Below, one piece after another: positions 1 through 64,000 of a stretch of DNA of 64,000 nt (within the stretch, counting starts at the first letter, position 1; every line of letters begins with the position of its first letter). The notes under the pieces are model-generated. The model saw only the letters and a program-made list of their open reading frames with translations. It searched no databases and was not told where the DNA came from. Source of the stretch: Clostridiisalibacter paucivorans DSM 22131 (GTDB lineage Bacteria; Bacillota; Clostridia; Tissierellales; Clostridiisalibacteraceae). The DNA is taken from NCBI RefSeq assembly GCF_000620125.1, contig NZ_JHVL01000010.1, positions 12,936 through 76,935 on the forward strand, given 5' to 3'. Position numbers and translations under genes: made by a program.

Positions 1-126
1 ATAGCTTTGGCAATTCTATAATCAAAGTTAGTATCAATTTTGTTCTATATTATTTAATTTAATAGTTATTGTCAGATTGGATTTAAACTTCCTAAAAGCA
101 CAAAGTTATTTACAGACTCTTAAAAC

Positions 127-1231
127 CTAAAAATCAATAGTTATTGGATGATTAAATCTAAAGAAAAATAATTGCCAACTATTACTTGACAGTAACCTGG
201 TAATAGTAGCATTTGTAATAATTATATTTCTAATGATATTATTAGTATATCCCATTGATTTTAATAATCCTATTTCCATTGTACAATTTTTAATAGCTTT
301 TATGGTTGTTATCATTATATAGCTACCTCCAATTCCAAACACAAATATACTTAACAAATTTCCAAGTACATATATATATCTTGCTAATTCACCTATATAA
401 CCTACCTTTGCTTGTCTTTTAAAATATACATTATTATTTTTTAAATCTTCAATTACTGTGTCCATATGTGCATAATTATCTACTAATGCATATATTTGTT
501 TACTTTCAGTTTGTTCATTACTGTTTTGCTCAATATTTGTCTGTATTTTTTTCATATCTTTATAAGGAATATAAATATCGTAAGATTCATTAAGCGTATT
601 AACATTATCATAAACACCGATAACTTTAAATGTATAATTATATGTTCTATTAATTTTAAATGTAGTATCCATATAATCATAGGAATAATATTCAACCGTT
701 ATAGTTTTATCTATATAATTTTCTCCATTCAAATACTCTATATCATCTTTTAAAAATTTAGTTTCATTAAAGTAATCTGGATAAAAATATTTAGGAATAA
801 CGGCAACATTTGTATCCTCTCTAATTGCCCTTCCAGCTATTATTTCTTTTGAAATTTCTTTACTATTACTATGCAATCCTATCTTTATTTATTGAAGTCT
901 CTCCAAATATCTCTTCTGAATTAACTACATCAAATAAATTAGGCATGAAATATTCATGAGCTTCTATAATCCTATTATTATTACTTATGATTCTATATAT
1001 TTCTTCTTCTAATCCTTTTTCCCATATCATAAAAGGTTCAGAAAGTAATGTTCTATGTAGTGGAGTATTTACAACTTTCTTATCAATATAGCTCTGTATA
1101 GAAGTTGATATGGAGCTCATTGTAAGTAGTATGGTAAACGCAATTGATATTAAAATAATATTAATTATCACAGACTTTTTATTCCGAATAATATTGAAAT
1201 AAGCCATTTTAAAATAATATTTCATGTCCAT
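127..1231 (-). pseudogene. Frameshifted FtsX/MacB-type ABC transporter permease
   Basis: Two adjacent minus-strand reading frames look like pieces of one ABC exporter permease. The upstream piece (869-1231, 120 codons) starts MDMKYYFKMAYFNIIRNKK and has the single N-terminal membrane helix followed by an extracellular stretch, as in FtsX/MacB permeases. It hits TAG at 869-871. The protein continues in another frame from about 876 (249 codons): more extracellular domain, then helices around YIYVLGNLLSIFVFGIGGSY and a typical EIGLLKSMGYTNNIIRNII cytoplasmic loop. The end (RLLSSNSWQLFFFRFNHP) does not look like the last two helices of the family, so a second lesion or truncation is likely near 210. 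It follows the ATPase gene directly (1 nt gap). A sequencing error at about 870-880 cannot be excluded. The reading of a broken gene is inference; the family assignment is fairly firm. Confidence 0.7.
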
Positions 1232-1897
1232 TTATTTCTCCTCCAGACATCCATCAGACATGTGATATATCTTATCTGCATAACTGTCAATAACCTCATT
1301 ATGAGAAACCACTATAACACTTTTGCCTTGTCTAGTTAACTCCTTTAATTTATTAAGTACTATCGTTTCATTATTAGTATCAAGATTGCCTGTAGGTTCA
1401 TCTGCAATAATGCACTGAGGATCGTTGGCTAAAGCCCTCGCTATAGCAACACGCTGCTGTTCTCCAGCAGATAATTCTCTTGGAAAATGATTAATCCTGT
1501 TGCTTAAACCTAAAGAATTTAATAAATTAATTGCTTTCTCTTTCAAATCAACTTTTCCATATTCAGGATTAATATACATAGGAATCATTACATTTTCAAA
1601 TGCTTTTAAACTAGGATTAAGATAAAATGCTTGAAATATAAATCCAATTTTCTTCATTCTTATTTTTGCTCTTTCATCTTCTTTTAATTTAGAAACATCT
1701 ACATTGTTTATATAAATTTCTCCTGAATTAGGAGTATCAAGCAATCCTAACATGTTGATTAATGTGGTTTTGCCCGAACCTGAAGGTCCCATAATTCCAT
1801 AAAACTTGTGATAATCAATATTTATACTAACATCTTTAAGTGCCTTAACATCAGTATATTCTTTATTAAGTTTATATGCCGAAATAATATAATCCAT
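1232..1897 (-). CDS. ABC transporter ATP-binding protein, MacB/LolD family
   Basis: 221-residue ABC ATPase of the type that pairs with FtsX/MacB permeases, in peptide, lipoprotein or bacitracin-type export. Visible motifs: Walker A GPSGSGKT (37-44), Q-loop Q89, signature LSAGEQQR (142-149), Walker B CIIADEP (162-168), switch His199. The frame is open back to 2005, but the start is placed at ATG 1897 because GGAAAGGAAG sits just upstream and MDYIISAYKLNKEY matches the usual N-terminus. It is followed at once by the broken permease, so it may no longer have a working partner. A perfect 36-bp palindrome lies 44 nt upstream. Substrate cannot be told from the sequence. Confidence 0.9.
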   Translation of the reverse strand: MDYIISAYKLNKEYTDVKALKDVSINIDYHKFYGIMGPSGSGKTTLINMLGLLDTPNSGEIYINNVDVSKLKEDERAKIRMKKIGFIFQAFYLNPSLKAFENVMIPMYINPEYGKVDLKEKAINLLNSLGLSNRINHFPRELSAGEQQRVAIARALANDPQCIIADEPTGNLDTNNETIVLNKLKELTRQGKSVIVVSHNEVIDSYADKIYHMSDGCLEEK

Positions 1898-1931
1898 ACG
1901 TTTTCTTCCTTTCCAAAATATATACCTAATC

Positions 1932-1976
1932 ATTATATGTGCCAAGGAACTTATTATTAATAATAAGTTCCTTGGC
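1932..1976 (-). promoter_or_regulatory. Perfect 36-bp palindrome overlapping a possible promoter
   Basis: Positions 1941-1976 form a perfect inverted repeat (16-bp arms GCCAAGGAACTTATTA, centre TTAA). On the minus strand a TATAAT box (1937-1932) follows, and 17 nt further upstream, inside the palindrome, is TTAATA as a possible -35. No U-run follows on either strand, so an operator for the downstream ABC genes is a better guess than a terminator, though an mRNA hairpin after the preceding gene remains possible. Confidence 0.5.
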
Positions 1977-2044
1977 ATTGATAAAATTATCTGCATTTTT
2001 ATCAAATTATATTCTACTAAAAAACAATGAATTTATAAAGTCAC

Positions 2045-2493
2045 TTAATCATATGAAGTCATAGTAACATTTTTTGAAGTAAATGTATCACTTTTATATC
2101 CGTTTAATGTTTCCTTATAATTATAGTAATTATCAAAGTAGTATCTAAACTTTCCTTTTCCCTGTTTACCATATGAAAAATAATATGTGCTATCTACATT
2201 TTTACAATTTTTCCTAATTGTTTTGCAATCTTCATATGAAAAAGTTTTCTTTTTTTCCAGTGTTACATCAACATAATTTTTATCATCATCTCCATTATCG
2301 TAACCCCTTGAATCAATATGCATTGACATTTTATGATAAGGTTCAAAATAATCTCTAGTTTGTCCTGTAGCCGAACTTTGCATTGACAACGATAGAGTTG
2401 AAGTATATTTTGTTGAATTAGCTAAAGCAGTAATTGAACTTAGTACTAAAACTAATGACAATATTTACATACTAAAATTTTTTTTACCTTCAT
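2045..2493 (-). pseudogene. Small secreted protein with frameshifted signal peptide
   Basis: The best start is ATG 2493 (GAAAGGAAG six bases upstream), giving MKVKKILVCKYCH and then TAG. The rest of the protein is open in another frame from a TTG at 2461: LSLVLVLSSITALANS, i.e. the hydrophobic core and cleavage region of a signal peptide, then a Tyr/Ser/Lys-rich mature part of about 120 residues (CKTIRKNCKNVDSTYYFSYG). The two halves of a Sec signal peptide are thus out of frame by one base between about 2461 and 2475. The mature domain was not recognised. Two Cys are present. The gene lies upstream of the ABC ATPase on the same strand and might have been its substrate or immunity partner, but that is only a guess. 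Sequencing error or phase variation are alternatives to decay. Confidence 0.55.
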
Positions 2494-2712
2494 TTTTATC
2501 TTCCTTTCTAAAATATTTTATCTTATACATATCTAATAAACATACGCATAAGACTTCTATATAATAATTGTGCACAAACTATTATATGTGTGAAATATAG
2601 ACAAGCTATCTATATTTATTATGTTACCATATCATTCCAATTTTGTAAACTAATTTCCTGCAACTACTTTACGACATTTTATTACAACAATATAACTGTA
2701 TTAAATAACAAA

Positions 2713-2813
2713 AAAGTTAGTAGGCAACAGTTCGTAGTAAGTAGCTTAATGATGAAATCCATAGGATTTCTACCATAAACTACTAACTACTAGCTAATAC
2801 CTACTAACTACAA
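2713..2813. repeat. Palindromic intergenic repeat, copy A
   Basis: An approximately 100-nt imperfect hairpin. The left arm starts GTTAGTAGGCAACAGTTCG, the right arm ends GCTAATACCTACTAACTAC, and the tip is GATGAAATCC-ATA-GGATTTC. It lies just after the stop codon of the glucan synthase gene. A second copy at 13631-13733 shares the arms (GTTAGTAG...CTACTAAC) and the tip sequence GATGAAATCC. No ORF or transposase is inside, so it looks like a REP/MITE-type element. The rest of the gap 2494-2712 is AT-rich and shows no gene; it should hold the promoter of the secreted-protein gene, but I could not fix a convincing -35/-10 pair. Confidence 0.75.
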
Positions 2814-2818
2814 ACTCC

Positions 2819-5800
2819 TCATCCCAACACCACTTCTATATGATGATTATTTTTATCATTTTGTAATTCTATGATATTGTCCTTCACCATCTTGCCATCT
2901 ATAATCATATATTTTACATTTCTATTTACATTATAGGGATTTTTAACTATTATATGATAATTTGTATCTTCATATCTATAATCTATTTTGTATTCATTCC
3001 ACACTTTGGGTATGCAGGGTTCTATTTTTATCTTTTTACCCATTTTTCTAAATCCTAAAATATCTCTGACTCCTACTCTATACATCCAACCTGCTGCACC
3101 TGTGTACCATGTCCATCCACCTCTACCTATATGTTGGGGATTATAATATACATCTGCAGCAACTACATATGGCTCGACTTTGTAATTACTGGTCTCTATA
3201 GGCGTCCTACTGTGGTTTATTGGATTTATCATATTAAAAATCCTAGATGCCTTATCTCCCTCTCCCAATAATGCAAATGCACTTATTACCCAAGTAGCTG
3301 CATGGGTATATTGTCCCCCATTTTCTCTAACTCCCGGTACATATCCCTTTATATACCCTGGATTTAATGCTCCATGATCAAATGCAGGAGTAAAGAGTAG
3401 GACCATACCATTATCATATTTTACTAAATGAGATTCTACTTCACTCATCGCCTCTATAGATTTAGATTTGTCACCATTTCCTGATATGACAGACCAGGAT
3501 TGTGCCAATGAATCTATCATACACTCTTCATTTTCTCTAGACCCTAAAGGAGTACCATCATCAAAATATGCCCTTCTATACCAGCTTCCATCCCACGCCT
3601 CATTTTCCAAGGCATTACCTATCTTTTCTAATTCATTACTATAATATTCTACTCTATCATAATCTTGTAATCTCTCACATAATGGTATCATCTTAGAAAG
3701 TATATAAGATATAAACCATCCCAGCCATATACTTTCTCCTCTACCTTCATTTCCAACCATATTCATTCCATCGTTCCAATCTCCAGAACCCATAAGTGGT
3801 ATCCCATGGACACCATATTTTAATCCCCTATTTATTGACCTATTTATATGATCATATACCGTTCCTACTTCTGATGAAACAGCAGGTATGCCATACTTTT
3901 CATCTTCCCCCTCTTTTAGCAGTTCTCCTTCTATAAAAGGTTCTTTCTCATCCAATATATCATAATCACCTGTTATCTCTATATACTCCAATACTCCAAA
4001 GGCCAACCATAGTAAATCATCGGAAAATCTAGTCCTTATTCCTGGACTTCCTTGATCTTCGCCTCCAGGATGCCACCAATGTTGTACATCTCCTTCCTTA
4101 AATTGATGTCTACAATGCAGCAATATCTGTTTTTTTGTCAATTCACTATCTAGGTATATGGCATTTACAGAATCTTGCAATTGATCTCTAAATCCATATG
4201 CCCCTCCTGATTGGTAAAATGCAGATCTTGCCCATATCCTACATGCAATATTTTGATACATTAACCATCCATTTATCATCAGGTCCATTGATTTATCTGG
4301 AGTCTCAATCTGAATACTTGATAGCTCCCTGAGCCAATATTGTTTAATATTGTCTAGTTCTTCTTTGCACGACTGTATATCTCTATATTTATGGGCTATA
4401 TTTTTTATAGTATCCATATTACTTTCCTGACCAAATATAAAACTTATATCTAAATCTTGATTATGTCCTATCTCTATAGATGTTTGAACACATCCACATG
4501 GAGATGTAAATATACCTGTTTCATTGGACAGTCCATCTCTCTTCAGTGCCTCTGGTGAATCTATAGAGCCATCAGCACCTATGAATTCCCACTCATTGCC
4601 AGTATAACTTCTAGATAAATTAGATACATCTAAAAAAGAAATATTATTTGAATAATCTATGCTATATTTATTATCCATACAAAATGTCCCTGTGTCTTCA
4701 TCTATCCAAGTCTTTATATGCTGATTAGTTTTTGTATAGTTTTCTCCCAAAACTGGTCGAACAAAATATGTCAATGTCAATCTTCTGCTGAATCCAGATA
4801 CATTTTTTATATTTATCAAATTGACCTTTACTGAATCCTTTTCTGGAACAAATACTGTAAGTTTATTTTCAAAACCATGGGTATTATGTTCAAAGGTTGT
4901 ATATCCCTTTCCGTGCCTTATTATATATTTTCCTTTTTCTCTTATAGGCAAAGGTGTTATACTCCATACATCTCCTGTCTCTTCGTCTCTTATATATATA
5001 ATCTCTTGGGGTGGATCTGTTACTGGATCATTGGACCACTGAGTTAATCTATTTTTCTGACTATTCTCCGACCATGTAAATCCTGAACCACTTTCTGTAA
5101 CTATACAGCCGAATTTTTTATTTGATAATACATTAACCCATGGTGCTGGAGTATTAAAACCATCTTTTAACGTTATTATATACTCCCTACCGTCCTTACT
5201 AAATCCTCCATACCCATTATAGTAATCTAATGCTATATCCCTTTCCATATCCACATATATTATATTGTTTTTATAAAACTTCTTTATTTTTGGTAATTCA
5301 TATGGAATTACTGATACCTTTATTTGTTCTTCTATCGGCCCTTTAGTTGAATCCAATATCAGTTTAGAACTTCCAAATATAAGGCATCTGTCTTCCTGAG
5401 ACAATCCTTCATCATCTATTATAAATATGCCCCCTGAAACATTTTCTAGAGCATTTTCATTGTTTTTTTGTAACCTCTCTCTTATCTCATTTCTAACTTT
5501 ATTAAAGTATACATCTTTACTATTGATTAAAAATACTAAATCAGTCTCAATACCTAAAATTCTCCAATATGAATGGGCATTTATGGTTTTATCTACGATA
5601 TCCATATCCTCATCCTCTGATACACTCACCAAAGTTATAGGATTATCACCTGATATTCCATATTTCCAAAGTCCCCTTTGACTCTCTATATTTTTAACAA
5701 TAAATTCTTTATAGTTCCTTCGTGTGGGACTATTAAATAATATATGAGGTAAAAGCTCTTGGTATAGTGTTATTTCATCAGTGGGTATATTTAGATACTT

Positions 5801-8800
5801 ATATTCTCCTAGCCCTTTCATTTGGATATTTTCAAATACTTTATCTATTACATTGGAATTCTCATACTTCCTAGCTAACCTTATGGCAGATTTCTTATCT
5901 TCTGCTATTCCTGTTATGAAACTTAATGTATATTTTTTTCCTGCTTTTATATTCACATTGGTCCTCAATGACATCACAGGATCCAGTACTACAGACTTTG
6001 TATTGGTCAATGGAGTATTAATAGATTTAGGACTAGAGATGTCCTTACCTCTACCAATAAAATTATCCCTATTAGTTTCAAAATCTACTTTTAATTCTTC
6101 ATCTAATACTACTTTATGAATAGCCCAAATACTGTCTTCTTCCTGAATTCTTGGTCTTCTCCATGCCAATAATGTGTTATATTCCTTAATAAAATCTGTT
6201 CTAACAAAAAGATTACTAAATGCACTATGGGCTAAATCTCCCAAATGAGAACCTATTACTGGTTCCATATAACTGGTAACCTGAAACTCCACATCTTTTG
6301 TACTATGATTGTTCAATGTCACCCTTCTTATTTCAATATTATCTTCAGGTGCAACTATTACTTCTGTTACAGTCTCTATATTATTATCTAATCTTATATA
6401 CTTGGCTTTATTATCAGAAAATACCACTTTATATCCATCGGGAACCTTATCTATAGGTGCTGTTCCAGCAGACCAGTGGAGTCCCTCTTTCAAATTCTTT
6501 ATAAATATAAATGTACCATATTGCTCTAAAAGGATATCTTTTCTCCATCTAGTTATTTGAATATCTTCCAACTTACTGTAACCTGTTCCCTTATGGGTAA
6601 GTAAAACTGTATATTTTCCATTTGATATCAAATGACAATGAGGTAAAGATTGACCTTCTTCTTCTGTATATATTCTAACATTTTCTTTACGATAATTTTC
6701 TCTATCTATATTTATAGGTCCCACATCTTCCTTATGCTGTTTAGTCATCACTGCTGTCAATGGCACTTTTTCCTCTAACAATATTTCCCCAGCTTTTACC
6801 ATAGGTTCCCTATGGAATCGTTGTTTTATTATATCTTCGCAAATATAATTTACTATAGCTACAAATCCCATCCCTTGATGATGGGCCATATAACTCTTCA
6901 CTAAACCCTTCTTTTCTCCTTTGGGTACTCTCTTAGTAGTATAATCCATTGCTTCATATAGTCCATATTCTCCCTCCATTTGTTCATCTATTAGCCTATT
7001 TATATTCATAGCCACATCCTTAGGAGAAATAGATAATGCCAATAGAGATGAATAAGGTGAAACTACAATATCTTCTCCCAGTCCTCTTTTCAATCCTAAA
7101 TCAGGGACCCCAAATGCTTTATATTGGTATCTATAATTTATATCAAATCCAAAATATCCAGATTCTGATATCCCCCAAGGTATGCCTTTAATTCTAGCGT
7201 ATTTTTTCTGTTCCATTATTACAGCATTGTATGTTTCATCAAACAATGTATTCCGTTTATTTTTAAATACCAATAATGGCATAAAATACTCAAACATTGT
7301 CCCTGTCCAAGATACCAAACTCCTATATTTACCTAAAGATGTCAATGCCCTAGATAATTTAAACCAATGCTTTACAGGTATTTCTCCCTTTGATATAGCA
7401 ATAAAGCTAGATACTCTAGCCTCTGAAGCCAATAAATCATAGAATGAAGGTATTAATTTGCCCTCCTCCACATCATATCCCACAGAAAGAAGGTTTCTAT
7501 TGTCATCATATAAAAATCCAAACTCCATATTATCAAAAAATAATTGAATATCATTTATAAGTTTATCTATTTTGTCTATATACGTATCTATACTATCTAT
7601 ATATTTTAATATATATTCTCTCAAATTTTGATTTTTACCAGCACTGTCTAGTAATTTTTTATAAAGTTTTTTTAAGTCTTTTAAGGACATAGATCTATCT
7701 AGTTTATTTAATTCATTTTCTACATCATCTAGCCCTCTATTATTTTCCAATTCAATAATTTCTGTTACCTTTGACTCATCTAAAAATACCATATCTATAT
7801 CCTTCAGTATTGCTTCTACCATCTTTCTAAACTTCAATATCCATTTTTCTTCACCATTTATTTCTTCTAAAAGCTTATTGAGATTTTCTATAGTTTTTTC
7901 AATAGAATAATTGTATTCAAAGTCAATTAGTTGGAAAATATCACTATCTTTTTTATCCTCATATCCTGCTAAATACAAAGTATCTTTTAATCCATCAAAA
8001 ATAGCTTTATTAATTAAAGGCCTATCTTTGTACTCTATTAATCCCTGTTTCAATACAAGTAAATATGATGCAAAGTTTCCACTATCTACAGTAGAAATAA
8101 ATACTGGTTTCAAAGGTTCCAAAGTCTTTATGTCATACCAATTATATAAATGTCCTCTATATGTTTCCATATCTTTTAATGTATTTATAGTATTTATCAA
8201 TTTCTCTACCATATTAGTAATAGTTATATATCCTAGGTCTACTGCTCCAACAATAGATATTAATAAAAATCCTATATTAGTTGGAGACGTTCTATAATCC
8301 ACTGCATTTTTAGGCTCTTCCTGATAATTATCTGGAGGCAAAAAATTAGAACTTTCATTTACAAATTCTTCATAGTAATCCCATGTCTTTCTAGCTATCC
8401 TTCTTATTGTATTTTTATCTTTTTCCTCTAACTGAACTATTTCTTCTTCTTTGTCCTTGCTAATTGTATAAGCTATATATGGTGATATTGTCCATAATAC
8501 TAAAAGGGGGACTAATAAAAACATATCACTTATTTTAAAGACAAAGATATAGGCTAAATATAAAATAGGTACTAATATACCAATATTCATCTTCCTTATA
8601 TATCCCATTAAATCACTCTGAGATTTCTTTTCTACATCTTTAGCTGTAGTCCATTGAAGGATATTCTTTTTTGAAATACCCATTCTGTATATAGCCCTTA
8701 TTATAGCATCACTATATACATATCCTCGATGAAATAAAAAAATTATATTTAATATTGTTCTATACAGATGCTGTATCATATTTCCCTTATTATTTTTATA

Positions 8801-11014
8801 TTGTTTATCATAAAAATAACCTACAATATCTATAAAAAAAGGAAAAAACATAATTAAAGCTATTAATAAAAGCATTGTTCCTATAGCTTTAGGAAATAAA
8901 AAACCACCTAATAATATTAATAACACTAAAGAAGGTTCAAAAATACTCCTCCTGATATTATCTAATATTTTCCATTTAGACAGTCTATTTATGGGGCTTT
9001 TGCTACTTAGCCAAGATATAATTTGCCAATCTCCTCTTATCCATCGGTGCTGTCTCTTAATATGAGAAATATACTTTTTAGGATAGTCATCATATAGTAC
9101 TATATCTGTAGCAAGTCCTGTCCTAATATAGCTACCTTCTAACAAATCATGACTTAATACTTTATTCTCTGGTATAGCTTTATCCAATACTTTATTAAAT
9201 ATATGTAAATCATATATGCCTTTTCCTGTAAATATTCCCTCTCGAAATAAGTCTTGATATACATCTGATGCAGCAGTGGTATATGGGTCTAATCCTCCTT
9301 GTCCTGCGAAAATCTTAGCAAAATTACTCTCATTTATGCTTTCTATATTTATTCCTATTCTAGGTTGTATGATCCCATATCCCTTTGTCACAATTCCCTT
9401 TTCACTATCTAAATATGCCTTGTTTAACGGATGAGATATAGTTCCTATAAGTTTCTTTGCTGTATCAAAGGGCATTCTAGTATCAGCATCTACTGTTATT
9501 ATATATTTTATTTTATCTTTTATATTATCTATTTCTGGATATATTACATTGTAAGATGTATCTTTAGTACCCGTTAAAACTCTATTTAATTCAACCAAAG
9601 CCCCTCTCTTTCTTTCCCATCCCATCCATTTCTTTTCCACTTCAACATAGGATCTTGCTCTATGAAAATAATAAAATAAGGGCTCATTATCATGACTATA
9701 TTTCTTATTTAAATTTTGTATTTTTTCCTTAGCGTATCTAATTATTTCCTGATCATTGCCATCTATCTTTTTATCATTGTCTTTAAAATCTCCTGCAATA
9801 GCAAAATATATATTTTTTTCTTTATTAGATAAATAATGCACTTCCAATTGTTCTGTTAATTCCTCTACTCCTCGTGTATCAGTTATCAAAGATGGAATAA
9901 CCACTAAAGTAGTGCTTTCTTCAGGGATTTCTGATTTATATTTTAGCTTAGGTAATAATACTGGATTTATTCTATGAATAATGATCCAATTCAATATAGT
10001 AACAGCAATACTACTAACAGGTATAAATGCCATGAATAAAAATACTATTCCTATAGCTATATTATTGTAATATCTATATCCATAAATACCAAAAATCAAT
10101 GACCCTATTAAACTTAAAATTATAATAGGTATTACATATGCCCCAACAGGATAATTATGATAATAATCACTGTCACTATTGTAATTTAACCCTTTGAATA
10201 ATTTTTTTCTTCCAACGTCTACAAGATAATACCCCACATGCCGTTCTCTATAGTTATTTTGTTTCTTAGACAATTCTATTGCCTTCTTTGTAACTATTGA
10301 TTCTGAAACCCCTATTTTTTCAGATATTAACTCTATCTCTTTTCTATAATAATCTCTAGAATCAAAATCCATTTTCTCATATATCCCAGATGGATCCTGT
10401 AATAGTATTTTATTTATTACACATATTGATTCAAATATATCCTTCCAATCTAATAAAGATACCATTCTTAAACTAGTTATGCAATTTCCCAGATATACAG
10501 ACCAATCTTCCCTTTCTTCTGATATCTTATCTGCTTTTTTTATATTTCTACATATATAGTGTATATAATCTACTAAAGCAATTCTCATCATAATTGCTAA
10601 AGACCATACCTCACCTATTGATAATATATTACTTTTTTGATAATCCCTTATATAATCTATAAAATCTATTTCGTCTAGTTTCCCACTATTTCTATTTATA
10701 TAATCCAATGTAATAGCAAAGGCCCTGGGATATCCCTCAAAAGGACCTTTGTCTATAATTTCTAATCTCAAAAATTTATTCTTTTTTACCTTCAATTTTA
10801 ACTCATTTATTTGTTCTTCTACTATATAATAATTGTCAAGTAACCACTGATACTCAGGAATGTTTGTTTTGTTTTGGGAGTCTTTATTTATCTCCATATA
10901 AAAATTAGTAATTTCCTCAAAGTTTTTTTCAAGCCTTCTAATTAACTTTTGGGGAAATTTCTTTCTATCAGATATATTGTAGTATCCCTTTGTTTCCTTA
11001 TCTCTCATATCCAT
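2819..11014 (-). CDS. Cyclic beta-1,2-glucan synthase-like protein (GT84-GH189-GH94)
   Basis: A 2731-residue membrane enzyme with the layout of cyclic beta-1,2-glucan synthases (Cgs/NdvB): build a linear beta-1,2-glucan from a UDP-sugar, cyclise it, trim it by phosphorolysis. Membrane helices at about 290-350 precede a GT-A type glycosyltransferase with VDADT (about 506), HDLLEGS (about 622) and QHRWIRGDW (about 655), then further helices to about 860. From about 900 (RTSPTNIGFLL) to about 1380 (MAHHQGMG) lies the glucoamylase-like cyclisation domain, the region defining GH189 in a Thermoanaerobacter homologue. The C-terminal half is GH94 phosphorylase-like: NGYGGFSKDGREY (about 1932) and GDWNDGMN (about 2411, containing the expected general acid Asp). 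Length matches the family. No frameshift is seen. The start lies 24 nt after the stop of the upstream nucleotidyltransferase gene, so both are probably one transcript. Product linkage and cyclisation are inferred from family. Confidence 0.88.
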   Translation of the reverse strand: MDMRDKETKGYYNISDRKKFPQKLIRRLEKNFEEITNFYMEINKDSQNKTNIPEYQWLLDNYYIVEEQINELKLKVKKNKFLRLEIIDKGPFEGYPRAFAITLDYINRNSGKLDEIDFIDYIRDYQKSNILSIGEVWSLAIMMRIALVDYIHYICRNIKKADKISEEREDWSVYLGNCITSLRMVSLLDWKDIFESICVINKILLQDPSGIYEKMDFDSRDYYRKEIELISEKIGVSESIVTKKAIELSKKQNNYRERHVGYYLVDVGRKKLFKGLNYNSDSDYYHNYPVGAYVIPIIILSLIGSLIFGIYGYRYYNNIAIGIVFLFMAFIPVSSIAVTILNWIIIHRINPVLLPKLKYKSEIPEESTTLVVIPSLITDTRGVEELTEQLEVHYLSNKEKNIYFAIAGDFKDNDKKIDGNDQEIIRYAKEKIQNLNKKYSHDNEPLFYYFHRARSYVEVEKKWMGWERKRGALVELNRVLTGTKDTSYNVIYPEIDNIKDKIKYIITVDADTRMPFDTAKKLIGTISHPLNKAYLDSEKGIVTKGYGIIQPRIGINIESINESNFAKIFAGQGGLDPYTTAASDVYQDLFREGIFTGKGIYDLHIFNKVLDKAIPENKVLSHDLLEGSYIRTGLATDIVLYDDYPKKYISHIKRQHRWIRGDWQIISWLSSKSPINRLSKWKILDNIRRSIFEPSLVLLILLGGFLFPKAIGTMLLLIALIMFFPFFIDIVGYFYDKQYKNNKGNMIQHLYRTILNIIFLFHRGYVYSDAIIRAIYRMGISKKNILQWTTAKDVEKKSQSDLMGYIRKMNIGILVPILYLAYIFVFKISDMFLLVPLLVLWTISPYIAYTISKDKEEEIVQLEEKDKNTIRRIARKTWDYYEEFVNESSNFLPPDNYQEEPKNAVDYRTSPTNIGFLLISIVGAVDLGYITITNMVEKLINTINTLKDMETYRGHLYNWYDIKTLEPLKPVFISTVDSGNFASYLLVLKQGLIEYKDRPLINKAIFDGLKDTLYLAGYEDKKDSDIFQLIDFEYNYSIEKTIENLNKLLEEINGEEKWILKFRKMVEAILKDIDMVFLDESKVTEIIELENNRGLDDVENELNKLDRSMSLKDLKKLYKKLLDSAGKNQNLREYILKYIDSIDTYIDKIDKLINDIQLFFDNMEFGFLYDDNRNLLSVGYDVEEGKLIPSFYDLLASEARVSSFIAISKGEIPVKHWFKLSRALTSLGKYRSLVSWTGTMFEYFMPLLVFKNKRNTLFDETYNAVIMEQKKYARIKGIPWGISESGYFGFDINYRYQYKAFGVPDLGLKRGLGEDIVVSPYSSLLALSISPKDVAMNINRLIDEQMEGEYGLYEAMDYTTKRVPKGEKKGLVKSYMAHHQGMGFVAIVNYICEDIIKQRFHREPMVKAGEILLEEKVPLTAVMTKQHKEDVGPINIDRENYRKENVRIYTEEEGQSLPHCHLISNGKYTVLLTHKGTGYSKLEDIQITRWRKDILLEQYGTFIFIKNLKEGLHWSAGTAPIDKVPDGYKVVFSDNKAKYIRLDNNIETVTEVIVAPEDNIEIRRVTLNNHSTKDVEFQVTSYMEPVIGSHLGDLAHSAFSNLFVRTDFIKEYNTLLAWRRPRIQEEDSIWAIHKVVLDEELKVDFETNRDNFIGRGKDISSPKSINTPLTNTKSVVLDPVMSLRTNVNIKAGKKYTLSFITGIAEDKKSAIRLARKYENSNVIDKVFENIQMKGLGEYKYLNIPTDEITLYQELLPHILFNSPTRRNYKEFIVKNIESQRGLWKYGISGDNPITLVSVSEDEDMDIVDKTINAHSYWRILGIETDLVFLINSKDVYFNKVRNEIRERLQKNNENALENVSGGIFIIDDEGLSQEDRCLIFGSSKLILDSTKGPIEEQIKVSVIPYELPKIKKFYKNNIIYVDMERDIALDYYNGYGGFSKDGREYIITLKDGFNTPAPWVNVLSNKKFGCIVTESGSGFTWSENSQKNRLTQWSNDPVTDPPQEIIYIRDEETGDVWSITPLPIREKGKYIIRHGKGYTTFEHNTHGFENKLTVFVPEKDSVKVNLINIKNVSGFSRRLTLTYFVRPVLGENYTKTNQHIKTWIDEDTGTFCMDNKYSIDYSNNISFLDVSNLSRSYTGNEWEFIGADGSIDSPEALKRDGLSNETGIFTSPCGCVQTSIEIGHNQDLDISFIFGQESNMDTIKNIAHKYRDIQSCKEELDNIKQYWLRELSSIQIETPDKSMDLMINGWLMYQNIACRIWARSAFYQSGGAYGFRDQLQDSVNAIYLDSELTKKQILLHCRHQFKEGDVQHWWHPGGEDQGSPGIRTRFSDDLLWLAFGVLEYIEITGDYDILDEKEPFIEGELLKEGEDEKYGIPAVSSEVGTVYDHINRSINRGLKYGVHGIPLMGSGDWNDGMNMVGNEGRGESIWLGWFISYILSKMIPLCERLQDYDRVEYYSNELEKIGNALENEAWDGSWYRRAYFDDGTPLGSRENEECMIDSLAQSWSVISGNGDKSKSIEAMSEVESHLVKYDNGMVLLFTPAFDHGALNPGYIKGYVPGVRENGGQYTHAATWVISAFALLGEGDKASRIFNMINPINHSRTPIETSNYKVEPYVVAADVYYNPQHIGRGGWTWYTGAAGWMYRVGVRDILGFRKMGKKIKIEPCIPKVWNEYKIDYRYEDTNYHIIVKNPYNVNRNVKYMIIDGKMVKDNIIELQNDKNNHHIEVVLG

Positions 11015-11037
11015 TGTCTAATCTCTCCCTTATCAGC

Positions 11038-13509
11038 CTAAGTCTCCAAGGTACTGTTTTTTACCATTTCTTTCAATTTATCATCATAGAATATAGAAAG
11101 TTCTTTAGCAAATTCTTCTGAGTCTCCCTGGGCATATATCTTAAAAAGAGGCTTTTCACTATGGGGCAAAATTAATGCCCAACCCCTATCATCATTGATT
11201 TTAACCCCTTCAAACATCTCAATATTATCATTTTCGTGATCCTCAATAATCTTTCTCAGGATCTCTCCCTTTTTATCCCATTGACAATGTACATCCCTCT
11301 TTATGAAATGATAATCAGGTATTTCTTCCAATATTTTTGCCAATGATACATTTTCCTTTACCATATAATCTAATATTGTAACTGTCCCTAATATCCCATC
11401 AAAAATTAGATTATATTGATTTTTTGTTTTGTTTGCAGCAGATTTTAATGTCTCATTCATTATAGATGAAATATCGGATTTTACCCTTTTAGTCTCTATG
11501 TCATATTTTTTAGTCATTCTTTCTATTACATCTGGATAATGATATGGTACAATTATTTTTTCCTTAAAACCTTTTTTTAGCATAATGAGAACTGCTAATA
11601 AAAAATACCTATGTCCATTAACAATATTTCCTTGTGAATCAATGAGCCAAACTTGTTCTCCATTTCCACTAAGTATAATACCTAAATCATATTTATGCTT
11701 TTTAATCTTATTTGTCATCAGTTCTACATAGTCGTCTAATTTTGTTGTTGTATCTATAATATCTATTCCTTGAATATCTACTCCCATATAATCTAACATG
11801 CTTTGAGCTATATCTATAGCTTCTTTAGCATAAGAGGCCAATACAATCTTTATCTTTTTTCCATCACTTTTGTACCTTTCAATCTCCTCGATATTTCTTT
11901 TAATATAATAGATATTAAAATTATTTATCTCCAAAGGCACTTTTACATCTCTATATCCACATATGGGATAATCTCCCCTATTTAATAAATTTTCAACCTT
12001 TCTCTCCTTTGCCCTATCTATATTAGCTCCATTACTATTCATAAGCTCTATCTGTACTCTATCTTTATCCATATAATCAGTATCTACATATATCCCACCC
12101 TTAGCTCCAAAAAAATCAATAGCAAACCGAGTTATGGGCATTAATGTCTCCTTGATATCTATAACATATGCTCCAGTAGCCATTATGCCACTAATTAATG
12201 CATTTTTTAGATATTGAGTTCCGTAGGAACCATTGCAACCTATAACAAATATATCTTTATTGCCCATAGCCGAAGCAAATGCTCCTCCTAATTTGGATGC
12301 AAATTCCGATGTCATTTCTTTATTTAAATGCCCCGATATATTCCTTTGGCCAAAAATATTTTTAGTATATTTAGTACCCCATATTATGTCTTCATATACC
12401 TTAGTACCATCGTCTACTTTTTTATTAGGCCATATCTTTACCGAAGAACTTATAGATGCATTTGATAGTAGATGAGTAGAGGTACCTATTACAGCATCTT
12501 CATAAATAGAAACATTTTTATGGGTATGGACATGGTCACATAAAACAGATCCCCTTATCTCATTATTTTCTCCTATATCTACGCCATTCCACAATATACT
12601 TCTCTTTATAGAACTATTTGTCCCTATCTTGCAATTATCACCTATTATAGAATAACTATTCAATTCAACTCCATCTTCAATTTCACAATTATTTCCTATA
12701 AATATCGGGGGAGTAATTTTTACATTTTTACCTACAATTGTATCTTTACCTATCCATATATTGGGTTTTATTTCTTTTCCCTTTATATGAACATCTATAT
12801 TCTTATCTAACATATAAAATTGAGTTTCTTTATAGGAATTTAAGTCCCCAATATCACACCAATAATTTTCAGTAACATAACCATATATAGGTACTCTATC
12901 CCTTAAAAGCTTAGGAAATAAATCCTTGCTAAAATCAAAATTCTCTCCTTTTTTATAGTAATTCAATACCTCTGGCTCTAATATATATATACCTGTATTT
13001 ATAGTATCGCTAAATACCTCTCCCCAACTGGGTTTTTCTAAAAACTGTTTTACTTTGCCTTCCCTATCTAATAATATGACTCCATATTCCAAGGGCACTG
13101 GTTCTTTTTTTAACACCAATGTAGCTTTAGAACCTTTCCTTTTATGAAATTCTAAGGCCTTTTTTATATTCATATCTGTAATAGCATCACCACTAATTAC
13201 TATAAAGGTATCATCTAAAAATTCTTCTGCATTTTTTACGCTACCTCCAGTGCCTAGAGGTATATCTTCTACAAAGTATCTAATATTTAATGGTCCATAT
13301 TTATTAGAAAAATATTCTTCTATATTATCAGGCAAATATGCCAAAGTTACACCAACATCTGTTATGTCATATTTTTGTAAAAGCTCCAATGTGTATTCCA
13401 TCACTGGTTTGTTTAATAATGGAACCATAGGTTTTGGCAAATCACATGTCAAAGGTCTAAGTCTAGTTCCCTTTCCACCAGCCATGATTACTGCTTTTAT
13501 TTTGATCAC
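11038..13509 (-). CDS. Sugar nucleotidyltransferase fused to a degenerate phosphohexomutase domain
   Basis: 823 residues in three parts. Residues 1-235 are a nucleotidyltransferase with the signature AGGKGTRLRPLTCDLPKPM (about 10-28), as in mannose-1-phosphate guanylyltransferases and glucose-1-phosphate uridylyltransferases. Residues about 250-370 are hexapeptide-repeat (left-handed beta-helix) sequence. Residues about 385-800 align with phosphoglucomutase/phosphomannomutase, but where an active enzyme has the phospho-serine TASHNP loop this protein has IYVDTDYMDKDRVQIEL and no such Ser motif. The mutase half is therefore probably regulatory or structural. The start is GTG 13509; the AAGG upstream is very close, so translation may be weak. 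It probably supplies or controls nucleotide sugar for the adjacent glucan synthase; which NDP-sugar is made cannot be decided. An ordinary, intact hexose phosphomutase is encoded at 39188-40915. Confidence 0.82.
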   Translation of the reverse strand: MIKIKAVIMAGGKGTRLRPLTCDLPKPMVPLLNKPVMEYTLELLQKYDITDVGVTLAYLPDNIEEYFSNKYGPLNIRYFVEDIPLGTGGSVKNAEEFLDDTFIVISGDAITDMNIKKALEFHKRKGSKATLVLKKEPVPLEYGVILLDREGKVKQFLEKPSWGEVFSDTINTGIYILEPEVLNYYKKGENFDFSKDLFPKLLRDRVPIYGYVTENYWCDIGDLNSYKETQFYMLDKNIDVHIKGKEIKPNIWIGKDTIVGKNVKITPPIFIGNNCEIEDGVELNSYSIIGDNCKIGTNSSIKRSILWNGVDIGENNEIRGSVLCDHVHTHKNVSIYEDAVIGTSTHLLSNASISSSVKIWPNKKVDDGTKVYEDIIWGTKYTKNIFGQRNISGHLNKEMTSEFASKLGGAFASAMGNKDIFVIGCNGSYGTQYLKNALISGIMATGAYVIDIKETLMPITRFAIDFFGAKGGIYVDTDYMDKDRVQIELMNSNGANIDRAKERKVENLLNRGDYPICGYRDVKVPLEINNFNIYYIKRNIEEIERYKSDGKKIKIVLASYAKEAIDIAQSMLDYMGVDIQGIDIIDTTTKLDDYVELMTNKIKKHKYDLGIILSGNGEQVWLIDSQGNIVNGHRYFLLAVLIMLKKGFKEKIIVPYHYPDVIERMTKKYDIETKRVKSDISSIMNETLKSAANKTKNQYNLIFDGILGTVTILDYMVKENVSLAKILEEIPDYHFIKRDVHCQWDKKGEILRKIIEDHENDNIEMFEGVKINDDRGWALILPHSEKPLFKIYAQGDSEEFAKELSIFYDDKLKEMVKNSTLET

Positions 13510-13630
13510 ATCCTTATGATTTTTTAGTCATACATAGTGATATTTTGTGAAACATATCAGTTTTATATTCATATAACTAAAATAAAAAACACATTTTATA
13601 AAATTATCTTAGAATATTGACAAAGATATA

Positions 13631-13733
13631 AAGATGTTAGTAGTTCGTAGCTAGTAGTTAGTAGTTTAACGATGAAATCCTATGGATTCCCACCATCAAC
13701 TACTAACCACTAACTGTTACCTACTAACATCTT
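13631..13733. repeat. Palindromic intergenic repeat, copy B
   Basis: A 103-nt imperfect hairpin. The outer arms AAGATGTTAGTAG (13631) and CTACTAACATCTT (ending 13733) pair perfectly, the mid-arms pair with a few mismatches, and the tip is GATGAAATCC-TAT-GGATTCCC. The design and much of the sequence are the same as copy A at 2713-2813. It sits between the YkvI-like gene and the nucleotidyltransferase gene, so the two copies bracket the glucan-synthase module. The gap 13510-13630 also holds the presumed promoter of that module, which I could not place with confidence. Confidence 0.75.
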
Positions 13734-13759
13734 TATATTCTACGCACTATGGACTAGCT

Positions 13760-14920
13760 TTACAAAATCCTTGTTTTTTTATCATGTTTGATTATTTTAT
13801 AAAGACCTATTGTCAATAATGGAATAGCATATACCAATATCATTCCATATGCCATTAAAGTATATCCCTTGCTTATGAGATCTACTATTCCTATTTTAGA
13901 AAGTCCCATTGCAAATATTAATACACCTACTGTAAGCCCTGCTTTTTGAGAATTTGTCATAGTCTTTTTTCCTATTTCTCTAAGTCCTCCATCTATTCTT
14001 TCCGCAAGTGCATGGAGTATTCCTGTGGATGTTTCTATAAAAGTCCAGCCCATGACCATTCCAAATACTGCAATTACCCATGACCCTCCAGCCTTTTGAA
14101 GCATCCCTAGCCATGGAACTCCAGCTTCAAGTATATCCTTCGAAGGATAATATCCCATAATAGAAAAATATGTCATAAACCAAGGTATGGTCATAAGGAC
14201 TCCTGAAATTATTCCCGATATTATAGTTTCTCTTCTCTTTGTCTGTCGTTCAAGTGTAAAAAGAGTTGCTGGATAAACTACGACATTATATCCCACATAT
14301 ACTATCCCAGTCCAGAGCACAGTTCCAATCCCTATACTTCCCTGTATATAACTAGTATCTGTATTGATAAATACATTATGTATATTTTCCCTTGTGCTTG
14401 ATATAACTATTACACTAAAAATTATATAACCTATATATAATGCTATTGTTCCATATGTTTCAAACCTCTCAATTAGCCAACTTCCATAAAAATTAAGGAT
14501 ACCAACCAAAACTACAACTCCACCTACTCCCACCCAATAGGACAGTCCCAATGTTTTATTTACAATTTCTCCAGTAGCTGAAGACATTACTGCTATTATA
14601 ATTATAGACAATAAAATATATATCACATCATAAACAACACTTAATTTACCTGCTATCTGCTTAACTAAAGATTTATAGTTATAAGTTCTATATATCCTTG
14701 CAATTTCAAATGTCAATACGCTAATAAGAGTGAATCCAATAAATATACCTAATCCTCCAAGCCATCCAAGGGCACCAAATTTAGCTCCAAACGCCACAAT
14801 TTCACGACCAGTTGCATAACCTCCACCTATTAAGACTGATTGAAGCACAATCCCTGGAATCAAATATCGCCCAAAAGCACCATCAAAGAAACTCTTTTTT
14901 CTTCCAACTGATTTTGCCAT
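13760..14920 (-). CDS. YkvI-like multi-spanning membrane protein, putative transporter
   Basis: 386-residue, highly hydrophobic protein with about ten helices. The N-terminal part (LIPGIVLQSVLIGGGYATGREIV, shown here only in part: GGGYATGREIVAFGAKFG) carries the unwound-helix Gly-rich motif of the uncharacterised YkvI family (COG3949), related to APC-type amino-acid transporters. The start ATG 14920 has AAGGGAGATG upstream. It lies 80 nt after the aminotransferase gene with no visible promoter or terminator between, so it is probably the second gene of the sigma-54-driven operon. The context (amino-group transferase, amidohydrolase, peptide importer) suggests an amine or amino-acid substrate, which is inference; no family member I know of has an assigned substrate. 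Confidence 0.78.
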   Translation of the reverse strand: MAKSVGRKKSFFDGAFGRYLIPGIVLQSVLIGGGYATGREIVAFGAKFGALGWLGGLGIFIGFTLISVLTFEIARIYRTYNYKSLVKQIAGKLSVVYDVIYILLSIIIIAVMSSATGEIVNKTLGLSYWVGVGGVVVLVGILNFYGSWLIERFETYGTIALYIGYIIFSVIVISSTRENIHNVFINTDTSYIQGSIGIGTVLWTGIVYVGYNVVVYPATLFTLERQTKRRETIISGIISGVLMTIPWFMTYFSIMGYYPSKDILEAGVPWLGMLQKAGGSWVIAVFGMVMGWTFIETSTGILHALAERIDGGLREIGKKTMTNSQKAGLTVGVLIFAMGLSKIGIVDLISKGYTLMAYGMILVYAIPLLTIGLYKIIKHDKKTRIL

Positions 14921-15000
14921 AATACATCTCCCTTCACTTTATTGATTTTGAAAATTCAGAATATTGTTCCGCTGCTGTTACATATTTTATAAACTTCCAC

Positions 15001-16353
15001 TTACCACCCTTTAGTGATTTTAAATACCTCTTCACCTATCTGCCCATTTAAATATTCATTTATAGATTTTTCTACTATGTCCAATGCTTTATCCACTTGT
15101 TCCTTTGTTATAACTATTGGAGGCTGTACTCTTAACACCGACTGTCCTATGAATATGAGTATTAGTCCCCTTTCGATACATCTATAACATATCTTTGCAG
15201 CTGCTTCATAATTTTTCTCCATAGTATTCCTGTTTTTTACCAAATCTACAGCTATGGACATTCCTACTCCTCTTACATCACCAATAATTTCATATTTTTC
15301 TTTAAGTTCTAAAAATCTATTTTTGATGTATTCTCCCATTTCATACGCCCTAGTATTTAAATCTTCTCTCTCAAAAATTTCAATCATCTTTAAAGCAGCA
15401 GCACAAACAGTAGAATTGCCTGTCATAGAAAACAGATGCCCAGGTGCATCCAAGCTATCCATTATATCTGATTTTCCTATTACAATTCCAAGAGGAAGAC
15501 CTCCTCCTATAGATTTACCTAGTACTATAAGATCTGGCTCTATATCAAAATGTTCAATCCCAAACCATTTCCCAGTTCTTCCAACTCCCTGTTGTATTTC
15601 ATCAGATATAAATAATATCCCATTCTTTTTACATAATTCATGCAATGCTTTCATATATCTCTTAGGAGGAACTATCAGCCCAGCATCTCCAGCTATAGGT
15701 TCTATAAAAACAGCTGCCACTTCTTCTGCTGGTAAATAATAATTAAACGCATACTCTATATCTTTAAGACACTCCTTTTTACAACTTTTCTCTTTTTTGC
15801 CATATCTACATCTAATACAATTTGGATAGTTGAAATGGTATACTTCAGGAAGTAAAGGGCCGATATTTTTCCTCATATTTGTATTTATTGCAGATATAGA
15901 TAAGGCCCCATATGTGCTCCCATGATATGATTCACAAAACGATATTATCTTACTTCTACCTGTATATGCTCTTGCCAATTTAATAGCACCGTCTATTGAC
16001 GCAGACCCTGTAGTACTAAACATTACCTTCTTATTATCATCACCCGGTGCCACACTTATTAGTTTTCTTGCAAGTTCAACTGGTTCTCTGGCATAAAAAT
16101 ACGCCAATGTATATTGAGCTAGATTTTCCATCTGTTCCTTTACCACTTTTGCTATCTCTTTATTTCCATGTCCTATATTTGCTGAAGATGCACTAGATAG
16201 AAAGTCTATATATTCCCTATTTTCATAATCGTATAACAATGCTCCCTTTCCTTTTTGAAAAGCCACAGGATAATAGGGTATCTTCTGACTATTGGATACA
16301 TACTTCTTTTCTTTAGAAGCAATAATATGATTCTGATTTACATTCTTTAACAT
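15001..16353 (-). CDS. Class III PLP-dependent aminotransferase with Cys4 insertion
   Basis: 450 residues, fold type I, class III (GabT/ArgD/ornithine aminotransferase group). The PLP-binding Lys is K280 in LIVLGKSIGGGLPLG, with Asp251 in FISDEIQQGVGRTG. The region MFSTTGSASIDGAIKLAR (111-128) binds the cofactor phosphate. A short insertion has four cysteines spaced C179-X2-C182-X8-C191-X3-C195, which looks like a metal or structural knuckle and is known from some omega-aminotransferase subgroups. GGAGG lies 11 nt before ATG 16353. It is first in a probable operon with the YkvI-like transporter, behind a sigma-54 promoter and two dyad enhancer candidates, next to a sigma-54 activator. It likely degrades an amino acid or polyamine (gamma-aminobutyrate or similar); substrate not determined. 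Confidence 0.85.
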   Translation of the reverse strand: MLKNVNQNHIIASKEKKYVSNSQKIPYYPVAFQKGKGALLYDYENREYIDFLSSASSANIGHGNKEIAKVVKEQMENLAQYTLAYFYAREPVELARKLISVAPGDDNKKVMFSTTGSASIDGAIKLARAYTGRSKIISFCESYHGSTYGALSISAINTNMRKNIGPLLPEVYHFNYPNCIRCRYGKKEKSCKKECLKDIEYAFNYYLPAEEVAAVFIEPIAGDAGLIVPPKRYMKALHELCKKNGILFISDEIQQGVGRTGKWFGIEHFDIEPDLIVLGKSIGGGLPLGIVIGKSDIMDSLDAPGHLFSMTGNSTVCAAALKMIEIFEREDLNTRAYEMGEYIKNRFLELKEKYEIIGDVRGVGMSIAVDLVKNRNTMEKNYEAAAKICYRCIERGLILIFIGQSVLRVQPPIVITKEQVDKALDIVEKSINEYLNGQIGEEVFKITKGW

Positions 16354-16473
16354 AATTATTAAACCTCCTCAACACACTGGAATTTAAACTTATTTTTATT
16401 GACCCTTTAATCTACACCCATAGCATCATCCCTTTCTTTTATAAACTTGTTAATAGATTCTACATATAATAGT

Positions 16474-16489
16474 AGCAATTTACATACCA
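16474..16489 (-). promoter_or_regulatory. Sigma-54 (-24/-12) promoter of the aminotransferase operon
   Basis: The minus strand reads TGGTATGTAAATTGCT from 16489 to 16474. The GG and GC pairs have the exact -24/-12 spacing, and TGG...TTGCT fits the RpoN consensus TGGCACGNNNNTTGCW at all but two assigned positions. Transcription should start near 16462, about 110 nt before the aminotransferase ATG. The adjacent AAA+ activator supports the call. Confidence 0.85.
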
Positions 16490-16565
16490 AAAATAATCAA
16501 AGCATAATATTAGCTACATGCAGCCATTTTACAGGATTAACTATATCCAATACACAAAAAAAGAC

Positions 16566-16599
16566 TGTAAAGAATGTAAAATGATTTACACTCTTCACA
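16566..16599. promoter_or_regulatory. Enhancer dyad I (TGTAAA-N4-TTTACA core)
   Basis: Imperfect 34-bp palindrome with the perfect core TGTAAAATGATTTACA (16575-16590) and outer arms TGTAAAGA / TCTTCACA. It is centred about 120 bp upstream of the predicted sigma-54 start, the usual place for an activator binding site. The sequence resembles dyad II, 87 bp further upstream. Binding by the adjacent regulator is inference. Confidence 0.7.
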
Positions 16600-16653
16600 G
16601 CCTAATATTACTTATTATCCTTATCAATCTAGATATTCTAACCAAATCTTTAT

Positions 16654-16685
16654 ATGTAAACCCTTTACATGTAAAGGATTTACAT
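16654..16685. promoter_or_regulatory. Enhancer dyad II (double TGTAAA/TTTACA palindrome)
   Basis: A 32-bp palindrome with one non-matching pair of positions: ATGTAAACCCTTTACA followed directly by TGTAAAGGATTTACAT. It contains two overlapping TGTAAA-N3-TTTACA half-palindromes, is centred about 207 bp upstream of the predicted start, and abuts the TAA stop of the regulator gene at 16685-16687. It could also fold in the regulator mRNA. The rest of the 330-nt gap 16354-16684 holds dyad I, the sigma-54 promoter and the leader, and no gene. Confidence 0.7.
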
Positions 16686-18391
16686 TATTTCACATCATAT
16701 TTTTTAAGCATTTTATATAATGTAGGCCTTGAAATGCCCAATGCCTCTGCTGTTTTCTTTTTATTTCCCCCCATTTTTGACATCATATCCGTTAATATTT
16801 TTTTATCTATTTTTATAATGTTTCTTTTTATTATTTCGTCATATCCCTGTGCCTGCATTCCAGCATCATATAAAGTCTTCTCTGTTATCTTATTTCCCTC
16901 ACATAAAAAAATAATCCTTGATATTAAATTTTCAAGTTCTCTTACATTTCCAGGCCATGAATAATTCAATAGGATTTCTATAGCACTATCTTCAATATCC
17001 ATAGCCCTTTTGCCTGATTTTTTACTTATTTTTTCTATAAAATACCTAGCTAAAAGTATTATATCTTCTTTTCTCTCTCTAAGGGGAGATGCCACAATGC
17101 AAAGCACCTTAAGTCTATAATACAAATCCCTTCTAAATTTCCCCTCCTCTACAAGTCTTTCCAATTTTCTATTTGTTGCAGCTATTATTCTTACATCGAG
17201 CTTTACTTGACTATTACCACCTATTCTAGTTATACACATAGTTTCAAGTACTCTCAATAATTTAGCTTGAAGATGAATTTGCATTTCTCCTATCTCGTCA
17301 AGGAAAAGTGTGCCGCCACTTGCAAGTTCAAATTTCCCCTGTTTTCCACCTTTTCGAGCCCCTGTAAATGCACCCTCTTCATAACCAAATAACTCACTAT
17401 CTATAAGCTCATTGGGAAAATTGGCACAATTCAAGGCTATAAAAGGCCCTTTGCTTCTACTACTATAATTGTGTATAGACTGAGCTATTAGCTCTTTTCC
17501 TGTCCCACTTTCACCTAATATAAGAATTGTTTCATCACTCTTCGCAAATTTTTTTCCACGATCTATTAGCCTAAGCATTTGTATACTTTGACCTATTAAA
17601 TCATCAAATGTAAAGAATGCTCGATATCCTGCTATATTGTTGGCAAATCTTCTAGAACGCTCCATACTTCTAAATATATCTATCGCTCCAATCACCTTTC
17701 CATCATCAGAATACACTGGATATCCTGAATTTATAAAATGAAATTTCTTGCCATTGTATTTTATAAAATATTCAACATCTACTATGCTCTTTTTATTTTT
17801 TAATATCTCTAATAGCATCGGTTTTCCAATAGTAAGTTCTGACAGATGTTTTTTAAATAACTCCTGTTTATTAGTCTCTAATACCTTGAAACATGATTTA
17901 TTGGCATATTTCACATAGCCATCCTTGTCACAGTAAGAAATACTGTCATTTACATTATCTAAAGCCTTTAGTACCATCTCTCCATACCGAGAATACTTTT
18001 GAGATATCTTAAAAATATTCTTAATTATATTAGATACTTTATCTAATAGTTTATTTACATTGTCACTTATTTTTTCATTGTCAATAAAATTCAAAATACA
18101 AATACTTCTGCCTTCATCAATGACTTCTTTGCTATAAAAACATATGTTAGCATCCTTTTCATAATCATATATAATTTTCTTACCTTGATACTGATACATA
18201 TATGATTTGCTTTTGAAGTCATATACTAAAATAACATAGCCATCTTCAACATAAAGTACTAAAAGTCCAGAGCTTATATTCACTTGATCTATTGCAAAGT
18301 TAAAGCAATCCTTTAAAAGTTCATATTCCCTTTTATCATAAAGTTTATCTGTTGAAACAAAACATTTAGAGTAAGTAAACTTATCTTTCAT
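16685..18391 (-). CDS. Sigma-54-dependent transcriptional activator (PAS-AAA+-Fis HTH)
   Basis: 568 residues from ATG 18391, chosen because GGGGTGA lies 9 nt upstream; an open frame runs further back to 18496 but without a ribosome site. Residues 1-150 are an unassigned sensor region, about 165-275 a PAS domain, about 275-500 the AAA+ domain with Walker A GESGTGKE (about 292) and the sigma-54 contact loop GAFTGA (about 337), and the end is a Fis-type helix-turn-helix (GGNKKKTAEALGISRPTLYK). It activates RpoN-bound polymerase from distant sites. Its own stop codon touches enhancer dyad II, and the first gene downstream has a clear sigma-54 promoter, so the aminotransferase/YkvI operon is the obvious target. 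The signal sensed by PAS is unknown; an amino acid or peptide breakdown product would fit the neighbours. Confidence 0.92.
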   Translation of the reverse strand: MKDKFTYSKCFVSTDKLYDKREYELLKDCFNFAIDQVNISSGLLVLYVEDGYVILVYDFKSKSYMYQYQGKKIIYDYEKDANICFYSKEVIDEGRSICILNFIDNEKISDNVNKLLDKVSNIIKNIFKISQKYSRYGEMVLKALDNVNDSISYCDKDGYVKYANKSCFKVLETNKQELFKKHLSELTIGKPMLLEILKNKKSIVDVEYFIKYNGKKFHFINSGYPVYSDDGKVIGAIDIFRSMERSRRFANNIAGYRAFFTFDDLIGQSIQMLRLIDRGKKFAKSDETILILGESGTGKELIAQSIHNYSSRSKGPFIALNCANFPNELIDSELFGYEEGAFTGARKGGKQGKFELASGGTLFLDEIGEMQIHLQAKLLRVLETMCITRIGGNSQVKLDVRIIAATNRKLERLVEEGKFRRDLYYRLKVLCIVASPLRERKEDIILLARYFIEKISKKSGKRAMDIEDSAIEILLNYSWPGNVRELENLISRIIFLCEGNKITEKTLYDAGMQAQGYDEIIKRNIIKIDKKILTDMMSKMGGNKKKTAEALGISRPTLYKMLKKYDVK

Positions 18392-18517
18392 ATTGTTTAT
18401 CACCCCATCCATTTTAATCTTTATATTATTTAAACTTATTATTATGTATAATATAAAAAATTCAGTACAAAATAAAAGCCTTATGCTTTTGCACAAGACT
18501 TAATAATAAGATTTATT

Positions 18518-19708
18518 TTATTCTATATCATATTTATCATATTTGGGTACAGTTTTATAAAATTCATCATAGATATCCTGTCTTAATTTTTCATCACTAA
18601 ATATATCAAATCCTGTTAAAGCTAAGGCCTTGGCTCCTTTCATCATTTGATTATGGGCATTCTCAGTTATAGCTGCATTAGTAAATGCCATGGAATGACT
18701 AATAGTTCCTAGTTCTGCTATTTTTAGATATGAATGTATAGCTGGTACTACAAGACTTACATTTCCAATGTCTGACGAGCCATATTTTATATTTGGTTTT
18801 GGATAATGCATTTCTTCGCCAAATTGTGCTATGTTATCCTTTAGTTTTTCAGCTATAAATTTATTGGGATATCTCTCTGTATAAACAAGGGTCTTACTAA
18901 TATTGGCCTTTACTCCCATAAAATTTTCTATAGACTTAACTATATGTTCTATATGTTTTACAACTATTTTCAAATCACTAACAGTATCTGCCCTTACACT
19001 AAAGGAACAACAGGCATAATCAGGGATAACATTGGGTACTTTTCCCCCTTCTGTTATTATTCCATTTATATTTGATTTTAAAGGAAGGATGGCCCTTATA
19101 TGGTCTATGAAATTGAATGTATGTATTACCGCTTGTAATGCATTAATACCCTCTTCTGGAGAAGAAGAGTGGGCAGATTTTCCGTGATATTCTATCTTCA
19201 ATTTTCTAGTTGCCAATCCTCCTCTGCATATAATGTTTGAAGTACTAGGGTGTATCATCATAGCATAGTCAATATCATCAAATACACCTTTATTGACCAT
19301 GATTACCTTTCCTCCACCACCTTCTTCTCCAGGAGTCCCTATTACTACAATTTTTCCATCAATTTTATTTGCTACTTTACTTAGTCCTATGGCCGCCCCT
19401 ACAGACATCGTTCCTATTAAATTATGGCCACAGCCATGGCCTATTTCTGGCAATGCATCATACTCTGCTAAAAATGCCACTGTAGGACCCTTGCCCTTGC
19501 CATTGTATTCCGCTCTAAATGCAGTTTCCAATCCTGCTATTCCCTTTTTTACATTAAAATTGTGTTTCTCCAACAATGATATTATATTTTCTACTGCACT
19601 GTATTCATTAAAAGCAAGCTCTGGTTTTTCGTGAATTCTTTTGCTCAAATCTATTAATTCTTCTCTAATGCCCTCTATTTCACCACTAATTTGTTGTTTT
19701 AGCATCAT
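18518..19708 (-). CDS. M20-family amidohydrolase / aminoacyl-peptide hydrolase
   Basis: 396 residues, M20D amidohydrolase fold (AbgB, hippurate hydrolase and indole-acetyl-amino-acid hydrolase relatives). Metal-binding and catalytic motifs: AEYDALPEIGHGCGHN (about residues 80-95), GTPGEEGGGGK (about 124-134) and a late histidine in IHSYLKIAELGTISHS. It probably cleaves an acylated or aminobenzoyl-type amino acid or dipeptide in the cytoplasm. GAGGTGA precedes ATG 19708. The start lies 21 nt from the OppF stop, so it is the last gene of the peptide-uptake operon; import followed by hydrolysis is a sensible joint role. Substrate is not determined from sequence. Confidence 0.85.
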   Translation of the reverse strand: MMLKQQISGEIEGIREELIDLSKRIHEKPELAFNEYSAVENIISLLEKHNFNVKKGIAGLETAFRAEYNGKGKGPTVAFLAEYDALPEIGHGCGHNLIGTMSVGAAIGLSKVANKIDGKIVVIGTPGEEGGGGKVIMVNKGVFDDIDYAMMIHPSTSNIICRGGLATRKLKIEYHGKSAHSSSPEEGINALQAVIHTFNFIDHIRAILPLKSNINGIITEGGKVPNVIPDYACCSFSVRADTVSDLKIVVKHIEHIVKSIENFMGVKANISKTLVYTERYPNKFIAEKLKDNIAQFGEEMHYPKPNIKYGSSDIGNVSLVVPAIHSYLKIAELGTISHSMAFTNAAITENAHNQMMKGAKALALTGFDIFSDEKLRQDIYDEFYKTVPKYDKYDIE

Positions 19709-19729
19709 AAAATTTTCACCTCATAAATT

Positions 19730-20725
19730 TTAATATTGATGACAAGATACATAGTGTCCTGTTTCTACTTCCTTTTCTATTGGCATTTCTTGTGAGCATA
19801 TTGCCTTAGCAAATGGACACCTCTCATGAAAATAACAGCCCGATGGCAAATTTATTGCGCTGGGAATTTCCCCCTCTATATTTTTAGAATTCTTCAAATT
19901 CGTACCCGATAGCTTAGGTACAGCAGAAAACAACGCCTTAGTATATGGATGTAGAGGATTTTTGAATATATGTCCCTTACTGCCCTTTTCTACAATCTTC
20001 CCTAGATACATAACTCCAAGGTCATCACTTATATGCTTAACCACTGATAAATCATGGGCTATAAATAAATAGGAAAAATTATATTCCTCCTTTAAATCTA
20101 TCATTAGATTTAATATCTGAGCTTGAATAGATACATCAAGGGCAGAAACAGGCTCATCTGCTATTATAAACTCTGGTTCCACAGCCAATGCCCGTGCTAT
20201 ACCAATCCTCTGTCTCTGTCCTCCACTAAATTGATGAGGATACCTTGTGGCCTGTTCAGCCCTTATACCCACCTTTTGTAATATCTCAAATGCCTTTTCT
20301 ATGGCTTCATTTTTAGAACTTACAACTTTATGAAACAACATAGGCTCTATCAATATATCTAATACCTTCTGTCGTGGATTTAATGAAGCATATGGATCTT
20401 GAAATATCATTTGCATCTTCTTTCTATATTTGAGCATCTCATTTCCAGTAAGATCTGTTATATCTTCTCCATTAAAATTAATCTGTCCACCTTTAGGATC
20501 AATAAGCTTAATCACTGTTCTAGCAGTTGTAGATTTCCCACATCCCGACTCTCCAACTAAACTAAAAACTTTACCCTTGTCAATGGAAAAACTTATATTA
20601 TTTACTGCATTTACTATTCTCTCTTCCTTGATAAATTTCCCATTTCTAAACTTAATCTTATCTAAAAAGCCTTTATTAAGATCAAATTTCTGTTCTAAAT
20701 TTTTTACTTCAAGAATTTTCTCCAC
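19730..20725 (-). CDS. Oligopeptide ABC transporter ATPase, OppF/DppF type
   Basis: 331-residue ATPase of a peptide/nickel-type importer. Walker A GESGCGKST, signature FSGGQRQR, Walker B EFIIADEP, and the C-terminal OppD/F extension with CYFHERCPFAKAIC, whose cysteines bind an iron-sulphur cluster in characterised relatives. GTG start at 20725 with AAGGAGG eight bases upstream; it begins on the base after the OppD stop codon, so translation is probably coupled. A charged insertion after residue 12 (KGFLDKIKFRNGKFIKEER) is usual for OppF and DppF. Energises peptide import with the preceding ATPase. Confidence 0.92.
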   Translation of the reverse strand: MEKILEVKNLEQKFDLNKGFLDKIKFRNGKFIKEERIVNAVNNISFSIDKGKVFSLVGESGCGKSTTARTVIKLIDPKGGQINFNGEDITDLTGNEMLKYRKKMQMIFQDPYASLNPRQKVLDILIEPMLFHKVVSSKNEAIEKAFEILQKVGIRAEQATRYPHQFSGGQRQRIGIARALAVEPEFIIADEPVSALDVSIQAQILNLMIDLKEEYNFSYLFIAHDLSVVKHISDDLGVMYLGKIVEKGSKGHIFKNPLHPYTKALFSAVPKLSGTNLKNSKNIEGEIPSAINLPSGCYFHERCPFAKAICSQEMPIEKEVETGHYVSCHQY

Positions 20726-21706
20726 CTATTCTGCCTCCTTTCTCAATGGGAAGTGACATGCAACATAGTGTCCACGAGAAACTTCTACAAGTTCAGGTTC
20801 TTGTTCTTTACAAATATCCTGACAGTGCTTACATCTAGGAGAAAAATTACATCCTTTAGGAAGATTAAACATATTTGGTACAATGCCAGGTATTGCTTCC
20901 AGTCTATCCTTATCTTTATCAAGATCAGGAATTGAACCTATAAGTCCCTTTGTATATGGATGTACGTAATCTTCTACGATACTCTTTGTATCTCCAGTTT
21001 CAACAATCTTTCCACAATACATAACATTTATTCTATCCGCTACTTCAGACACAACAGCTAAATCATGGGTTATTAACATCAATGAACAGCCTTGCTCCTT
21101 TACAAGATTTGTCATCAATCTTAATATCTGTGCCTGTATCGTAACATCTAGAGCAGTAGTTGGCTCGTCTGCTATTATAAGTTTTGGATTTGCTGCAAGT
21201 GCTATTGCTATAACTACCCTCTGTCTCATACCACCACTAAATTGATGAGGATAGCTTTTCAATCTACTTTCAGGATTAGAAATGCCCACTGATTTTAAAA
21301 GTTCTACACATCTTTTCCGTCTTTGTTCCTTTGTCAACTTTTCATGAAGTATCAATACTTCTTCCATTTGCTCTCCTATTGTATATACTGGATTCAATGA
21401 TGTCATAGGGTCTTGGAAAACCATAGAAATCTCTTTACCTCTAATATTGTTCATTTGATTTTCTGATTTTTCCATTAGATCTTGCCCATCAAATATTATT
21501 TCTCCCGTTTCTATCTTTCCCGGCTTATCTATCAGTTTTATTACAGAGAAACCTGTAATAGATTTGCCTCCTCCAGATTCTCCTACAACACCCAATATTT
21601 CTCCTTCATCTATATCAAAACTTATATCATCTACAGCCTTTACCGTTCCTTTAAAGGTATGGAAATATGTTCTTAGATTTTTGACTTCCAATAATTTCTT
21701 TTTCAT
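20726..21706 (-). CDS. Oligopeptide ABC transporter ATPase, OppD/DppD type
   Basis: 326 residues, first of the two ATPases of the peptide importer. Walker A GESGGGKS, signature FSGGMRQR, Walker B KLIIADEP, and the C-terminal cluster-binding extension [25 protein letters not shown] precedes ATG 21706, 13 nt after the OppC stop. Gene order SBP-permease-permease-ATPase-ATPase is the standard one for Dpp/Opp systems. Confidence 0.92.
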
Positions 21707-21719
21707 TCTATCACCTCTT

Positions 21720-22643
21720 TTATTTCAGCTTAGGATTTAATTCATCTCTTAAAAAATCACCTAACAAATTTATGCCAAAAACAATAATCATAATATACAA
21801 TCCTGGAAAAATAGATACCCACCATAATCCACTGTACAGTACATTAAAACCATTGTTACACAGCATACCTAAAGATGGTTTAGTGACAGGAACTCCCAAC
21901 CCTAAAAAACTTAAAGTTGCCTCTGTAAGTATAAAGGAACCCACCTGAATAGTTGATAATACTATAATAGATGTGAACACGTTGGGTAGTACATGTTTAA
22001 ATATAATCTTAAAATTATGAAGCCCTATAACCTTTGTAGCCTCAATGAACTCTTTCTTTTTTACCGAAAGTGTCTCTCCTCTTACTGTTCTGGCGTATCT
22101 TACCCATCCCACTAAGGACAGTGCTATTAATATATTAATTATTCCTCTACCAATTAGAGACATTAAAAATATTGCAATTAACATCGTGGGAAAAGAAAGC
22201 TGTATATCAGCTATACGCATAATTATTACATCCACTTTTCCTCCAAAATATCCTGACATAAGTCCCAATACTATGCCTATGACACTGGCTAAAAATGTTC
22301 CAGCTATACCTATAATTAAAGAAACTCTACTTCCATATACTATAGCACTAAAAATATCCCTTCCCTGTTGGTCAGTGCCCAAGAAAAATCTTGCCTCTCC
22401 TCCTTCATTCCATGCAGGAGGCTTATATGCATTATTTAAATCTATATTAGACATATCATAGGGGTTTTGCACTGTAAATAATGGACCCAGTATAGCAATT
22501 AAAAGTACAGAGACAACTATAATTGAACCAATAATTGCCGTAGGGGATTTTTTATAATTATAAAAAAATTCCGAATCTAAAAATAATCTCCATTTACTAG
22601 TTTTCTCCTGAACCTTATTAGAAGTCTGTATTTGAGTTTCCAT
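21720..22643 (-). CDS. Oligopeptide ABC transporter permease, OppC/DppC type
   Basis: 307 residues. N-terminal helix after a cytoplasmic tail (KKSPTAIIGSIIVVSVLLIA), the family motif FFLGTDQQGRDIFSAIVYGSR (partly: GTDQQGRDIFSAIVYGSR) and the EAA loop EATKVIGLHNFKIIFKHVLP that docks on the ATPase. Inner-membrane channel half, pairing with the OppB-type protein. Ribosome site AGGTGATAAT before ATG 22643. A typical member with no oddities. Confidence 0.92.
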   Translation of the reverse strand: METQIQTSNKVQEKTSKWRLFLDSEFFYNYKKSPTAIIGSIIVVSVLLIAILGPLFTVQNPYDMSNIDLNNAYKPPAWNEGGEARFFLGTDQQGRDIFSAIVYGSRVSLIIGIAGTFLASVIGIVLGLMSGYFGGKVDVIIMRIADIQLSFPTMLIAIFLMSLIGRGIINILIALSLVGWVRYARTVRGETLSVKKKEFIEATKVIGLHNFKIIFKHVLPNVFTSIIVLSTIQVGSFILTEATLSFLGLGVPVTKPSLGMLCNNGFNVLYSGLWWVSIFPGLYIMIIVFGINLLGDFLRDELNPKLK

Positions 22644-22662
22644 ATTATCACCTGCCTTTTAA

Positions 22663-23628
22663 TTATTTCAAATCTATTCTAGGATCTATAAAAGTATAAA
22701 GAATATCTACAATGAAGTTTATAAATACAAACATAACCGCAACAAACAATACATATGCAGCCACTATTGGTCTATCAGCACTATTTATAGCATCAATAAG
22801 TAATTTTCCCATTCCTGGCCAAGCAAATATTGTCTCTGTTATAGTAGTAAATGCTATTAGGGAACCTAATTGTAAACCAAATATAGTAACTACAGGTATT
22901 AAGGTATTCTTTAATGCATGCCCAAATAAAACCTTCCTTTGTGAAACACCCTTTGCTCTAGCAAATTTCACATAATCCTGTCTAACATTTTCCTGCATTC
23001 CAGCACGAGTTAATCGAATGATTGTAGCTATATTGGCCAGTGCAAGGGTTATGGACGGCAATATCAAATGTTTCCATCCAGTTACTGTAGCAAGACTAGT
23101 TTTGATACCTAAAATTGTACCAGTGTCGCCTCGTCCCGATACAGGAAGGATTCCTAAAGTAAGGCTAAATAAAAAAATCATCACCATACCCACCCAAAAT
23201 GAAGGTAGTGATATCCCAGCAATTGATAAAGTCATAATTGTTTTGCTAGATATTTTTTCAGGATATGCCCCAGATATTACTCCCAAAGGGATACCTATCA
23301 ATGCTGACAATAACATAGCTATAATTACAAGCTCCAAAGTAGCTGGAAATCTTTCTATTATTAACCCCAATGCTGGTTGATGATATATATATGATTTCCC
23401 AAAATCTCCTTTCAGGGCATTCTTTACAAATACACCATATTGAACTGGAAGTGGTTTATCCAAGCCTAGGTATTCTATAGCCGCCTGAATTTCTGCCTCT
23501 GTAGCATTTTCTCTAACCATTAAATATACAGGATTCCCCATAACACTTGTAAACATAAATACCAATATAGATACTACAAATAGTACTAAAATAAGTTGAG
23601 ATATCCTTGTCAATAGATATCTAAGCAT
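22663..23628 (-). CDS. Oligopeptide ABC transporter permease, OppB/DppB type
   Basis: 321 residues, six or so membrane segments. N-terminus MLRYLLTRISQLILVLFVVS is diagnostic for DppB/OppB; EAA loop ARAKGVSQRKVLFGHALKNT. Forms the translocation pore with the OppC-type subunit. GAGGGTGATAAT precedes ATG 23628. An 18-bp hairpin separates it from the binding-protein gene upstream, likely lowering permease expression relative to the binding protein. Confidence 0.92.
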   Translation of the reverse strand: MLRYLLTRISQLILVLFVVSILVFMFTSVMGNPVYLMVRENATEAEIQAAIEYLGLDKPLPVQYGVFVKNALKGDFGKSYIYHQPALGLIIERFPATLELVIIAMLLSALIGIPLGVISGAYPEKISSKTIMTLSIAGISLPSFWVGMVMIFLFSLTLGILPVSGRGDTGTILGIKTSLATVTGWKHLILPSITLALANIATIIRLTRAGMQENVRQDYVKFARAKGVSQRKVLFGHALKNTLIPVVTIFGLQLGSLIAFTTITETIFAWPGMGKLLIDAINSADRPIVAAYVLFVAVMFVFINFIVDILYTFIDPRIDLK

Positions 23629-23682
23629 ATTATCACCCTCTCTATCTATAATGTATTTTGAATATTATGTATTTTCTTATTG

Positions 23683-23722
23683 AATTGAATAAGGAAAGGA
23701 AAAATCCTTTCCTTATTCAATT
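23683..23722 (-). other. Intercistronic hairpin after the binding-protein gene
   Basis: A perfect 18-bp stem (arm AATTGAATAAGGAAAGGA, loop AAAA) starting two bases after the oppA-like stop codon. No U-run follows on the minus strand. Placement between a binding-protein gene and its permease genes is typical of a 3'-protecting or partially terminating hairpin that gives an excess of binding protein. Confidence 0.7.
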
Positions 23723-23724
23723 AT

Positions 23725-25392
23725 TTATTTTACAAATTCTATATCCCAAGCATGTATATAGTTGTCTTTTCGTGGATGATACTTTACATCTTTACTATGG
23801 GCATATATATCCTGTTGAAAATGAAGAGGTATATATGATACATCATCAGCTGCAACTTTCCATACTTCCTGCATTATTTTATCTCTTTCAGCGGGATCAG
23901 CTGTTGCTATAGCTTGATCTACTAATTTATCTACTTCAGGGTTTTGATAGTAACCTCTATTAACTGCACCATAGCCATCCTTTACATAACCATTCTGTGC
24001 CATACTATAGACAAGATCTAATCCCATAAGAGCACTTTCTCCACCACTGTCTGCCCATCCTGTCATACATAAATGGGTATTATCTCCTTCTTTATTAGTT
24101 CCACTTATATATGTGAAAAATATAGTTCTTGACATTAAATTTAGGTTTACCTTTATGCCTACTTTTTCAAAATAACCTGCTACTGCTGTTGCGATCTCTG
24201 CATCATTTATATACCTATCATTAGACGCATCTAGGGTAACCTCAAATCTGTAACCATCGTCCTGTCTTGAATAACCTGCTTCATCAAGAAGCTTCTCTGC
24301 TAATTCTGGATCATAACTCAATCTTTCTATATCTGGGTTATAACCATTAAATCCTTCAGGTATATAAGTAGCAGCAGGTGTAGCATAATTATTCATTATT
24401 TTTTCAACAATTTCTTCTTCATTTATTGCACGATACATCGCTTCTCTTACTTTAATATCTTTAAATGGATTAGAACCATCTGGAGATTTTAAAGGCATTT
24501 CTGCATCCTTACTTGGAGTATCTGTCCAACCTGCTAAATTAAGATATATAACCCTCAAACTAGGCTGAGATACGATTTCTATATTATCCTTTGACTTAAG
24601 TATTTCTATGTCTCTAACCGGTACATCTGCTATGAAGTCAACAGAACCTGAAACCATGTTTGCTGTACGTGTCCCCTCATTCGTAATAGGTTTGAATGTT
24701 ACTTTTTCTACATCAGGTAATTCTCCCCAAAAATCATCATTTCTTTCAAATACAATTTTGTCTCCCCTCACATGCTCAACAAATTCATATCTTCCAGTTC
24801 CATTGGGATTCAATGCAATCCATTCATCACTCTGCCCTTCACATGTCTCTTTATCCAAAATCATTAAATCCTTTAAATGGGCAAGAAGTAATGCATTGGA
24901 GTCTTTACATACAACTTTTAGAGTATAGTCGTTAATCTTTTCATAACTTTCTACTGTAGATAAACAGTATTTAAAGGCAGACATTTCTTCTTTTGACCTA
25001 TCAAATGAATATATTACATCATCTGCTGTAAAGTCGTTACCATTATGAAATTTAACCCCTTTTCTCAAATTAAAAGTCCATGTTTTTGCATCGTCAGATA
25101 TCTCCCAGGTCTCTGCAAGAGAAGGCTCAGGTTGTAGATTTGCATCAGGTGCCACAAGTGAATCATATAAATGATTATTTATGGCATTGGTTATTGTCTC
25201 ATTTAATGGATATGGATCTAAGGAGTAAGCATCTCCAGCTAATCCTATAACTACCTCCTTTGGCACATCAGTATTATCACCTTCATCAGTGCCATCACTG
25301 TTATTCACAGTATCGGTATTTCCTCCACAACCTGCGAATAAAGAAACTATAAGTACAGTAATTAAAAAAAGCACAGTTGTTTTTTTAAACAT
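23725..25392 (-). CDS. Peptide-binding lipoprotein, solute-binding protein family 5
   Basis: 555 residues. Lipoprotein signal peptide with lipobox LFAGC (Cys about 22), an acidic linker (DGTDEGDNTD), then a family 5 extracellular solute-binding domain: YSLDPYPLNETITNAINNHL, the motif WTFNLRKGVKFHNGNDFTADDVIYS and LKSPDGSNPFKDIKVREAM. Anchored outside the membrane, it delivers a peptide or related solute to the OppBC-type permease. GGGGG lies 7-8 nt before ATG 25392. First gene of the operon binding protein-OppB-OppC-OppD-OppF-M20 hydrolase. The upstream region has a TTAAAG-N5-CTTTAA dyad likely bound by the neighbouring RpiR regulator. Specificity (dipeptide, oligopeptide, glutathione) is not readable. 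Confidence 0.92.
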   Translation of the reverse strand: MFKKTTVLFLITVLIVSLFAGCGGNTDTVNNSDGTDEGDNTDVPKEVVIGLAGDAYSLDPYPLNETITNAINNHLYDSLVAPDANLQPEPSLAETWEISDDAKTWTFNLRKGVKFHNGNDFTADDVIYSFDRSKEEMSAFKYCLSTVESYEKINDYTLKVVCKDSNALLLAHLKDLMILDKETCEGQSDEWIALNPNGTGRYEFVEHVRGDKIVFERNDDFWGELPDVEKVTFKPITNEGTRTANMVSGSVDFIADVPVRDIEILKSKDNIEIVSQPSLRVIYLNLAGWTDTPSKDAEMPLKSPDGSNPFKDIKVREAMYRAINEEEIVEKIMNNYATPAATYIPEGFNGYNPDIERLSYDPELAEKLLDEAGYSRQDDGYRFEVTLDASNDRYINDAEIATAVAGYFEKVGIKVNLNLMSRTIFFTYISGTNKEGDNTHLCMTGWADSGGESALMGLDLVYSMAQNGYVKDGYGAVNRGYYQNPEVDKLVDQAIATADPAERDKIMQEVWKVAADDVSYIPLHFQQDIYAHSKDVKYHPRKDNYIHAWDIEFVK

Positions 25393-25428
25393 CTACATTC
25401 CCCCTATTTTTTATTCTCTTATGCTATG

Positions 25429-25461
25429 ATAATACGTTAATTTATTAAAGTATGTCTTTAA
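25429..25461 (-). promoter_or_regulatory. Promoter and RpiR-type operator of the peptide-uptake operon
   Basis: Minus-strand TATTAT (25434-25429) serves as -10, and AAGACA lies 18 nt upstream as a weak -35. The -35 is inside the perfect dyad TTAAAG-TATGT-CTTTAA (25445-25461, plus-strand reading), flanked by further TTAATTT/AAATTAA symmetry. The same TTAAAG/CTTTAA arms occur upstream of the rpiR gene at 26444-26461, so a shared regulator, probably a repressor, is likely. Confidence 0.6.
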
Positions 25462-25494
25462 ATTAACATATTATTAGCAAAGAAATTTATTTTT

Positions 25495-25518
25495 CTGGAT
25501 AAATAGATATCTATCCAG
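25495..25518 (-). other. Hairpin directly after the rpiR stop codon
   Basis: Arms CTGGATA and TATCCAG separated by 10 nt start on the base after the regulator stop codon. On the minus strand it is followed by AAAAATAAATTTC, not a U-run, so it is a weak terminator at best; an mRNA-end or operator role is possible. Confidence 0.4.
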
Positions 25519-26376
25519 TTATTGATTGTTTAAATTTTGTGATAATAATGATTGTATTTCTTCAAGGTTATCAAAATGTGACATCAATTTGTCCTTCATG
25601 TTGAAACTTAATATTACTATCAATATCTCTATTAGACAGATAGTAGATGAAATAAAGTTATGAAATACAAGAGAGTCGCTATGACTCTTTAAAGAATATT
25701 TAGAATTCTTAGACAATGGTGAGTTATCACTATCTGTTATAGATATATATGTGAAGTTATTTTTAAAAAGATATTGAGCAAGATTGATAATACTATGAGA
25801 GTACTTAGGAAAAGATATGAGAATAAAACAATCATCCGTTGTGGCTCTTGCAAAATCTATACTTGACTCCATTATATCTCCTACTTCCAGAGTTACGCTA
25901 TCAATATTTATAAGCCGCAATCTACTATTTATATATTCTGCGATAACTTTAGATATACCTTGACCACATATGTATATACGCCTTGATTTACTAATTAAAT
26001 ACGATATTTCTTGAAATTTCTCTATACTATTATGGCTAAGTGCCCTCTCATAGTTTAGTTTATGAATTTGAATAATATTATTATATACATCTTTTAGATT
26101 ATCCAGCTCTTGAAGTGAAGACTTTATCTCATTAGGAACATGAAGCTGTTTCTTTATTAGTTCCTGAAATGATTTTTTTAATTCAGTAAAGGAATCTATC
26201 TCAATACTCTTACAAAAATTCAATATAGTTACTTCTGAAACATCTATTTCTTGACTTATATCTTTTAAACTCATAAAACCTACTTTACCTCTATTTTTTA
26301 TGAGGTATTCAGCAATAATCTTTTGTTTATTGCTCAACCGTTCCATATTGTTCAATATATTATCAACTATCGTCAA
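25519..26376 (-). CDS. MurR/RpiR-family transcriptional regulator
   Basis: About 285 residues: an N-terminal RpiR helix-turn-helix (residues about 1-75, with DISQEIDVSEVTILNFCKSI as recognition region) and a C-terminal SIS sugar-isomerase-like domain (about 110-260, SKSRRIYICGQGISKVIAEY then FILISFPKYSHSI). Such proteins bind phosphosugars or other phosphorylated or acidic effectors and repress or activate adjacent genes. A TTG start at 26376 is preferred to GTG 26382 because AAGGAGG gives better spacing. Matching dyads upstream of this gene and of the peptide operon suggest autoregulation plus control of peptide uptake; the neighbouring asparaginase could also be a target. In murein-recycling relatives the effector is MurNAc-6-P, so muropeptide uptake by the adjacent ABC system is worth considering. 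Confidence 0.88.
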   Translation of the reverse strand: MTIVDNILNNMERLSNKQKIIAEYLIKNRGKVGFMSLKDISQEIDVSEVTILNFCKSIEIDSFTELKKSFQELIKKQLHVPNEIKSSLQELDNLKDVYNNIIQIHKLNYERALSHNSIEKFQEISYLISKSRRIYICGQGISKVIAEYINSRLRLINIDSVTLEVGDIMESSIDFARATTDDCFILISFPKYSHSIINLAQYLFKNNFTYISITDSDNSPLSKNSKYSLKSHSDSLVFHNFISSTICLIEILIVILSFNMKDKLMSHFDNLEEIQSLLSQNLNNQ

Positions 26377-26443
26377 ATACACCCCTCCTTTTTAAAAATA
26401 ATACTATATTCAATCGGTATAGTCAATATATTTTTTTATAATT

Positions 26444-26461
26444 TTAAAGTAATTACTTTAA
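26444..26461. promoter_or_regulatory. RpiR-type operator between rpiR and asparaginase
   Basis: A perfect 18-bp palindrome TTAAAGTAATTACTTTAA, 68 nt upstream of the rpiR start and 160 nt upstream of the asparaginase ATG. It shares both six-base arms with the dyad in front of the peptide operon. A lone half site TTAAAG occurs at about 26559. Confidence 0.6.
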
Positions 26462-26622
26462 TTTCTGAATTTTATTCACATTTCCATCTATTGGTATGCC
26501 TTTTATTTGTATTAAATACTATAAAATTATTATAATTATATATCTTTATTAATAATTTTTAAAGTGGAATATAAAATATTATGATATAATATAAAATATA
26601 TTTAATGCGAGGGGGCTTACAA

Positions 26623-27630
26623 ATGTCTATAATAGCAAAAACTTATAGAGGAAATATGGTAGACCTTACTCATATAGGACATATTGCAGTAGTTAACCAT
26701 AAAGGAGAGCTGCTGTATTATTATGGAGATCCTAACAGGGTAACATTTGCCAGATCATCAGCTAAACCTATACAAGCTATACCAGTTTTAGAAAGTGGGG
26801 CAATTGAAAAATATGGAATTACAGATAAAGAAATAGCCATATTCTGTGCTTCTCATAGTGGTGAAGATTTCCACGTGAAAACCGTGGAAAGTATTTTAAA
26901 AAAAGCCGAACTAAATAAAGACTATCTTCAATGTGGTTCACACTACCCCATAGCCAACTATGCCTCAAAGGAATTAAAAAGCAAAGGACTAGAGCCTGAA
27001 AATATACATTGTAATTGCTCAGGCAAACACTCTGGCATGCTAATAACGGCTAAATACTATGGTGAAGATTTAGATTCTTATTATAAACAGGAACATCCTG
27101 TACAAAGAAGAATAATGAATACCTTATCGGAAGTCTGTGAATATGATGAAAATAAGATAATCACAGCAATTGATGGATGTGGAGTGCCAGTTCATGCCAT
27201 GCCTTTATATAAATTTGCCCATGGTTTTGCTAAACTATCTAAACCTGAAGTATTTAATCCCATTAGAAAAAAAGTGGTATCGAAAATTATAACATCAATG
27301 ACTAAATATCCTGAAATGGTAGGAGGAACTAACAGAATTTGTACTGATTTAATGAAAATTTGTGGTGACAGACTTTTCGCTAAATCTGGAGCTTCTGCTT
27401 ATTATGCCATTGGATTAAAGGATAAAGGCATAGGAATAGCTTTTAAAATTGAAGATGGAAATTCTAAAATTATGCCAGCAATAGTATTGGAAACATTAAA
27501 ACAATTAAAAATTATAACAGACAAGGAATTGAAACAATTAGAAAAGTATTATATATTAGATATTAAAAATCATAAGAAAGAAATAGTTGGTCAAACAAAA
27601 ACAGAGTTTGATTTGATTAAAAATAACTAA
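26623..27630 (+). CDS. Asparaginase (AnsA/thermolabile type, PF06089)
   Basis: 335 residues, a member of the asparaginase family unlike the classical E. coli enzymes (Rhizobium etli AnsA type), hydrolysing L-asparagine to aspartate and ammonia. Recognisable blocks: TFARSSAKPIQAIPV (about 46-60), IAIFCASHSGE (about 77-87), NCSGKHSGML (about 136-145), and DGCGVPVHAMPL. The start is ATG 26623 because GAGGGGG lies just upstream; the frame is open a few codons earlier. One of only three plus-strand genes; convergent with asnS and separated by a shared hairpin. Upstream lies the divergent rpiR gene with a palindromic operator candidate. The nearby TATAAT at 26585-26590 may be its -10, with no good -35. 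Confidence 0.87.
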   Translation: MSIIAKTYRGNMVDLTHIGHIAVVNHKGELLYYYGDPNRVTFARSSAKPIQAIPVLESGAIEKYGITDKEIAIFCASHSGEDFHVKTVESILKKAELNKDYLQCGSHYPIANYASKELKSKGLEPENIHCNCSGKHSGMLITAKYYGEDLDSYYKQEHPVQRRIMNTLSEVCEYDENKIITAIDGCGVPVHAMPLYKFAHGFAKLSKPEVFNPIRKKVVSKIITSMTKYPEMVGGTNRICTDLMKICGDRLFAKSGASAYYAIGLKDKGIGIAFKIEDGNSKIMPAIVLETLKQLKIITDKELKQLEKYYILDIKNHKKEIVGQTKTEFDLIKNN

Positions 27631-27640
27631 AAGTCTTAAA

Positions 27641-27682
27641 ATAATTCCTCTGTCCTTTTTATAAAAAAGACAGAGGAATTAT
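27641..27682. terminator. Bidirectional terminator between asparaginase and asnS
   Basis: Arms ATAATTCCTCTGTC and GACAGAGGAATTAT pair perfectly, and the inner CTTTTT/AAAAAAG extends the stem. It lies 10 nt after the asparaginase stop and 3 nt from the asnS stop on the other strand. The U-run is weak on both sides, but the place between convergent genes fits. Confidence 0.7.
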
Positions 27683-27685
27683 AAA

Positions 27686-29077
27686 TTAAAATTCTGCTGA
27701 TTTTACTGTTCTTGGGAATGGTATTACGTCTCTTATATTTGACATCCCAGTAATATACATAATTATCCTTTCGAACCCTAATCCAAATCCTGCGTGTTTT
27801 GTTCCTCCATATTTCCTAAGCTCCATATACCACCAATAGTCTTCTTTGTCCAATTCCATTTCATCTATTCTACTTTCTAATACATCTAATCTTTCTTCCC
27901 TTTGACTTCCTCCTATAATCTCTCCTACTCCTGGTACTAATAAATCCATTGCTGCTACAGTCTTATTGTCATCATTTAATCTCATATAAAAGGCCTTTAT
28001 TTCTTTAGGGTAGTCCGTTACAAACACAGGTTTTTTATATATTTTTTCTGTTATATACCTCTCATGTTCTGTTTGAAGATCACATCCCCATTCTACAGAG
28101 TATTTAAACTCCTCTTTTGATTCCTTCAACAACTCTATGGCCTTTGTATAACTTATTCTTTCAAAGTCAGAATTTACAATATTTTTAAGTCTATCTATTA
28201 CTCCCTTAGCTATAAATTTATTGAAGAATTCCATCTCCTCTGGAGCATTTTCAAATACATAATTAATTATGTATTTGATCATATCCTCAGCCAATTCCAT
28301 ATTGTCTATTAAATCGGCGAAGGCTATCTCTGGCTCTATCATCCAAAATTCTGCCGCATGTCTTGCTGTATTAGAGTTTTCTGCTCTAAATGTAGGACCA
28401 AAGGTATATACATTTCTAAATGCCAATGCAAATATCTCTGCCTCTAATTGTCCACTAACTGTAAGATTCGTTTCTTTTCCAAAAAAATCCTTTGAATAAT
28501 CTATTTTACCCTCTTCTGTTTTAGGTACATCTTTTAGATCTAAAGTAGTTACCTTAAACATTTCTCCTGCACCCTCTGCATCACTTCCTGTTATTATAGG
28601 GGTATGGGCATATACGAACCCTCTATCTTGAAAAAATTTATGTATAGCATATGCAACCAATGAACGCACCCTAAATACGGCAGAAAATGTATTGCTTCTA
28701 GGTCTAAGATGGGATATAGATCTTAAATACTCAAATGTATGTCTTTTCTTTTGCAATGGATAATCTGATGCTGATTCCCCTTCTACTACTATATTAGTTG
28801 CACGCATCTCAAAGGATTGTTTAGCTTGTGGAGTTTCTACTAATTTTCCCTGTACTATTACAGATGCACTTATATTTAACTTAGATATATCTTCAAAATT
28901 ATCTAAATCCTGTTCAAATACCACTTGAATATTTTTGAAAAAACTACCATCATTTAATTCCATAAACCCAAATTTTTTAAGCACCCTAGATGTCCTAATC
29001 CATCCAGCTATTGTTATTTCTTTTTCTAGATATTTTTCTGGATTCCTAAAAATATCTTTAACCATTATAGTTTCCAT
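27686..29077 (-). CDS. asnS: Asparaginyl-tRNA synthetase
   Basis: 463-residue class IIb aminoacyl-tRNA synthetase. An N-terminal OB-fold anticodon-binding domain ([20 protein letters not shown]) is followed by the class II core: motif 2 region [20 protein letters not shown] and motif 3 [13 protein letters not shown] near the C-terminus. The sequence [14 protein letters not shown] with Asn-type, not Asp-type, discrimination and the length favour AsnRS over AspRS. GGAGGGAAAGACA precedes ATG 29077. It is preceded by a T-box leader with an AAC specifier, so expression rises when tRNA-Asn is uncharged. Convergent with the asparaginase gene, which consumes the same amino acid. Confidence 0.95.
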
Positions 29078-29100
29078 TGTCTTTCCCTCCTTTTATACAC

Positions 29101-29137
29101 AAAAAACTTCCGTCTCCTTATAAAAGGGACGAAAGTT
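29101..29137 (-). terminator. Rho-independent terminator of the asnS T-box
   Basis: Stem AACTTTCGTCCC/GGAGACGGAAGTT on the minus strand, followed by a U-run (plus-strand AAAAAA at 29101-29106). The T-box core upstream can pair with its 5' side to form the antiterminator. Confidence 0.9.
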
Positions 29138-29345
29138 ATCATTCGCGGTGCCACCCTTATTGTCAAAATGACCACCTCTTTGGACAGTATCTGCCCCCAG
29201 TATTTAACGAACTGGCATCGTCTAATCCTACTTTCTAATAAGATTTCAGTTAGAAACTCAGAGATGTTCTTCAATATAAGGCTAGTATCGACCTTTCACC
29301 GTCGTCGACTCGCTCTAACATCACCTTAAATCTACTCTTCTCGTC
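29101..29345 (-). promoter_or_regulatory. T-box leader, tRNA-Asn specific
   Basis: The minus strand carries the T-box core AGGGTGGCACCGCG (29157-29144), which pairs with the uncharged tRNA acceptor end, followed by a terminator hairpin. Upstream is a structured stem I region to about 29345, in which the codon AAC (complement of 29268-29266) lies in GAAGAACATCTC, matching an asparagine specifier. A TATAAT-like box lies near 29360. A 69-codon open frame here is only a by-product of the leader. Confidence 0.93.
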
Positions 29346-29429
29346 ATAGTCAATATGATTATATACTTTTCCTTTGATTATAATATATTGTACCCATTAT
29401 GTCAAAATATACTTATTAAAAAATAAATT

Positions 29430-31439
29430 TTAAAATACCATTACAACTAATGCCACAATAAGCATTATAGCAAATATAAATATGGAATAAGTCAAACTAT
29501 TGAGATTGCCCCTTACCCTTAACATTATATCTGAAATAGAACTAACTTCATGTTCTACATATCCATTTATTTCATCTGTTTTAGAGGCCAATACTACAGC
29601 CTTTGAATTCATCCTTTGTTTAAATTGTTCTCTATGTTTCCCAGTACCTATCTCCATTTCACTAATCTTCTTCATAAAATCTGTTATACGTTTCACCACT
29701 GTTATTACCGCTTTATCTATTATATGAAACACCAATGAACTGGATTCAAATGTTATCTTTATTAAAGGTTTATATATATTTTTTTCTAAAGATGGCCATT
29801 TTAGAGATGGATTGACATATATCTTTTCTCCATTGTCCATCGCCTTCCATAGATATCTTTTTATAAATCCTATATATATGACTACTCCTAACAATGTGGT
29901 TATTATAGTCCCCTTTATTATTTCAAAACTATAAAAATGAGGAGTTATATCATGGGATACATCAAATAGTGGTAAAACACCCTTGAGCATATTAAATATT
30001 TTATATGGCCGTATACCAATATATATAATAACTATACTCAGTATTACCATTGGTAGTATTGCCCTCTTTTTTATATATTTTTTATATTGCCCAGTATATT
30101 TTTCATTTTGCTCTATGAATAAAGATACAAATATCTTCAAAAGATAAGCAACAGTAAATGCACTACTTATAGTAAAAATTACATTTGCAAATGTAAGCCA
30201 TGGATTATGATATATATGCATAGCCTCAATTAAAGCTTCATGAATCAAATTCTTACTTATGAATCCATTAAACCCAGGTATCCCTGTTATTGCAAACATG
30301 CCTACTATAAACAATAATCTAAGTCTTTTTTTATGTTTCCCAAATCCTCTGACTATATTTATACTTAAATCATGTAAAACCATATATACAATACCTGCAA
30401 TCAAAAATAATAGTACCTTAAACAGTGCATGATTTATAATATGATATAAGGTTCCATATACTGCAAAAGCCTTGTGATCCCCCAATATTCCCACTAAACC
30501 TATTCCTACAAATATATATCCTATTTGACTCATACTACTATAAGCCAATATACGTTTTACATTCCTCTGAAACATTGCTAAAAATCCACCTACAAACATA
30601 TTTATAAAGCCTAAAACAATTATTATAATAGAGAGTGTCATATCCGATTCCATCATTATATTTACTGTTATAATTATACCAAATACTCCTGCCTTTACTA
30701 ATATACCTGATAATATTGCACTGGCTGGTGTAGGTGCTGCTGGATGAGCCTTGGGCAACCATATATGCAAAGGAAACATCGCTGCTTTAACCCCAAAACC
30801 AATTATAAAAAAGACACTTACTAGATATCTTATATTCCCCAAACCTTCCATAGCCTTAGGCAACTGAGTTATGTTCAATGTAGCAGTATAGTCATACAAT
30901 ATGAATAATCCCAATAACAACACCAATCCACAGGCTACAGCCATGCTTAAATAAGATCTTCCTGCTTCATGGGCATATTTGTCTTCATCATGGATCACTA
31001 ATATATATGAAGTAAAGGACATAATCTCAAAGAAAGTAAATAGATTTAATAAATTCTCTGACAAAAAAATACCTATAGTACTTCCTAAAGTAAGCATAAA
31101 AAACGCATAATATCTATTTCTATTTTTATACCTTATTAAATACTGATTAGAGTATATGGATATTAAAAACCAGACAAATGATGTTATCCATACAAAGATA
31201 TATCTAAATACATCTAATTTTAAATACAGTCCTATACCCATTATATCTGGTATAAATACATCTATACCTCCATGGGTTGCTTTATTAAAAAGCATTGATA
31301 CAAATACTAGTTCTATACCTGTAGATATAATATTTAATACATCTCTATAGTTTTCATTCTTTTTTCCTATTATATATCCCAAAAAAGCTGAAATAAATGG
31401 TAATAATAATATTAGCAATAAACAATTTTGATAATCCAA
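29430..31439 (-). CDS. NuoL/MrpA-type proton-translocating antiporter subunit with C-terminal extension
   Basis: About 669 residues. NADH:quinone oxidoreductase subunit 5 / MrpA N-domain family: TM5 glutamate in FFEIMSFTSYILVIHDE and the TM7-8 block AHPAAPTPASAILSGILVKAG, expected to carry protons or sodium. The last ~160 residues leave the antiporter core: a hydrophilic, helix-forming stretch (KRITDFMKKISEMEIGTGK) and a final membrane helix (FIFAIMLIVALVVMV), which recalls the lateral helix plus last TM of NuoL. A TTG start at 31439 fits the ribosome site GAGGTGA better than GTG 31448. Last gene of the ten-gene Mrp operon. It lacks the MrpA C-terminal domains, which are separate small genes here. 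Confidence 0.85.
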   Translation of the reverse strand: MDYQNCLLLILLLPFISAFLGYIIGKKNENYRDVLNIISTGIELVFVSMLFNKATHGGIDVFIPDIMGIGLYLKLDVFRYIFVWITSFVWFLISIYSNQYLIRYKNRNRYYAFFMLTLGSTIGIFLSENLLNLFTFFEIMSFTSYILVIHDEDKYAHEAGRSYLSMAVACGLVLLLGLFILYDYTATLNITQLPKAMEGLGNIRYLVSVFFIIGFGVKAAMFPLHIWLPKAHPAAPTPASAILSGILVKAGVFGIIITVNIMMESDMTLSIIIIVLGFINMFVGGFLAMFQRNVKRILAYSSMSQIGYIFVGIGLVGILGDHKAFAVYGTLYHIINHALFKVLLFLIAGIVYMVLHDLSINIVRGFGKHKKRLRLLFIVGMFAITGIPGFNGFISKNLIHEALIEAMHIYHNPWLTFANVIFTISSAFTVAYLLKIFVSLFIEQNEKYTGQYKKYIKKRAILPMVILSIVIIYIGIRPYKIFNMLKGVLPLFDVSHDITPHFYSFEIIKGTIITTLLGVVIYIGFIKRYLWKAMDNGEKIYVNPSLKWPSLEKNIYKPLIKITFESSSLVFHIIDKAVITVVKRITDFMKKISEMEIGTGKHREQFKQRMNSKAVVLASKTDEINGYVEHEVSSISDIMLRVRGNLNSLTYSIFIFAIMLIVALVVMVF

Positions 31440-31461
31440 AAGCCTCACCTCTTTTTTATAT

Positions 31462-32919
31462 CTATATAAGGGCTCTAGCTATATCCTGTATATAGTGCAG
31501 TACAGCATTAGGGAATAGCCCCAAAATAATTACTATAAATGTAAGAGCTACTATAGGTCCTAACATCTTTATATTTGGATCTTTGTTTTCATATTGGATA
31601 TCTGGATCTGAACCAGAGAAAAATGCCGTAACAACTATGGGCACTAAATAAGCTGCAGTTAAAAAGGCACTCAATAATAGTATTACTGGAAACATAACTC
31701 TATTGGCATTTAGTCCACCCAATGCTAGATACCATTTGCTAACAAAACCATTGGTAGGTGGTATCCCCACTAGAGAGATAGATGCTATAGAAAAACAAAT
31801 CATAGTTATTGGCATTTCCCTTCCTATACCCTTTATTTCTTTTATACTTTTCTTTCCAGTCTTAAAATATATTGCCCCTGCACAGAAAAATAATGTTATC
31901 TTTATTACAGCATGATTTATAAGATGTAATAATCCCCCCACCAAACCATTTTCATTCAATAGTAATATACCTAGCAATATATATCCCAATTGACTTATTG
32001 TAGAATATGCCAATCTTTTTTTCAGATTATCTTGATGCAATGCTAGCAATGACCCCATAAGTATAGTTATTATAACCAATATCAAAATGTATATATCTCC
32101 ATCTATCTTCTGTATTATATCTACTCCAAATATAAAATAAGTAACTCTAATAAGGGCGAATATTCCCGATTTAACCACTGCCACAGCATGTAATAAAGAG
32201 CTTACTGGAGTAGGTGCTACCATTGCGGCAGGTAACCAAGAATGAAAGGGTACCAATGCAGCCTTCACTCCAAACCCTAAAAATAATGATATAAACACAA
32301 TAAGCAGAAGACTATATTCATTACTAGATATGTTATTAAGTATTCCCTGAGGTATAAAGCTTAAATCGTTGGCTATATAAAAAAGTAAAATCATGCCAAA
32401 GATAACCAATGTCGCTCCTCCGAAGGAATATATTAAATATTTTTTACCACTATCCAATGCCTCCTTAGAGCCTGCATGAATAACCATTGGAAATGTGGCC
32501 AATGTAAGAAACTCATAAAAAATATATAAAGTTATAAGATTGCCAGCAAAAGCTATACCTATGGTTATAGCTAATGTAATAGTGAAAAAAATAAAAAATT
32601 GCTTTTCCTTTCCCTCATGCTCCATATACTTTGAAGAATAAAATGTAGTAAATACCCAAAGTATCGATGCCAATGTTGAAAACATTATGCCCAATTTATC
32701 TATTTTAAAATATATATCCAAAAAGCTATTAAATTTAAAAATATGTATCTGAGTTTCTCCCTTTACATATAATACTGCTGTTAGCAATATTAGATTTATT
32801 ATTACTGAAGATATTACGAATATATTCCTTGCATTTTCTCTTTTGGGACTTATTGTAACCATAAAAATCGCTGCCAACACTGGAAATAATACTGGAATCA
32901 ATATTATATAATCAGTCAT
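31462..32919 (-). CDS. MrpD-like antiporter subunit (second copy)
   Basis: 485 residues, proton-translocating antiporter family (PF00361). TM5 glutamate in YIFYEFLTLATFPMVIH and the block AAMVAPTPVSSLLHAVAVVKSG with the conserved lysine. About 14 helices. It lies 15 nt after the preceding antiporter subunit and 13 nt before the next, so the operon encodes three such subunits in a row. Which of them are MrpA-, MrpD- or NuoN-like in function is not settled by sequence reading; this one is closest in feel to MrpD/NuoM. Membrane part of a multi-subunit cation/proton antiporter. Confidence 0.87.
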   Translation of the reverse strand: MTDYIILIPVLFPVLAAIFMVTISPKRENARNIFVISSVIINLILLTAVLYVKGETQIHIFKFNSFLDIYFKIDKLGIMFSTLASILWVFTTFYSSKYMEHEGKEKQFFIFFTITLAITIGIAFAGNLITLYIFYEFLTLATFPMVIHAGSKEALDSGKKYLIYSFGGATLVIFGMILLFYIANDLSFIPQGILNNISSNEYSLLLIVFISLFLGFGVKAALVPFHSWLPAAMVAPTPVSSLLHAVAVVKSGIFALIRVTYFIFGVDIIQKIDGDIYILILVIITILMGSLLALHQDNLKKRLAYSTISQLGYILLGILLLNENGLVGGLLHLINHAVIKITLFFCAGAIYFKTGKKSIKEIKGIGREMPITMICFSIASISLVGIPPTNGFVSKWYLALGGLNANRVMFPVILLLSAFLTAAYLVPIVVTAFFSGSDPDIQYENKDPNIKMLGPIVALTFIVIILGLFPNAVLHYIQDIARALI

Positions 32920-32933
32920 AACTACACCGTCCT

Positions 32934-34418
32934 CTATCCTTTAATTCCTGTCATTATAATACCTATTATTTCTTTAGACATAATACCTACTATTATCATA
33001 CTGGCTGTTAACAATAATACAGGCAATAACTCTTTTATAGGCTTATTTTTACCTTTATATATTTTGCCCTTTAGATTTTCTTCTCCAAAATATCCATTAA
33101 TAACTACAGGAAAATAATAAATAGCATTTAATAAACTACTTAAAAGCACCACTCCTAAATAGACTATTTTACCACTTTCTATACTGGCCAAAGATAAATA
33201 CCATTTACTAATAAATCCTGGCAATACTGGTATCCCTACCATGGATAATGCCCCTAAAGTAAATATAGCCAATGTTACAGGCATTTCTTTTCCTATGCCT
33301 TTCAAATCATCTAGTTTTTTCTTTCCTGTCTGTTCTATCATAGACCCTACTGATAAGAATAGAGAAGATTTAGTTACAGCATGACCTATAATATGAAAAT
33401 ATGCTATGCCCAATCCCAATTCATTGCCTAGCCCTATACCATAAAATATATATCCCATCTGTGCCACACTAGAATATGCAATAACTCTCTTTATATCTTT
33501 TTGTAATATAGCCAATACTGAGCCCACTATCATGCCAAGACTACCTAATATTAGTATTAATTTAAGTATGGGGAATACACTAACTATCTCAAACCCAAAC
33601 ATCCTATATAATATTTTAATCAAAAATAATACAAATGCCTTTAAGACAAGAGCAGACAATAATGCACTAGATGTGGATGGAGCACTGGAATGAGCATCGG
33701 GAAGCCAGACGTGTAACGGAAACATTGCGCTCTTAACTCCAAGACCAATAGTAAATAATCCCATAGTTATCAAAATAGTCTTTTGATATGATTCATATAC
33801 ATTTATTATCTCTTTATGAACAAATGTCATATTCAAATTACCAGTTATAGAATAAATAAATGCTATACCCATCAGTACAAGACCTGAACCTAAGCTACCT
33901 AGTACTAGATATTTTAATGTTGCCTTTATATTTTCTTTTTTATCCTTTACTACTATAATTCCACATGAAGCCAATGTGCTTACTTCTACAAATACAAATC
34001 CATTAAATAAATCATTTGTATAGGCAATCCCCAATAGTGACCCTATTAATATATTTATCAATAAATAGTATAGAGGTATTCTATTATCTTTAATATCTTT
34101 TTCAGCACTATATATTGAATACCACAATATCAATGTAGCTACTCCAGTAAATAATATAGACATTATTCCTTCTATGATTCCTATCTGAAATTCAATACCC
34201 CAAGGAGCATCCCAATGTCCTACCCTATAAAAGAAGCTACCATTGGTCCTTACATATACATAAGTTAGTACAGACAATATCATTGATATGATCATCGAAA
34301 CTATACTTAGTCCTTTAACAATCTTTTTATTTTTTATTATAGGCATAGTAAAAGAAGTAATAAATAGCATCAAAATAATTATTAACGGAAAATTCTTGAA
34401 AAATTCTATGTTAATCAC
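32934..34418 (-). CDS. mrpD: MrpD antiporter subunit (first copy)
   Basis: 494 residues, PF00361 family. Motifs FVFVEVSTLASCGIIVVKD (TM5 Glu) and DAHSSAPSTSSALLSALVLK (TM7-8 region with Lys). It immediately follows mrpC, as mrpD does in canonical mrp operons, with an 8-bp overlap: GTG 34418 is within the mrpC end, so translation is probably coupled. The product forms the proton/sodium path with the other large subunits. Confidence 0.87.
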   Translation of the reverse strand: MINIEFFKNFPLIIILMLFITSFTMPIIKNKKIVKGLSIVSMIISMILSVLTYVYVRTNGSFFYRVGHWDAPWGIEFQIGIIEGIMSILFTGVATLILWYSIYSAEKDIKDNRIPLYYLLINILIGSLLGIAYTNDLFNGFVFVEVSTLASCGIIVVKDKKENIKATLKYLVLGSLGSGLVLMGIAFIYSITGNLNMTFVHKEIINVYESYQKTILITMGLFTIGLGVKSAMFPLHVWLPDAHSSAPSTSSALLSALVLKAFVLFLIKILYRMFGFEIVSVFPILKLILILGSLGMIVGSVLAILQKDIKRVIAYSSVAQMGYIFYGIGLGNELGLGIAYFHIIGHAVTKSSLFLSVGSMIEQTGKKKLDDLKGIGKEMPVTLAIFTLGALSMVGIPVLPGFISKWYLSLASIESGKIVYLGVVLLSSLLNAIYYFPVVINGYFGEENLKGKIYKGKNKPIKELLPVLLLTASMIIVGIMSKEIIGIIMTGIKG

Positions 34419-34779
34419 TCCTCATCTTCATTATTTCGTTTAATTCTATAGTTCCATATTTTTCATATAATCTAATAGTAAGAGCCAACGCAAAGGCCGT
34501 TATACTCACTGCTACTACTATTCCTGTAAGCATTAATGCTGTAGGCACTGGATTTATATATGCATCAACTCCCTTGTGCGCCCCTCTTATAATGGGTGCC
34601 TCTCTTCCAGCTATATATCCCTTAGCAATAAAGAATAAGAATACAGCGGTATCCATTATATTCATTCCAATAATTTTTTTTATTAAATTATTATGCATAA
34701 GTAAAGTAGCAAAACCTACTCCAAATAAGATTATAGACCCTGTCTCTAAATAATTAGTAATCAATCCTTCCATGTACAT
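34411..34779 (-). CDS. mrpC: MrpC antiporter subunit (NuoK-like)
   Basis: 122 residues, three helices, NuoK/MrpC family: GVGFATLLMHNNLIKKIIGM and INPVPTALMLTGIVVAVSIT are characteristic. The end is a charged tail (RLYEKYGTIELNEIMKMR). Two ATGs are possible; the second (34773) has better spacing from GAGAGGG. It lies between mrpB and mrpD, the usual order. Confidence 0.9.
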   Translation of the reverse strand: MYMEGLITNYLETGSIILFGVGFATLLMHNNLIKKIIGMNIMDTAVFLFFIAKGYIAGREAPIIRGAHKGVDAYINPVPTALMLTGIVVAVSITAFALALTIRLYEKYGTIELNEIMKMRSD

Positions 34780-34787
34780 TACCCTCT

Positions 34788-35207
34788 CTATATATGTCCT
34801 TCATAAAATAAACTGAAAAAGAAATAAACTGTAACAGATACTATAGCTCCTACACATATATTAAGTGGTAAAAGATACCCACCACTCAATATATTTCCTG
34901 CATTACCCAATGGCATAGAAAACCCCTCTATATGACTCCCCCCTGTAATAAAACTAAATCCCTTTAAAATCCCATATATTATCAATGCAAAGGACAATAT
35001 CTTAATAAGCCTATTATAGCTAAATTTCTTAGATGCCTTTTCACTTCCCATAACCAACCTATATAGTATTAAACTAGCTCCGATTATAGTTCCACCTGCA
35101 AATCCCCCTCCAGGAGATAAATGTCCATGAAATATCACATATATACCAAATACCTGAATAAAAGGTATTACAAGTTTTGTAACTTCCTTCAATATAACTG
35201 TATTCAT
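34788..35207 (-). CDS. mrpB: MrpB antiporter subunit
   Basis: 139 residues, MnhB/MrpB family, with the diagnostic GHLSPGGGFAGGTIIGASLI after a first helix that brings FIQVFGIYVIFHG. Four helices. AGGAGG precedes ATG 35207, which overlaps the stop of the MbhE-like gene by ATGA. In standard mrp operons this follows the MrpA C-terminal domain, and here it follows two small genes that correspond to that domain. Confidence 0.9.
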   Translation of the reverse strand: MNTVILKEVTKLVIPFIQVFGIYVIFHGHLSPGGGFAGGTIIGASLILYRLVMGSEKASKKFSYNRLIKILSFALIIYGILKGFSFITGGSHIEGFSMPLGNAGNILSGGYLLPLNICVGAIVSVTVYFFFSLFYEGHI

Positions 35208-35500
35208 TTTTTCCTCCTGTCCATTTCATCTTGATCCTTCTTCAAAACTACTAAGACTGTCATTGCACCAGTAAATAAAACCGTGGCCTCAACAAATGTG
35301 TCCAATGCTCTATAGTCTAATATTATGCCTGTTACAATATTTAACGCACCTGTTTCCTCTACACCTTTTTCAACATACCTATGTTCCACATAATTATCTG
35401 ATGGATTATGGGGTCTCCCAAATTTAGGGAGTTCATTTACTCCTACTAACAATATTACGATAATACCTATAGCTAAAAGTATAGATACTGCCTTTCTCAT
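35204..35500 (-). CDS. MbhE-like subunit (detached MrpA C-terminal piece)
   Basis: 98 residues, two helices. The motif GALNIVTGIILDYRALDTFVE matches the stretch at the end of MrpA and the MbhE subunit of membrane-bound hydrogenases (ValxxILxDFRGxDT type). In classical Mrp systems it is fused to MrpA; here it is free, as in archaeal and thermophile Mrp/Mbh operons. It overlaps both neighbours by four bases. Confidence 0.82.
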   Translation of the reverse strand: MRKAVSILLAIGIIVILLVGVNELPKFGRPHNPSDNYVEHRYVEKGVEETGALNIVTGIILDYRALDTFVEATVLFTGAMTVLVVLKKDQDEMDRRKK

Positions 35501-35742
35501 TTTCCGACCCCCTTAATCCTTTTCAATGTAAGCACAAATAGCAATGTTGTTATCCCTGCACCTACAGCTGCCTCTGTAATGGCTAAATCTGGTGCATTGA
35601 GCTGCTGCCATAATATTGCCATTATAAGACTATAAACCATAAACACAATAATACTACTTAACATATTCTTTAAAGCAGAAACTGCTATTGATGAGCCAAT
35701 AAGTATTAAAAGCATTACAATACTAAATATCTTCATTTTCAT
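35497..35742 (-). CDS. MbhD-like subunit (DUF4040)
   Basis: 81 residues (79 from ATG 35736, which has the better ribosome spacing), two or three helices: SSIIVFMVYSLIMAILWQQL and PDLAITEAAVGAGITTLLFV. The A-PDLAxTEAAVGAGI motif is typical of the MrpA/MbhD C-terminal domain. It separates mrpG from the MbhE-like gene and overlaps mrpG by 20 bp. Confidence 0.85.
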   Translation of the reverse strand: MKMKIFSIVMLLILIGSSIAVSALKNMLSSIIVFMVYSLIMAILWQQLNAPDLAITEAAVGAGITTLLFVLTLKRIKGVGK

Positions 35743-36031
35743 TCACTCCAAAGGATTTTTTTGTATTATATGCTGCCTTAGCTATTAGATGAGTTGCAGT
35801 GGGATTTGTCAACCATAGAAATAAAATTATCAACAAAAGCTTTAAACTTGAAAAATTAAATCCACTATATATAATAAGTGCCAATAAACATAAGAATGCC
35901 CCCAATGTATCACATTTTGCAGCACTATGTGCCCTAGTAAACAAATCTGGAAATCTCAAAAGACCTATTGTTCCAACGCAAAAGAAAAATAATCCTCCAC
36001 ATAACAATATAGTCATAATTAAAATTTTCAA
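35723..36031 (-). CDS. mrpG: MrpG antiporter subunit
   Basis: 102 residues, MnhG/MrpG family, three helices, with GTIGLLRFPDLFTRAHSAAK, the family signature, then TNPTATHLIAKAAY. TTG start at 36031 with GGAGG upstream; overlaps the end of mrpF by four bases. Confidence 0.92.
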   Translation of the reverse strand: MKILIMTILLCGGLFFFCVGTIGLLRFPDLFTRAHSAAKCDTLGAFLCLLALIIYSGFNFSSLKLLLIILFLWLTNPTATHLIAKAAYNTKKSFGVNENEDI

Positions 36032-36306
36032 TGGCTTTTTCCTCCACTTCTTTCAATAATATTTGATATAGCAATAGATGCTATGAAGCTAATAAGGGCA
36101 TATACTAAAACCACATCTATAAAATAAGTTTCCCTTAATATAAAGGACACTATGGAAATAATAACTATGGTCTTAGTTCCTATAACATTTATAGATATTA
36201 ATCTATCAGCAGGAGTAGGTCCCTTTACTGCCCTAATCATACATAAAATTACAGTTATCGATAAAAAAATAATTGCAAAAACAAATAATTTATATTCCAT
36301 ATTCAA
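36028..36306 (-). CDS. mrpF: MrpF antiporter subunit
   Basis: 92 residues, three helices, MrpF/PhaF family: KGPTPADRLISINVIGTKTI is the family signature (GPT-xxDR-xxxxN). ATG 36300 has GGAG nine bases upstream and is a better start than TTG 36306. Directly follows mrpE. Confidence 0.92.
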   Translation of the reverse strand: MNMEYKLFVFAIIFLSITVILCMIRAVKGPTPADRLISINVIGTKTIVIISIVSFILRETYFIDVVLVYALISFIASIAISNIIERSGGKSH

Positions 36307-36798
36307 TTACTCCTCTATTTTTAAAAGTATCTTCTCAAATTTAGAATTAACAACACTGTCAACGTATTCCCTTTCTAAACAATGTATAGTAAAAGTATCT
36401 CCCTGTAAAATTACTGTTAATGTTCCTGGAGTCAATGTTATAGAATTTGCTAAAACAGTTTTTGTAAAGTCTTTCTTCAGTCTAGTATCAAATTTAACTA
36501 TGGTAGGAGATATTTTCATCTTTGGACTCAATACTATTGCAGCCACATGAAAATTGGCCATTACTATTTCCTTTAATAAAGTAAAAATATATATAGTTAA
36601 ATAATACATTTTATGGTATATATTGTATACTTCTTTTCTTTTAGAAAACATATTATCTTTATTAAGTATATAAATTAATGCAATAATAAATAGTCCTATT
36701 CCTATCACTTCTAAAGTTAACTTTTCAGAAAGAATTATCCAAAATAAAAGTAACACTATTATTTGTCTCATTGTTCTTCTTTTAACAATTTCCAACAC
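36307..36798 (-). CDS. mrpE: MrpE antiporter subunit
   Basis: About 163 residues, MnhE/MrpE family: helices near the N-terminus (QIIVLLLFWIILSE), VANFHVAAIVLSPKM-like sequence and the GTLTVILQGDTFTIHCLE block near the C-terminus, as in the family. Start is uncertain: GTG 36798 lies six bases after AGAGGGG and is chosen over ATG 36804, which has no spacing, and over the frame extending to 36864. First gene of the operon, about 45 nt downstream of the sigma-54 promoter's predicted start. Confidence 0.85.
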   Translation of the reverse strand: MLEIVKRRTMRQIIVLLLFWIILSEKLTLEVIGIGLFIIALIYILNKDNMFSKRKEVYNIYHKMYYLTIYIFTLLKEIVMANFHVAAIVLSPKMKISPTIVKFDTRLKKDFTKTVLANSITLTPGTLTVILQGDTFTIHCLEREYVDSVVNSKFEKILLKIEE

Positions 36799-36856
36799 GC
36801 ACATCCCCTCTGTTTTAAATAATATAGTATATTTTTCTCCATCCAGATTATATAAT

Positions 36857-36872
36857 TGCAACAATTATACCA
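36857..36872 (-). promoter_or_regulatory. Sigma-54 (-24/-12) promoter of the mrp operon
   Basis: The minus strand reads TGGTATAATTGTTGCA from 36872 to 36857, with GG and GC at exact -24/-12 spacing. It shares TGGTAT-N5-TTGC with the aminotransferase promoter at 16474-16489. Predicted start near 36845. It overlaps the perfect palindrome TATAATTG-CAA-CAATTATA (36851-36869), which may be coincidence of an AT-rich promoter or a second regulator site. An AcoR-like sigma-54 activator is encoded just upstream. Confidence 0.82.
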
Positions 36873-36927
36873 ATGATAATTCTGAATATTTGAAATATAG
36901 TTCAGTTTTAGTAATAATCACAAATAA

Positions 36928-36988
36928 AAAAATAAAAAAAATATATAGGAAAAGACATACCTCCCATTGCATATCTTTTTCTATATAT
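36928..36988 (-). terminator. Rho-independent terminator of the AcoR-like regulator
   Basis: On the minus strand a stem of about 20 bp with few mismatches (outer arms ATATATAG/CTATATAT, 36941-36988; loop AATGGGAG) is followed by an 8-U run and more U. It separates the regulator transcript from the mrp promoter. Confidence 0.85.
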
Positions 36989-37034
36989 TTTGTTTCAATT
37001 TGATACATATTTATTATATTATTTTATTATTTGG

Positions 37035-37071
37035 TGTTTCATTATGGCACATGTGTATCATTTTAACACAT
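37035..37071. promoter_or_regulatory. Candidate enhancer dyads for the mrp sigma-54 promoter
   Basis: Two adjacent dyads with TGT/ACA ends: TGTTTCATTATGGCACA (37035-37051, imperfect) and ATGTGT-N9-ACACAT (37051-37071, overlapping the regulator stop codon). They lie about 190-220 bp upstream of the predicted start, like dyad II of the aminotransferase operon. Confidence 0.4.
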
Positions 37072-39055
37072 GGTCCAGTCCATACTTCCTTATTTTCCTG
37101 TAAAGTGTACTTCTTCCAATGCCTAGAATTTTCGATGCCATAGACATATTTCCTGATACTTCTTGTATAGTTTTTGCTATAGCACTCTTTTCTATCTCTT
37201 CTAAAGTTAATAATTTATCATATCCATTGGCATTTTCAACATGATTTACCTCTATCATATGTGTAGGTAGTTGTTCATACCTTAATACTTGATTATTTTC
37301 AGCTGTATTTATAACTAATTGCATTACATTCTGTAACTCTCTCACATTTCCTGGCCAATTATACTTTAGCATCCCTTGATAGAATCCATTATTTATACCC
37401 TTTATATTCTTTCCCATTCTCTTACTAAACTTTTTTAAGAAATAGTCTATGAATATCCTTATATCCTCTTTCCGTTCTGTTAAAGAAGGTATTTTTATAG
37501 GCATTACATTTAATCTATAATATAAATCCCTTCTAAAATTTCCTAGTTCAACCTCTTTTTTTAAATTCTTATGAGTGGCTGCAATTACTCTAACATCTAC
37601 TGGTACAACATCATGCCCTCCCACTCTTACCACTTCTTTAGTCTCTATAACCCTTAACAAATTTGCTTGAGTATCTAAAGGCATATCTCCTATCTCATCT
37701 AAAAAAATAGTTCCTCCATCGGCCAATTCAAACTTTCCAGGGTGCCCTCCCTTCTTTGCACCTGTGAAGGCTCCTTCCACATATCCAAATAATTCACTGG
37801 CAACTAACTCTCTAGGGATAGCTCCGCAGTTTAAAAACACAAATGGATTTCTTCTTCTATTGCTTTCATTGTGTATGGCTTGAGCAAACATTTCCTTGCC
37901 TGTTCCACTTTCACCCAATAATAAAATAGTAGCATTAGTTTTGGCTGATACCTTTGCCAATTTTATAGCTTGTTTAATCTGTTTACTTTCTCCTAATATG
38001 TCATCGAAAGTAAATCTAGCAACTGCACCTACAATCTTATTTACCAAATTATGCACTACTTTAGCTTCTTTAAATGTTATAACTATACCTTCTACCTTAT
38101 TGGATTCTATATCCTTTATAGGCGTAACATTTACTATACATGCTATCTTCCGTCCAGATTTACTTTTAAAATATATTTCTTCTTCTTCATATCCCCTACC
38201 TAATTCGATTCCTTTAAAGATTTTAGTACTATTTCTTTTATCCAATATATAATTTATATTTCTTCCTATTACTTCTTCTTCTTTTATATTTAAAAGATTC
38301 CTAGCAAAAAAATTTACCCTTTTTATTATACCTTTATTATCCATAGAAATAAGTCCTTCGGATATGGATTCCATAATGGCATGAAAATGCTTATTAGCCA
38401 TTCTAAGTTTTTTATTGGTTTTATCTAATTTAAGCTCATATTCTATAGCCTCTGCAGATGCTATAACCATTCCCAATGTATGGGGATGCACTTTATCATA
38501 AATTCCAGACATACTCAATACACCTATAGTTTTACCCTTTCCATCTTTTATGGGACATGCTGATGATGTCCAATTATGGTAAAGACTACAATAATGCTCT
38601 GCTGCTAATACTTGAATAGGTTGGCCAGTAACAAGAGCCGTACCTATTGCATTGGTACCTATTATATCTTCCGTTACATTACAACCTTTATGCATATTGA
38701 TATTGTCATGCTGTTCCAATAGCTTAGTATCTCCTCCAACTTGAAGTACATAGCCTTCTTTGTCTGTAAGTCTAACTATAAATCCAGTATTGCCTACAAT
38801 TTTATATAGACTTTCCATAAAAGGCTGGGCCATCTTCAATAAAAATTCAAACTTTTCATATCTTTTAGATAATTCCTTGTCTGTTAATTCTGTTTTTATA
38901 TTTGGTTTAAAGGCATTTACTCCCTTTTCTCTACACCTTAACCATGAATTGGCTATAGTATCTCCTACTATTTCCCTCTTTAATACACCTTCATTAATAA
39001 AGGCCTTCCTTGCCTGTAGAATTTTTTCATTCTTTTCTAGCAGGAATTTGTTGGG
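37058..39055 (-). CDS. AcoR-like sigma-54-dependent activator (GAF-PAS-AAA+-Fis HTH)
   Basis: 665 residues from ATG 39055, which has GGGGGAGG seven bases upstream; the frame is open to 39127 without a ribosome site. The N-terminus has the AcoR-family motif ANSWLRCREKGVN (about 36-48), then a GAF-like domain (about 60-190), a PAS domain (about 210-330), AAA+ with GESGTGKE (about 380) and the sigma-54 contact GAFTGA (about 427), and a Fis-type HTH (GNMSMASKILGIGRSTLYRK). Activates RpoN promoters in response to a small molecule or redox cue. The next gene downstream is mrpE with a sigma-54 promoter, making the antiporter operon the likely target. A terminator lies between the two genes. The start is preceded by a GGGCACAAAG dyad. 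It could act elsewhere too. Confidence 0.92.
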   Translation of the reverse strand, partial: PNKFLLEKNEKILQARKAFINEGVLKREIVGDTIANSWLRCREKGVNAFKPNIKTELTDKELSKRYEKFEFLLKMAQPFMESLYKIVGNTGFIVRLTDKEGYVLQVGGDTKLLEQHDNINMHKGCNVTEDIIGTNAIGTALVTGQPIQVLAAEHYCSLYHNWTSSACPIKDGKGKTIGVLSMSGIYDKVHPHTLGMVIASAEAIEYELKLDKTNKKLRMANKHFHAIMESISEGLISMDNKGIIKRVNFFARNLLNIKEEEVIGRNINYILDKRNSTKIFKGIELGRGYEEEEIYFKSKSGRKIACIVNVTPIKDIESNKVEGIVITFKEAKVVHNLVNKIVGAVARFTFDDILGESKQIKQAIKLAKVSAKTNATILLLGESGTGKEMFAQAIHNESNRRRNPFVFLNCGAIPRELVASELFGYVEGAFTGAKKGGHPGKFELADGGTIFLDEIGDMPLDTQANLLRVIETKEVVRVGGHDVVPVDVRVIAATHKNLKKEVELGNFRRDLYYRLNVMPIKIPSLTERKEDIRIFIDYFLKKFSKRMGKNIKGINNGFYQGMLKYNWPGNVRELQNVMQLVINTAENNQVLRYEQLPTHMIEVNHVENANGYDKLLTLEEIEKSAIAKTIQEVSGNMSMASKILGIGRSTLYRKIRKYGLDHVLK

Positions 39056-39095
39056 CATAAAATTCCTCCCCCATAATAATTTAAATTTAATATTT

Positions 39096-39129
39096 AATTG
39101 GGCACAAAGAATACTCTTTGTGCCCAATT
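39096..39129 (-). promoter_or_regulatory. Perfect 15-bp hairpin in the leader of the AcoR-like regulator
   Basis: Arms AATTGGGCACAAAGA and TCTTTGTGCCCAATT, loop ATAC, between the phosphoglucomutase stop (58 nt away) and the regulator start (40 nt away). No U-run follows on the minus strand. It may be an operator for autoregulation, or an mRNA element ending the upstream transcript. Confidence 0.6.
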
Positions 39130-39187
39130 ACTAAATTCATATTCTTCTATTTTATATTTTACTACATGTTAAATTTAAGTTCAAATC

Positions 39188-40915
39188 CTAATCTATTGAG
39201 TTTAATCTTTTCTTTACCTCTGTAGCTATTAGATCTAACTTATTTCTACCATGTGGTAATGAATCTGATTTCCCATATATATATATTTTAAGTTTTGGCT
39301 CTGTTCCCGAAGGTCTTATGGCATACCACGAACCATCCTCCAATATAAATTTAAGTCCATTAGTCTTAAGATTTCTTTTATCTTGAGCTATACTTCCATC
39401 TTCTATATCCTTTATCTCTCCCGTTCTGAAATCTATAACTTTTTTTACTTTAATTCCATCAAAATCTATGGGATAATCTCTTCCGTACTGTTCCATCATC
39501 CTAGATATTCTATTTTTACCTTCTACTCCCTCTAATATAATATTAACTAAATCCTCAACATAATATCCATGAGTATCATATATGTCCATAAGCACATCTA
39601 ATAATGTCTTATCCTTTGTTTTATAATATGCTGCAGCTTCTGCCAAAAGCATAGAAGATATTACTGCATCTTTATCCCTTACGAAGGTTCCATATACATA
39701 GCCTATACTCTCTTCATATCCAAATATAAACTTTTCTTCTCCATTTTTTTCTATCTCATTTACTTTTCCACATATGTTTTTGAATCCTGTCAATGTCTCT
39801 ATAGTTTTAACTCCATAACTCTCCGCTATTACTTTACCTAAGTCACCAGTAACTATAGACTTTATTATTACGCCATTTCTAGGCAATGTCCCCTGCTCTT
39901 TCCTTGATTCCAATACATAATTTATAAGCAAGGCACCTATCTGATTTCCATTTAAAGCTATATATTCTCCACTATCCATATTAACCATACACGACACCCT
40001 ATCACAATCAGGGTCTGTCGCTATAAGCAAATCTGCATCTACTTTTTTTCCCAATTCTTGTGCATATTTGAATGCCTTTGGATCCTCAGGATTTGGATAT
40101 CCCACTGTTGTAAAATCAGGGTCTGGATTTTCTTGTTCAGGTACGACTATTATATTATTAAAATTCCTTTCTTTTAATACCCTTCTAACTGGTTCGTTTC
40201 CTGTTCCATTTAGTGGAGTATATACTATCTTTATATCCTTATCTATTTCTTCTCTAATAGCTAAATCCTTAACCTTTTCGATGTATTCATTATCTATTTC
40301 AGTACCTATATATTCTAAGAGGCCTTTTTCTTGTGCCTCTTCTTCATCTATAGTTTTAATCTTAGAATAGTCTGATATATTTTTAATATTTGAAGTTATT
40401 TCATCTGCAATATTAGATAATATTTGAGATCCTTCTTCCCAATACACCTTATACCCATTATAATCTTTGGGGTTATGACTAGCCGTTACTACTATCCCCG
40501 AAATAGTATTAAGCCTTCTAACTGCATAAGACAGTTCAGGAGTTGGTCTAACATCTTCAAACAAATACACCTTTATGCCATTTGCAGCCAATACCAATGC
40601 AGCAGTTTTAGCAAAAAAATCCGAAAAATGTCTAGTGTCATAGGCTATAGCCACTCCTCTATCCATAGCTTGTTTTCCTCTAGATTTAATAGTATCTGCA
40701 AGACCTTGAGTTGCCTTAGATATTATGTATTTATTCATCCTATTGGTTCCTGCCCCTATCTTGCCTCTAAGTCCAGCAGTGCCAAATTCCAATTCCTGAT
40801 GAAACCTATCCCTTATCTCTTCCTCATCGTCTTTTATATTTTCTAATTCCCTCTTGGTATCTTTATCAATATAATCATTTTCAATCCACTGTCTATATGT
40901 TTTTTTAAATTCCAT
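39188..40915 (-). CDS. Phosphoglucomutase/phosphomannomutase (alpha-D-phosphohexomutase)
   Basis: 575 residues. Catalytic phospho-serine loop VVTASHNPKDYNGYK (about 143-157), metal loop ATDPDCDRV (about 299-307), sugar loop GYEESIGY and phosphate loop IRPSGTEPKLKIY are all present, as in PgcA-type bacterial phosphoglucomutases. Interconverts hexose-1- and 6-phosphates, feeding sugar nucleotides, and may serve the glucan synthase module far to the left, whose own mutase domain is degenerate. Ribosome site GAGGAGAGTG before ATG 40915. It ends 133 nt before the regulator start; no clear terminator. Confidence 0.93.
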   Translation of the reverse strand: MEFKKTYRQWIENDYIDKDTKRELENIKDDEEEIRDRFHQELEFGTAGLRGKIGAGTNRMNKYIISKATQGLADTIKSRGKQAMDRGVAIAYDTRHFSDFFAKTAALVLAANGIKVYLFEDVRPTPELSYAVRRLNTISGIVVTASHNPKDYNGYKVYWEEGSQILSNIADEITSNIKNISDYSKIKTIDEEEAQEKGLLEYIGTEIDNEYIEKVKDLAIREEIDKDIKIVYTPLNGTGNEPVRRVLKERNFNNIIVVPEQENPDPDFTTVGYPNPEDPKAFKYAQELGKKVDADLLIATDPDCDRVSCMVNMDSGEYIALNGNQIGALLINYVLESRKEQGTLPRNGVIIKSIVTGDLGKVIAESYGVKTIETLTGFKNICGKVNEIEKNGEEKFIFGYEESIGYVYGTFVRDKDAVISSMLLAEAAAYYKTKDKTLLDVLMDIYDTHGYYVEDLVNIILEGVEGKNRISRMMEQYGRDYPIDFDGIKVKKVIDFRTGEIKDIEDGSIAQDKRNLKTNGLKFILEDGSWYAIRPSGTEPKLKIYIYGKSDSLPHGRNKLDLIATEVKKRLNSID

Positions 40916-41152
40916 AAATACACTCTCCTCTCTTCTATATTTCTACCCAATTATCATTATAATATAATATTATTCTATAATAAATTAGAACTTAATTTTA
41001 ATCAATTAAAACACAGGAAATAATAATTATTACATAGTTAAAGATATTATTGAAAGGTTATTTTCTATAAAGTTAAAAAATTTATAATTTTTAGAGGAAT
41101 AAAACAACTTTTGTTGAAAATAAAAAATAAAGAACTTTTAGGAGGTAAAAAA

Positions 41153-42049
41153 ATGTATTTTTTAACTTATAACTACAATAAAAAAACTGAACCAGGATTA
41201 ATGGACAATGATAAGAATAATATCATACCACTAAAAAACATTTTTAATAAATTAGATTTAGACTTTAATGGAGATTTGAATTCTCTAATAGACATTTTTA
41301 ACAAGGATTTATTTGAACAAATAAGTGAAATAATAAAAAATTGGGATGGAAAATTAATTCCATTGGATGATGTTAAACTATGTGCTCCTATACCTTACCC
41401 AAAGAAAAACTTAATATGTCTTGGGAAAAATTACTTAGACCATGCCAAAGAAACGATGGGGCTTAAAGGGTCAGAAGATAATATCCCAAAATATCCAATA
41501 TATTTTAATAAATCCGCTAACCCTGCCATAGGAGATGGGGACATTATTTTAAACCATAGAGATATAACTAATATGATAGATTATGAAGTAGAACTAGCAA
41601 TTGTTATAGGTAAAGATGGAATAAATATCCCAAAAGAGGATGCTGAAGATCATATATTTGGATACACTATAGTAAATGATATATCTGCAAGAAATATTCA
41701 GAGAAAACATGGACAGTGGTTCAAAGGAAAAAGTTTAGAAACCTTTTGTCCCATGGGCCCATTCTTGGTACACAAATCTCAAATTCCATTCCCAGTTGAG
41801 CTAAACCTAATTTGTAAAATAAATAGTGAAATAAGACAAGATTCCAATACTAAAAACCTTATTTTTGATATTCCCTATATAATAAGCGATTTATCTAAAG
41901 GCATGTATTTAAGAAAAGGAGATATTATCGCTACAGGTACACCTTCTGGCGTAGGTTTAGGATTTAAGCCCTTTAAGTTTTTAAAATCTGGTGATTTAAT
42001 AGAATGTACTATAGAAAAAATAGGTACCCTTAGTAATAAAATGGCTTAA
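41153..42049 (+). CDS. Fumarylacetoacetate hydrolase-family protein
   Basis: 298 residues. FAH-family C-C hydrolase/isomerase/acylpyruvase fold: LICLGKNYLDHAKE (about 96-109), metal ligands in IDYEVELAIVIG, VNDISARNIQRKHGQWFKGK, and GDIIATGTPSGVGLG near the end. It hydrolyses a beta-diketo acid such as an acylpyruvate, or a 2-oxo-hepta-diene-type acid; which is not clear. Start ATG 41153 follows GGAGGTAAAAAA; the frame is open earlier. One of three plus-strand genes; its 3' end overlaps the amidase 3' end by 20 bp on the opposite strand, so no terminator can lie between. Confidence 0.88.
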   Translation: MYFLTYNYNKKTEPGLMDNDKNNIIPLKNIFNKLDLDFNGDLNSLIDIFNKDLFEQISEIIKNWDGKLIPLDDVKLCAPIPYPKKNLICLGKNYLDHAKETMGLKGSEDNIPKYPIYFNKSANPAIGDGDIILNHRDITNMIDYEVELAIVIGKDGINIPKEDAEDHIFGYTIVNDISARNIQRKHGQWFKGKSLETFCPMGPFLVHKSQIPFPVELNLICKINSEIRQDSNTKNLIFDIPYIISDLSKGMYLRKGDIIATGTPSGVGLGFKPFKFLKSGDLIECTIEKIGTLSNKMA

Positions 42050-43421
42050 CCCATCCACCAAATATATCTTCTAATTTTTTGGCCACTGCAAAGGCTATAT
42101 CTTCTCTAAAATGTCGTGCAACTACCTGTATAGCTATGGGAAGTCCATCTGATGATGTGCCACATCTGACTGTCACTACGGGATTTCCAGTAAGATTAAA
42201 AGTCTTAGTATAGCTATACGCCCTCCTATTTTCCTTATTTGATGCCTCTCCATGCTTCATAGCTGGATATGCATTAACTGGACATAGTATTACATCATAA
42301 CTATCCATAAATATAGCCATATTGGCTCTAATTTTGTCCTTCATATATAATAATTCACTGAGTTCTTCAGCACTTATCCCTTTATTTTGAGTAAATGCCC
42401 ATTTCAATGATTGATGAATTTCTTTTGTATTATATTTATCTAAAATTTTTCTAACCCATTTTCCTCCATCAGAAGCAAAAATTTTACCATATACTCTATC
42501 TGTATACTCTATATAAGATGGTAAATCCTGATCTACACTGCTAACTATATTCTTTAGTACCATAGCCCCTTCTTTTATAACATCAATAGTGTCTTTTGAA
42601 GGTGTCAATATCCCATTATCTATAAAATATGCGATCCTAAGGGTGCTTAAATCTACATCCCTACTATCATAAATGGGCATATTAACAACTGTTGAAGGAT
42701 CATTAGCATCATATCCTGACAATATAGGTAATAAATATTCTAAATCCTCTATATACTTGGCCATTGGACCTATTTGGGTCATGAAATCTAATACTCCACC
42801 AAAGGACACTATATGCCCCGCCCTAGAAATTCTCCCATAAGTAGGCTTTAATCCTGCTATCCCACAATTATGGGCTGGCAATCTTATGCTTCCTCCTGTA
42901 TCACTTCCTATCCCTAATATGGAACACCCCGACGCTATCATTGCAGCTTCTCCACCACTGCTCCCTCCAGAAGTCCTCTCTAAATCATAGGGATTATTAG
43001 TCCTTCCATATACAATATTATCCGTTTCAAATATAAGAGTTAACTCAGGAGTATTAGTTTTACCTAAAATCAATGCCCCTTGTTCTTTTAATCTTCTCAC
43101 TACCTCTGCATCTTTATCAGGTATATAGTCTTTTCTCCCTAATGTACCCGCTGTTGATACTATCCCACTGGTATCAAAAGAATCTTTTATTGTGACTGGA
43201 ATTCCATGCAATTTACCCAAATACTCACCTTTATTTAATCTTTCATCGGCTTTTTTTGCTTCTTTTAAAATGTCTTCATTTATTTGTACTAAACCATTTA
43301 AACTGGGATTAAAACTTTGAATTCTATCTAATATAATCTTAACCAATTGATATGAAGATATTTTTTTCTCTATTATGGCATTATATATCTCTTTAATGGG
43401 CAAGTCTAATATTTCTTTCAC
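42030..43421 (-). CDS. Amidase-signature family amidase
   Basis: 463 residues with the amidase signature catalytic triad: Lys in VTIKDSFDTSG (about 76), cis-Ser in SDTGGSIRLPA and nucleophile Ser context in RTSGGSSGGEAAMIA. Hydrolyses an aliphatic or aromatic amide. It looks like a stand-alone amidase rather than GatA: no gatB or gatC nearby. GTG start 43421 with AAGGAG eight bases upstream. The 5' neighbour is a small membrane-protein gene five bases away. Overlaps the convergent FAH gene at its 3' end. Confidence 0.88.
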   Translation of the reverse strand: MKEILDLPIKEIYNAIIEKKISSYQLVKIILDRIQSFNPSLNGLVQINEDILKEAKKADERLNKGEYLGKLHGIPVTIKDSFDTSGIVSTAGTLGRKDYIPDKDAEVVRRLKEQGALILGKTNTPELTLIFETDNIVYGRTNNPYDLERTSGGSSGGEAAMIASGCSILGIGSDTGGSIRLPAHNCGIAGLKPTYGRISRAGHIVSFGGVLDFMTQIGPMAKYIEDLEYLLPILSGYDANDPSTVVNMPIYDSRDVDLSTLRIAYFIDNGILTPSKDTIDVIKEGAMVLKNIVSSVDQDLPSYIEYTDRVYGKIFASDGGKWVRKILDKYNTKEIHQSLKWAFTQNKGISAEELSELLYMKDKIRANMAIFMDSYDVILCPVNAYPAMKHGEASNKENRRAYSYTKTFNLTGNPVVTVRCGTSSDGLPIAIQVVARHFREDIAFAVAKKLEDIFGGWVKPFYY

Positions 43422-43425
43422 AATG

Positions 43426-43980
43426 TCAACTCCTTAAAATATCTTTCTCTTCAAGACATCTATTTGCCTTCTTAAAAAGTTCCAACAGTATAATCATTTT
43501 TACTATAGCACCTATAAATATAGGTAAAAAAAGTAAAATTAAAACTTGTGGCATAACACTACCTATCAATGTAAATATAAATACTCCCATAGTTATATAT
43601 AAATATATTTCCCATCTTTTAATTGCCATCTTTTCTAAGGGATACTCTTCTTTATTTCTTGCCATTTCAGCTATACCATAACATATATTATATATCATCA
43701 TTAAACTTAATACTGTGGCAACTATACTTGAAATGAACAAAACCACGTATAATGGGTCAAACATCCCTGTATCTATCTTAAATTCATAGATGTCTGCAAT
43801 AGATATAATAGCCAATGGTAATGCAAATCTTCTAGCCTGATAAAAATAATCACTTTCAGAGGCAAGATAATTCAATGCTGAATAGATCATAATATAGCCT
43901 ATAATATCTGGTAATATATCCACACCTTGAATTCTAAAGTCAAATAAAAATATGAATCCCCAAAATATTTTATTAAACAT
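43426..43980 (-). CDS. Hypothetical membrane protein
   Basis: 184 residues, about five helices: FNKIFWGFIFLFDF, LPDIIGYIMIYSALNYL, PLYVVLFISSIVATVLSLMM and two near the C-terminus. No catalytic motif seen. The family is common in Clostridia but uncharacterised to my knowledge. GGGGGT before ATG 43980. Between the LOG-family gene (19 nt) and the amidase (4 nt) on the same strand, so probably one operon. Confidence 0.7.
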   Translation of the reverse strand: MFNKIFWGFIFLFDFRIQGVDILPDIIGYIMIYSALNYLASESDYFYQARRFALPLAIISIADIYEFKIDTGMFDPLYVVLFISSIVATVLSLMMIYNICYGIAEMARNKEEYPLEKMAIKRWEIYLYITMGVFIFTLIGSVMPQVLILLFLPIFIGAIVKMIILLELFKKANRCLEEKDILRS

Positions 43981-43999
43981 ATTTAATATCCTACCCCCT

Positions 44000-44581
44000 T
44001 TAATCTTTAATCCATTTTTCTATTTTTACTGGTTTAAAAGATTCCATTTTTTCTATTAATGTATATGGATTTTCATCATGAATAATTATATTTTTATGTT
44101 CTTCTTTTAAAAACTTTTCTTTTACCATATGACTCAACAATTTTATGTAATTATCAAAATAATTGTTTATATTAAGTATGCCTACAGGCTTATTATGATA
44201 TCCCAACTGATGCCAAGTGAACACCTCTGTTAGTTCTTCTATGGTACCTATCCCTCCAGGTAATGCTATGAAGCCATCAGACAGTTCATACATTTTAGAT
44301 TTTCTCTGGTGCATATCATCTACTATATGTAATTTAGACAGTGATACATGTTCAACTTTCTCATACAATCTTTTAGGTATCACCCCTATGGCATGTCCTC
44401 CATTATCCATTATACTCCTGGCCAATTCTCCCATTAGACCAACATTTCCACCTCCATAAACTAGCTTTATATCCTTTGAAACTAAATATTTTCCTAACTC
44501 CCTTGCTATCTCTCTGTATTCAGGTATTCTGCCAAAACTAGATCCACAAAATATACATAAAGTATTTAGTCTTTTTGTCAA
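44000..44581 (-). CDS. LOG-family Rossmann-fold protein (TIGR00730)
   Basis: About 194 residues. Conserved LOG blocks: LCIFCGSSFG at the N-terminus, YGGGNVGLMGELARSIMDNGG, and PGGIGTIEELTEVFTWHQLG. Family members release adenine from AMP-type nucleotides (phosphoribohydrolase, lonely-guy type), though many bacterial ones have unclear roles. A TTG start at 44581 is preferred to ATG 44596: GGAGG of the apparent ATGGAGGTA is itself the ribosome site, 7-8 nt before TTG. Confidence 0.88.
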   Translation of the reverse strand: MTKRLNTLCIFCGSSFGRIPEYREIARELGKYLVSKDIKLVYGGGNVGLMGELARSIMDNGGHAIGVIPKRLYEKVEHVSLSKLHIVDDMHQRKSKMYELSDGFIALPGGIGTIEELTEVFTWHQLGYHNKPVGILNINNYFDNYIKLLSHMVKEKFLKEEHKNIIIHDENPYTLIEKMESFKPVKIEKWIKD

Positions 44582-44645
44582 AAATATTACCTCCATCTGT
44601 AGTTTCTTTTAATTCAAATTTTCTATAATATCATATCAAATTATT

Positions 44646-44680
44646 CAAAATAAAGAAAGCATGGTAATAATAACCATGCC
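44646..44680 (-). terminator. Terminator of the alanine racemase gene
   Basis: Minus-strand arms GCATGGT/ACCATGC (44659-44679), loop TATTATT, then UUUCUUUAUUUU. It lies 11 nt after the alr stop. Confidence 0.85.
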
Positions 44681-44690
44681 TTAATCCTAT

Positions 44691-45860
44691 CTATAGATCT
44701 AATAAATAATCTGTAACATTATATATCTCATTGTCTTTTACATAAACTCTGGGGATCCTCTTATTTAACATACACAATACAGCTGCTGGTATATTGCCTA
44801 TTTTATTTGCTATCTCCTCTATAGTTATTTCTTTTTTACCTTTACTTCCCATAAGTACAACCTCATCACCTCTATTTACATCTAATCCAGTAACATCTAC
44901 CATGCATTGATCCATACACAATCTTCCTACTATAGGAACTATGGTATTTTTAACAATACAACTACCTTTATTACTAAGCAACCTACTAAAACCATCTGCA
45001 TATCCTATGGGCACTGTAGCTATCTCAGACTTTTTCTTTGTCTCATATGTTAATCCATAGCTTAATTTTTCACCTTTGTCCACTTCTTTCACATAGGATA
45101 TCTGTGCCTTTATTGTCAAAATATTTTTTAGCTTCAATACCTCTCTATCTGCTTCAGGATAGGGATATACTCCATATAATATTATTCCTGCCCTTACCAT
45201 ATTATAATTTAACTCTGGAAAATTCATTATAGCTGCACTATTGCACACATGTTTTAATGGAATATCTATATTAAGTTCTTGTAACCCTTTACAGACATGA
45301 TTAAATTTTTCAACTTGTTTTAAAGTATATTCTCTGTCATCGTCTGCTGCTGGAAAATGTGTAAATATCCCTTCTACCTCTACATTCTTCATGTTAAAAA
45401 TATCTTTAATGATCTTTATATTTTCACTATTAGGCATGAATCCTAGCCTATTCATCCCTGTCTCAATCTTTATATGTAGTTTAACCTTATTATTTGTTGC
45501 CATAGCCACTTCTGAAAAAAACTTAGCCTGATCATACGTATATACTGTCAATGTTATGTTGTTTTTTATAGCCTTTTCCGCTAGATACTCTGGAGTATAT
45601 CCCATTATAAGTATATCTACATCCTCTACATATTTTCTTATATGCAATGCCTCTGAGAGGTGGGCCACACCATATCTTCTAACTCCTTCTTTAGCCAATG
45701 TCTTTACTATTTGAATAGCTCCATGCTCATAGGCATCAGCCTTTACTATTGCCATTAGTTCTGTTTCCTTTTTTAATAGCTTTCTGATCTCTTTATAATT
45801 GTAGATAAGCCTATCCAAATCAATCTCGGCCCATACAGGTCTAGTTAACTTTTTCATCAT
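44691..45860 (-). CDS. alr: Alanine racemase
   Basis: 389 residues, fold type III. PLP lysine in AIVKADAYEHGA (about 40); the common sequence is AYGHG, here AYEHG. Substrate/PLP blocks GMNRLGFMP, VCNSAAIMNFPE and the catalytic Tyr region KLSYGLTYET are present. Converts L- to D-alanine for peptidoglycan; some spore formers also have a germination-related copy, which cannot be told apart here. AAGGGGGAATT before the tandem ATGATG start (45860). Stands alone, with its own terminator. Confidence 0.92.
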   Translation of the reverse strand: MMKKLTRPVWAEIDLDRLIYNYKEIRKLLKKETELMAIVKADAYEHGAIQIVKTLAKEGVRRYGVAHLSEALHIRKYVEDVDILIMGYTPEYLAEKAIKNNITLTVYTYDQAKFFSEVAMATNNKVKLHIKIETGMNRLGFMPNSENIKIIKDIFNMKNVEVEGIFTHFPAADDDREYTLKQVEKFNHVCKGLQELNIDIPLKHVCNSAAIMNFPELNYNMVRAGIILYGVYPYPEADREVLKLKNILTIKAQISYVKEVDKGEKLSYGLTYETKKKSEIATVPIGYADGFSRLLSNKGSCIVKNTIVPIVGRLCMDQCMVDVTGLDVNRGDEVVLMGSKGKKEITIEEIANKIGNIPAAVLCMLNKRIPRVYVKDNEIYNVTDYLLDL

Positions 45861-45961
45861 AATTCCCCCTTAATCATTTTTCTTTTGTGACTTTTCTGAA
45901 TTTTATTCCTTTTATTTATTTTCGCTATATTTCTACAAAATCCTCTATTATAATTAAAACT

Positions 45962-45993
45962 GAATAAAAAAAATAACCTTATATAAGGTTATT
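45962..45993 (-). terminator. Terminator of the NAD synthetase gene
   Basis: The palindrome AATAACCTTATATAAGGTTATT (45972-45993, described here by arms AATAACC/GGTTATT) is followed on the minus strand by an eight-base U-run and starts five bases after the stop codon. It also has T residues on the plus side and may act in both directions. Confidence 0.88.
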
Positions 45994-45997
45994 TTTT

Positions 45998-47929
45998 CTA
46001 ATCTAATTGGTCTATCCATATCTGATAATCTGCATCTGAAGGCATTCTCCAGTCTCCTCTAGGAGAAAGACTTACTGTACCAACCTTTGGACCATCGGGT
46101 AAACATGACCTTTTAAACTGCTGAGTGAAAAATCGTTTATAAAACATCTTTAAGTATTTTTTTATATTTTCCAATGAGTATTTGTTACCAAAGGCCCTCT
46201 CTGCCATTATCATAAGCTTTTTAGGCTCTGTGCCTTGTCGAATAGTATAATATAAAAAGAAATCATGCAATTCATAAGGGCCAATTATACTTTCTGTCTT
46301 CTGGGCTATTTTTCCCTCTTTATCGGGAGGCAACAGTTCAGGACTTATAGGAGTATTAATAATACTATATAATATCTTTCTAGTTTCCTCGTCTATATTA
46401 TTATCTGCTACCCATTGTACTAAAAATTTAACTAATGTCTTTGGTATACTACAATTTACTGAATACATAGACATATGATCTCCATTATAGGTTGCCCATC
46501 CCAATGCTAGTTCTGATAAATCTCCAGTTCCTATAACCAAACCATTTGACTTATTGGCTAAATCCATAAGTATTTGTGTCCTTTCTCTGGCCTGTACGTT
46601 TTCATATGTTACATCATGTATATCTGGATCATGTCCTATATCTTTAAAATGCTGCAAGCAGGCATCTTTTATATCTATTTCTTTAAATGTCATTCCCAGT
46701 GATTTTATAAGACCAACTGCATTATTGTATGTATTATCTGTAGTTCCAAACCCTGGCATAGTTACTGCTATGACATTTTCCATAGGTATATCTAATAAAT
46801 TAAAGGTTTGATATACTACTAATAGTGCCAATGTAGAATCTAATCCTCCTGATACCCCTATCACTGCCCTTTCCATGCCTATATGTTCCAATCTCTTTGC
46901 CAATCCTGAAACTTGTATATTAAATATTTCTTTACATCTTTCATTTATTTGTACATGGTTAGATGGTACAAATGGTGTAGGAGATATATTCCTATTTACT
47001 CTGTCCATATCTATATGGCTTTGTTCTTCAATGTCTACTACAGTATAGTTATTATTTTGATTAAATCTCTGACCATCAGAAAAAGTCCTGTTAACCCTTC
47101 TTTCAAAAGATAATCTATTTACATCCAAATCAGCAAATATAATCTCATTTTTTCTACTGAATCTGTTAGAAGTGTTAATTTGTTCCCCATTCTCACAGAT
47201 TATACAATCCCCTCCAAAAACTGTATCGGTAGTAGATTCATATACACCTGCAGAACTATATACATAACCACATAGAGAACTTGCACTAAACTGTCTTATC
47301 AATTGTCTTCTATAATCAGATTTGCCAACTAATTCATTACTAGCTGATAAATTCACTATTATATTGGCTCCATTCAAAGTTAAATAACTACTCCTTGGTA
47401 TAGGCGCCCACAGATCCTCACAAATATCTGCTGCAACACCATATCCCATTTCTTTATTCTTAAATATTATATTTCCAAAGGGATATTTTTCTCCAAATAC
47501 TTCTACTTCCTTAATTTCATCCATTATATTTATTCCACTGGCAAACCATCTTTTTTCATAAAATTCATTATAGTTTGCTGTATATATTTTGGGAACTATT
47601 CCTCTAATCTTACCTCTTTGTATTGCCACTGCACAATTGTACAAATCATCTTTTACATTAATAGGTAACCCCACAAATATTAAAGTATCTTGATCTGTTG
47701 TACTATTCATTAATCTTTTTAATTCTATCAATGCTCTATCTAATAATGTATTTTGACTAAACAAATCCCCACATGTATACCCTGTTACACAAAGCTCTGG
47801 AAACACTAATATATTAGCCTCTTTTCCTTGCTTACAAGCCTCTATTATCTGGTCTACATTATATCTCGTATTGCCTACTTTTAATTTTGGAGATGCCGCA
47901 GCCACTTTGATAAACCCATAATTATTCAC
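45998..47929 (-). CDS. nadE: Glutamine-dependent NAD+ synthetase
   Basis: About 643 residues. N-terminal nitrilase-type glutaminase: Glu in VFPELCVTGYTCGDL, Lys in IVPKIYTANYNEF, Cys in GVAADICEDLWAP. C-terminal synthetase: PP-loop SGGLDSTLALL, IGTGDLSELALGW. Makes NAD from deamido-NAD with ammonia from glutamine. The open frame reaches 47992, but family members start near MNNYGFIKVAAA; GTG 47929 (VNNYGFIK) is preferred, with GGAG 11 nt upstream, though ATG 47977 remains possible. Confidence 0.93.
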   Translation of the reverse strand: MNNYGFIKVAAASPKLKVGNTRYNVDQIIEACKQGKEANILVFPELCVTGYTCGDLFSQNTLLDRALIELKRLMNSTTDQDTLIFVGLPINVKDDLYNCAVAIQRGKIRGIVPKIYTANYNEFYEKRWFASGINIMDEIKEVEVFGEKYPFGNIIFKNKEMGYGVAADICEDLWAPIPRSSYLTLNGANIIVNLSASNELVGKSDYRRQLIRQFSASSLCGYVYSSAGVYESTTDTVFGGDCIICENGEQINTSNRFSRKNEIIFADLDVNRLSFERRVNRTFSDGQRFNQNNNYTVVDIEEQSHIDMDRVNRNISPTPFVPSNHVQINERCKEIFNIQVSGLAKRLEHIGMERAVIGVSGGLDSTLALLVVYQTFNLLDIPMENVIAVTMPGFGTTDNTYNNAVGLIKSLGMTFKEIDIKDACLQHFKDIGHDPDIHDVTYENVQARERTQILMDLANKSNGLVIGTGDLSELALGWATYNGDHMSMYSVNCSIPKTLVKFLVQWVADNNIDEETRKILYSIINTPISPELLPPDKEGKIAQKTESIIGPYELHDFFLYYTIRQGTEPKKLMIMAERAFGNKYSLENIKKYLKMFYKRFFTQQFKRSCLPDGPKVGTVSLSPRGDWRMPSDADYQIWIDQLD

Positions 47930-48017
47930 TATATGTTTCACTCCTTTGTACAAATCTTCAGCTAAATAAAACCACATAATATATATTATCAAAAAAAATC
48001 TATTTATACTATTTCTT

Positions 48018-48647
48018 TCAGCTTAAAATTTCAATAATTTGTTCATACCTATCTTCTATAATCTCTTTAAGATTATCTGGGTTATTATTTATGGAATCTT
48101 CCTTTTGTTCCCTTAACATAGATTTTGCCCTTTTTCTATCCTTTTTTTTCACAAACTCTGGTGCATTTTGATATATATATCTAAAATTATCTTTTTTCTT
48201 TCTATTCCTATAGCCACTTATGGATTTATAAGTTGAAGATATATTATCTATGGACTCTTTATACAACACAGTTAACACCTCTGGATGATAGTATTCCAAC
48301 AATGACATAGACTCGTCACATAGACCATATATCCTTATTCTCTCATCGTATCTTTTACTATTGTACTTCTTTTGTAATTCTTCAGGTATTCTCTCGTTAT
48401 TATCAGTTCTTTCTATATAATAAATATTCTTATTAAAACTATATTTTTCTATTATAACCATGGGATTTAACTTATTTATTAGTCCCTTATCTATTTTTTT
48501 TCCTATATCATTAAATATATATCCATTATAATCTTCACAATTATATATAGTTATTGAATCATTTATTTTATATTTATATTTTATATCTCCCCACATCTCT
48601 ACTGCTAGCTTGTCCTGAATCTTATCAATGTTTAATCTTTTTTTCAT
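48018..48647 (-). CDS. Hypothetical charged protein
   Basis: 209 residues, rich in Lys, Asp, Glu, Tyr; no signal peptide or membrane segment; not recognised. The N-terminal half looks like a small alpha/beta domain (KYKINDSITIYNCEDYNGYI), the C-terminal third is basic, probably helical (RNRKKKDNFRYIYQNAPEFV, KDRKRAKSMLREQKED). GGGGGT precedes ATG 48647. It lies between spore coat genes and nadE on the same strand; a sporulation link is only a guess. Confidence 0.6.
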   Translation of the reverse strand: MKKRLNIDKIQDKLAVEMWGDIKYKYKINDSITIYNCEDYNGYIFNDIGKKIDKGLINKLNPMVIIEKYSFNKNIYYIERTDNNERIPEELQKKYNSKRYDERIRIYGLCDESMSLLEYYHPEVLTVLYKESIDNISSTYKSISGYRNRKKKDNFRYIYQNAPEFVKKKDRKRAKSMLREQKEDSINNNPDNLKEIIEDRYEQIIEILS

Positions 48648-48712
48648 TTTATATACCCCCTAACAATATTATAGTATAACATATAATAAAGAACATCTGT
48701 TTGTTTTTTTTT

Positions 48713-48744
48713 CAAAAAAATAAAGGGACCATATTATTGGCCCC
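48713..48744 (-). terminator. Terminator of the CotF-like genes
   Basis: Minus-strand stem GGGGCCA/TGGTCCC (48725-48744) with loop ATAATA, followed by UUUAUUUUUUU. It lies eight bases after the 85-residue gene's stop. Confidence 0.88.
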
Positions 48745-48751
48745 TAAGTTC

Positions 48752-49009
48752 TTATTTCATATTTCCTTGACTTAATTGAGATTTTAATTGCTGTCTATCT
48801 TGTTGATTTATTGTCTTAGCTGTATTATAATATCCTTTTTGTTCTGCTATTTTATATAAATCATAATGGAACTGCTCAGCTTCATCCCTTAGCTGTTGTA
48901 ATGCTCCCCTAAGTTGTGGATTAGATGAACAACCTATTGCCTTTGTGTAAGCATCCATACTGGATTTAGTCATAGAAAGTACATCATTTACTATTTGCTT
49001 TTCATTCAT
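48752..49009 (-). CDS. CotF-family spore coat protein
   Basis: 85 residues, helical. Matches the CotF family (PF07875): MTKSSMDAYTKAIGCSSNPQ, LRDEAEQFHYDLYKIAEQKG, then a Gln-rich tail. These are small coat or outer-spore proteins. AAGGAGG lies 11 nt before ATG 49009. It is the second of two related genes, 34 nt after the first, and ends at a clear terminator. Confidence 0.85.
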   Translation of the reverse strand: MNEKQIVNDVLSMTKSSMDAYTKAIGCSSNPQLRGALQQLRDEAEQFHYDLYKIAEQKGYYNTAKTINQQDRQQLKSQLSQGNMK

Positions 49010-49043
49010 TATAAATTTTACCCTCCTTATAAATTAATACCCA

Positions 49044-49250
49044 TTAAAGGGAATCAGTTAAATTTTGTGCAGTAGTTTGGGCTTCTTGAGCTGCTTGCTG
49101 GAACATTTGTTTTATTTGTCCATCCTGACATCTTTGTGCATAATCATTGAATTTTGCTACCATATTTTGATGGCTTCCAATGATTTCCCTTAAATTTTGT
49201 GCTTCCAATTCATTTAATTGATTAAGGTTTAATTTGTTTTGTAATGTCAC
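49044..49250 (-). CDS. Small CotF-like spore coat protein
   Basis: 68-70 residues, helical and Gln-rich: LNQLNELEAQNLREIIGSHQ, QMFQQAAQEAQTTAQN. It resembles half of a CotF/ferritin-like helix pair and stands next to a true CotF-family gene. GTG 49250 (spacing eight from AAGGAGA) is preferred to TTG 49256 (spacing two). Expected in the late mother cell, but no sigma-E or sigma-K box was defined. Confidence 0.75.
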   Translation of the reverse strand: MTLQNKLNLNQLNELEAQNLREIIGSHQNMVAKFNDYAQRCQDGQIKQMFQQAAQEAQTTAQNLTDSL

Positions 49251-49312
49251 AGGCAATTCTCCTTTCTATTTTTAATCCTTTATTATTGTTTCCTTTACTA
49301 TAAAAAATATAA

Positions 49313-49345
49313 TTGAAAAAACTATCCATTTTTTTAATGGATAGT
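49313..49345 (-). terminator. Terminator of the macrodomain gene
   Basis: Minus-strand arms AACTATCCATT/AATGGATAGTT (49320-49345) followed by UUUUUUC. It lies 50 nt after the macrodomain gene stop. Confidence 0.8.
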
Positions 49346-49395
49346 TAAATTATTGAAAACAAAGTTAGTGGTCTAATAATGAATAATTTGTCATT

Positions 49396-49950
49396 TTATG
49401 AATTTTTTTCAAAAATATTTTTTAGAGTATCTATATATGTCTTATAATCCTTTTCACTAAAAAGTATAAATCTTATCTCATCGAAATCTTTTTTAGATAT
49501 GATATCCTTTGTAGTTTCAAGAGCTATAATTGAAGCCTTTTCTATTGGATATCCATATACACCTGTGCTTATAGAAGGAAAAGATATACTTTTTATACCC
49601 TCACTATATGCTAAGTTCAAACTATTTCTATATGCATTTTGTAAGAGTTGAGGTTCATTTTTATTTCCTCCTTGCCATATTGGTCCTACTGTATGTATTA
49701 CATATTTGGCGTTTAAATTACCACCTGTAGTAATAACAGCTTCACCAGTGGAACATGTACCCTTTGTTTTTCTTATTTCTTTGCACTGTTCAAGAATTTT
49801 AGGCCCTCCAGACCTATGTATGGCACCATCCACACCTCCACCACCTAATAGAGAACTATTGGCAGCGTTTACTATGGCCTCAGTATCTTCCTTAGTTATA
49901 TCTCCTTTTAATACTATTACCTTAGTACCACAAAACATAATTTCTAGCAT
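49396..49950 (-). CDS. Macrodomain protein (O-acetyl-ADP-ribose deacetylase-like)
   Basis: 184 residues, a single macrodomain of the YmdB/MacroD type: VLKGDITKEDTEAIVNAANS (about 12-31), GGGGVDGAIHRSGG (about 37-50), VIHTVGPIW, and SISFPSISTGVYGYPIEKA, the ADP-ribose-binding loops with the substrate-binding N and D residues. Removes ADP-ribose or acyl groups linked to ADP-ribose. AAAGGGGGT is 11 nt before ATG 49950; a second ATG is four codons in. Stand-alone gene; nothing nearby encodes an ADP-ribosyl transferase. Confidence 0.92.
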   Translation of the reverse strand: MLEIMFCGTKVIVLKGDITKEDTEAIVNAANSSLLGGGGVDGAIHRSGGPKILEQCKEIRKTKGTCSTGEAVITTGGNLNAKYVIHTVGPIWQGGNKNEPQLLQNAYRNSLNLAYSEGIKSISFPSISTGVYGYPIEKASIIALETTKDIISKKDFDEIRFILFSEKDYKTYIDTLKNIFEKNS

Positions 49951-50061
49951 TTATAATAGACCCCCTTTAAAATTAATATATCTAATTAAAATAATATCAT
50001 ATATTTTTTGTTTTTCATGTTATAATATTTGATGAATATTTTATAAAGGGAGGATTTAAAA

Positions 50062-50370
50062 ATGGATATGTTAGGACAGTTTGTAAAATATATTAAACTA
50101 GATGATGAAAAACGAATTTTAGTATCTGTCAATAATCAATTTGAAAATTATCTACAAGACAAAAAAAACCGTACTATGATAAAGGATGGTTGCAAATCTA
50201 TACTTAAAGACAATTTTATAAAATTAGAAATAGGTAAAAATATTTGTCGCATTACAGTAAAAGAAGGTACTGAAGAAAAAAATATGGAACTCATAAAAAC
50301 AGAATTAGTTAAAGGTTTAGAAATGGCCATGGCATTTCTATCCCAAATGCAAAATAACCAGGAAGATTAA
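50062..50370 (+). CDS. Hypothetical 102-residue protein
   Basis: 102 residues, no membrane segment. It has a ribosome site GGGAGG nine bases before ATG 50062 and a terminator that overlaps its stop, so it is a real unit. The sequence DDEKRILVSVNNQFENYLQD followed by MIKDGCKSILKDNFIKLEIG faintly recalls the C-terminal region of DNA polymerase III tau subunits, but I do not claim it. One of three plus-strand genes, convergent with lspA. Confidence 0.65.
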   Translation: MDMLGQFVKYIKLDDEKRILVSVNNQFENYLQDKKNRTMIKDGCKSILKDNFIKLEIGKNICRITVKEGTEEKNMELIKTELVKGLEMAMAFLSQMQNNQED

Positions 50371-50387
50371 TCTTCCTGGTTATTTTT
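50354..50387. terminator. Bidirectional terminator containing a stop codon
   Basis: Perfect arms AACCAGGAAGA and TCTTCCTGGTT around TTAA (50356-50381). On the plus strand the last codons and TAA of the 102-residue gene are in the stem-loop, and UAUUUUUCU follows. On the minus strand AUUUU follows, so it also ends the lspA operon. Confidence 0.85.
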
Positions 50388-50433
50388 CTATATTATTTCC
50401 TAAGAACTAAAAGCTAGAAACTAATAACTTATT

Positions 50434-50871
50434 TTATCCTACCAATACGATAATAGTACCTAAAAATATAAATATATCTGCTATATTAAAAATGGGCCAA
50501 CCCTTTAATTTGATATATATAAAATCTAAAACTCCATTGTCTCTTATTCTATCTATTAAATTTCCTAATGACCCTCCCAATATAAATGATAGCCCTATCT
50601 TAATCCATATCAATCCATCATATTGAAAGGAAATATATATATAATATGTCAGTAATATTATAGACAATATAGTTAGAGACTTTATCAATCTCTGTCTGCC
50701 CTTCAATATACTAAATGCTGCCCCTGTATTTTTAACTACCCTTATAAATAATAAATTTCTATATACTTTTATATTATCTCCTAGATTGTATCTAGAAGAT
50801 ATGATATGTTTTGAACCTTGGTCTAAAATTATAATTAATATAATAATTCCAATATAAATTAAATTATACAA
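50434..50871 (-). CDS. lspA: Lipoprotein signal peptidase (signal peptidase II)
   Basis: 145 residues, four helices. Family motifs DQGSKHIIS, VVKNTGAAFSI, LGGSLGNLIDRI and GWPIFNIADIFI, including both catalytic aspartates (NLIDR, NIAD). Cleaves prolipoproteins in the membrane, for example the peptide-binding lipoprotein at 23725-25392. It lies two bases after cbiO at the end of the cobalamin/cobalt operon, an unusual place for this gene. It stops almost at the end of the last helix, so it is a short version. Confidence 0.93.
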   Translation of the reverse strand: MYNLIYIGIIILIIILDQGSKHIISSRYNLGDNIKVYRNLLFIRVVKNTGAAFSILKGRQRLIKSLTILSIILLTYYIYISFQYDGLIWIKIGLSFILGGSLGNLIDRIRDNGVLDFIYIKLKGWPIFNIADIFIFLGTIIVLVG

Positions 50872-50873
50872 AT

Positions 50874-51683
50874 TTATTTTTTATCAATCCTTCCATATTT
50901 CTCAAATAATTCACTCTCTCTTTTATAAAGGGGTATACCTAATTTTTTATGGAGCTTAATCATCCAAGGTTCCTTTAGCATAGCCTTTTCTATTATGCCT
51001 TCTTTCATAAACACTTCCTGTGGACTACCTTCTCCTATTATCTGTCCACTAGACATTACATATATATATTCACATAACTCATATATCATATCCATATCAT
51101 GACTTGATATAACTATTTTTTTATTACTTTTAGCCAATTCCATTATTATTTCAACTATTTTTGTTGTACTTACTGGATCTAACCCTGCTGTAGGCTCATC
51201 AAACAATATTATGTCATTTTCCATAGCCAGTGTACCAGCTATAGCTACCCTCTTTTTTTGTCCATGACTCAAAAAATGCACAGGTTTTTCTTTAAACTTT
51301 TCCATTCCAACCATAGCTAGAGCCTTTTCCACCCTTTTGTTTACTTCTGTTTCTTCAATATCTAAATTCCTTGGGCCAAATGCAACATCATCATATACCT
51401 TTGAATAAAAAATTTGTTTGTCTGGGTCTTGAAACACTATTCCTATTTTTTTTCTGACTTCTATTAATGCCTTTCTACTATACTTCATCTCTTTATTTCC
51501 CAAGAAAATCTTACCTGTACGTGGCCTTAAAAGTCCCATAAGATTAAAAAAAAGAGTAGTTTTTCCTGAGCCATTTGCTCCAACTATTCCTACAATATTG
51601 TAATTTGTTATATCTAAGTTTATATCCTTTAAAGCTACTGTACCATCTTCATAGGTATAGTATACTCCCTTTGTTTTTATCAT
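50874..51683 (-). CDS. cbiO: Cobalt ECF transporter ATPase CbiO
   Basis: 269 residues. Walker A GANGSGKTT, signature FLSHGQKKR, Walker B IILFDEP, and the ECF-type sequence FQDPDKQIFYSKVYDDVAFG. ATPase of the cobalt energy-coupling-factor importer CbiMNQO. ATG 51683 chosen, AGGTGAT upstream; the frame is open three codons earlier from GTG. Fourth of the cbiMNQO set. Confidence 0.93.
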   Translation of the reverse strand: MIKTKGVYYTYEDGTVALKDINLDITNYNIVGIVGANGSGKTTLFFNLMGLLRPRTGKIFLGNKEMKYSRKALIEVRKKIGIVFQDPDKQIFYSKVYDDVAFGPRNLDIEETEVNKRVEKALAMVGMEKFKEKPVHFLSHGQKKRVAIAGTLAMENDIILFDEPTAGLDPVSTTKIVEIIMELAKSNKKIVISSHDMDMIYELCEYIYVMSSGQIIGEGSPQEVFMKEGIIEKAMLKEPWMIKLHKKLGIPLYKRESELFEKYGRIDKK

Positions 51684-51692
51684 TATTATCAC

Positions 51693-52373
51693 CTACATAT
51701 GAAATTCTCTATCAAATCCCCGTGCATCCAAGCTATATTGTAATGATTTATATCTATCCATTACCCTTATAAATAATGAGGCAATAAGTGCCGATAGAGA
51801 GTTATATCCCTTTTTTATATCCATATATCCTAATTTTAACTTCTGTGCAACAATTATATTATTGGCTTCATCTAACAATATAAATATAAATCTATATATC
51901 AACACCATCATTTCTATTGCTATAGTAGGAACTCTATGCCTTCTAAAAATATATATCAAGTCATTCATTGGAGTAGTTAAAATCAAAAAAAATGTACAGG
52001 AAATAGAAGACAACGCCCTTAGTAACAATATAACAGTGTCATTAATTCCCTGTCTTGTTACCCCTACATAAATATTCCAAACATTTGTCACTAAAATAAA
52101 ATTATTACTATCTTTAGATAATGATACCAATAATGGAATACTGCCCATAATCAAAAAAGATATTGGTATCAATAATATCCTAAAATATCTTTTAATAGAT
52201 ATCTTAGCTATAGTAGTTATAATTATAAAGTTCAATATAAATACCATTCCATATAAAACCTTTTTATTTACAATCATTGCTAATATCATTAGTCCAATGG
52301 CAAAATAAAATTTTGCCATTGGATTATAGTCCTTTAACCCATTAGTATAACTATATTTATCTATTATAAGCAT
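51693..52373 (-). CDS. cbiQ: Cobalt ECF transporter T component CbiQ
   Basis: 226 residues, five or so helices. Family motif in the C-terminal half, LIASLFIRVMDRYKSLQYSL then DARGFD, which docks on CbiO. Membrane scaffold of the cobalt importer. Overlaps cbiN by 17 bp (52357-52373). Confidence 0.9.
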   Translation of the reverse strand: MLIIDKYSYTNGLKDYNPMAKFYFAIGLMILAMIVNKKVLYGMVFILNFIIITTIAKISIKRYFRILLIPISFLIMGSIPLLVSLSKDSNNFILVTNVWNIYVGVTRQGINDTVILLLRALSSISCTFFLILTTPMNDLIYIFRRHRVPTIAIEMMVLIYRFIFILLDEANNIIVAQKLKLGYMDIKKGYNSLSALIASLFIRVMDRYKSLQYSLDARGFDREFHM

Positions 52374-52653
52374 TTTTGTTATCCTTTTTTCCCTTCATAT
52401 ATCCAAAATAATATGCTATTATGCCTGCTCCAAGAGCAGCTTGTAGAGAAAATAATAGACTTTCTATCTCTCCACTTGGTGGCTCCCAAAGAGGTTCAAA
52501 CCATGGTTCGTATTCTGGTACTATCTCAGTTATAGCTTCTTCTGCCATGCCATCTGCTCCACCAAATTCAGCCCCTGCCTTTATAAATAAAGGAAGAATA
52601 ATTATTACAGCTAAAACTATTAATAAAATCATGTTTTTATTGAAGGTTTTCAA
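52357..52653 (-). CDS. cbiN: Cobalt transport component CbiN
   Basis: 98 residues with two helices enclosing an acidic, Pro-rich outside loop ([20 protein letters not shown] then [13 protein letters not shown]), typical of CbiN, which helps load cobalt into CbiM. Overlaps cbiM by 17 bp. Confidence 0.9.
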
Positions 52654-53371
52654 TTAAGTCTCCCCCTTCTTTATTATATTCAACTATTAAATTATAAACT
52701 ATCACTGTAATTATACCCTCAGCAATAGCTAGAGGTATTTGTGTAACTGCAAATATTGACATAAACTTACCCAATGATGCCATTATACCCAAATTAGGAT
52801 CAGGATATGCCATGGCCAACTGAGTAGATGTCACCATATAAGTTACTAAATCTCCCAATGCTGCTGCTAAAAATACACAATAGTCTTTTTTAATACCTCT
52901 TTTAGACATAATCTTAAATATCCCATATGCTACTATTGGTCCAACTATAGCCATTGAAAAAGTATTAGCTCCTAAAGTGGTTATTCCTCCATGGGCCAAA
53001 AGTAGTGCTTGAAACAATAAAACTATTACCCCTAAAAAACTCATCACAGCAGGACCAAATAATATGGCACCCAATCCAACACCCGTTGGATGTGAACAAC
53101 TACCAGTTACTGATGGAATCTTGAGAGCCGACAATATAAATACAAATGCCCCTACCAATGCCAGTAACATCTTCTTTTTTGGTTCCTTATTAACTATCTT
53201 ATTGATATTCATCATACCTTTAATAACAAAAGGTATGGCTACAATGGCCCAAAACATAGCCCATTTTGGAGATAGATATCCTTCCATAATATGCATTGCT
53301 AAGGATATCTTAGGTGTCATAAGCACCAATACAAATATTAATAATGCTTTTAACTTTTTACTACTTCCCAT
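52637..53371 (-). CDS. cbiM: Cobalt-specific S component CbiM
   Basis: 244 residues. A signal-like N-terminus ends before [13 protein letters not shown]; in characterised CbiM the N-terminal Met-His of the mature protein is a metal ligand, together with His such as in [12 protein letters not shown]. Binds cobalt in the membrane. Starts 16 nt after the hemL stop; no promoter or riboswitch is seen between them, so cobalt uptake is co-transcribed with corrin synthesis. Confidence 0.93.
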
Positions 53372-53387
53372 ACTATCTACCCCTTTC

Positions 53388-54692
53388 TCAACTATCTTTA
53401 ACTACACTTAATGATTCATGTGCAGCTTTTAACATATTATCTAGATCTTCAAAACTATGGGCTTGTGATATAAATATACCCTCAAACTGAGAAGGTGCCA
53501 ATAATACCCCCCTAGATACCATTTCTCTAAAAAATACAGCATATTTTTCTGTATCACATTTCATAACATCTACATATTTTTCTATAGGACCTCTAGCAAA
53601 AAACATAGATATCATTCCACCAGCCCTGTTTACTGTAGCGTCTAACTTTAATTTATCTATTATTTCATTTAATCCTTTTTCTAAATAAATAGCCTTTTTC
53701 TCCAAGGACTTATATACATCATTTTTACCTTTAAGATTTTTCAATGTCTTATACCCCATATACATTGCCAATGGATTTCCAGATAAAGTTCCTGCTTGAT
53801 AAACAGGGCCTGTAGGAGAAACCATATTCATAATCTCTCTTTTTCCTCCATATGCTCCCACTGGTAATCCGCCACCTATAATCTTTCCATAACAGGTCAG
53901 ATCACTATTAACCCCATAATATTGTTGAGCACCACCAGCAGAAAGCCTGAATCCAGTTATAACTTCGTCAAATATAAGTAAAGCACCATACTCCTTAGTT
54001 ATATCTCTAAGTCCTTGTAAAAAGCCCTTAATAGGAGGTACTACCCCCATATTTCCTGCAACAGGTTCTACTATAATTGCCGCTATATCATTTCCCATCT
54101 CTTCAAAAACTTTTCTCACTGAATCCAAATCATTATAAGTGCATACCAATGTATCCTTAGATGTACCTTCTGTTACGCCAGGACTTGTAGGAACAGAAAA
54201 TGTCAATGCCCCTGACCCTGCCTTTACCAATAAGCTATCAGAGTGTCCATGATAACATCCTTCAAATTTTACTATTTTATCTCTCTTTGTATATCCCCTT
54301 GCAAGTCTTATAGCACTCATTGTAGCCTCAGTACCCGAATTAACCATTCTAACCATTTCTACCGATGGGCTAATCTCAGTAATTAATTTTGCCATCTCAA
54401 GTTCTATAGCTGTAGGCATACCATAACTTGTCCCTCTACCTATTACAGTATCTATATCAGAAAGTATGTCTTTGTTACTATGACCAAATATCAATGGTCC
54501 CCAAGAACAGATAAAATCTATATACTCATTGCCATCCTCATCATAGAGCCTGCTTCCCTCACCTCTATTTATAAATATGGGATTCATGCCCACAGAATTA
54601 AATGCCCTCACTGGACTATTAACTCCTCCAGGTATATATTTTTTTGACTCTTGATAAATTTCCTTAGATTTTTTTAAATTCATTTTTTTCAC
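53388..54692 (-). CDS. hemL: Glutamate-1-semialdehyde 2,1-aminomutase
   Basis: 434 residues, class III aminotransferase fold. PLP lysine in [19 protein letters not shown] (about 270), [16 protein letters not shown] near the N-terminus and [20 protein letters not shown]. Converts glutamate-1-semialdehyde to 5-aminolevulinate, following hemA in the C5 pathway. ATGA overlap with hemB. Ordinary length. Confidence 0.95.
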
Positions 54693-55660
54693 TCCTTAAT
54701 CTTGGCCGCCAATTCTTTGGCAAAATATGTTATTATCATATTGGCTCCTGCCCTCTTTATAGATAATGTGGATTCATAAATAACATCTTCACTTAATAGT
54801 CCATTTTCTACTGCCATCTTAATCATGGAATACTCTCCACTTACACTATATGCTGCTATGGGTATATTTCTATTATCTTTAACCCTTCTGATTATATCTA
54901 AATACGATAAGGCTGGTTTAACCATTACTATATCTGCCCCTTCTTGTATATCTAAGTCAACCTCTCTCATAGCCTCATCACTATTAGCACTATCCATTTG
55001 GTATGTCTTTCTATCGCCAAATGATGGAGCCGAATTAGCTGCATCTCTAAAGGGCCCATAAAAACTTGATGAATATTTGGCACTATATGACATAATAGGT
55101 ACATCTGTATATCCCTCTCTATCTAAGGCCTTTCTTATATACCCTACCCTTCCATCCATCATATCCGATGGTGAAATCATATCCGCTCCAGCATTAGCAT
55201 GACTAATGGCTATTTTAGCTAAATACTCCAATGTCAAATCATTTTCAACATATCCAGTATCATTTATTATTCCACAATGCCCATGATCTGTGTACTGACA
55301 CATACAAACATCTGTTATTACATATATGTCATTAAATTTACTCTTTATAGTTCTTAATGCCCTTTGTACCACACCATCTTTACTATATCCTTCACTTCCA
55401 AATTTATCCTTATTATTTGGTACTCCAAAAAGTAATATGCTCTTTATCCCCAATTCTCTTATCTCTTTAATTTCTTCGATAAGCATATCTACAGAAAAAT
55501 GGTAATTTCCCTTTAAAGATGGGATTTCTTTTTTGATGCCTTTGCCTTCTACTACAAATAAAGGATATATGAGGTCCTCTATATTTAACCTTGTTTCTCT
55601 AACCATATCCCTTATCATGCTATTCTTTCTAAGTCTTCTGGGTCTATTTATCAACTCCAT
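54689..55660 (-). CDS. hemB: Porphobilinogen synthase (5-aminolevulinate dehydratase)
   Basis: 323 residues. Zinc-site cysteines in [15 protein letters not shown], Schiff-base lysines in [17 protein letters not shown] and [10 protein letters not shown]. Condenses two 5-aminolevulinate molecules to porphobilinogen. Overlaps the cobA-hemD gene by 17 bp at its start. The Cys-rich zinc type, not the magnesium type. Confidence 0.95.
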
Positions 55661-57170
55661 CTGTTACTTCCTCCTTAACTATAATGCCTTTTATTATTCC
55701 TGCCATATCATATCTATGGGCTTCTAAGTCTACCCTTAAGCCAAATTTCCTCATGGTATTACTAGTTACTGGACCTATAGACACTGTATTTACATCATTT
55801 AATAACTCCACATTTTTTTCTCCTAATAAATCCATTACTCCTTTTACTGTAGATGAACTTGTAAAGGTTATATAATGTATGTCTTGTTCCTTAAATGTAT
55901 TTATTAATATCTCCCTATTATTCTTTGCACTTTCTGTATAATAAAGATGTACCTCTTTTACTTTACATATCTTTCTCAATTCATCTACCAGATATGGTCT
56001 GGCATCTCTAGACCTTGGAATTAATATCTTGTCATCACTATTTAATACTTTTACTAATTCCATATATATGTCTTCAGCTATATATTTTTTAGGAACTATA
56101 TCAGGCACTATCCCATTTTCCTTAAGGGCATTAGCTGTGGCAGGACCTATGGCAACTACCTTGGTATTGCCTAATCTCCTTAAATCATAACCTTTATCAT
56201 ATAATCCCTTCATAAAAACCCTTACCCCGTTCACACTGGTAAATATAATATAACTATACTCTCCCATATTTTCTATAGATTCCATCAATGGAGCATTTGG
56301 CCAAATATCCTTTATTTCTATAGATGGAATAGGTATTGGGTTACCTCCCAAATCCAATATAGCATCTGTAATACTTTCATTTTGAGCCTCTGGCCTAGTA
56401 ATAATTATGTTCTTTCCAAATAGAGGTTTTCTTTCATGGAAATTCAATACTCTCCTAAGTCTTACCACATCTCCAACAACTATAAGACTTGGGGATGTGA
56501 TATTATGTTTTTTTACTTCATCTACTATATTAGACAAATCACCTGTCACTACTTGCTGATTTGAATGGGTTGCCCAGTGAATCACCGCCACTGGTGTATC
56601 TATTTTCTTATGGTTTTGGATTAAACCTTTACATATCTTTTCCAAGTTTTTCATTCCCATGAGAAATACCAATGTTCCATCCAGTTTTGCCAAATTACTA
56701 AAATCCAATTCATTACTTTCATCCTTCAAATGACCAGTTATTACATGAAATGATGTATTATAACCCCTATTGGTTATTGGTATGCCCCCGTAACACAGTC
56801 CTCCTATGGCTGAAGTTATCCCAGGGATTACTTGAAACTCTATGCCTTCATTAAATAGATATTCCCCCTCTTCTCCTCCTCTACCAAATACATAGGGGTC
56901 TCCTCCCTTTAAACGTACAACATCTTTTCCTAACTTGGCCTTTTCCGCTAATAATTTATTTATATCCTGCTGATTCATGGTATGATTTCCTGCTTCTTTT
57001 CCTACATAGATAAATTCACATCCATCCTTTGCCCATTTTAAAAGTCTAGGACTGGAAAGTCTGTCATATACTATTACATCACACATTTTAATAGCTTCTA
57101 GACCTCTAAATGTAATCAATTTATAATCTCCAGGTCCTGCTCCCACAAGGTAAACTTTACCCTTTTTCAC
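55644..57170 (-). CDS. cobA-hemD: Uroporphyrinogen-III methyltransferase / uroporphyrinogen-III synthase fusion
   Basis: 508 residues with two enzymes. Residues 1-250 are a [42 protein letters not shown] and PGITSAIGG. Residues about 255-508 are HemD ([19 protein letters not shown]). Closes hydroxymethylbilane to uroporphyrinogen III and methylates it twice to precorrin-2. The fusion is common in Clostridia. It overlaps hemC by 14 bp. Commits the pathway to siroheme/cobalamin. Confidence 0.95.
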
Positions 57171-58062
57171 AGGCCATCACCTCCATAATACCATTGGCCA
57201 ATCTTTGTCCCAATTCCTTTTCTTTACCTACTTGTCCCACCACAGTATCTTTTACTAATATAGAACCATCCTCAGGACCCAATATACCCATTAAAGTAAT
57301 TTTATTCCCGTCTATATTGCATATTGCTCCCACAGGCATATGGCAACCTCCATTTACGGCTTTTAAAAATGCCCTTTCACACTTAGATTGTATATCAGTC
57401 TTTTCATCGCCTATGACTTGTAAAATTTTCTCCAATTCACTTCTACCCTGTTTTATTTCTATGGCCAAAGTCCCTTGTGCAGGTGCTGAAATCATTATTT
57501 CATCTGGCAAATAATAACTGATTCTGTCTTCTAACCCCAATCTTTTCATACCTGCCGCTGCCAAAACTATTCCATCATACTGACCCTCGTCTAATTTTCT
57601 AAGCCTTGTATCAACATTACCTCTAATTGGTAGTATATTTAAGTCAGGTCTATACTTCAAAAGTTGATACTTTCTTCTCTTGCTTCCAGTTCCAATTCTC
57701 CCACCATGGGGAAATTCATCTAAAGATTTAATACCATTACTAAATACCATTACATCCCTATGATCTTGGCGACAGGGTGGATCTGTAAACATAAGGCCTT
57801 CTGGCAATTCTGTAGGCATGTCCTTCATACTGTGTATAGCCATATCTATTTCTCCATTTATCAAGCACTCTTCAATTTCCTTTACAAATATTCCCTTATC
57901 TCCAATTTTATCTAACGCCTTGTCTAATATCTTATCTCCCTTTGTCTTTATTACCTTTATTTCAAATTCTATATCTGGATAATGATCTTTTATTTCATTT
58001 ATAACCCATTTAGTCTGTGCAATAGCTAATCTACTACCCCTAGATCCTACTACAATTTTCAT
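57157..58062 (-). CDS. hemC: Hydroxymethylbilane synthase
   Basis: 301 residues. VGSRGSRLAIAQTKWVINEI at the N-terminus, substrate-binding GSKRRKYQLLKYRPDL, and the dipyrromethane cofactor Cys in AVNGGCHMPVGA (about 240). Polymerises four porphobilinogens. Overlaps the precorrin-2 dehydrogenase gene by 23 bp. Confidence 0.95.
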   Translation of the reverse strand: MKIVVGSRGSRLAIAQTKWVINEIKDHYPDIEFEIKVIKTKGDKILDKALDKIGDKGIFVKEIEECLINGEIDMAIHSMKDMPTELPEGLMFTDPPCRQDHRDVMVFSNGIKSLDEFPHGGRIGTGSKRRKYQLLKYRPDLNILPIRGNVDTRLRKLDEGQYDGIVLAAAGMKRLGLEDRISYYLPDEIMISAPAQGTLAIEIKQGRSELEKILQVIGDEKTDIQSKCERAFLKAVNGGCHMPVGAICNIDGNKITLMGILGPEDGSILVKDTVVGQVGKEKELGQRLANGIMEVMACEKG

Positions 58063-58642
58063 ATTTTATTCTCCTATCCTTTAATTCCTGTAAATTTAAA
58101 TATGCTAACTCCTTAAAAATAGTCTTTCTTTTTTCATTGTCCACACATTTTTTTATAACTATTTTTCTTATCTTACCCATTTCTTCTACCCTCTCTACCA
58201 TATCTTCATTACATATTTCCATTATCTCTCTTCTCAATTGTGCTGCAAAATATGGACTATTCCCTTCAGTAGATACCCCTACAACTATAGGTCCCTGTTT
58301 AAATGTAGAAGGTATTATGAAGTCTGATTCTTCTTTATCGTCTACTATATTGCATAATATCCCTTTTCTATTACACTCTTGGTATATACCATGATTTATT
58401 TCCCTTGAGGATGTTGCTCCAATCACTATGCTTTTTTCTTTAATATATTCTGGCTTAAATACATCTTGTATATATTCAATTCTATCCATTATATCTTTAA
58501 ATTTTGGAGCTATATTAGGACTTATGACCTTCACATTCATGTCATATTGTAAAAATGTTTTAGCTTTTCTAAACCCCACATCTCCCCCACCAAATATAAC
58601 TACATTAAATTTTTTAGTATTTATCATTATAGGATAAAACAT
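58040..58642 (-). CDS. Precorrin-2 dehydrogenase (Met8/SirC/CysG N-terminal type)
   Basis: 200 residues, NAD-binding Rossmann fold at the N-terminus (FNVVIFGGGDVGFRKAKTFL), then DDKEESDFIIPSTFKQGPIV and GVSTEGNSPYFAAQLRREI. Oxidises precorrin-2 to sirohydrochlorin, and possibly inserts iron or cobalt. A separate CbiX is also encoded in the operon. Starts five bases after the hemA stop. Confidence 0.92.
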   Translation of the reverse strand: MFYPIMINTKKFNVVIFGGGDVGFRKAKTFLQYDMNVKVISPNIAPKFKDIMDRIEYIQDVFKPEYIKEKSIVIGATSSREINHGIYQECNRKGILCNIVDDKEESDFIIPSTFKQGPIVVGVSTEGNSPYFAAQLRREIMEICNEDMVERVEEMGKIRKIVIKKCVDNEKRKTIFKELAYLNLQELKDRRIKYENCSRI

Positions 58643-58646
58643 CCTA

Positions 58647-59897
58647 TCACCCCATCCTTAAGTCAAACAAATCATCTAACATCTCCATATAGTTCTCTAC
58701 TTTTTGCTCATCTTTTTCTTCTTTAAGTTTCAATACTGGATTTCTTACTACTCTTTTTAATGCAGAAGATAACATCTTTTCCACAATCTTTTTCTCCCTA
58801 CAGTTAAGTTCTATTTTTCTATTTATATAATCCAATGTATCCGACTCCACTTCTCTACACATATTATTAATTCCCTTTATTACAGGATCTACCTTTATAC
58901 TATTCATCCAATCATAGAAACCTCTAATATCCTTCGATATAATTCCCTCTGCATGTTTGCAAAGTCTCTTTCTTTCCTTCATATTGTTTTTAGATATTTC
59001 TTTCAAATCATCTACATCGTATAAAAATACACCTTCCATCTCTCCTACTTTAATATCCACATCTGTGGGCATAGCCATGTCTAATATATATATATCTTTA
59101 TCAATAGATGGCATATCTTCATATTTGATTACTTTATGTGGAGATGCTGTGGAACATATTATCATATCCACATCGTTTATTACATCATATCTATCACTAA
59201 AGGCTAAAGATCTAATTACATCATGGTTTGGAAATGCACTTTTAACCTTTTCAATATTCCTATTGGCTATATATATACTATCAACGCCTTCTTCTAATAA
59301 ATGATTTAGTGCTAATTTTCCCATCTCTCCAAATCCAATCATCAATGCCTTTTTTCCTTGTAATGTCTTCATCTTTTCCTTTAAATATTTTACTCCTATA
59401 TAGCTTACAGACAATGGTCTTTCTGATATCTTTAGTCCTTGTTTTATTCCCTTTGCTGTAGTTATAGCCTCTCTAAATATTTTATTTAATATTTTCTTAC
59501 TGGCTCCAATCTCCATTGATGTCATAATAGCATCCTTAACCTGACCCAAAATCTGGTCCTCCCCTATAACTACAGACTTTAATCCAGCAGAAACATCAAA
59601 TAAATGCTTAGCTGCATCCTTACCTTTCTTTACAAATAAATATTTTTCGCAGCCTTCCAACATGATTTTAGATTTGTAGTATTCCTTTACATAGCTTATA
59701 TGTTGAGCACATTCCTTATTTCTATAAGCTATATATACCTCACTCCTATTGCATGTGGATAAAATTACAGCTTCCCTTATCCCATAATCTAATAGATCAT
59801 TTAGTAATCCTACTTTTTGAGAATTAGTAAATGCTGCCTTCTCTCTCACATCTGTTGGTGCTGTATCATGGTTTATCCCTATAACTGAAATATCCAT
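58647..59897 (-). CDS. hemA: Glutamyl-tRNA reductase
   Basis: 416 residues. Catalytic Cys in ILSTCNRSEVY (about 50), VIGEDQILGQVKDA, and NADPH fold KALMIGFGEMGKLALNHLLE. First step of 5-aminolevulinate synthesis from charged tRNA-Glu. Family-typical C-terminal dimerisation helices (MLSSALKRVVRNPVLKLKEE). Ends 18 nt after the CbiX gene. Confidence 0.95.
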   Translation of the reverse strand: MDISVIGINHDTAPTDVREKAAFTNSQKVGLLNDLLDYGIREAVILSTCNRSEVYIAYRNKECAQHISYVKEYYKSKIMLEGCEKYLFVKKGKDAAKHLFDVSAGLKSVVIGEDQILGQVKDAIMTSMEIGASKKILNKIFREAITTAKGIKQGLKISERPLSVSYIGVKYLKEKMKTLQGKKALMIGFGEMGKLALNHLLEEGVDSIYIANRNIEKVKSAFPNHDVIRSLAFSDRYDVINDVDMIICSTASPHKVIKYEDMPSIDKDIYILDMAMPTDVDIKVGEMEGVFLYDVDDLKEISKNNMKERKRLCKHAEGIISKDIRGFYDWMNSIKVDPVIKGINNMCREVESDTLDYINRKIELNCREKKIVEKMLSSALKRVVRNPVLKLKEEKDEQKVENYMEMLDDLFDLRMG

Positions 59898-59915
59898 GTA
59901 AAATCCTCCAAACTA

Positions 59916-60281
59916 TTATTCTATTTCTTCTGCTCTTTTTAAAATTATATCTGCTAAAAGAGGTTCTGCTCCGATAGGCTTACCCATTTTAAATGTCACA
60001 TTTTTATATTTGTCTGACAACTCACCAATTATTTCTGGTATATCTTCCTTGATGTGTATGCCCTCATATAAAAAATAAGGCACTACTAATATGTTTTTTA
60101 TACCATTTTCTACCAGGCCACCTACTACCATAGGTATATTAGGCTCTGAAATCTCCATATGTGCCCCTGCTACCATTTCATATGAAGCCATTTCTTTAAC
60201 CATATCCACCACTTTTTCAAATGTCTTTTGTGCATCCGAAGACCTACTTCCATGTCCTACTATCAATAATCCCTTTCCCAT
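59916..60281 (-). CDS. cbiX: Sirohydrochlorin cobaltochelatase, short CbiX
   Basis: 121 residues, the single-domain CbiX-S form that works as a homodimer. Metal-binding His in GLLIVGHGSRSSDAQ (about 10) and in VVPYFLYEGIHIKEDIPEII. Inserts cobalt in sirohydrochlorin, the entry to the anaerobic corrin pathway. Starts a base or two after the cobK-type gene stop. Confidence 0.9.
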   Translation of the reverse strand: MGKGLLIVGHGSRSSDAQKTFEKVVDMVKEMASYEMVAGAHMEISEPNIPMVVGGLVENGIKNILVVPYFLYEGIHIKEDIPEIIGELSDKYKNVTFKMGKPIGAEPLLADIILKRAEEIE

Positions 60282-60282
60282 T

Positions 60283-61035
60283 TTAATTTACCTCCTCTTT
60301 AATTTTCTTTATAAGTTTATCTAAATCACAAAATATATTTCTATAAACAATCTTAGGTCTCTTCACTAAAACTACCTTTATTCCCAATTCTATAGCTCCT
60401 TGAATCTTTTCTGAAGTCCCTCCTGTATTGCCGCTCTCCTTAGTTACCATATAATCTATATTGTATTGGTTAAATAGAGATTTATTCAATTCTTTATCAA
60501 ATGGTCCCTGTATTCCTATAATATGTCCAGCATTGATGCCTAGTCCTTCACATCTTTCAATTACATTGGAAGTGGGAAGCACCCTTGCATAGAGTCTCTC
60601 TTTTTCAAGATTTTTAGCAAATATGTCAAGATTTTTACTACCTGTGGTAAGCATAATATTGCCCTTAGTATATTTCAAATATTCTACTGCTTCTTCAAAG
60701 TCATTTACCTCTATAACATCTCCATGATGTATACCCTTTCTTTCAAATCTCATATAGGGTATGTCCATCTGGTTTGAAATACTCATTGCAAGTTTAGATA
60801 TCTCTGTGGCGTAGGGATGAGTAGCATCTACTATTATTTTTATCTTTTCTTTATTCACAATGTCTTTAAAGCTTGATTCCTCTAATTTATAACAATAAAC
60901 CTTCATTCTATCTTCTTTACCTAATAATTCTTGTCCATATTCAGTGGTAACGGTAACTATTACTTTGTATCCCATATCTAATAAATTTCTAGAAATATCC
61001 CTTCCGTCTTTAGTACCACCCAACACTAATATCAA
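60283..61035 (-). CDS. cbiJ: Cobalt-precorrin-6A reductase (CbiJ/CobK)
   Basis: 250 residues: MILVLGGTKDGRDISRNLLD, IIVDATHPYATEISKLAMS, MLTTGSKNLDIFA and YMVTKESGNTGGTSEKI. Reduces the corrin macrocycle. Overlaps the CbiH gene by four bases (ATGA). Confidence 0.92.
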   Translation of the reverse strand: MILVLGGTKDGRDISRNLLDMGYKVIVTVTTEYGQELLGKEDRMKVYCYKLEESSFKDIVNKEKIKIIVDATHPYATEISKLAMSISNQMDIPYMRFERKGIHHGDVIEVNDFEEAVEYLKYTKGNIMLTTGSKNLDIFAKNLEKERLYARVLPTSNVIERCEGLGINAGHIIGIQGPFDKELNKSLFNQYNIDYMVTKESGNTGGTSEKIQGAIELGIKVVLVKRPKIVYRNIFCDLDKLIKKIKEEVN

Positions 61036-61772
61036 AGATTATACCCCCTAGGAGTCACAATCTTATTATCTATAATCTTAGTATTGGAATTTCCTATTAT
61101 AACCACTGTAAACATATCTATGGGATATTCCAACATTTCATTTAAATTAGTCACAAATACTTGTTGATCATCCCTTTTAGCATTCCTTACTATCCCAACA
61201 GGGGTCTTATCTGACCTATACTTCATCACTATTTCCCTGGCAATATTAATATGCTCCACCCTTTTTTTACTTTTAGGATTATATAAACATATAACAAGAT
61301 TTCCTTTGGCTGCTAATTCTATTCTCTTTTTTATAAGTTCCCAGTCTGTAAGCAAGTCACTTAAACTTATTACCGCAAAATCATGCATCAAAGGTGCCCC
61401 CAGTACAGCAGCTGCTGCTGATGCCGCTGTAACTCCAGGTATTATTTTTATTTCAGTATTTATATTATACTTCTGGGCAATTTCATATACGATACCTGCC
61501 ATACCATATACCCCGGCGTCTCCACTACTAACTATTGCAACTCTTTCTCCATCACCAGACAATTCCAATGCCTTTTTACACCTTTCCACCTCTCCCTTCA
61601 TAGGAGATTTTATAAGTTTTTTTTCATTCACTATATCCTTAATTAAAGAAATATAAGTTTTATATCCTATAATAATATCTGCATCATCAAGGGCATTTCT
61701 AGCTTCTTCAGTCATGTTACAAATATCTCCTGGCCCTATCCCTACTACATATAAAATTCCATCCTTATTCAT
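61032..61772 (-). CDS. cbiH: Precorrin-3B C17-methyltransferase (CbiH/CobJ)
   Basis: 246 residues, SAM-dependent tetrapyrrole methylase fold: YVVGIGPGDICNMTEEA, VSSGDAGVYGMAGIVYEIA and PGVTAASAAAAVLGAPLMHD. Contracts and methylates the ring at C17. Overlaps cbiG by eight bases. Confidence 0.93.
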   Translation of the reverse strand: MNKDGILYVVGIGPGDICNMTEEARNALDDADIIIGYKTYISLIKDIVNEKKLIKSPMKGEVERCKKALELSGDGERVAIVSSGDAGVYGMAGIVYEIAQKYNINTEIKIIPGVTAASAAAAVLGAPLMHDFAVISLSDLLTDWELIKKRIELAAKGNLVICLYNPKSKKRVEHINIAREIVMKYRSDKTPVGIVRNAKRDDQQVFVTNLNEMLEYPIDMFTVVIIGNSNTKIIDNKIVTPRGYNL

Positions 61773-62775
61773 TTAATCTCTCCTCCCATACCGACAAAGT
61801 AAATCCTTGAAACTTTCTTTTCTTCATTAAACATCTACCATTGTGGGAAGATATATATCCACAAGGTTCAGATACTCCCCCCACTCCTATAGTCCTTCTT
61901 ACAAATTCTGATACATCAAAATTCTCTTCTATCATCCTAATCTCTGTTCTATCTATAAACTCTACTGGTACTCTGAAATGTTCACTAGCTTGTAATATCC
62001 CTTGTTCATCTTTTTTTATATCTACAGAACTTAATTTTTTAATGCTCTCTATTTTAAGACCTATTTCATCAAATAGAGCCTTTATCCCATGGATCATGTC
62101 TTCCCCTTTGATTCCCCTTCTACATCCTACTCCCACAACTATATTTTTAAGTGTTAATTGAATACTCCTACTATGGGTATTATCTATAATCTTATTAGTT
62201 ATATATATTATTGAATCAAAATTATTAATAGATTCTGTACCTACTATTTTTATATTATTATAGTCTGGTATATCCAATGGAATATCTGTACATATACCTA
62301 CTCTTTTTCCATTAACTATGTCTGCTGTTATTTCCTTTGCCTTTTTAAGGCTTTCCATTTTACAGTTTAATCTCTTTGCCAACATATCTATAGATATAAG
62401 CCCCAATACATCTGATGCCGTAGTTATAACTGGAATAGCACCTATTCCTTTAGCTATTTTTTCTGTATATGCATTGGCACCTCCCAGGTGTCCCGATAGA
62501 AGACTTATTACAAATCTTCCCTGTTCATCCATTACCATTATAGCTGGGTCCCTAGTCTTGTCTTTGATATAAGGCGATATCACCCGTACAACTATTCCCG
62601 TTGCCATAATAAACAATATATTTTTATATTCTTTAAAAAGCACTCCTACGAATGACTTCAAGGTTCCTTGAAATTTATCTTTAGTATATATATCCACAGT
62701 TGTATCTATATTTCTCTTTACTTTTTCCGCTGTAGCCAGTCCACCCTTAGTCAAAGTGACTATGGCAAGTTTCAT
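61765..62775 (-). CDS. cbiG: Cobalt-precorrin-5A hydrolase (CbiG)
   Basis: 336 residues. N-terminal (LLSGHLGGANAYTEKIA), central (GVGCRRGIKGEDMIHGI) and C-terminal blocks of CbiG, with GVGGVSEPCGYISSHNG near the end. Opens the delta-lactone, a step unique to the anaerobic route. Shares a base or so with the cbiF end. Confidence 0.93.
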   Translation of the reverse strand: MKLAIVTLTKGGLATAEKVKRNIDTTVDIYTKDKFQGTLKSFVGVLFKEYKNILFIMATGIVVRVISPYIKDKTRDPAIMVMDEQGRFVISLLSGHLGGANAYTEKIAKGIGAIPVITTASDVLGLISIDMLAKRLNCKMESLKKAKEITADIVNGKRVGICTDIPLDIPDYNNIKIVGTESINNFDSIIYITNKIIDNTHSRSIQLTLKNIVVGVGCRRGIKGEDMIHGIKALFDEIGLKIESIKKLSSVDIKKDEQGILQASEHFRVPVEFIDRTEIRMIEENFDVSEFVRRTIGVGGVSEPCGYISSHNGRCLMKKRKFQGFTLSVWEERLNE

Positions 62776-63536
62776 TATTTTCCTCTCCTATATTCATGAG
62801 TAAATGTCTTATCGTACAATTTGGATTTTTCATATTTGTTCCCTAAAAACCCTCCTACCAATATTTGAGCTGTTTTTGTTATATTTGCCCTCTTTACCTT
62901 TTCAGATATGTCTTTTAGTGTTCCCCTTACTATTTTCTGGTCCTCCCATGTGGCTTTCTGCACCACTGCAACTGGTGTTAATTCATCATAATGTACCAAT
63001 AATCTTTCTACAACATTATCTATCATATGAACAGATAAAAATATAGCCATAGATGCCCTATGAGATGCCAATGACTCTAAATTTTCCTTTTCTGGCACAG
63101 GAGTTCTTCCTTCTAATCTAGTACATATAACCGTCTGGGATACATCTGGCAATGTAAACTCTTTATTCATGGCTGCCGCTGATGCCACAAATGAGCTTAC
63201 TCCTGGTATGACTTCACAAGCTATTCCCATATCTTCCAATGGATCTATCTGTTCTCTTATTGCCCCATATATACTGGGGTCTCCTGTATGAACTCTAGCT
63301 ACTAATTTACCTGACTCCACACTCTTTTTAATCAAGTCTAATATCTCATTTAAATCCATATGGGCACTATTATAAAGCTCACTACTTTCCTTTCTACAGT
63401 CAATTATCTTTTTATTGACTAAAGAACCAGCATATATTACTACGTCTGCTTTTTCTACAATCTTTTTACCTTTCACTGTTATCAAGTCAGGATCTCCAGG
63501 ACCTGCTCCAATAAAATAAACTTTATTCATTTTCAT
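62775..63536 (-). CDS. cbiF: Cobalt-precorrin-4 C11-methyltransferase (CbiF/CobM)
   Basis: 253 residues: VYFIGAGPGDPDLITVKGKK, VIYAGSLVNKK, ARVHTGDPSIYGAIREQID and PGVSSFVASAAAMNKEFTLP. Methylates C11. Overlaps the preceding cbiL by 14 bp. Confidence 0.94.
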   Translation of the reverse strand: MKMNKVYFIGAGPGDPDLITVKGKKIVEKADVVIYAGSLVNKKIIDCRKESSELYNSAHMDLNEILDLIKKSVESGKLVARVHTGDPSIYGAIREQIDPLEDMGIACEVIPGVSSFVASAAAMNKEFTLPDVSQTVICTRLEGRTPVPEKENLESLASHRASMAIFLSVHMIDNVVERLLVHYDELTPVAVVQKATWEDQKIVRGTLKDISEKVKRANITKTAQILVGGFLGNKYEKSKLYDKTFTHEYRRGK

Positions 63537-64000
63537 TTCTCCCCTTTACAATCATGGTAGAAAGATATGGAATACCACTCTTCACTATTTCTATATCTCT
63601 AGTTATACTTTCATCATTAGTACCACATTTAGATACTAATACAAACTTTTCATCCAATCCTTTTTTCTCAAGACTTTCAGCCAATTTCTCATTATGTCCA
63701 GAAGGCTTCATTACTACTAAATTATCAAAATTCTCCATCACTTCATCTATCTTTTCTCCATTTTTTCTCAATGGAAATATAATCAATGTTTCATCTCCCA
63801 TAGCCAAAGGGGTATTGGACTTACTAGCTGCTGCACAGAAGGATGTTATGCCTGGTACAGTTTCAACTACTATTCCCCTATTTTGTATCTCTGGTAATAT
63901 ATACATATAAGTGCTATAGAGCATGGGGTCTCCCAATGTTATAAAAGCCACATTTTTGCCGTCTATCAATTTATTATAAATTATTTCAGTATTCCTTTCC
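63523..64000 (-). CDS. cbiL: Precorrin-2 C20-methyltransferase (CbiL/CobI), N-terminus outside the window
   Basis: The frame remains open to the window edge (residues ERNTEIIYNKLIDGKNV), so the protein is partial here, with about 159 C-terminal residues visible. VAFITLGDPMLYSTYMYI and ETVPGITSFCAAASKSNTPL are typical of CbiL. Methylates C20 of cobalt-factor II/precorrin-2. The operon start, any cobalamin riboswitch and the missing cbiC, D, E and T genes should lie beyond 64000. Strand and family are secure; the start is unknown. Confidence 0.92.
   Translation of the reverse strand, partial: ERNTEIIYNKLIDGKNVAFITLGDPMLYSTYMYILPEIQNRGIVVETVPGITSFCAAASKSNTPLAMGDETLIIFPLRKNGEKIDEVMENFDNLVVMKPSGHNEKLAESLEKKGLDEKFVLVSKCGTNDESITRDIEIVKSGIPYLSTMIVKGRNENE

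Follow-up and report, generated by a model that had tools for sequence, protein, structure and literature searches.

Research on Mrp antiporters has mostly treated them as salt and alkali systems; to our knowledge, little is recorded on what turns them on. A text search of a review of these antiporters (PMC5703873) returned no occurrence of sigma, promoter or regulator, and term searches of three sigma-54 papers (PMC12316311, PMC4641369, PMC3162934) returned no mention of Mrp or Mnh. The literature that we searched, an incomplete set, contained no report of Mrp/Mnh under sigma-54.

The closest described regulatory systems are the sigma-54 regulons of Clostridiales, for which 39 groups of enhancer-binding proteins (EBPs) have been catalogued, mostly with one target operon each (PMC6615313). 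These systems resemble the mrp locus described here in having the EBP beside its target, a TGT-N10-12-ACA upstream activator site (UAS) mostly 100–250 bp upstream, and the promoter consensus TTGGCATNNNNNTTGCT. They differ in that no listed group has an Mrp/Mnh target, the nearest case being OrdR, whose operon ends in nhaC, and in that the parts consulted do not mention the fixed triple-UAS spacing of the mrp locus. On the protein side, the closest regulators are the GAF-PAS activators of the DhaR/AcoR family, which share their domain order with the mrp EBP and, in the case of E. coli DhaR, also the modelled N-terminal fold; the latter falls in a separate clade and adjoins mrp rather than dha or aco genes.

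The operon itself has two kinds of described relative. Like other Mrp (CPA3) antiporters, it encodes subunits E, F, G, B, C and D plus the C-terminal parts of MrpA; unlike them, it has a split MrpA, three D/A-type antiporter subunits, and E-F-G in first position. Mbh and Mbs of Pyrococcus have a similar gene order, E-F-G-A'-A''-B-C-D, and provide the closest solved D subunits, but the operon described here has no hydrogenase or sulfane-reductase module, and its genome has no Complex1_49kDa gene.

Here, we analyse a stretch of 64,000 nucleotides of Clostridiisalibacter paucivorans DSM 22131 (the window) in which such an operon lies directly downstream of an EBP gene. Very probably, judging from sequence comparison, a sigma-54 promoter at 36857–36873 that belongs to the operon alone drives its transcription, and the dedicated GAF-PAS EBP encoded next to it acts as the activator. 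This would be a new EBP group beyond the 39 described for Clostridiales, distinguished by a target that was not expected and by a clearly defined candidate enhancer, and it would add both a group and a type of target to that list.

Probable promoter and candidate enhancer of the mrp operon

A sigma-54 promoter ahead of the mrp operon had been proposed in a first-pass annotation of this DNA, and we find the element in place. The 16-mer TGGTATAATTGTTGCA lies at 36857–36872 on the minus strand, with GG and GC at canonical spacing, and points toward mrpE, whose probable TTG start (36795) lies about 62 nt away. Extended to the 17-mer TTGGTATAATTGTTGCA (36857–36873), it matches the Clostridiales sigma-54 consensus (PMC6615313) at 10 of 12 defined positions. 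Position 36858 holds the C of the -12 GC; the predicted transcription start falls near 36846, leaving a predicted leader of ~50 nt. Pattern searches of the whole genome (3.25 Mb) return 40 sites for TGGYAT-N5-TTGC versus 1 for the reversed-pattern control, and the genome encodes RpoN (PF04552, E 5.8e-65), so that such a site before an operon is unlikely to be there by chance. The looser pattern TGGYA-N6-TTGCW, counted in the window only, shows mild enrichment (3 matches versus 0.66 expected, a count attained in 2 of 100 shuffles). Across 14 non-redundant orthologous loci, GG and TTGC are invariant and the 25 bases upstream are little conserved; the window promoter carries T where 12 of the 14 sites carry C. 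A perfect palindrome, TATAATTG-TTG-CAATTATA, overlaps the -12 element. We entertained a role for it as repressor operator and dropped the idea, since most orthologous promoters, inspected visually, do not retain it.

Several other sites of this kind were seen. The like site that had been noted before an aminotransferase is indeed there, as part of a second EBP/sigma-54 unit on the minus strand of the window (15001–18496), which comprises an EBP (16685–18496), the site TGGTATGTAAATTGCT at 16474–16489, and a class-III aminotransferase (15001–16353). The looser-pattern match TGGTAAAATTTTTGCT at 42474–42489 (minus strand) lies inside an amidase-like reading frame (42030–43421) and is probably a chance occurrence. 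At a further locus, L257 (G000:C38), another EBP (15826–17679 of the contig) with its own sigma-54 site, TTGGTATAATATTTGCA, precedes a 910-aa protein that looks molybdoenzyme-like, an annotation made by eye alone. The first nine bases of that site are identical to those of the mrp promoter.

Between the EBP gene and the mrp promoter lies an intrinsic-terminator-like hairpin with a U tract (36923–36993, minus strand; dG -21 kcal/mol, z -5.9). A simple terminator scanner did not report it. Most loci have terminator-like hairpins in the EBP–mrpE gap. If the hairpin acts as it appears to, transcription of the EBP gene would end there, before mrp, and the mrp operon would thus require a promoter of its own. 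The region is A+T-rich, and a vegetative (sigma-A) promoter could in principle be that promoter, with the -24/-12 match a chance or minor element; the usual treatment of Mrp operons as salt and alkali systems would fit such an arrangement. There is a weak sigma-A-like pair, TTGTGA-18-TATATT, at 36923–36894, and the -12 element is closely followed by a TATAAT. Sigma-A-like pairs are, however, not clearly above shuffle level here (6 versus a mean of 3.5, sd 2.0), and they are absent from 6 of the 7 orthologous EBP-linked upstream regions checked, while the -24/-12 element is kept wherever the EBP is present and, apart from one weak match, missing where the EBP is missing (see below). We therefore consider it very unlikely that a sigma-A promoter mainly drives mrp, although the weak pair and the TATAAT could be a source of basal mrp transcription.

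The sigma-54 reading also calls for activator sites some 100–250 bp upstream, as expected for a promoter served by an EBP, and candidates defined by sequence motif are present. The EBP–mrpE gaps have in common the motif TGTWYCA-N3-TGRWACA, a TGT-N11-ACA inverted repeat, usually in three copies whose centres are spaced by 19 and about 43–44 bp. Repeats of this class have been described for many Clostridial EBPs (PMC6615313). In the window, on the minus strand, the candidates are UAS1, TGTGTTAAAATGATACA (37054–37070), which overlaps the EBP stop codon; UAS2, TGTGCCATAATGAAACA (37035–37051); and UAS3, TGTATCAAATTGAAACA (36991–37007). Their centres lie 189, 170 and 126 bp upstream of the -24 element, respectively. 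Matches at 9 or more of the 10 core positions total 28 and occur in 13 of the 13 regions tested, versus 0.12 expected from shuffles, a comparison that is optimistic because the regions that served to derive the motif are also those in which matches were counted. The spacing of these candidate sites is more independent evidence. All three can be recognised in 11 loci. In these, 19 bp separate the two distal sites (18 in one), and the distance from the middle to the proximal site is 42–45 bp in 10 loci, the exception being L116 with 33. Across loci, the proximal site is 101–127 bp upstream of the -24 element. In L209, L275 and L276, the sites are looser or partly recognised. These features are consistent with a model in which EBP dimers bind three TGTWYCA-N3-TGRWACA sites ~125–190 bp upstream of the -24 element. 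In L210, L209, L211 and L204, candidate activator sites lie inside the terminator-like hairpins of the EBP–mrpE gap, so one palindrome may act there as both terminator and binding site.

Comparative survey of EBP-linked mrp loci

We looked for MrpE first in 60 relatives and afterwards more widely, in 249 genomes from the order and 391 from the class. These searches yielded 13 loci, that of the window included, with an EBP orthologue directly upstream and a -24/-12 site in every EBP–mrpE gap. A search of the phylum with the EBP added L275 and L276, in which the EBP is likewise adjacent to mrpE and the sites are CTGGCACAAAAATTGCG and TGGGCATAAAAATTGCA. In total, 15 loci from ten families of the phylum have an orthologous EBP directly before an mrp operon, and all 15 have a site with GG and TTGC at exact spacing between the two genes. 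One outcome had been named beforehand as grounds for giving up the promoter, namely that close relatives with the same gene order would have lost GG and GC; no such loss was seen. The proposed comparison of mrpE upstream regions gave the same picture when a fixed 400 nt was used: a site is found in 12 of 13 loci with the EBP versus 1 of 52 without it. That single match is weak (9/12) and 251 nt from mrpE, and the thirteenth EBP-linked site, in L188, is a 12/12 match that lies slightly beyond the 400-nt range. One caveat is that part of the conservation could come from common descent within close pairs.

In the mrpE tree, the EBP-linked operons are not all in one clade, and 5 changes are needed. 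Two operons without the EBP, L084 (G026) and L198 (G303), are nested within EBP-linked groups, and both are without a sigma-54 site and without UAS. The joint absence of EBP, promoter and UAS fits a loss of the whole switch at once, and these two appear to be natural loss cases, with the exact placement of L084 in the tree weakly supported. The sequence upstream of mrpE in L084 instead contains a TGTTATAAT-like element.

Among Clostridiales EBPs, some have several target operons or unlinked ones (PMC6615313), and it might be argued that the EBP described here likewise acts mainly on distant genes, its position beside mrp being incidental. We regard this as extremely improbable. All close EBP orthologues found adjoin mrpE, while the neighbours on both sides of the unit vary. 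In the class survey (391 genomes), 9 genomes have an EBP match at E<=1e-180, and all are EBP-mrp genomes; second-tier EBPs of the phylum (45–49% identity) precede acetoin/lipoyl, oxidoreductase-like and other genes, and none lies before mrp. A one-mismatch search of this genome finds a UAS cluster solely at the mrp locus, the other matches being isolated and none of them near a listed sigma-54 site; the idea of a wider regulon was set aside on these grounds. Confinement of the cluster to mrp in this genome suggests a single-target activator, and the EBP/sigma-54 switch on the mrp operon is apparently a dedicated one.

Two further lines were followed and dropped. A scan of contigs with the EBP returned mainly generic EBPs, and only L013 has distant Mrp-like antiporter genes. 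The variable flanking genes offered no functional clue, the one exception to their variability being a phosphoglucomutase, which is found close to the operon both here and in two related genomes. In L211 (7412–7970), ~380 nt separate the sigma-54 site from the called mrpE start, far more than elsewhere; this long gap may be a structured leader or reflect a mis-called start.

The activator and its sensor module

The gene directly upstream of mrp (37058–39058, minus strand) encodes a 666-aa protein with matches to GAF, PAS, Sigma54_activat and HTH_8. Domain searches and alignment show the features of an enhancer-binding protein, namely a Fis-type HTH and an AAA+ domain that contains Walker A and GAFTGA; all 15 orthologues have GAFTGA. 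The first-pass annotation had called this gene an AcoR-like activator, which fits its AcoR/DhaR-like architecture but not its place in a separate orthologous clade. The mrp EBPs are 52–69% identical to the window protein, as compared with at most about 44% over their length for the next paralogues in the same genomes, and they are monophyletic with support of 100/100 in a tree of 41 EBP rows. The window protein is not an orthologue of AcoR: it lies in this clade of its own and adjoins mrp, not acetoin genes. An AcoR-like paralogue in this genome (C82:47335; 43% identity) precedes aco-type genes. Nor does the protein qualify as DhaR under NCBIfam, whose DhaR equivalog is its top model but with 450 bits against a cut-off of 551.

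What signal the EBP responds to may be reflected in its N-terminal half. AlphaFold2, run on 15 aligned N-terminal segments, gives a GAF-PAS model with a mean pLDDT of 84, and the best solved match of the modelled residues 1–345 is E. coli DhaR(N). Two positions set the mrp EBPs apart from most other members of the DhaR/AcoR family. Arg96, which the model places on the first GAF strand, occurs without exception in the 15 mrp EBPs, whereas 24 of 26 related EBPs have V, I or L; Cys168 is found in 13 of 15, in place of what is mostly Ala. Both are candidate specificity residues, and the invariant Arg96 in particular is a lead toward the signal; we speculate that its ligand is anionic. Apart from Cys168, we saw no Cys/His set unique to the mrp EBP clade that would resemble a heme or Fe-S sensor in GAF-PAS.

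It is also possible that the signal is a protein. DhaR is controlled by protein partners, so such control may extend to the mrp EBP; in line with what holds for DhaR, DhaR-DhaK and DhaR-DhaL complexes are among the structure matches. By analogy with the family, a small molecule or protein acting on GAF/PAS would license assembly of the AAA+ hexamer and ATP hydrolysis, and the GAFTGA loop would then remodel the closed RNA polymerase–sigma-54 complex on the -24/-12 element, turning the operon on. In this way, mrp may be linked to metabolic or redox sensing, as the first-pass annotation had suggested.

The mrp operon and its product

The operon occupies 29430–36795 on the minus strand, in the order mrpE-F-G-A'-A''-B-C-D-D-D. 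mrpE (36307–36795) probably begins with TTG, with GTG at 36798 or ATG at 36804 as possible alternatives. It is followed by mrpF-like (36028–36306) and mrpG-like (35723–36031) genes, both in conserved positions in the compared operons. Family-library matches identify two C-terminal parts of MrpA, A' (DUF4040/MbhD-like; 35497–35742) and A'' (MbhE-like; 35204–35500), as well as mrpB (34788–35207) and mrpC (34411–34779). The first mrpD-type antiporter subunit (32934–34418) is supported by domain and structure matches, and the second (31462–32919) and a third antiporter-like subunit (672 aa, NuoL/HyfB-like; 29430–31448) by domain matches. MrpB to MrpG and MrpA domains thus occur together, as in Mrp (CPA3) gene sets, with F and G assigned by position and comparison only and MrpA in separate pieces.

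A different view of the product would keep the link between regulator and promoter but see in the Mrp module the portion that moves ions within a redox complex, such as a membrane-bound hydrogenase, the EBP then controlling an electron-transfer complex. The split MrpA is compatible with this view, and in both gene order and D subunit (best solved matches 6cfw_H and 6u8y_H) the likeness to Mbh/Mbs is at least as great as that to Bacillus-type Mrp. Against it, the operon contains no hydrogenase-type subunit, and no Complex1_49kDa-type subunit is found in this genome or in 10 other genomes with the EBP (11 of 14 in all). In G570, which has an EBP-linked Mrp, the Complex1_49kDa genes are not beside that copy but near two other, EBP-less ones. 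On balance, we think it unlikely that the module belongs to such a complex.

Rnf is common in Clostridia, and the presence of an RnfD/NqrB-type protein in 14 of 14 genomes with the EBP, this one included, is for that reason not specific evidence for function. The product is likely a stand-alone antiporter, working alongside Rnf and converting proton and sodium gradients into each other. As the last step of the proposed mechanism, this Mrp-type Na+/H+ antiporter would adjust the balance of protons and sodium that Rnf and fermentation establish.

A broader proposal can be offered tentatively, and we hold it with some doubt: that, in Clostridia and neighbouring classes alike, Na+/H+ exchange is coupled by a conserved, dedicated switch to a metabolite (perhaps anionic, given GAF Arg96), that Mrp serves there in on-demand energy metabolism with Rnf rather than as a housekeeping or salt/alkali system, and that the three-site enhancer makes the response switch-like. 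In its sequence, the circuit is complete, with sensor, three candidate sites, promoter and target in ten families, and it predicts an antiporter that stays silent in a number of anaerobes until one specific signal arrives. With this, one can directly test what cue controls the conversion of ion gradients in fermenters that have Rnf.

The two further mrpE-like genes of G570 (C1: 2001156–2009622 and 2543990–2552639), neither with an EBP, are each ~8 kb from a Complex1_49kDa-type gene; these two copies perhaps belong to Mbh/Mbs-like complexes.
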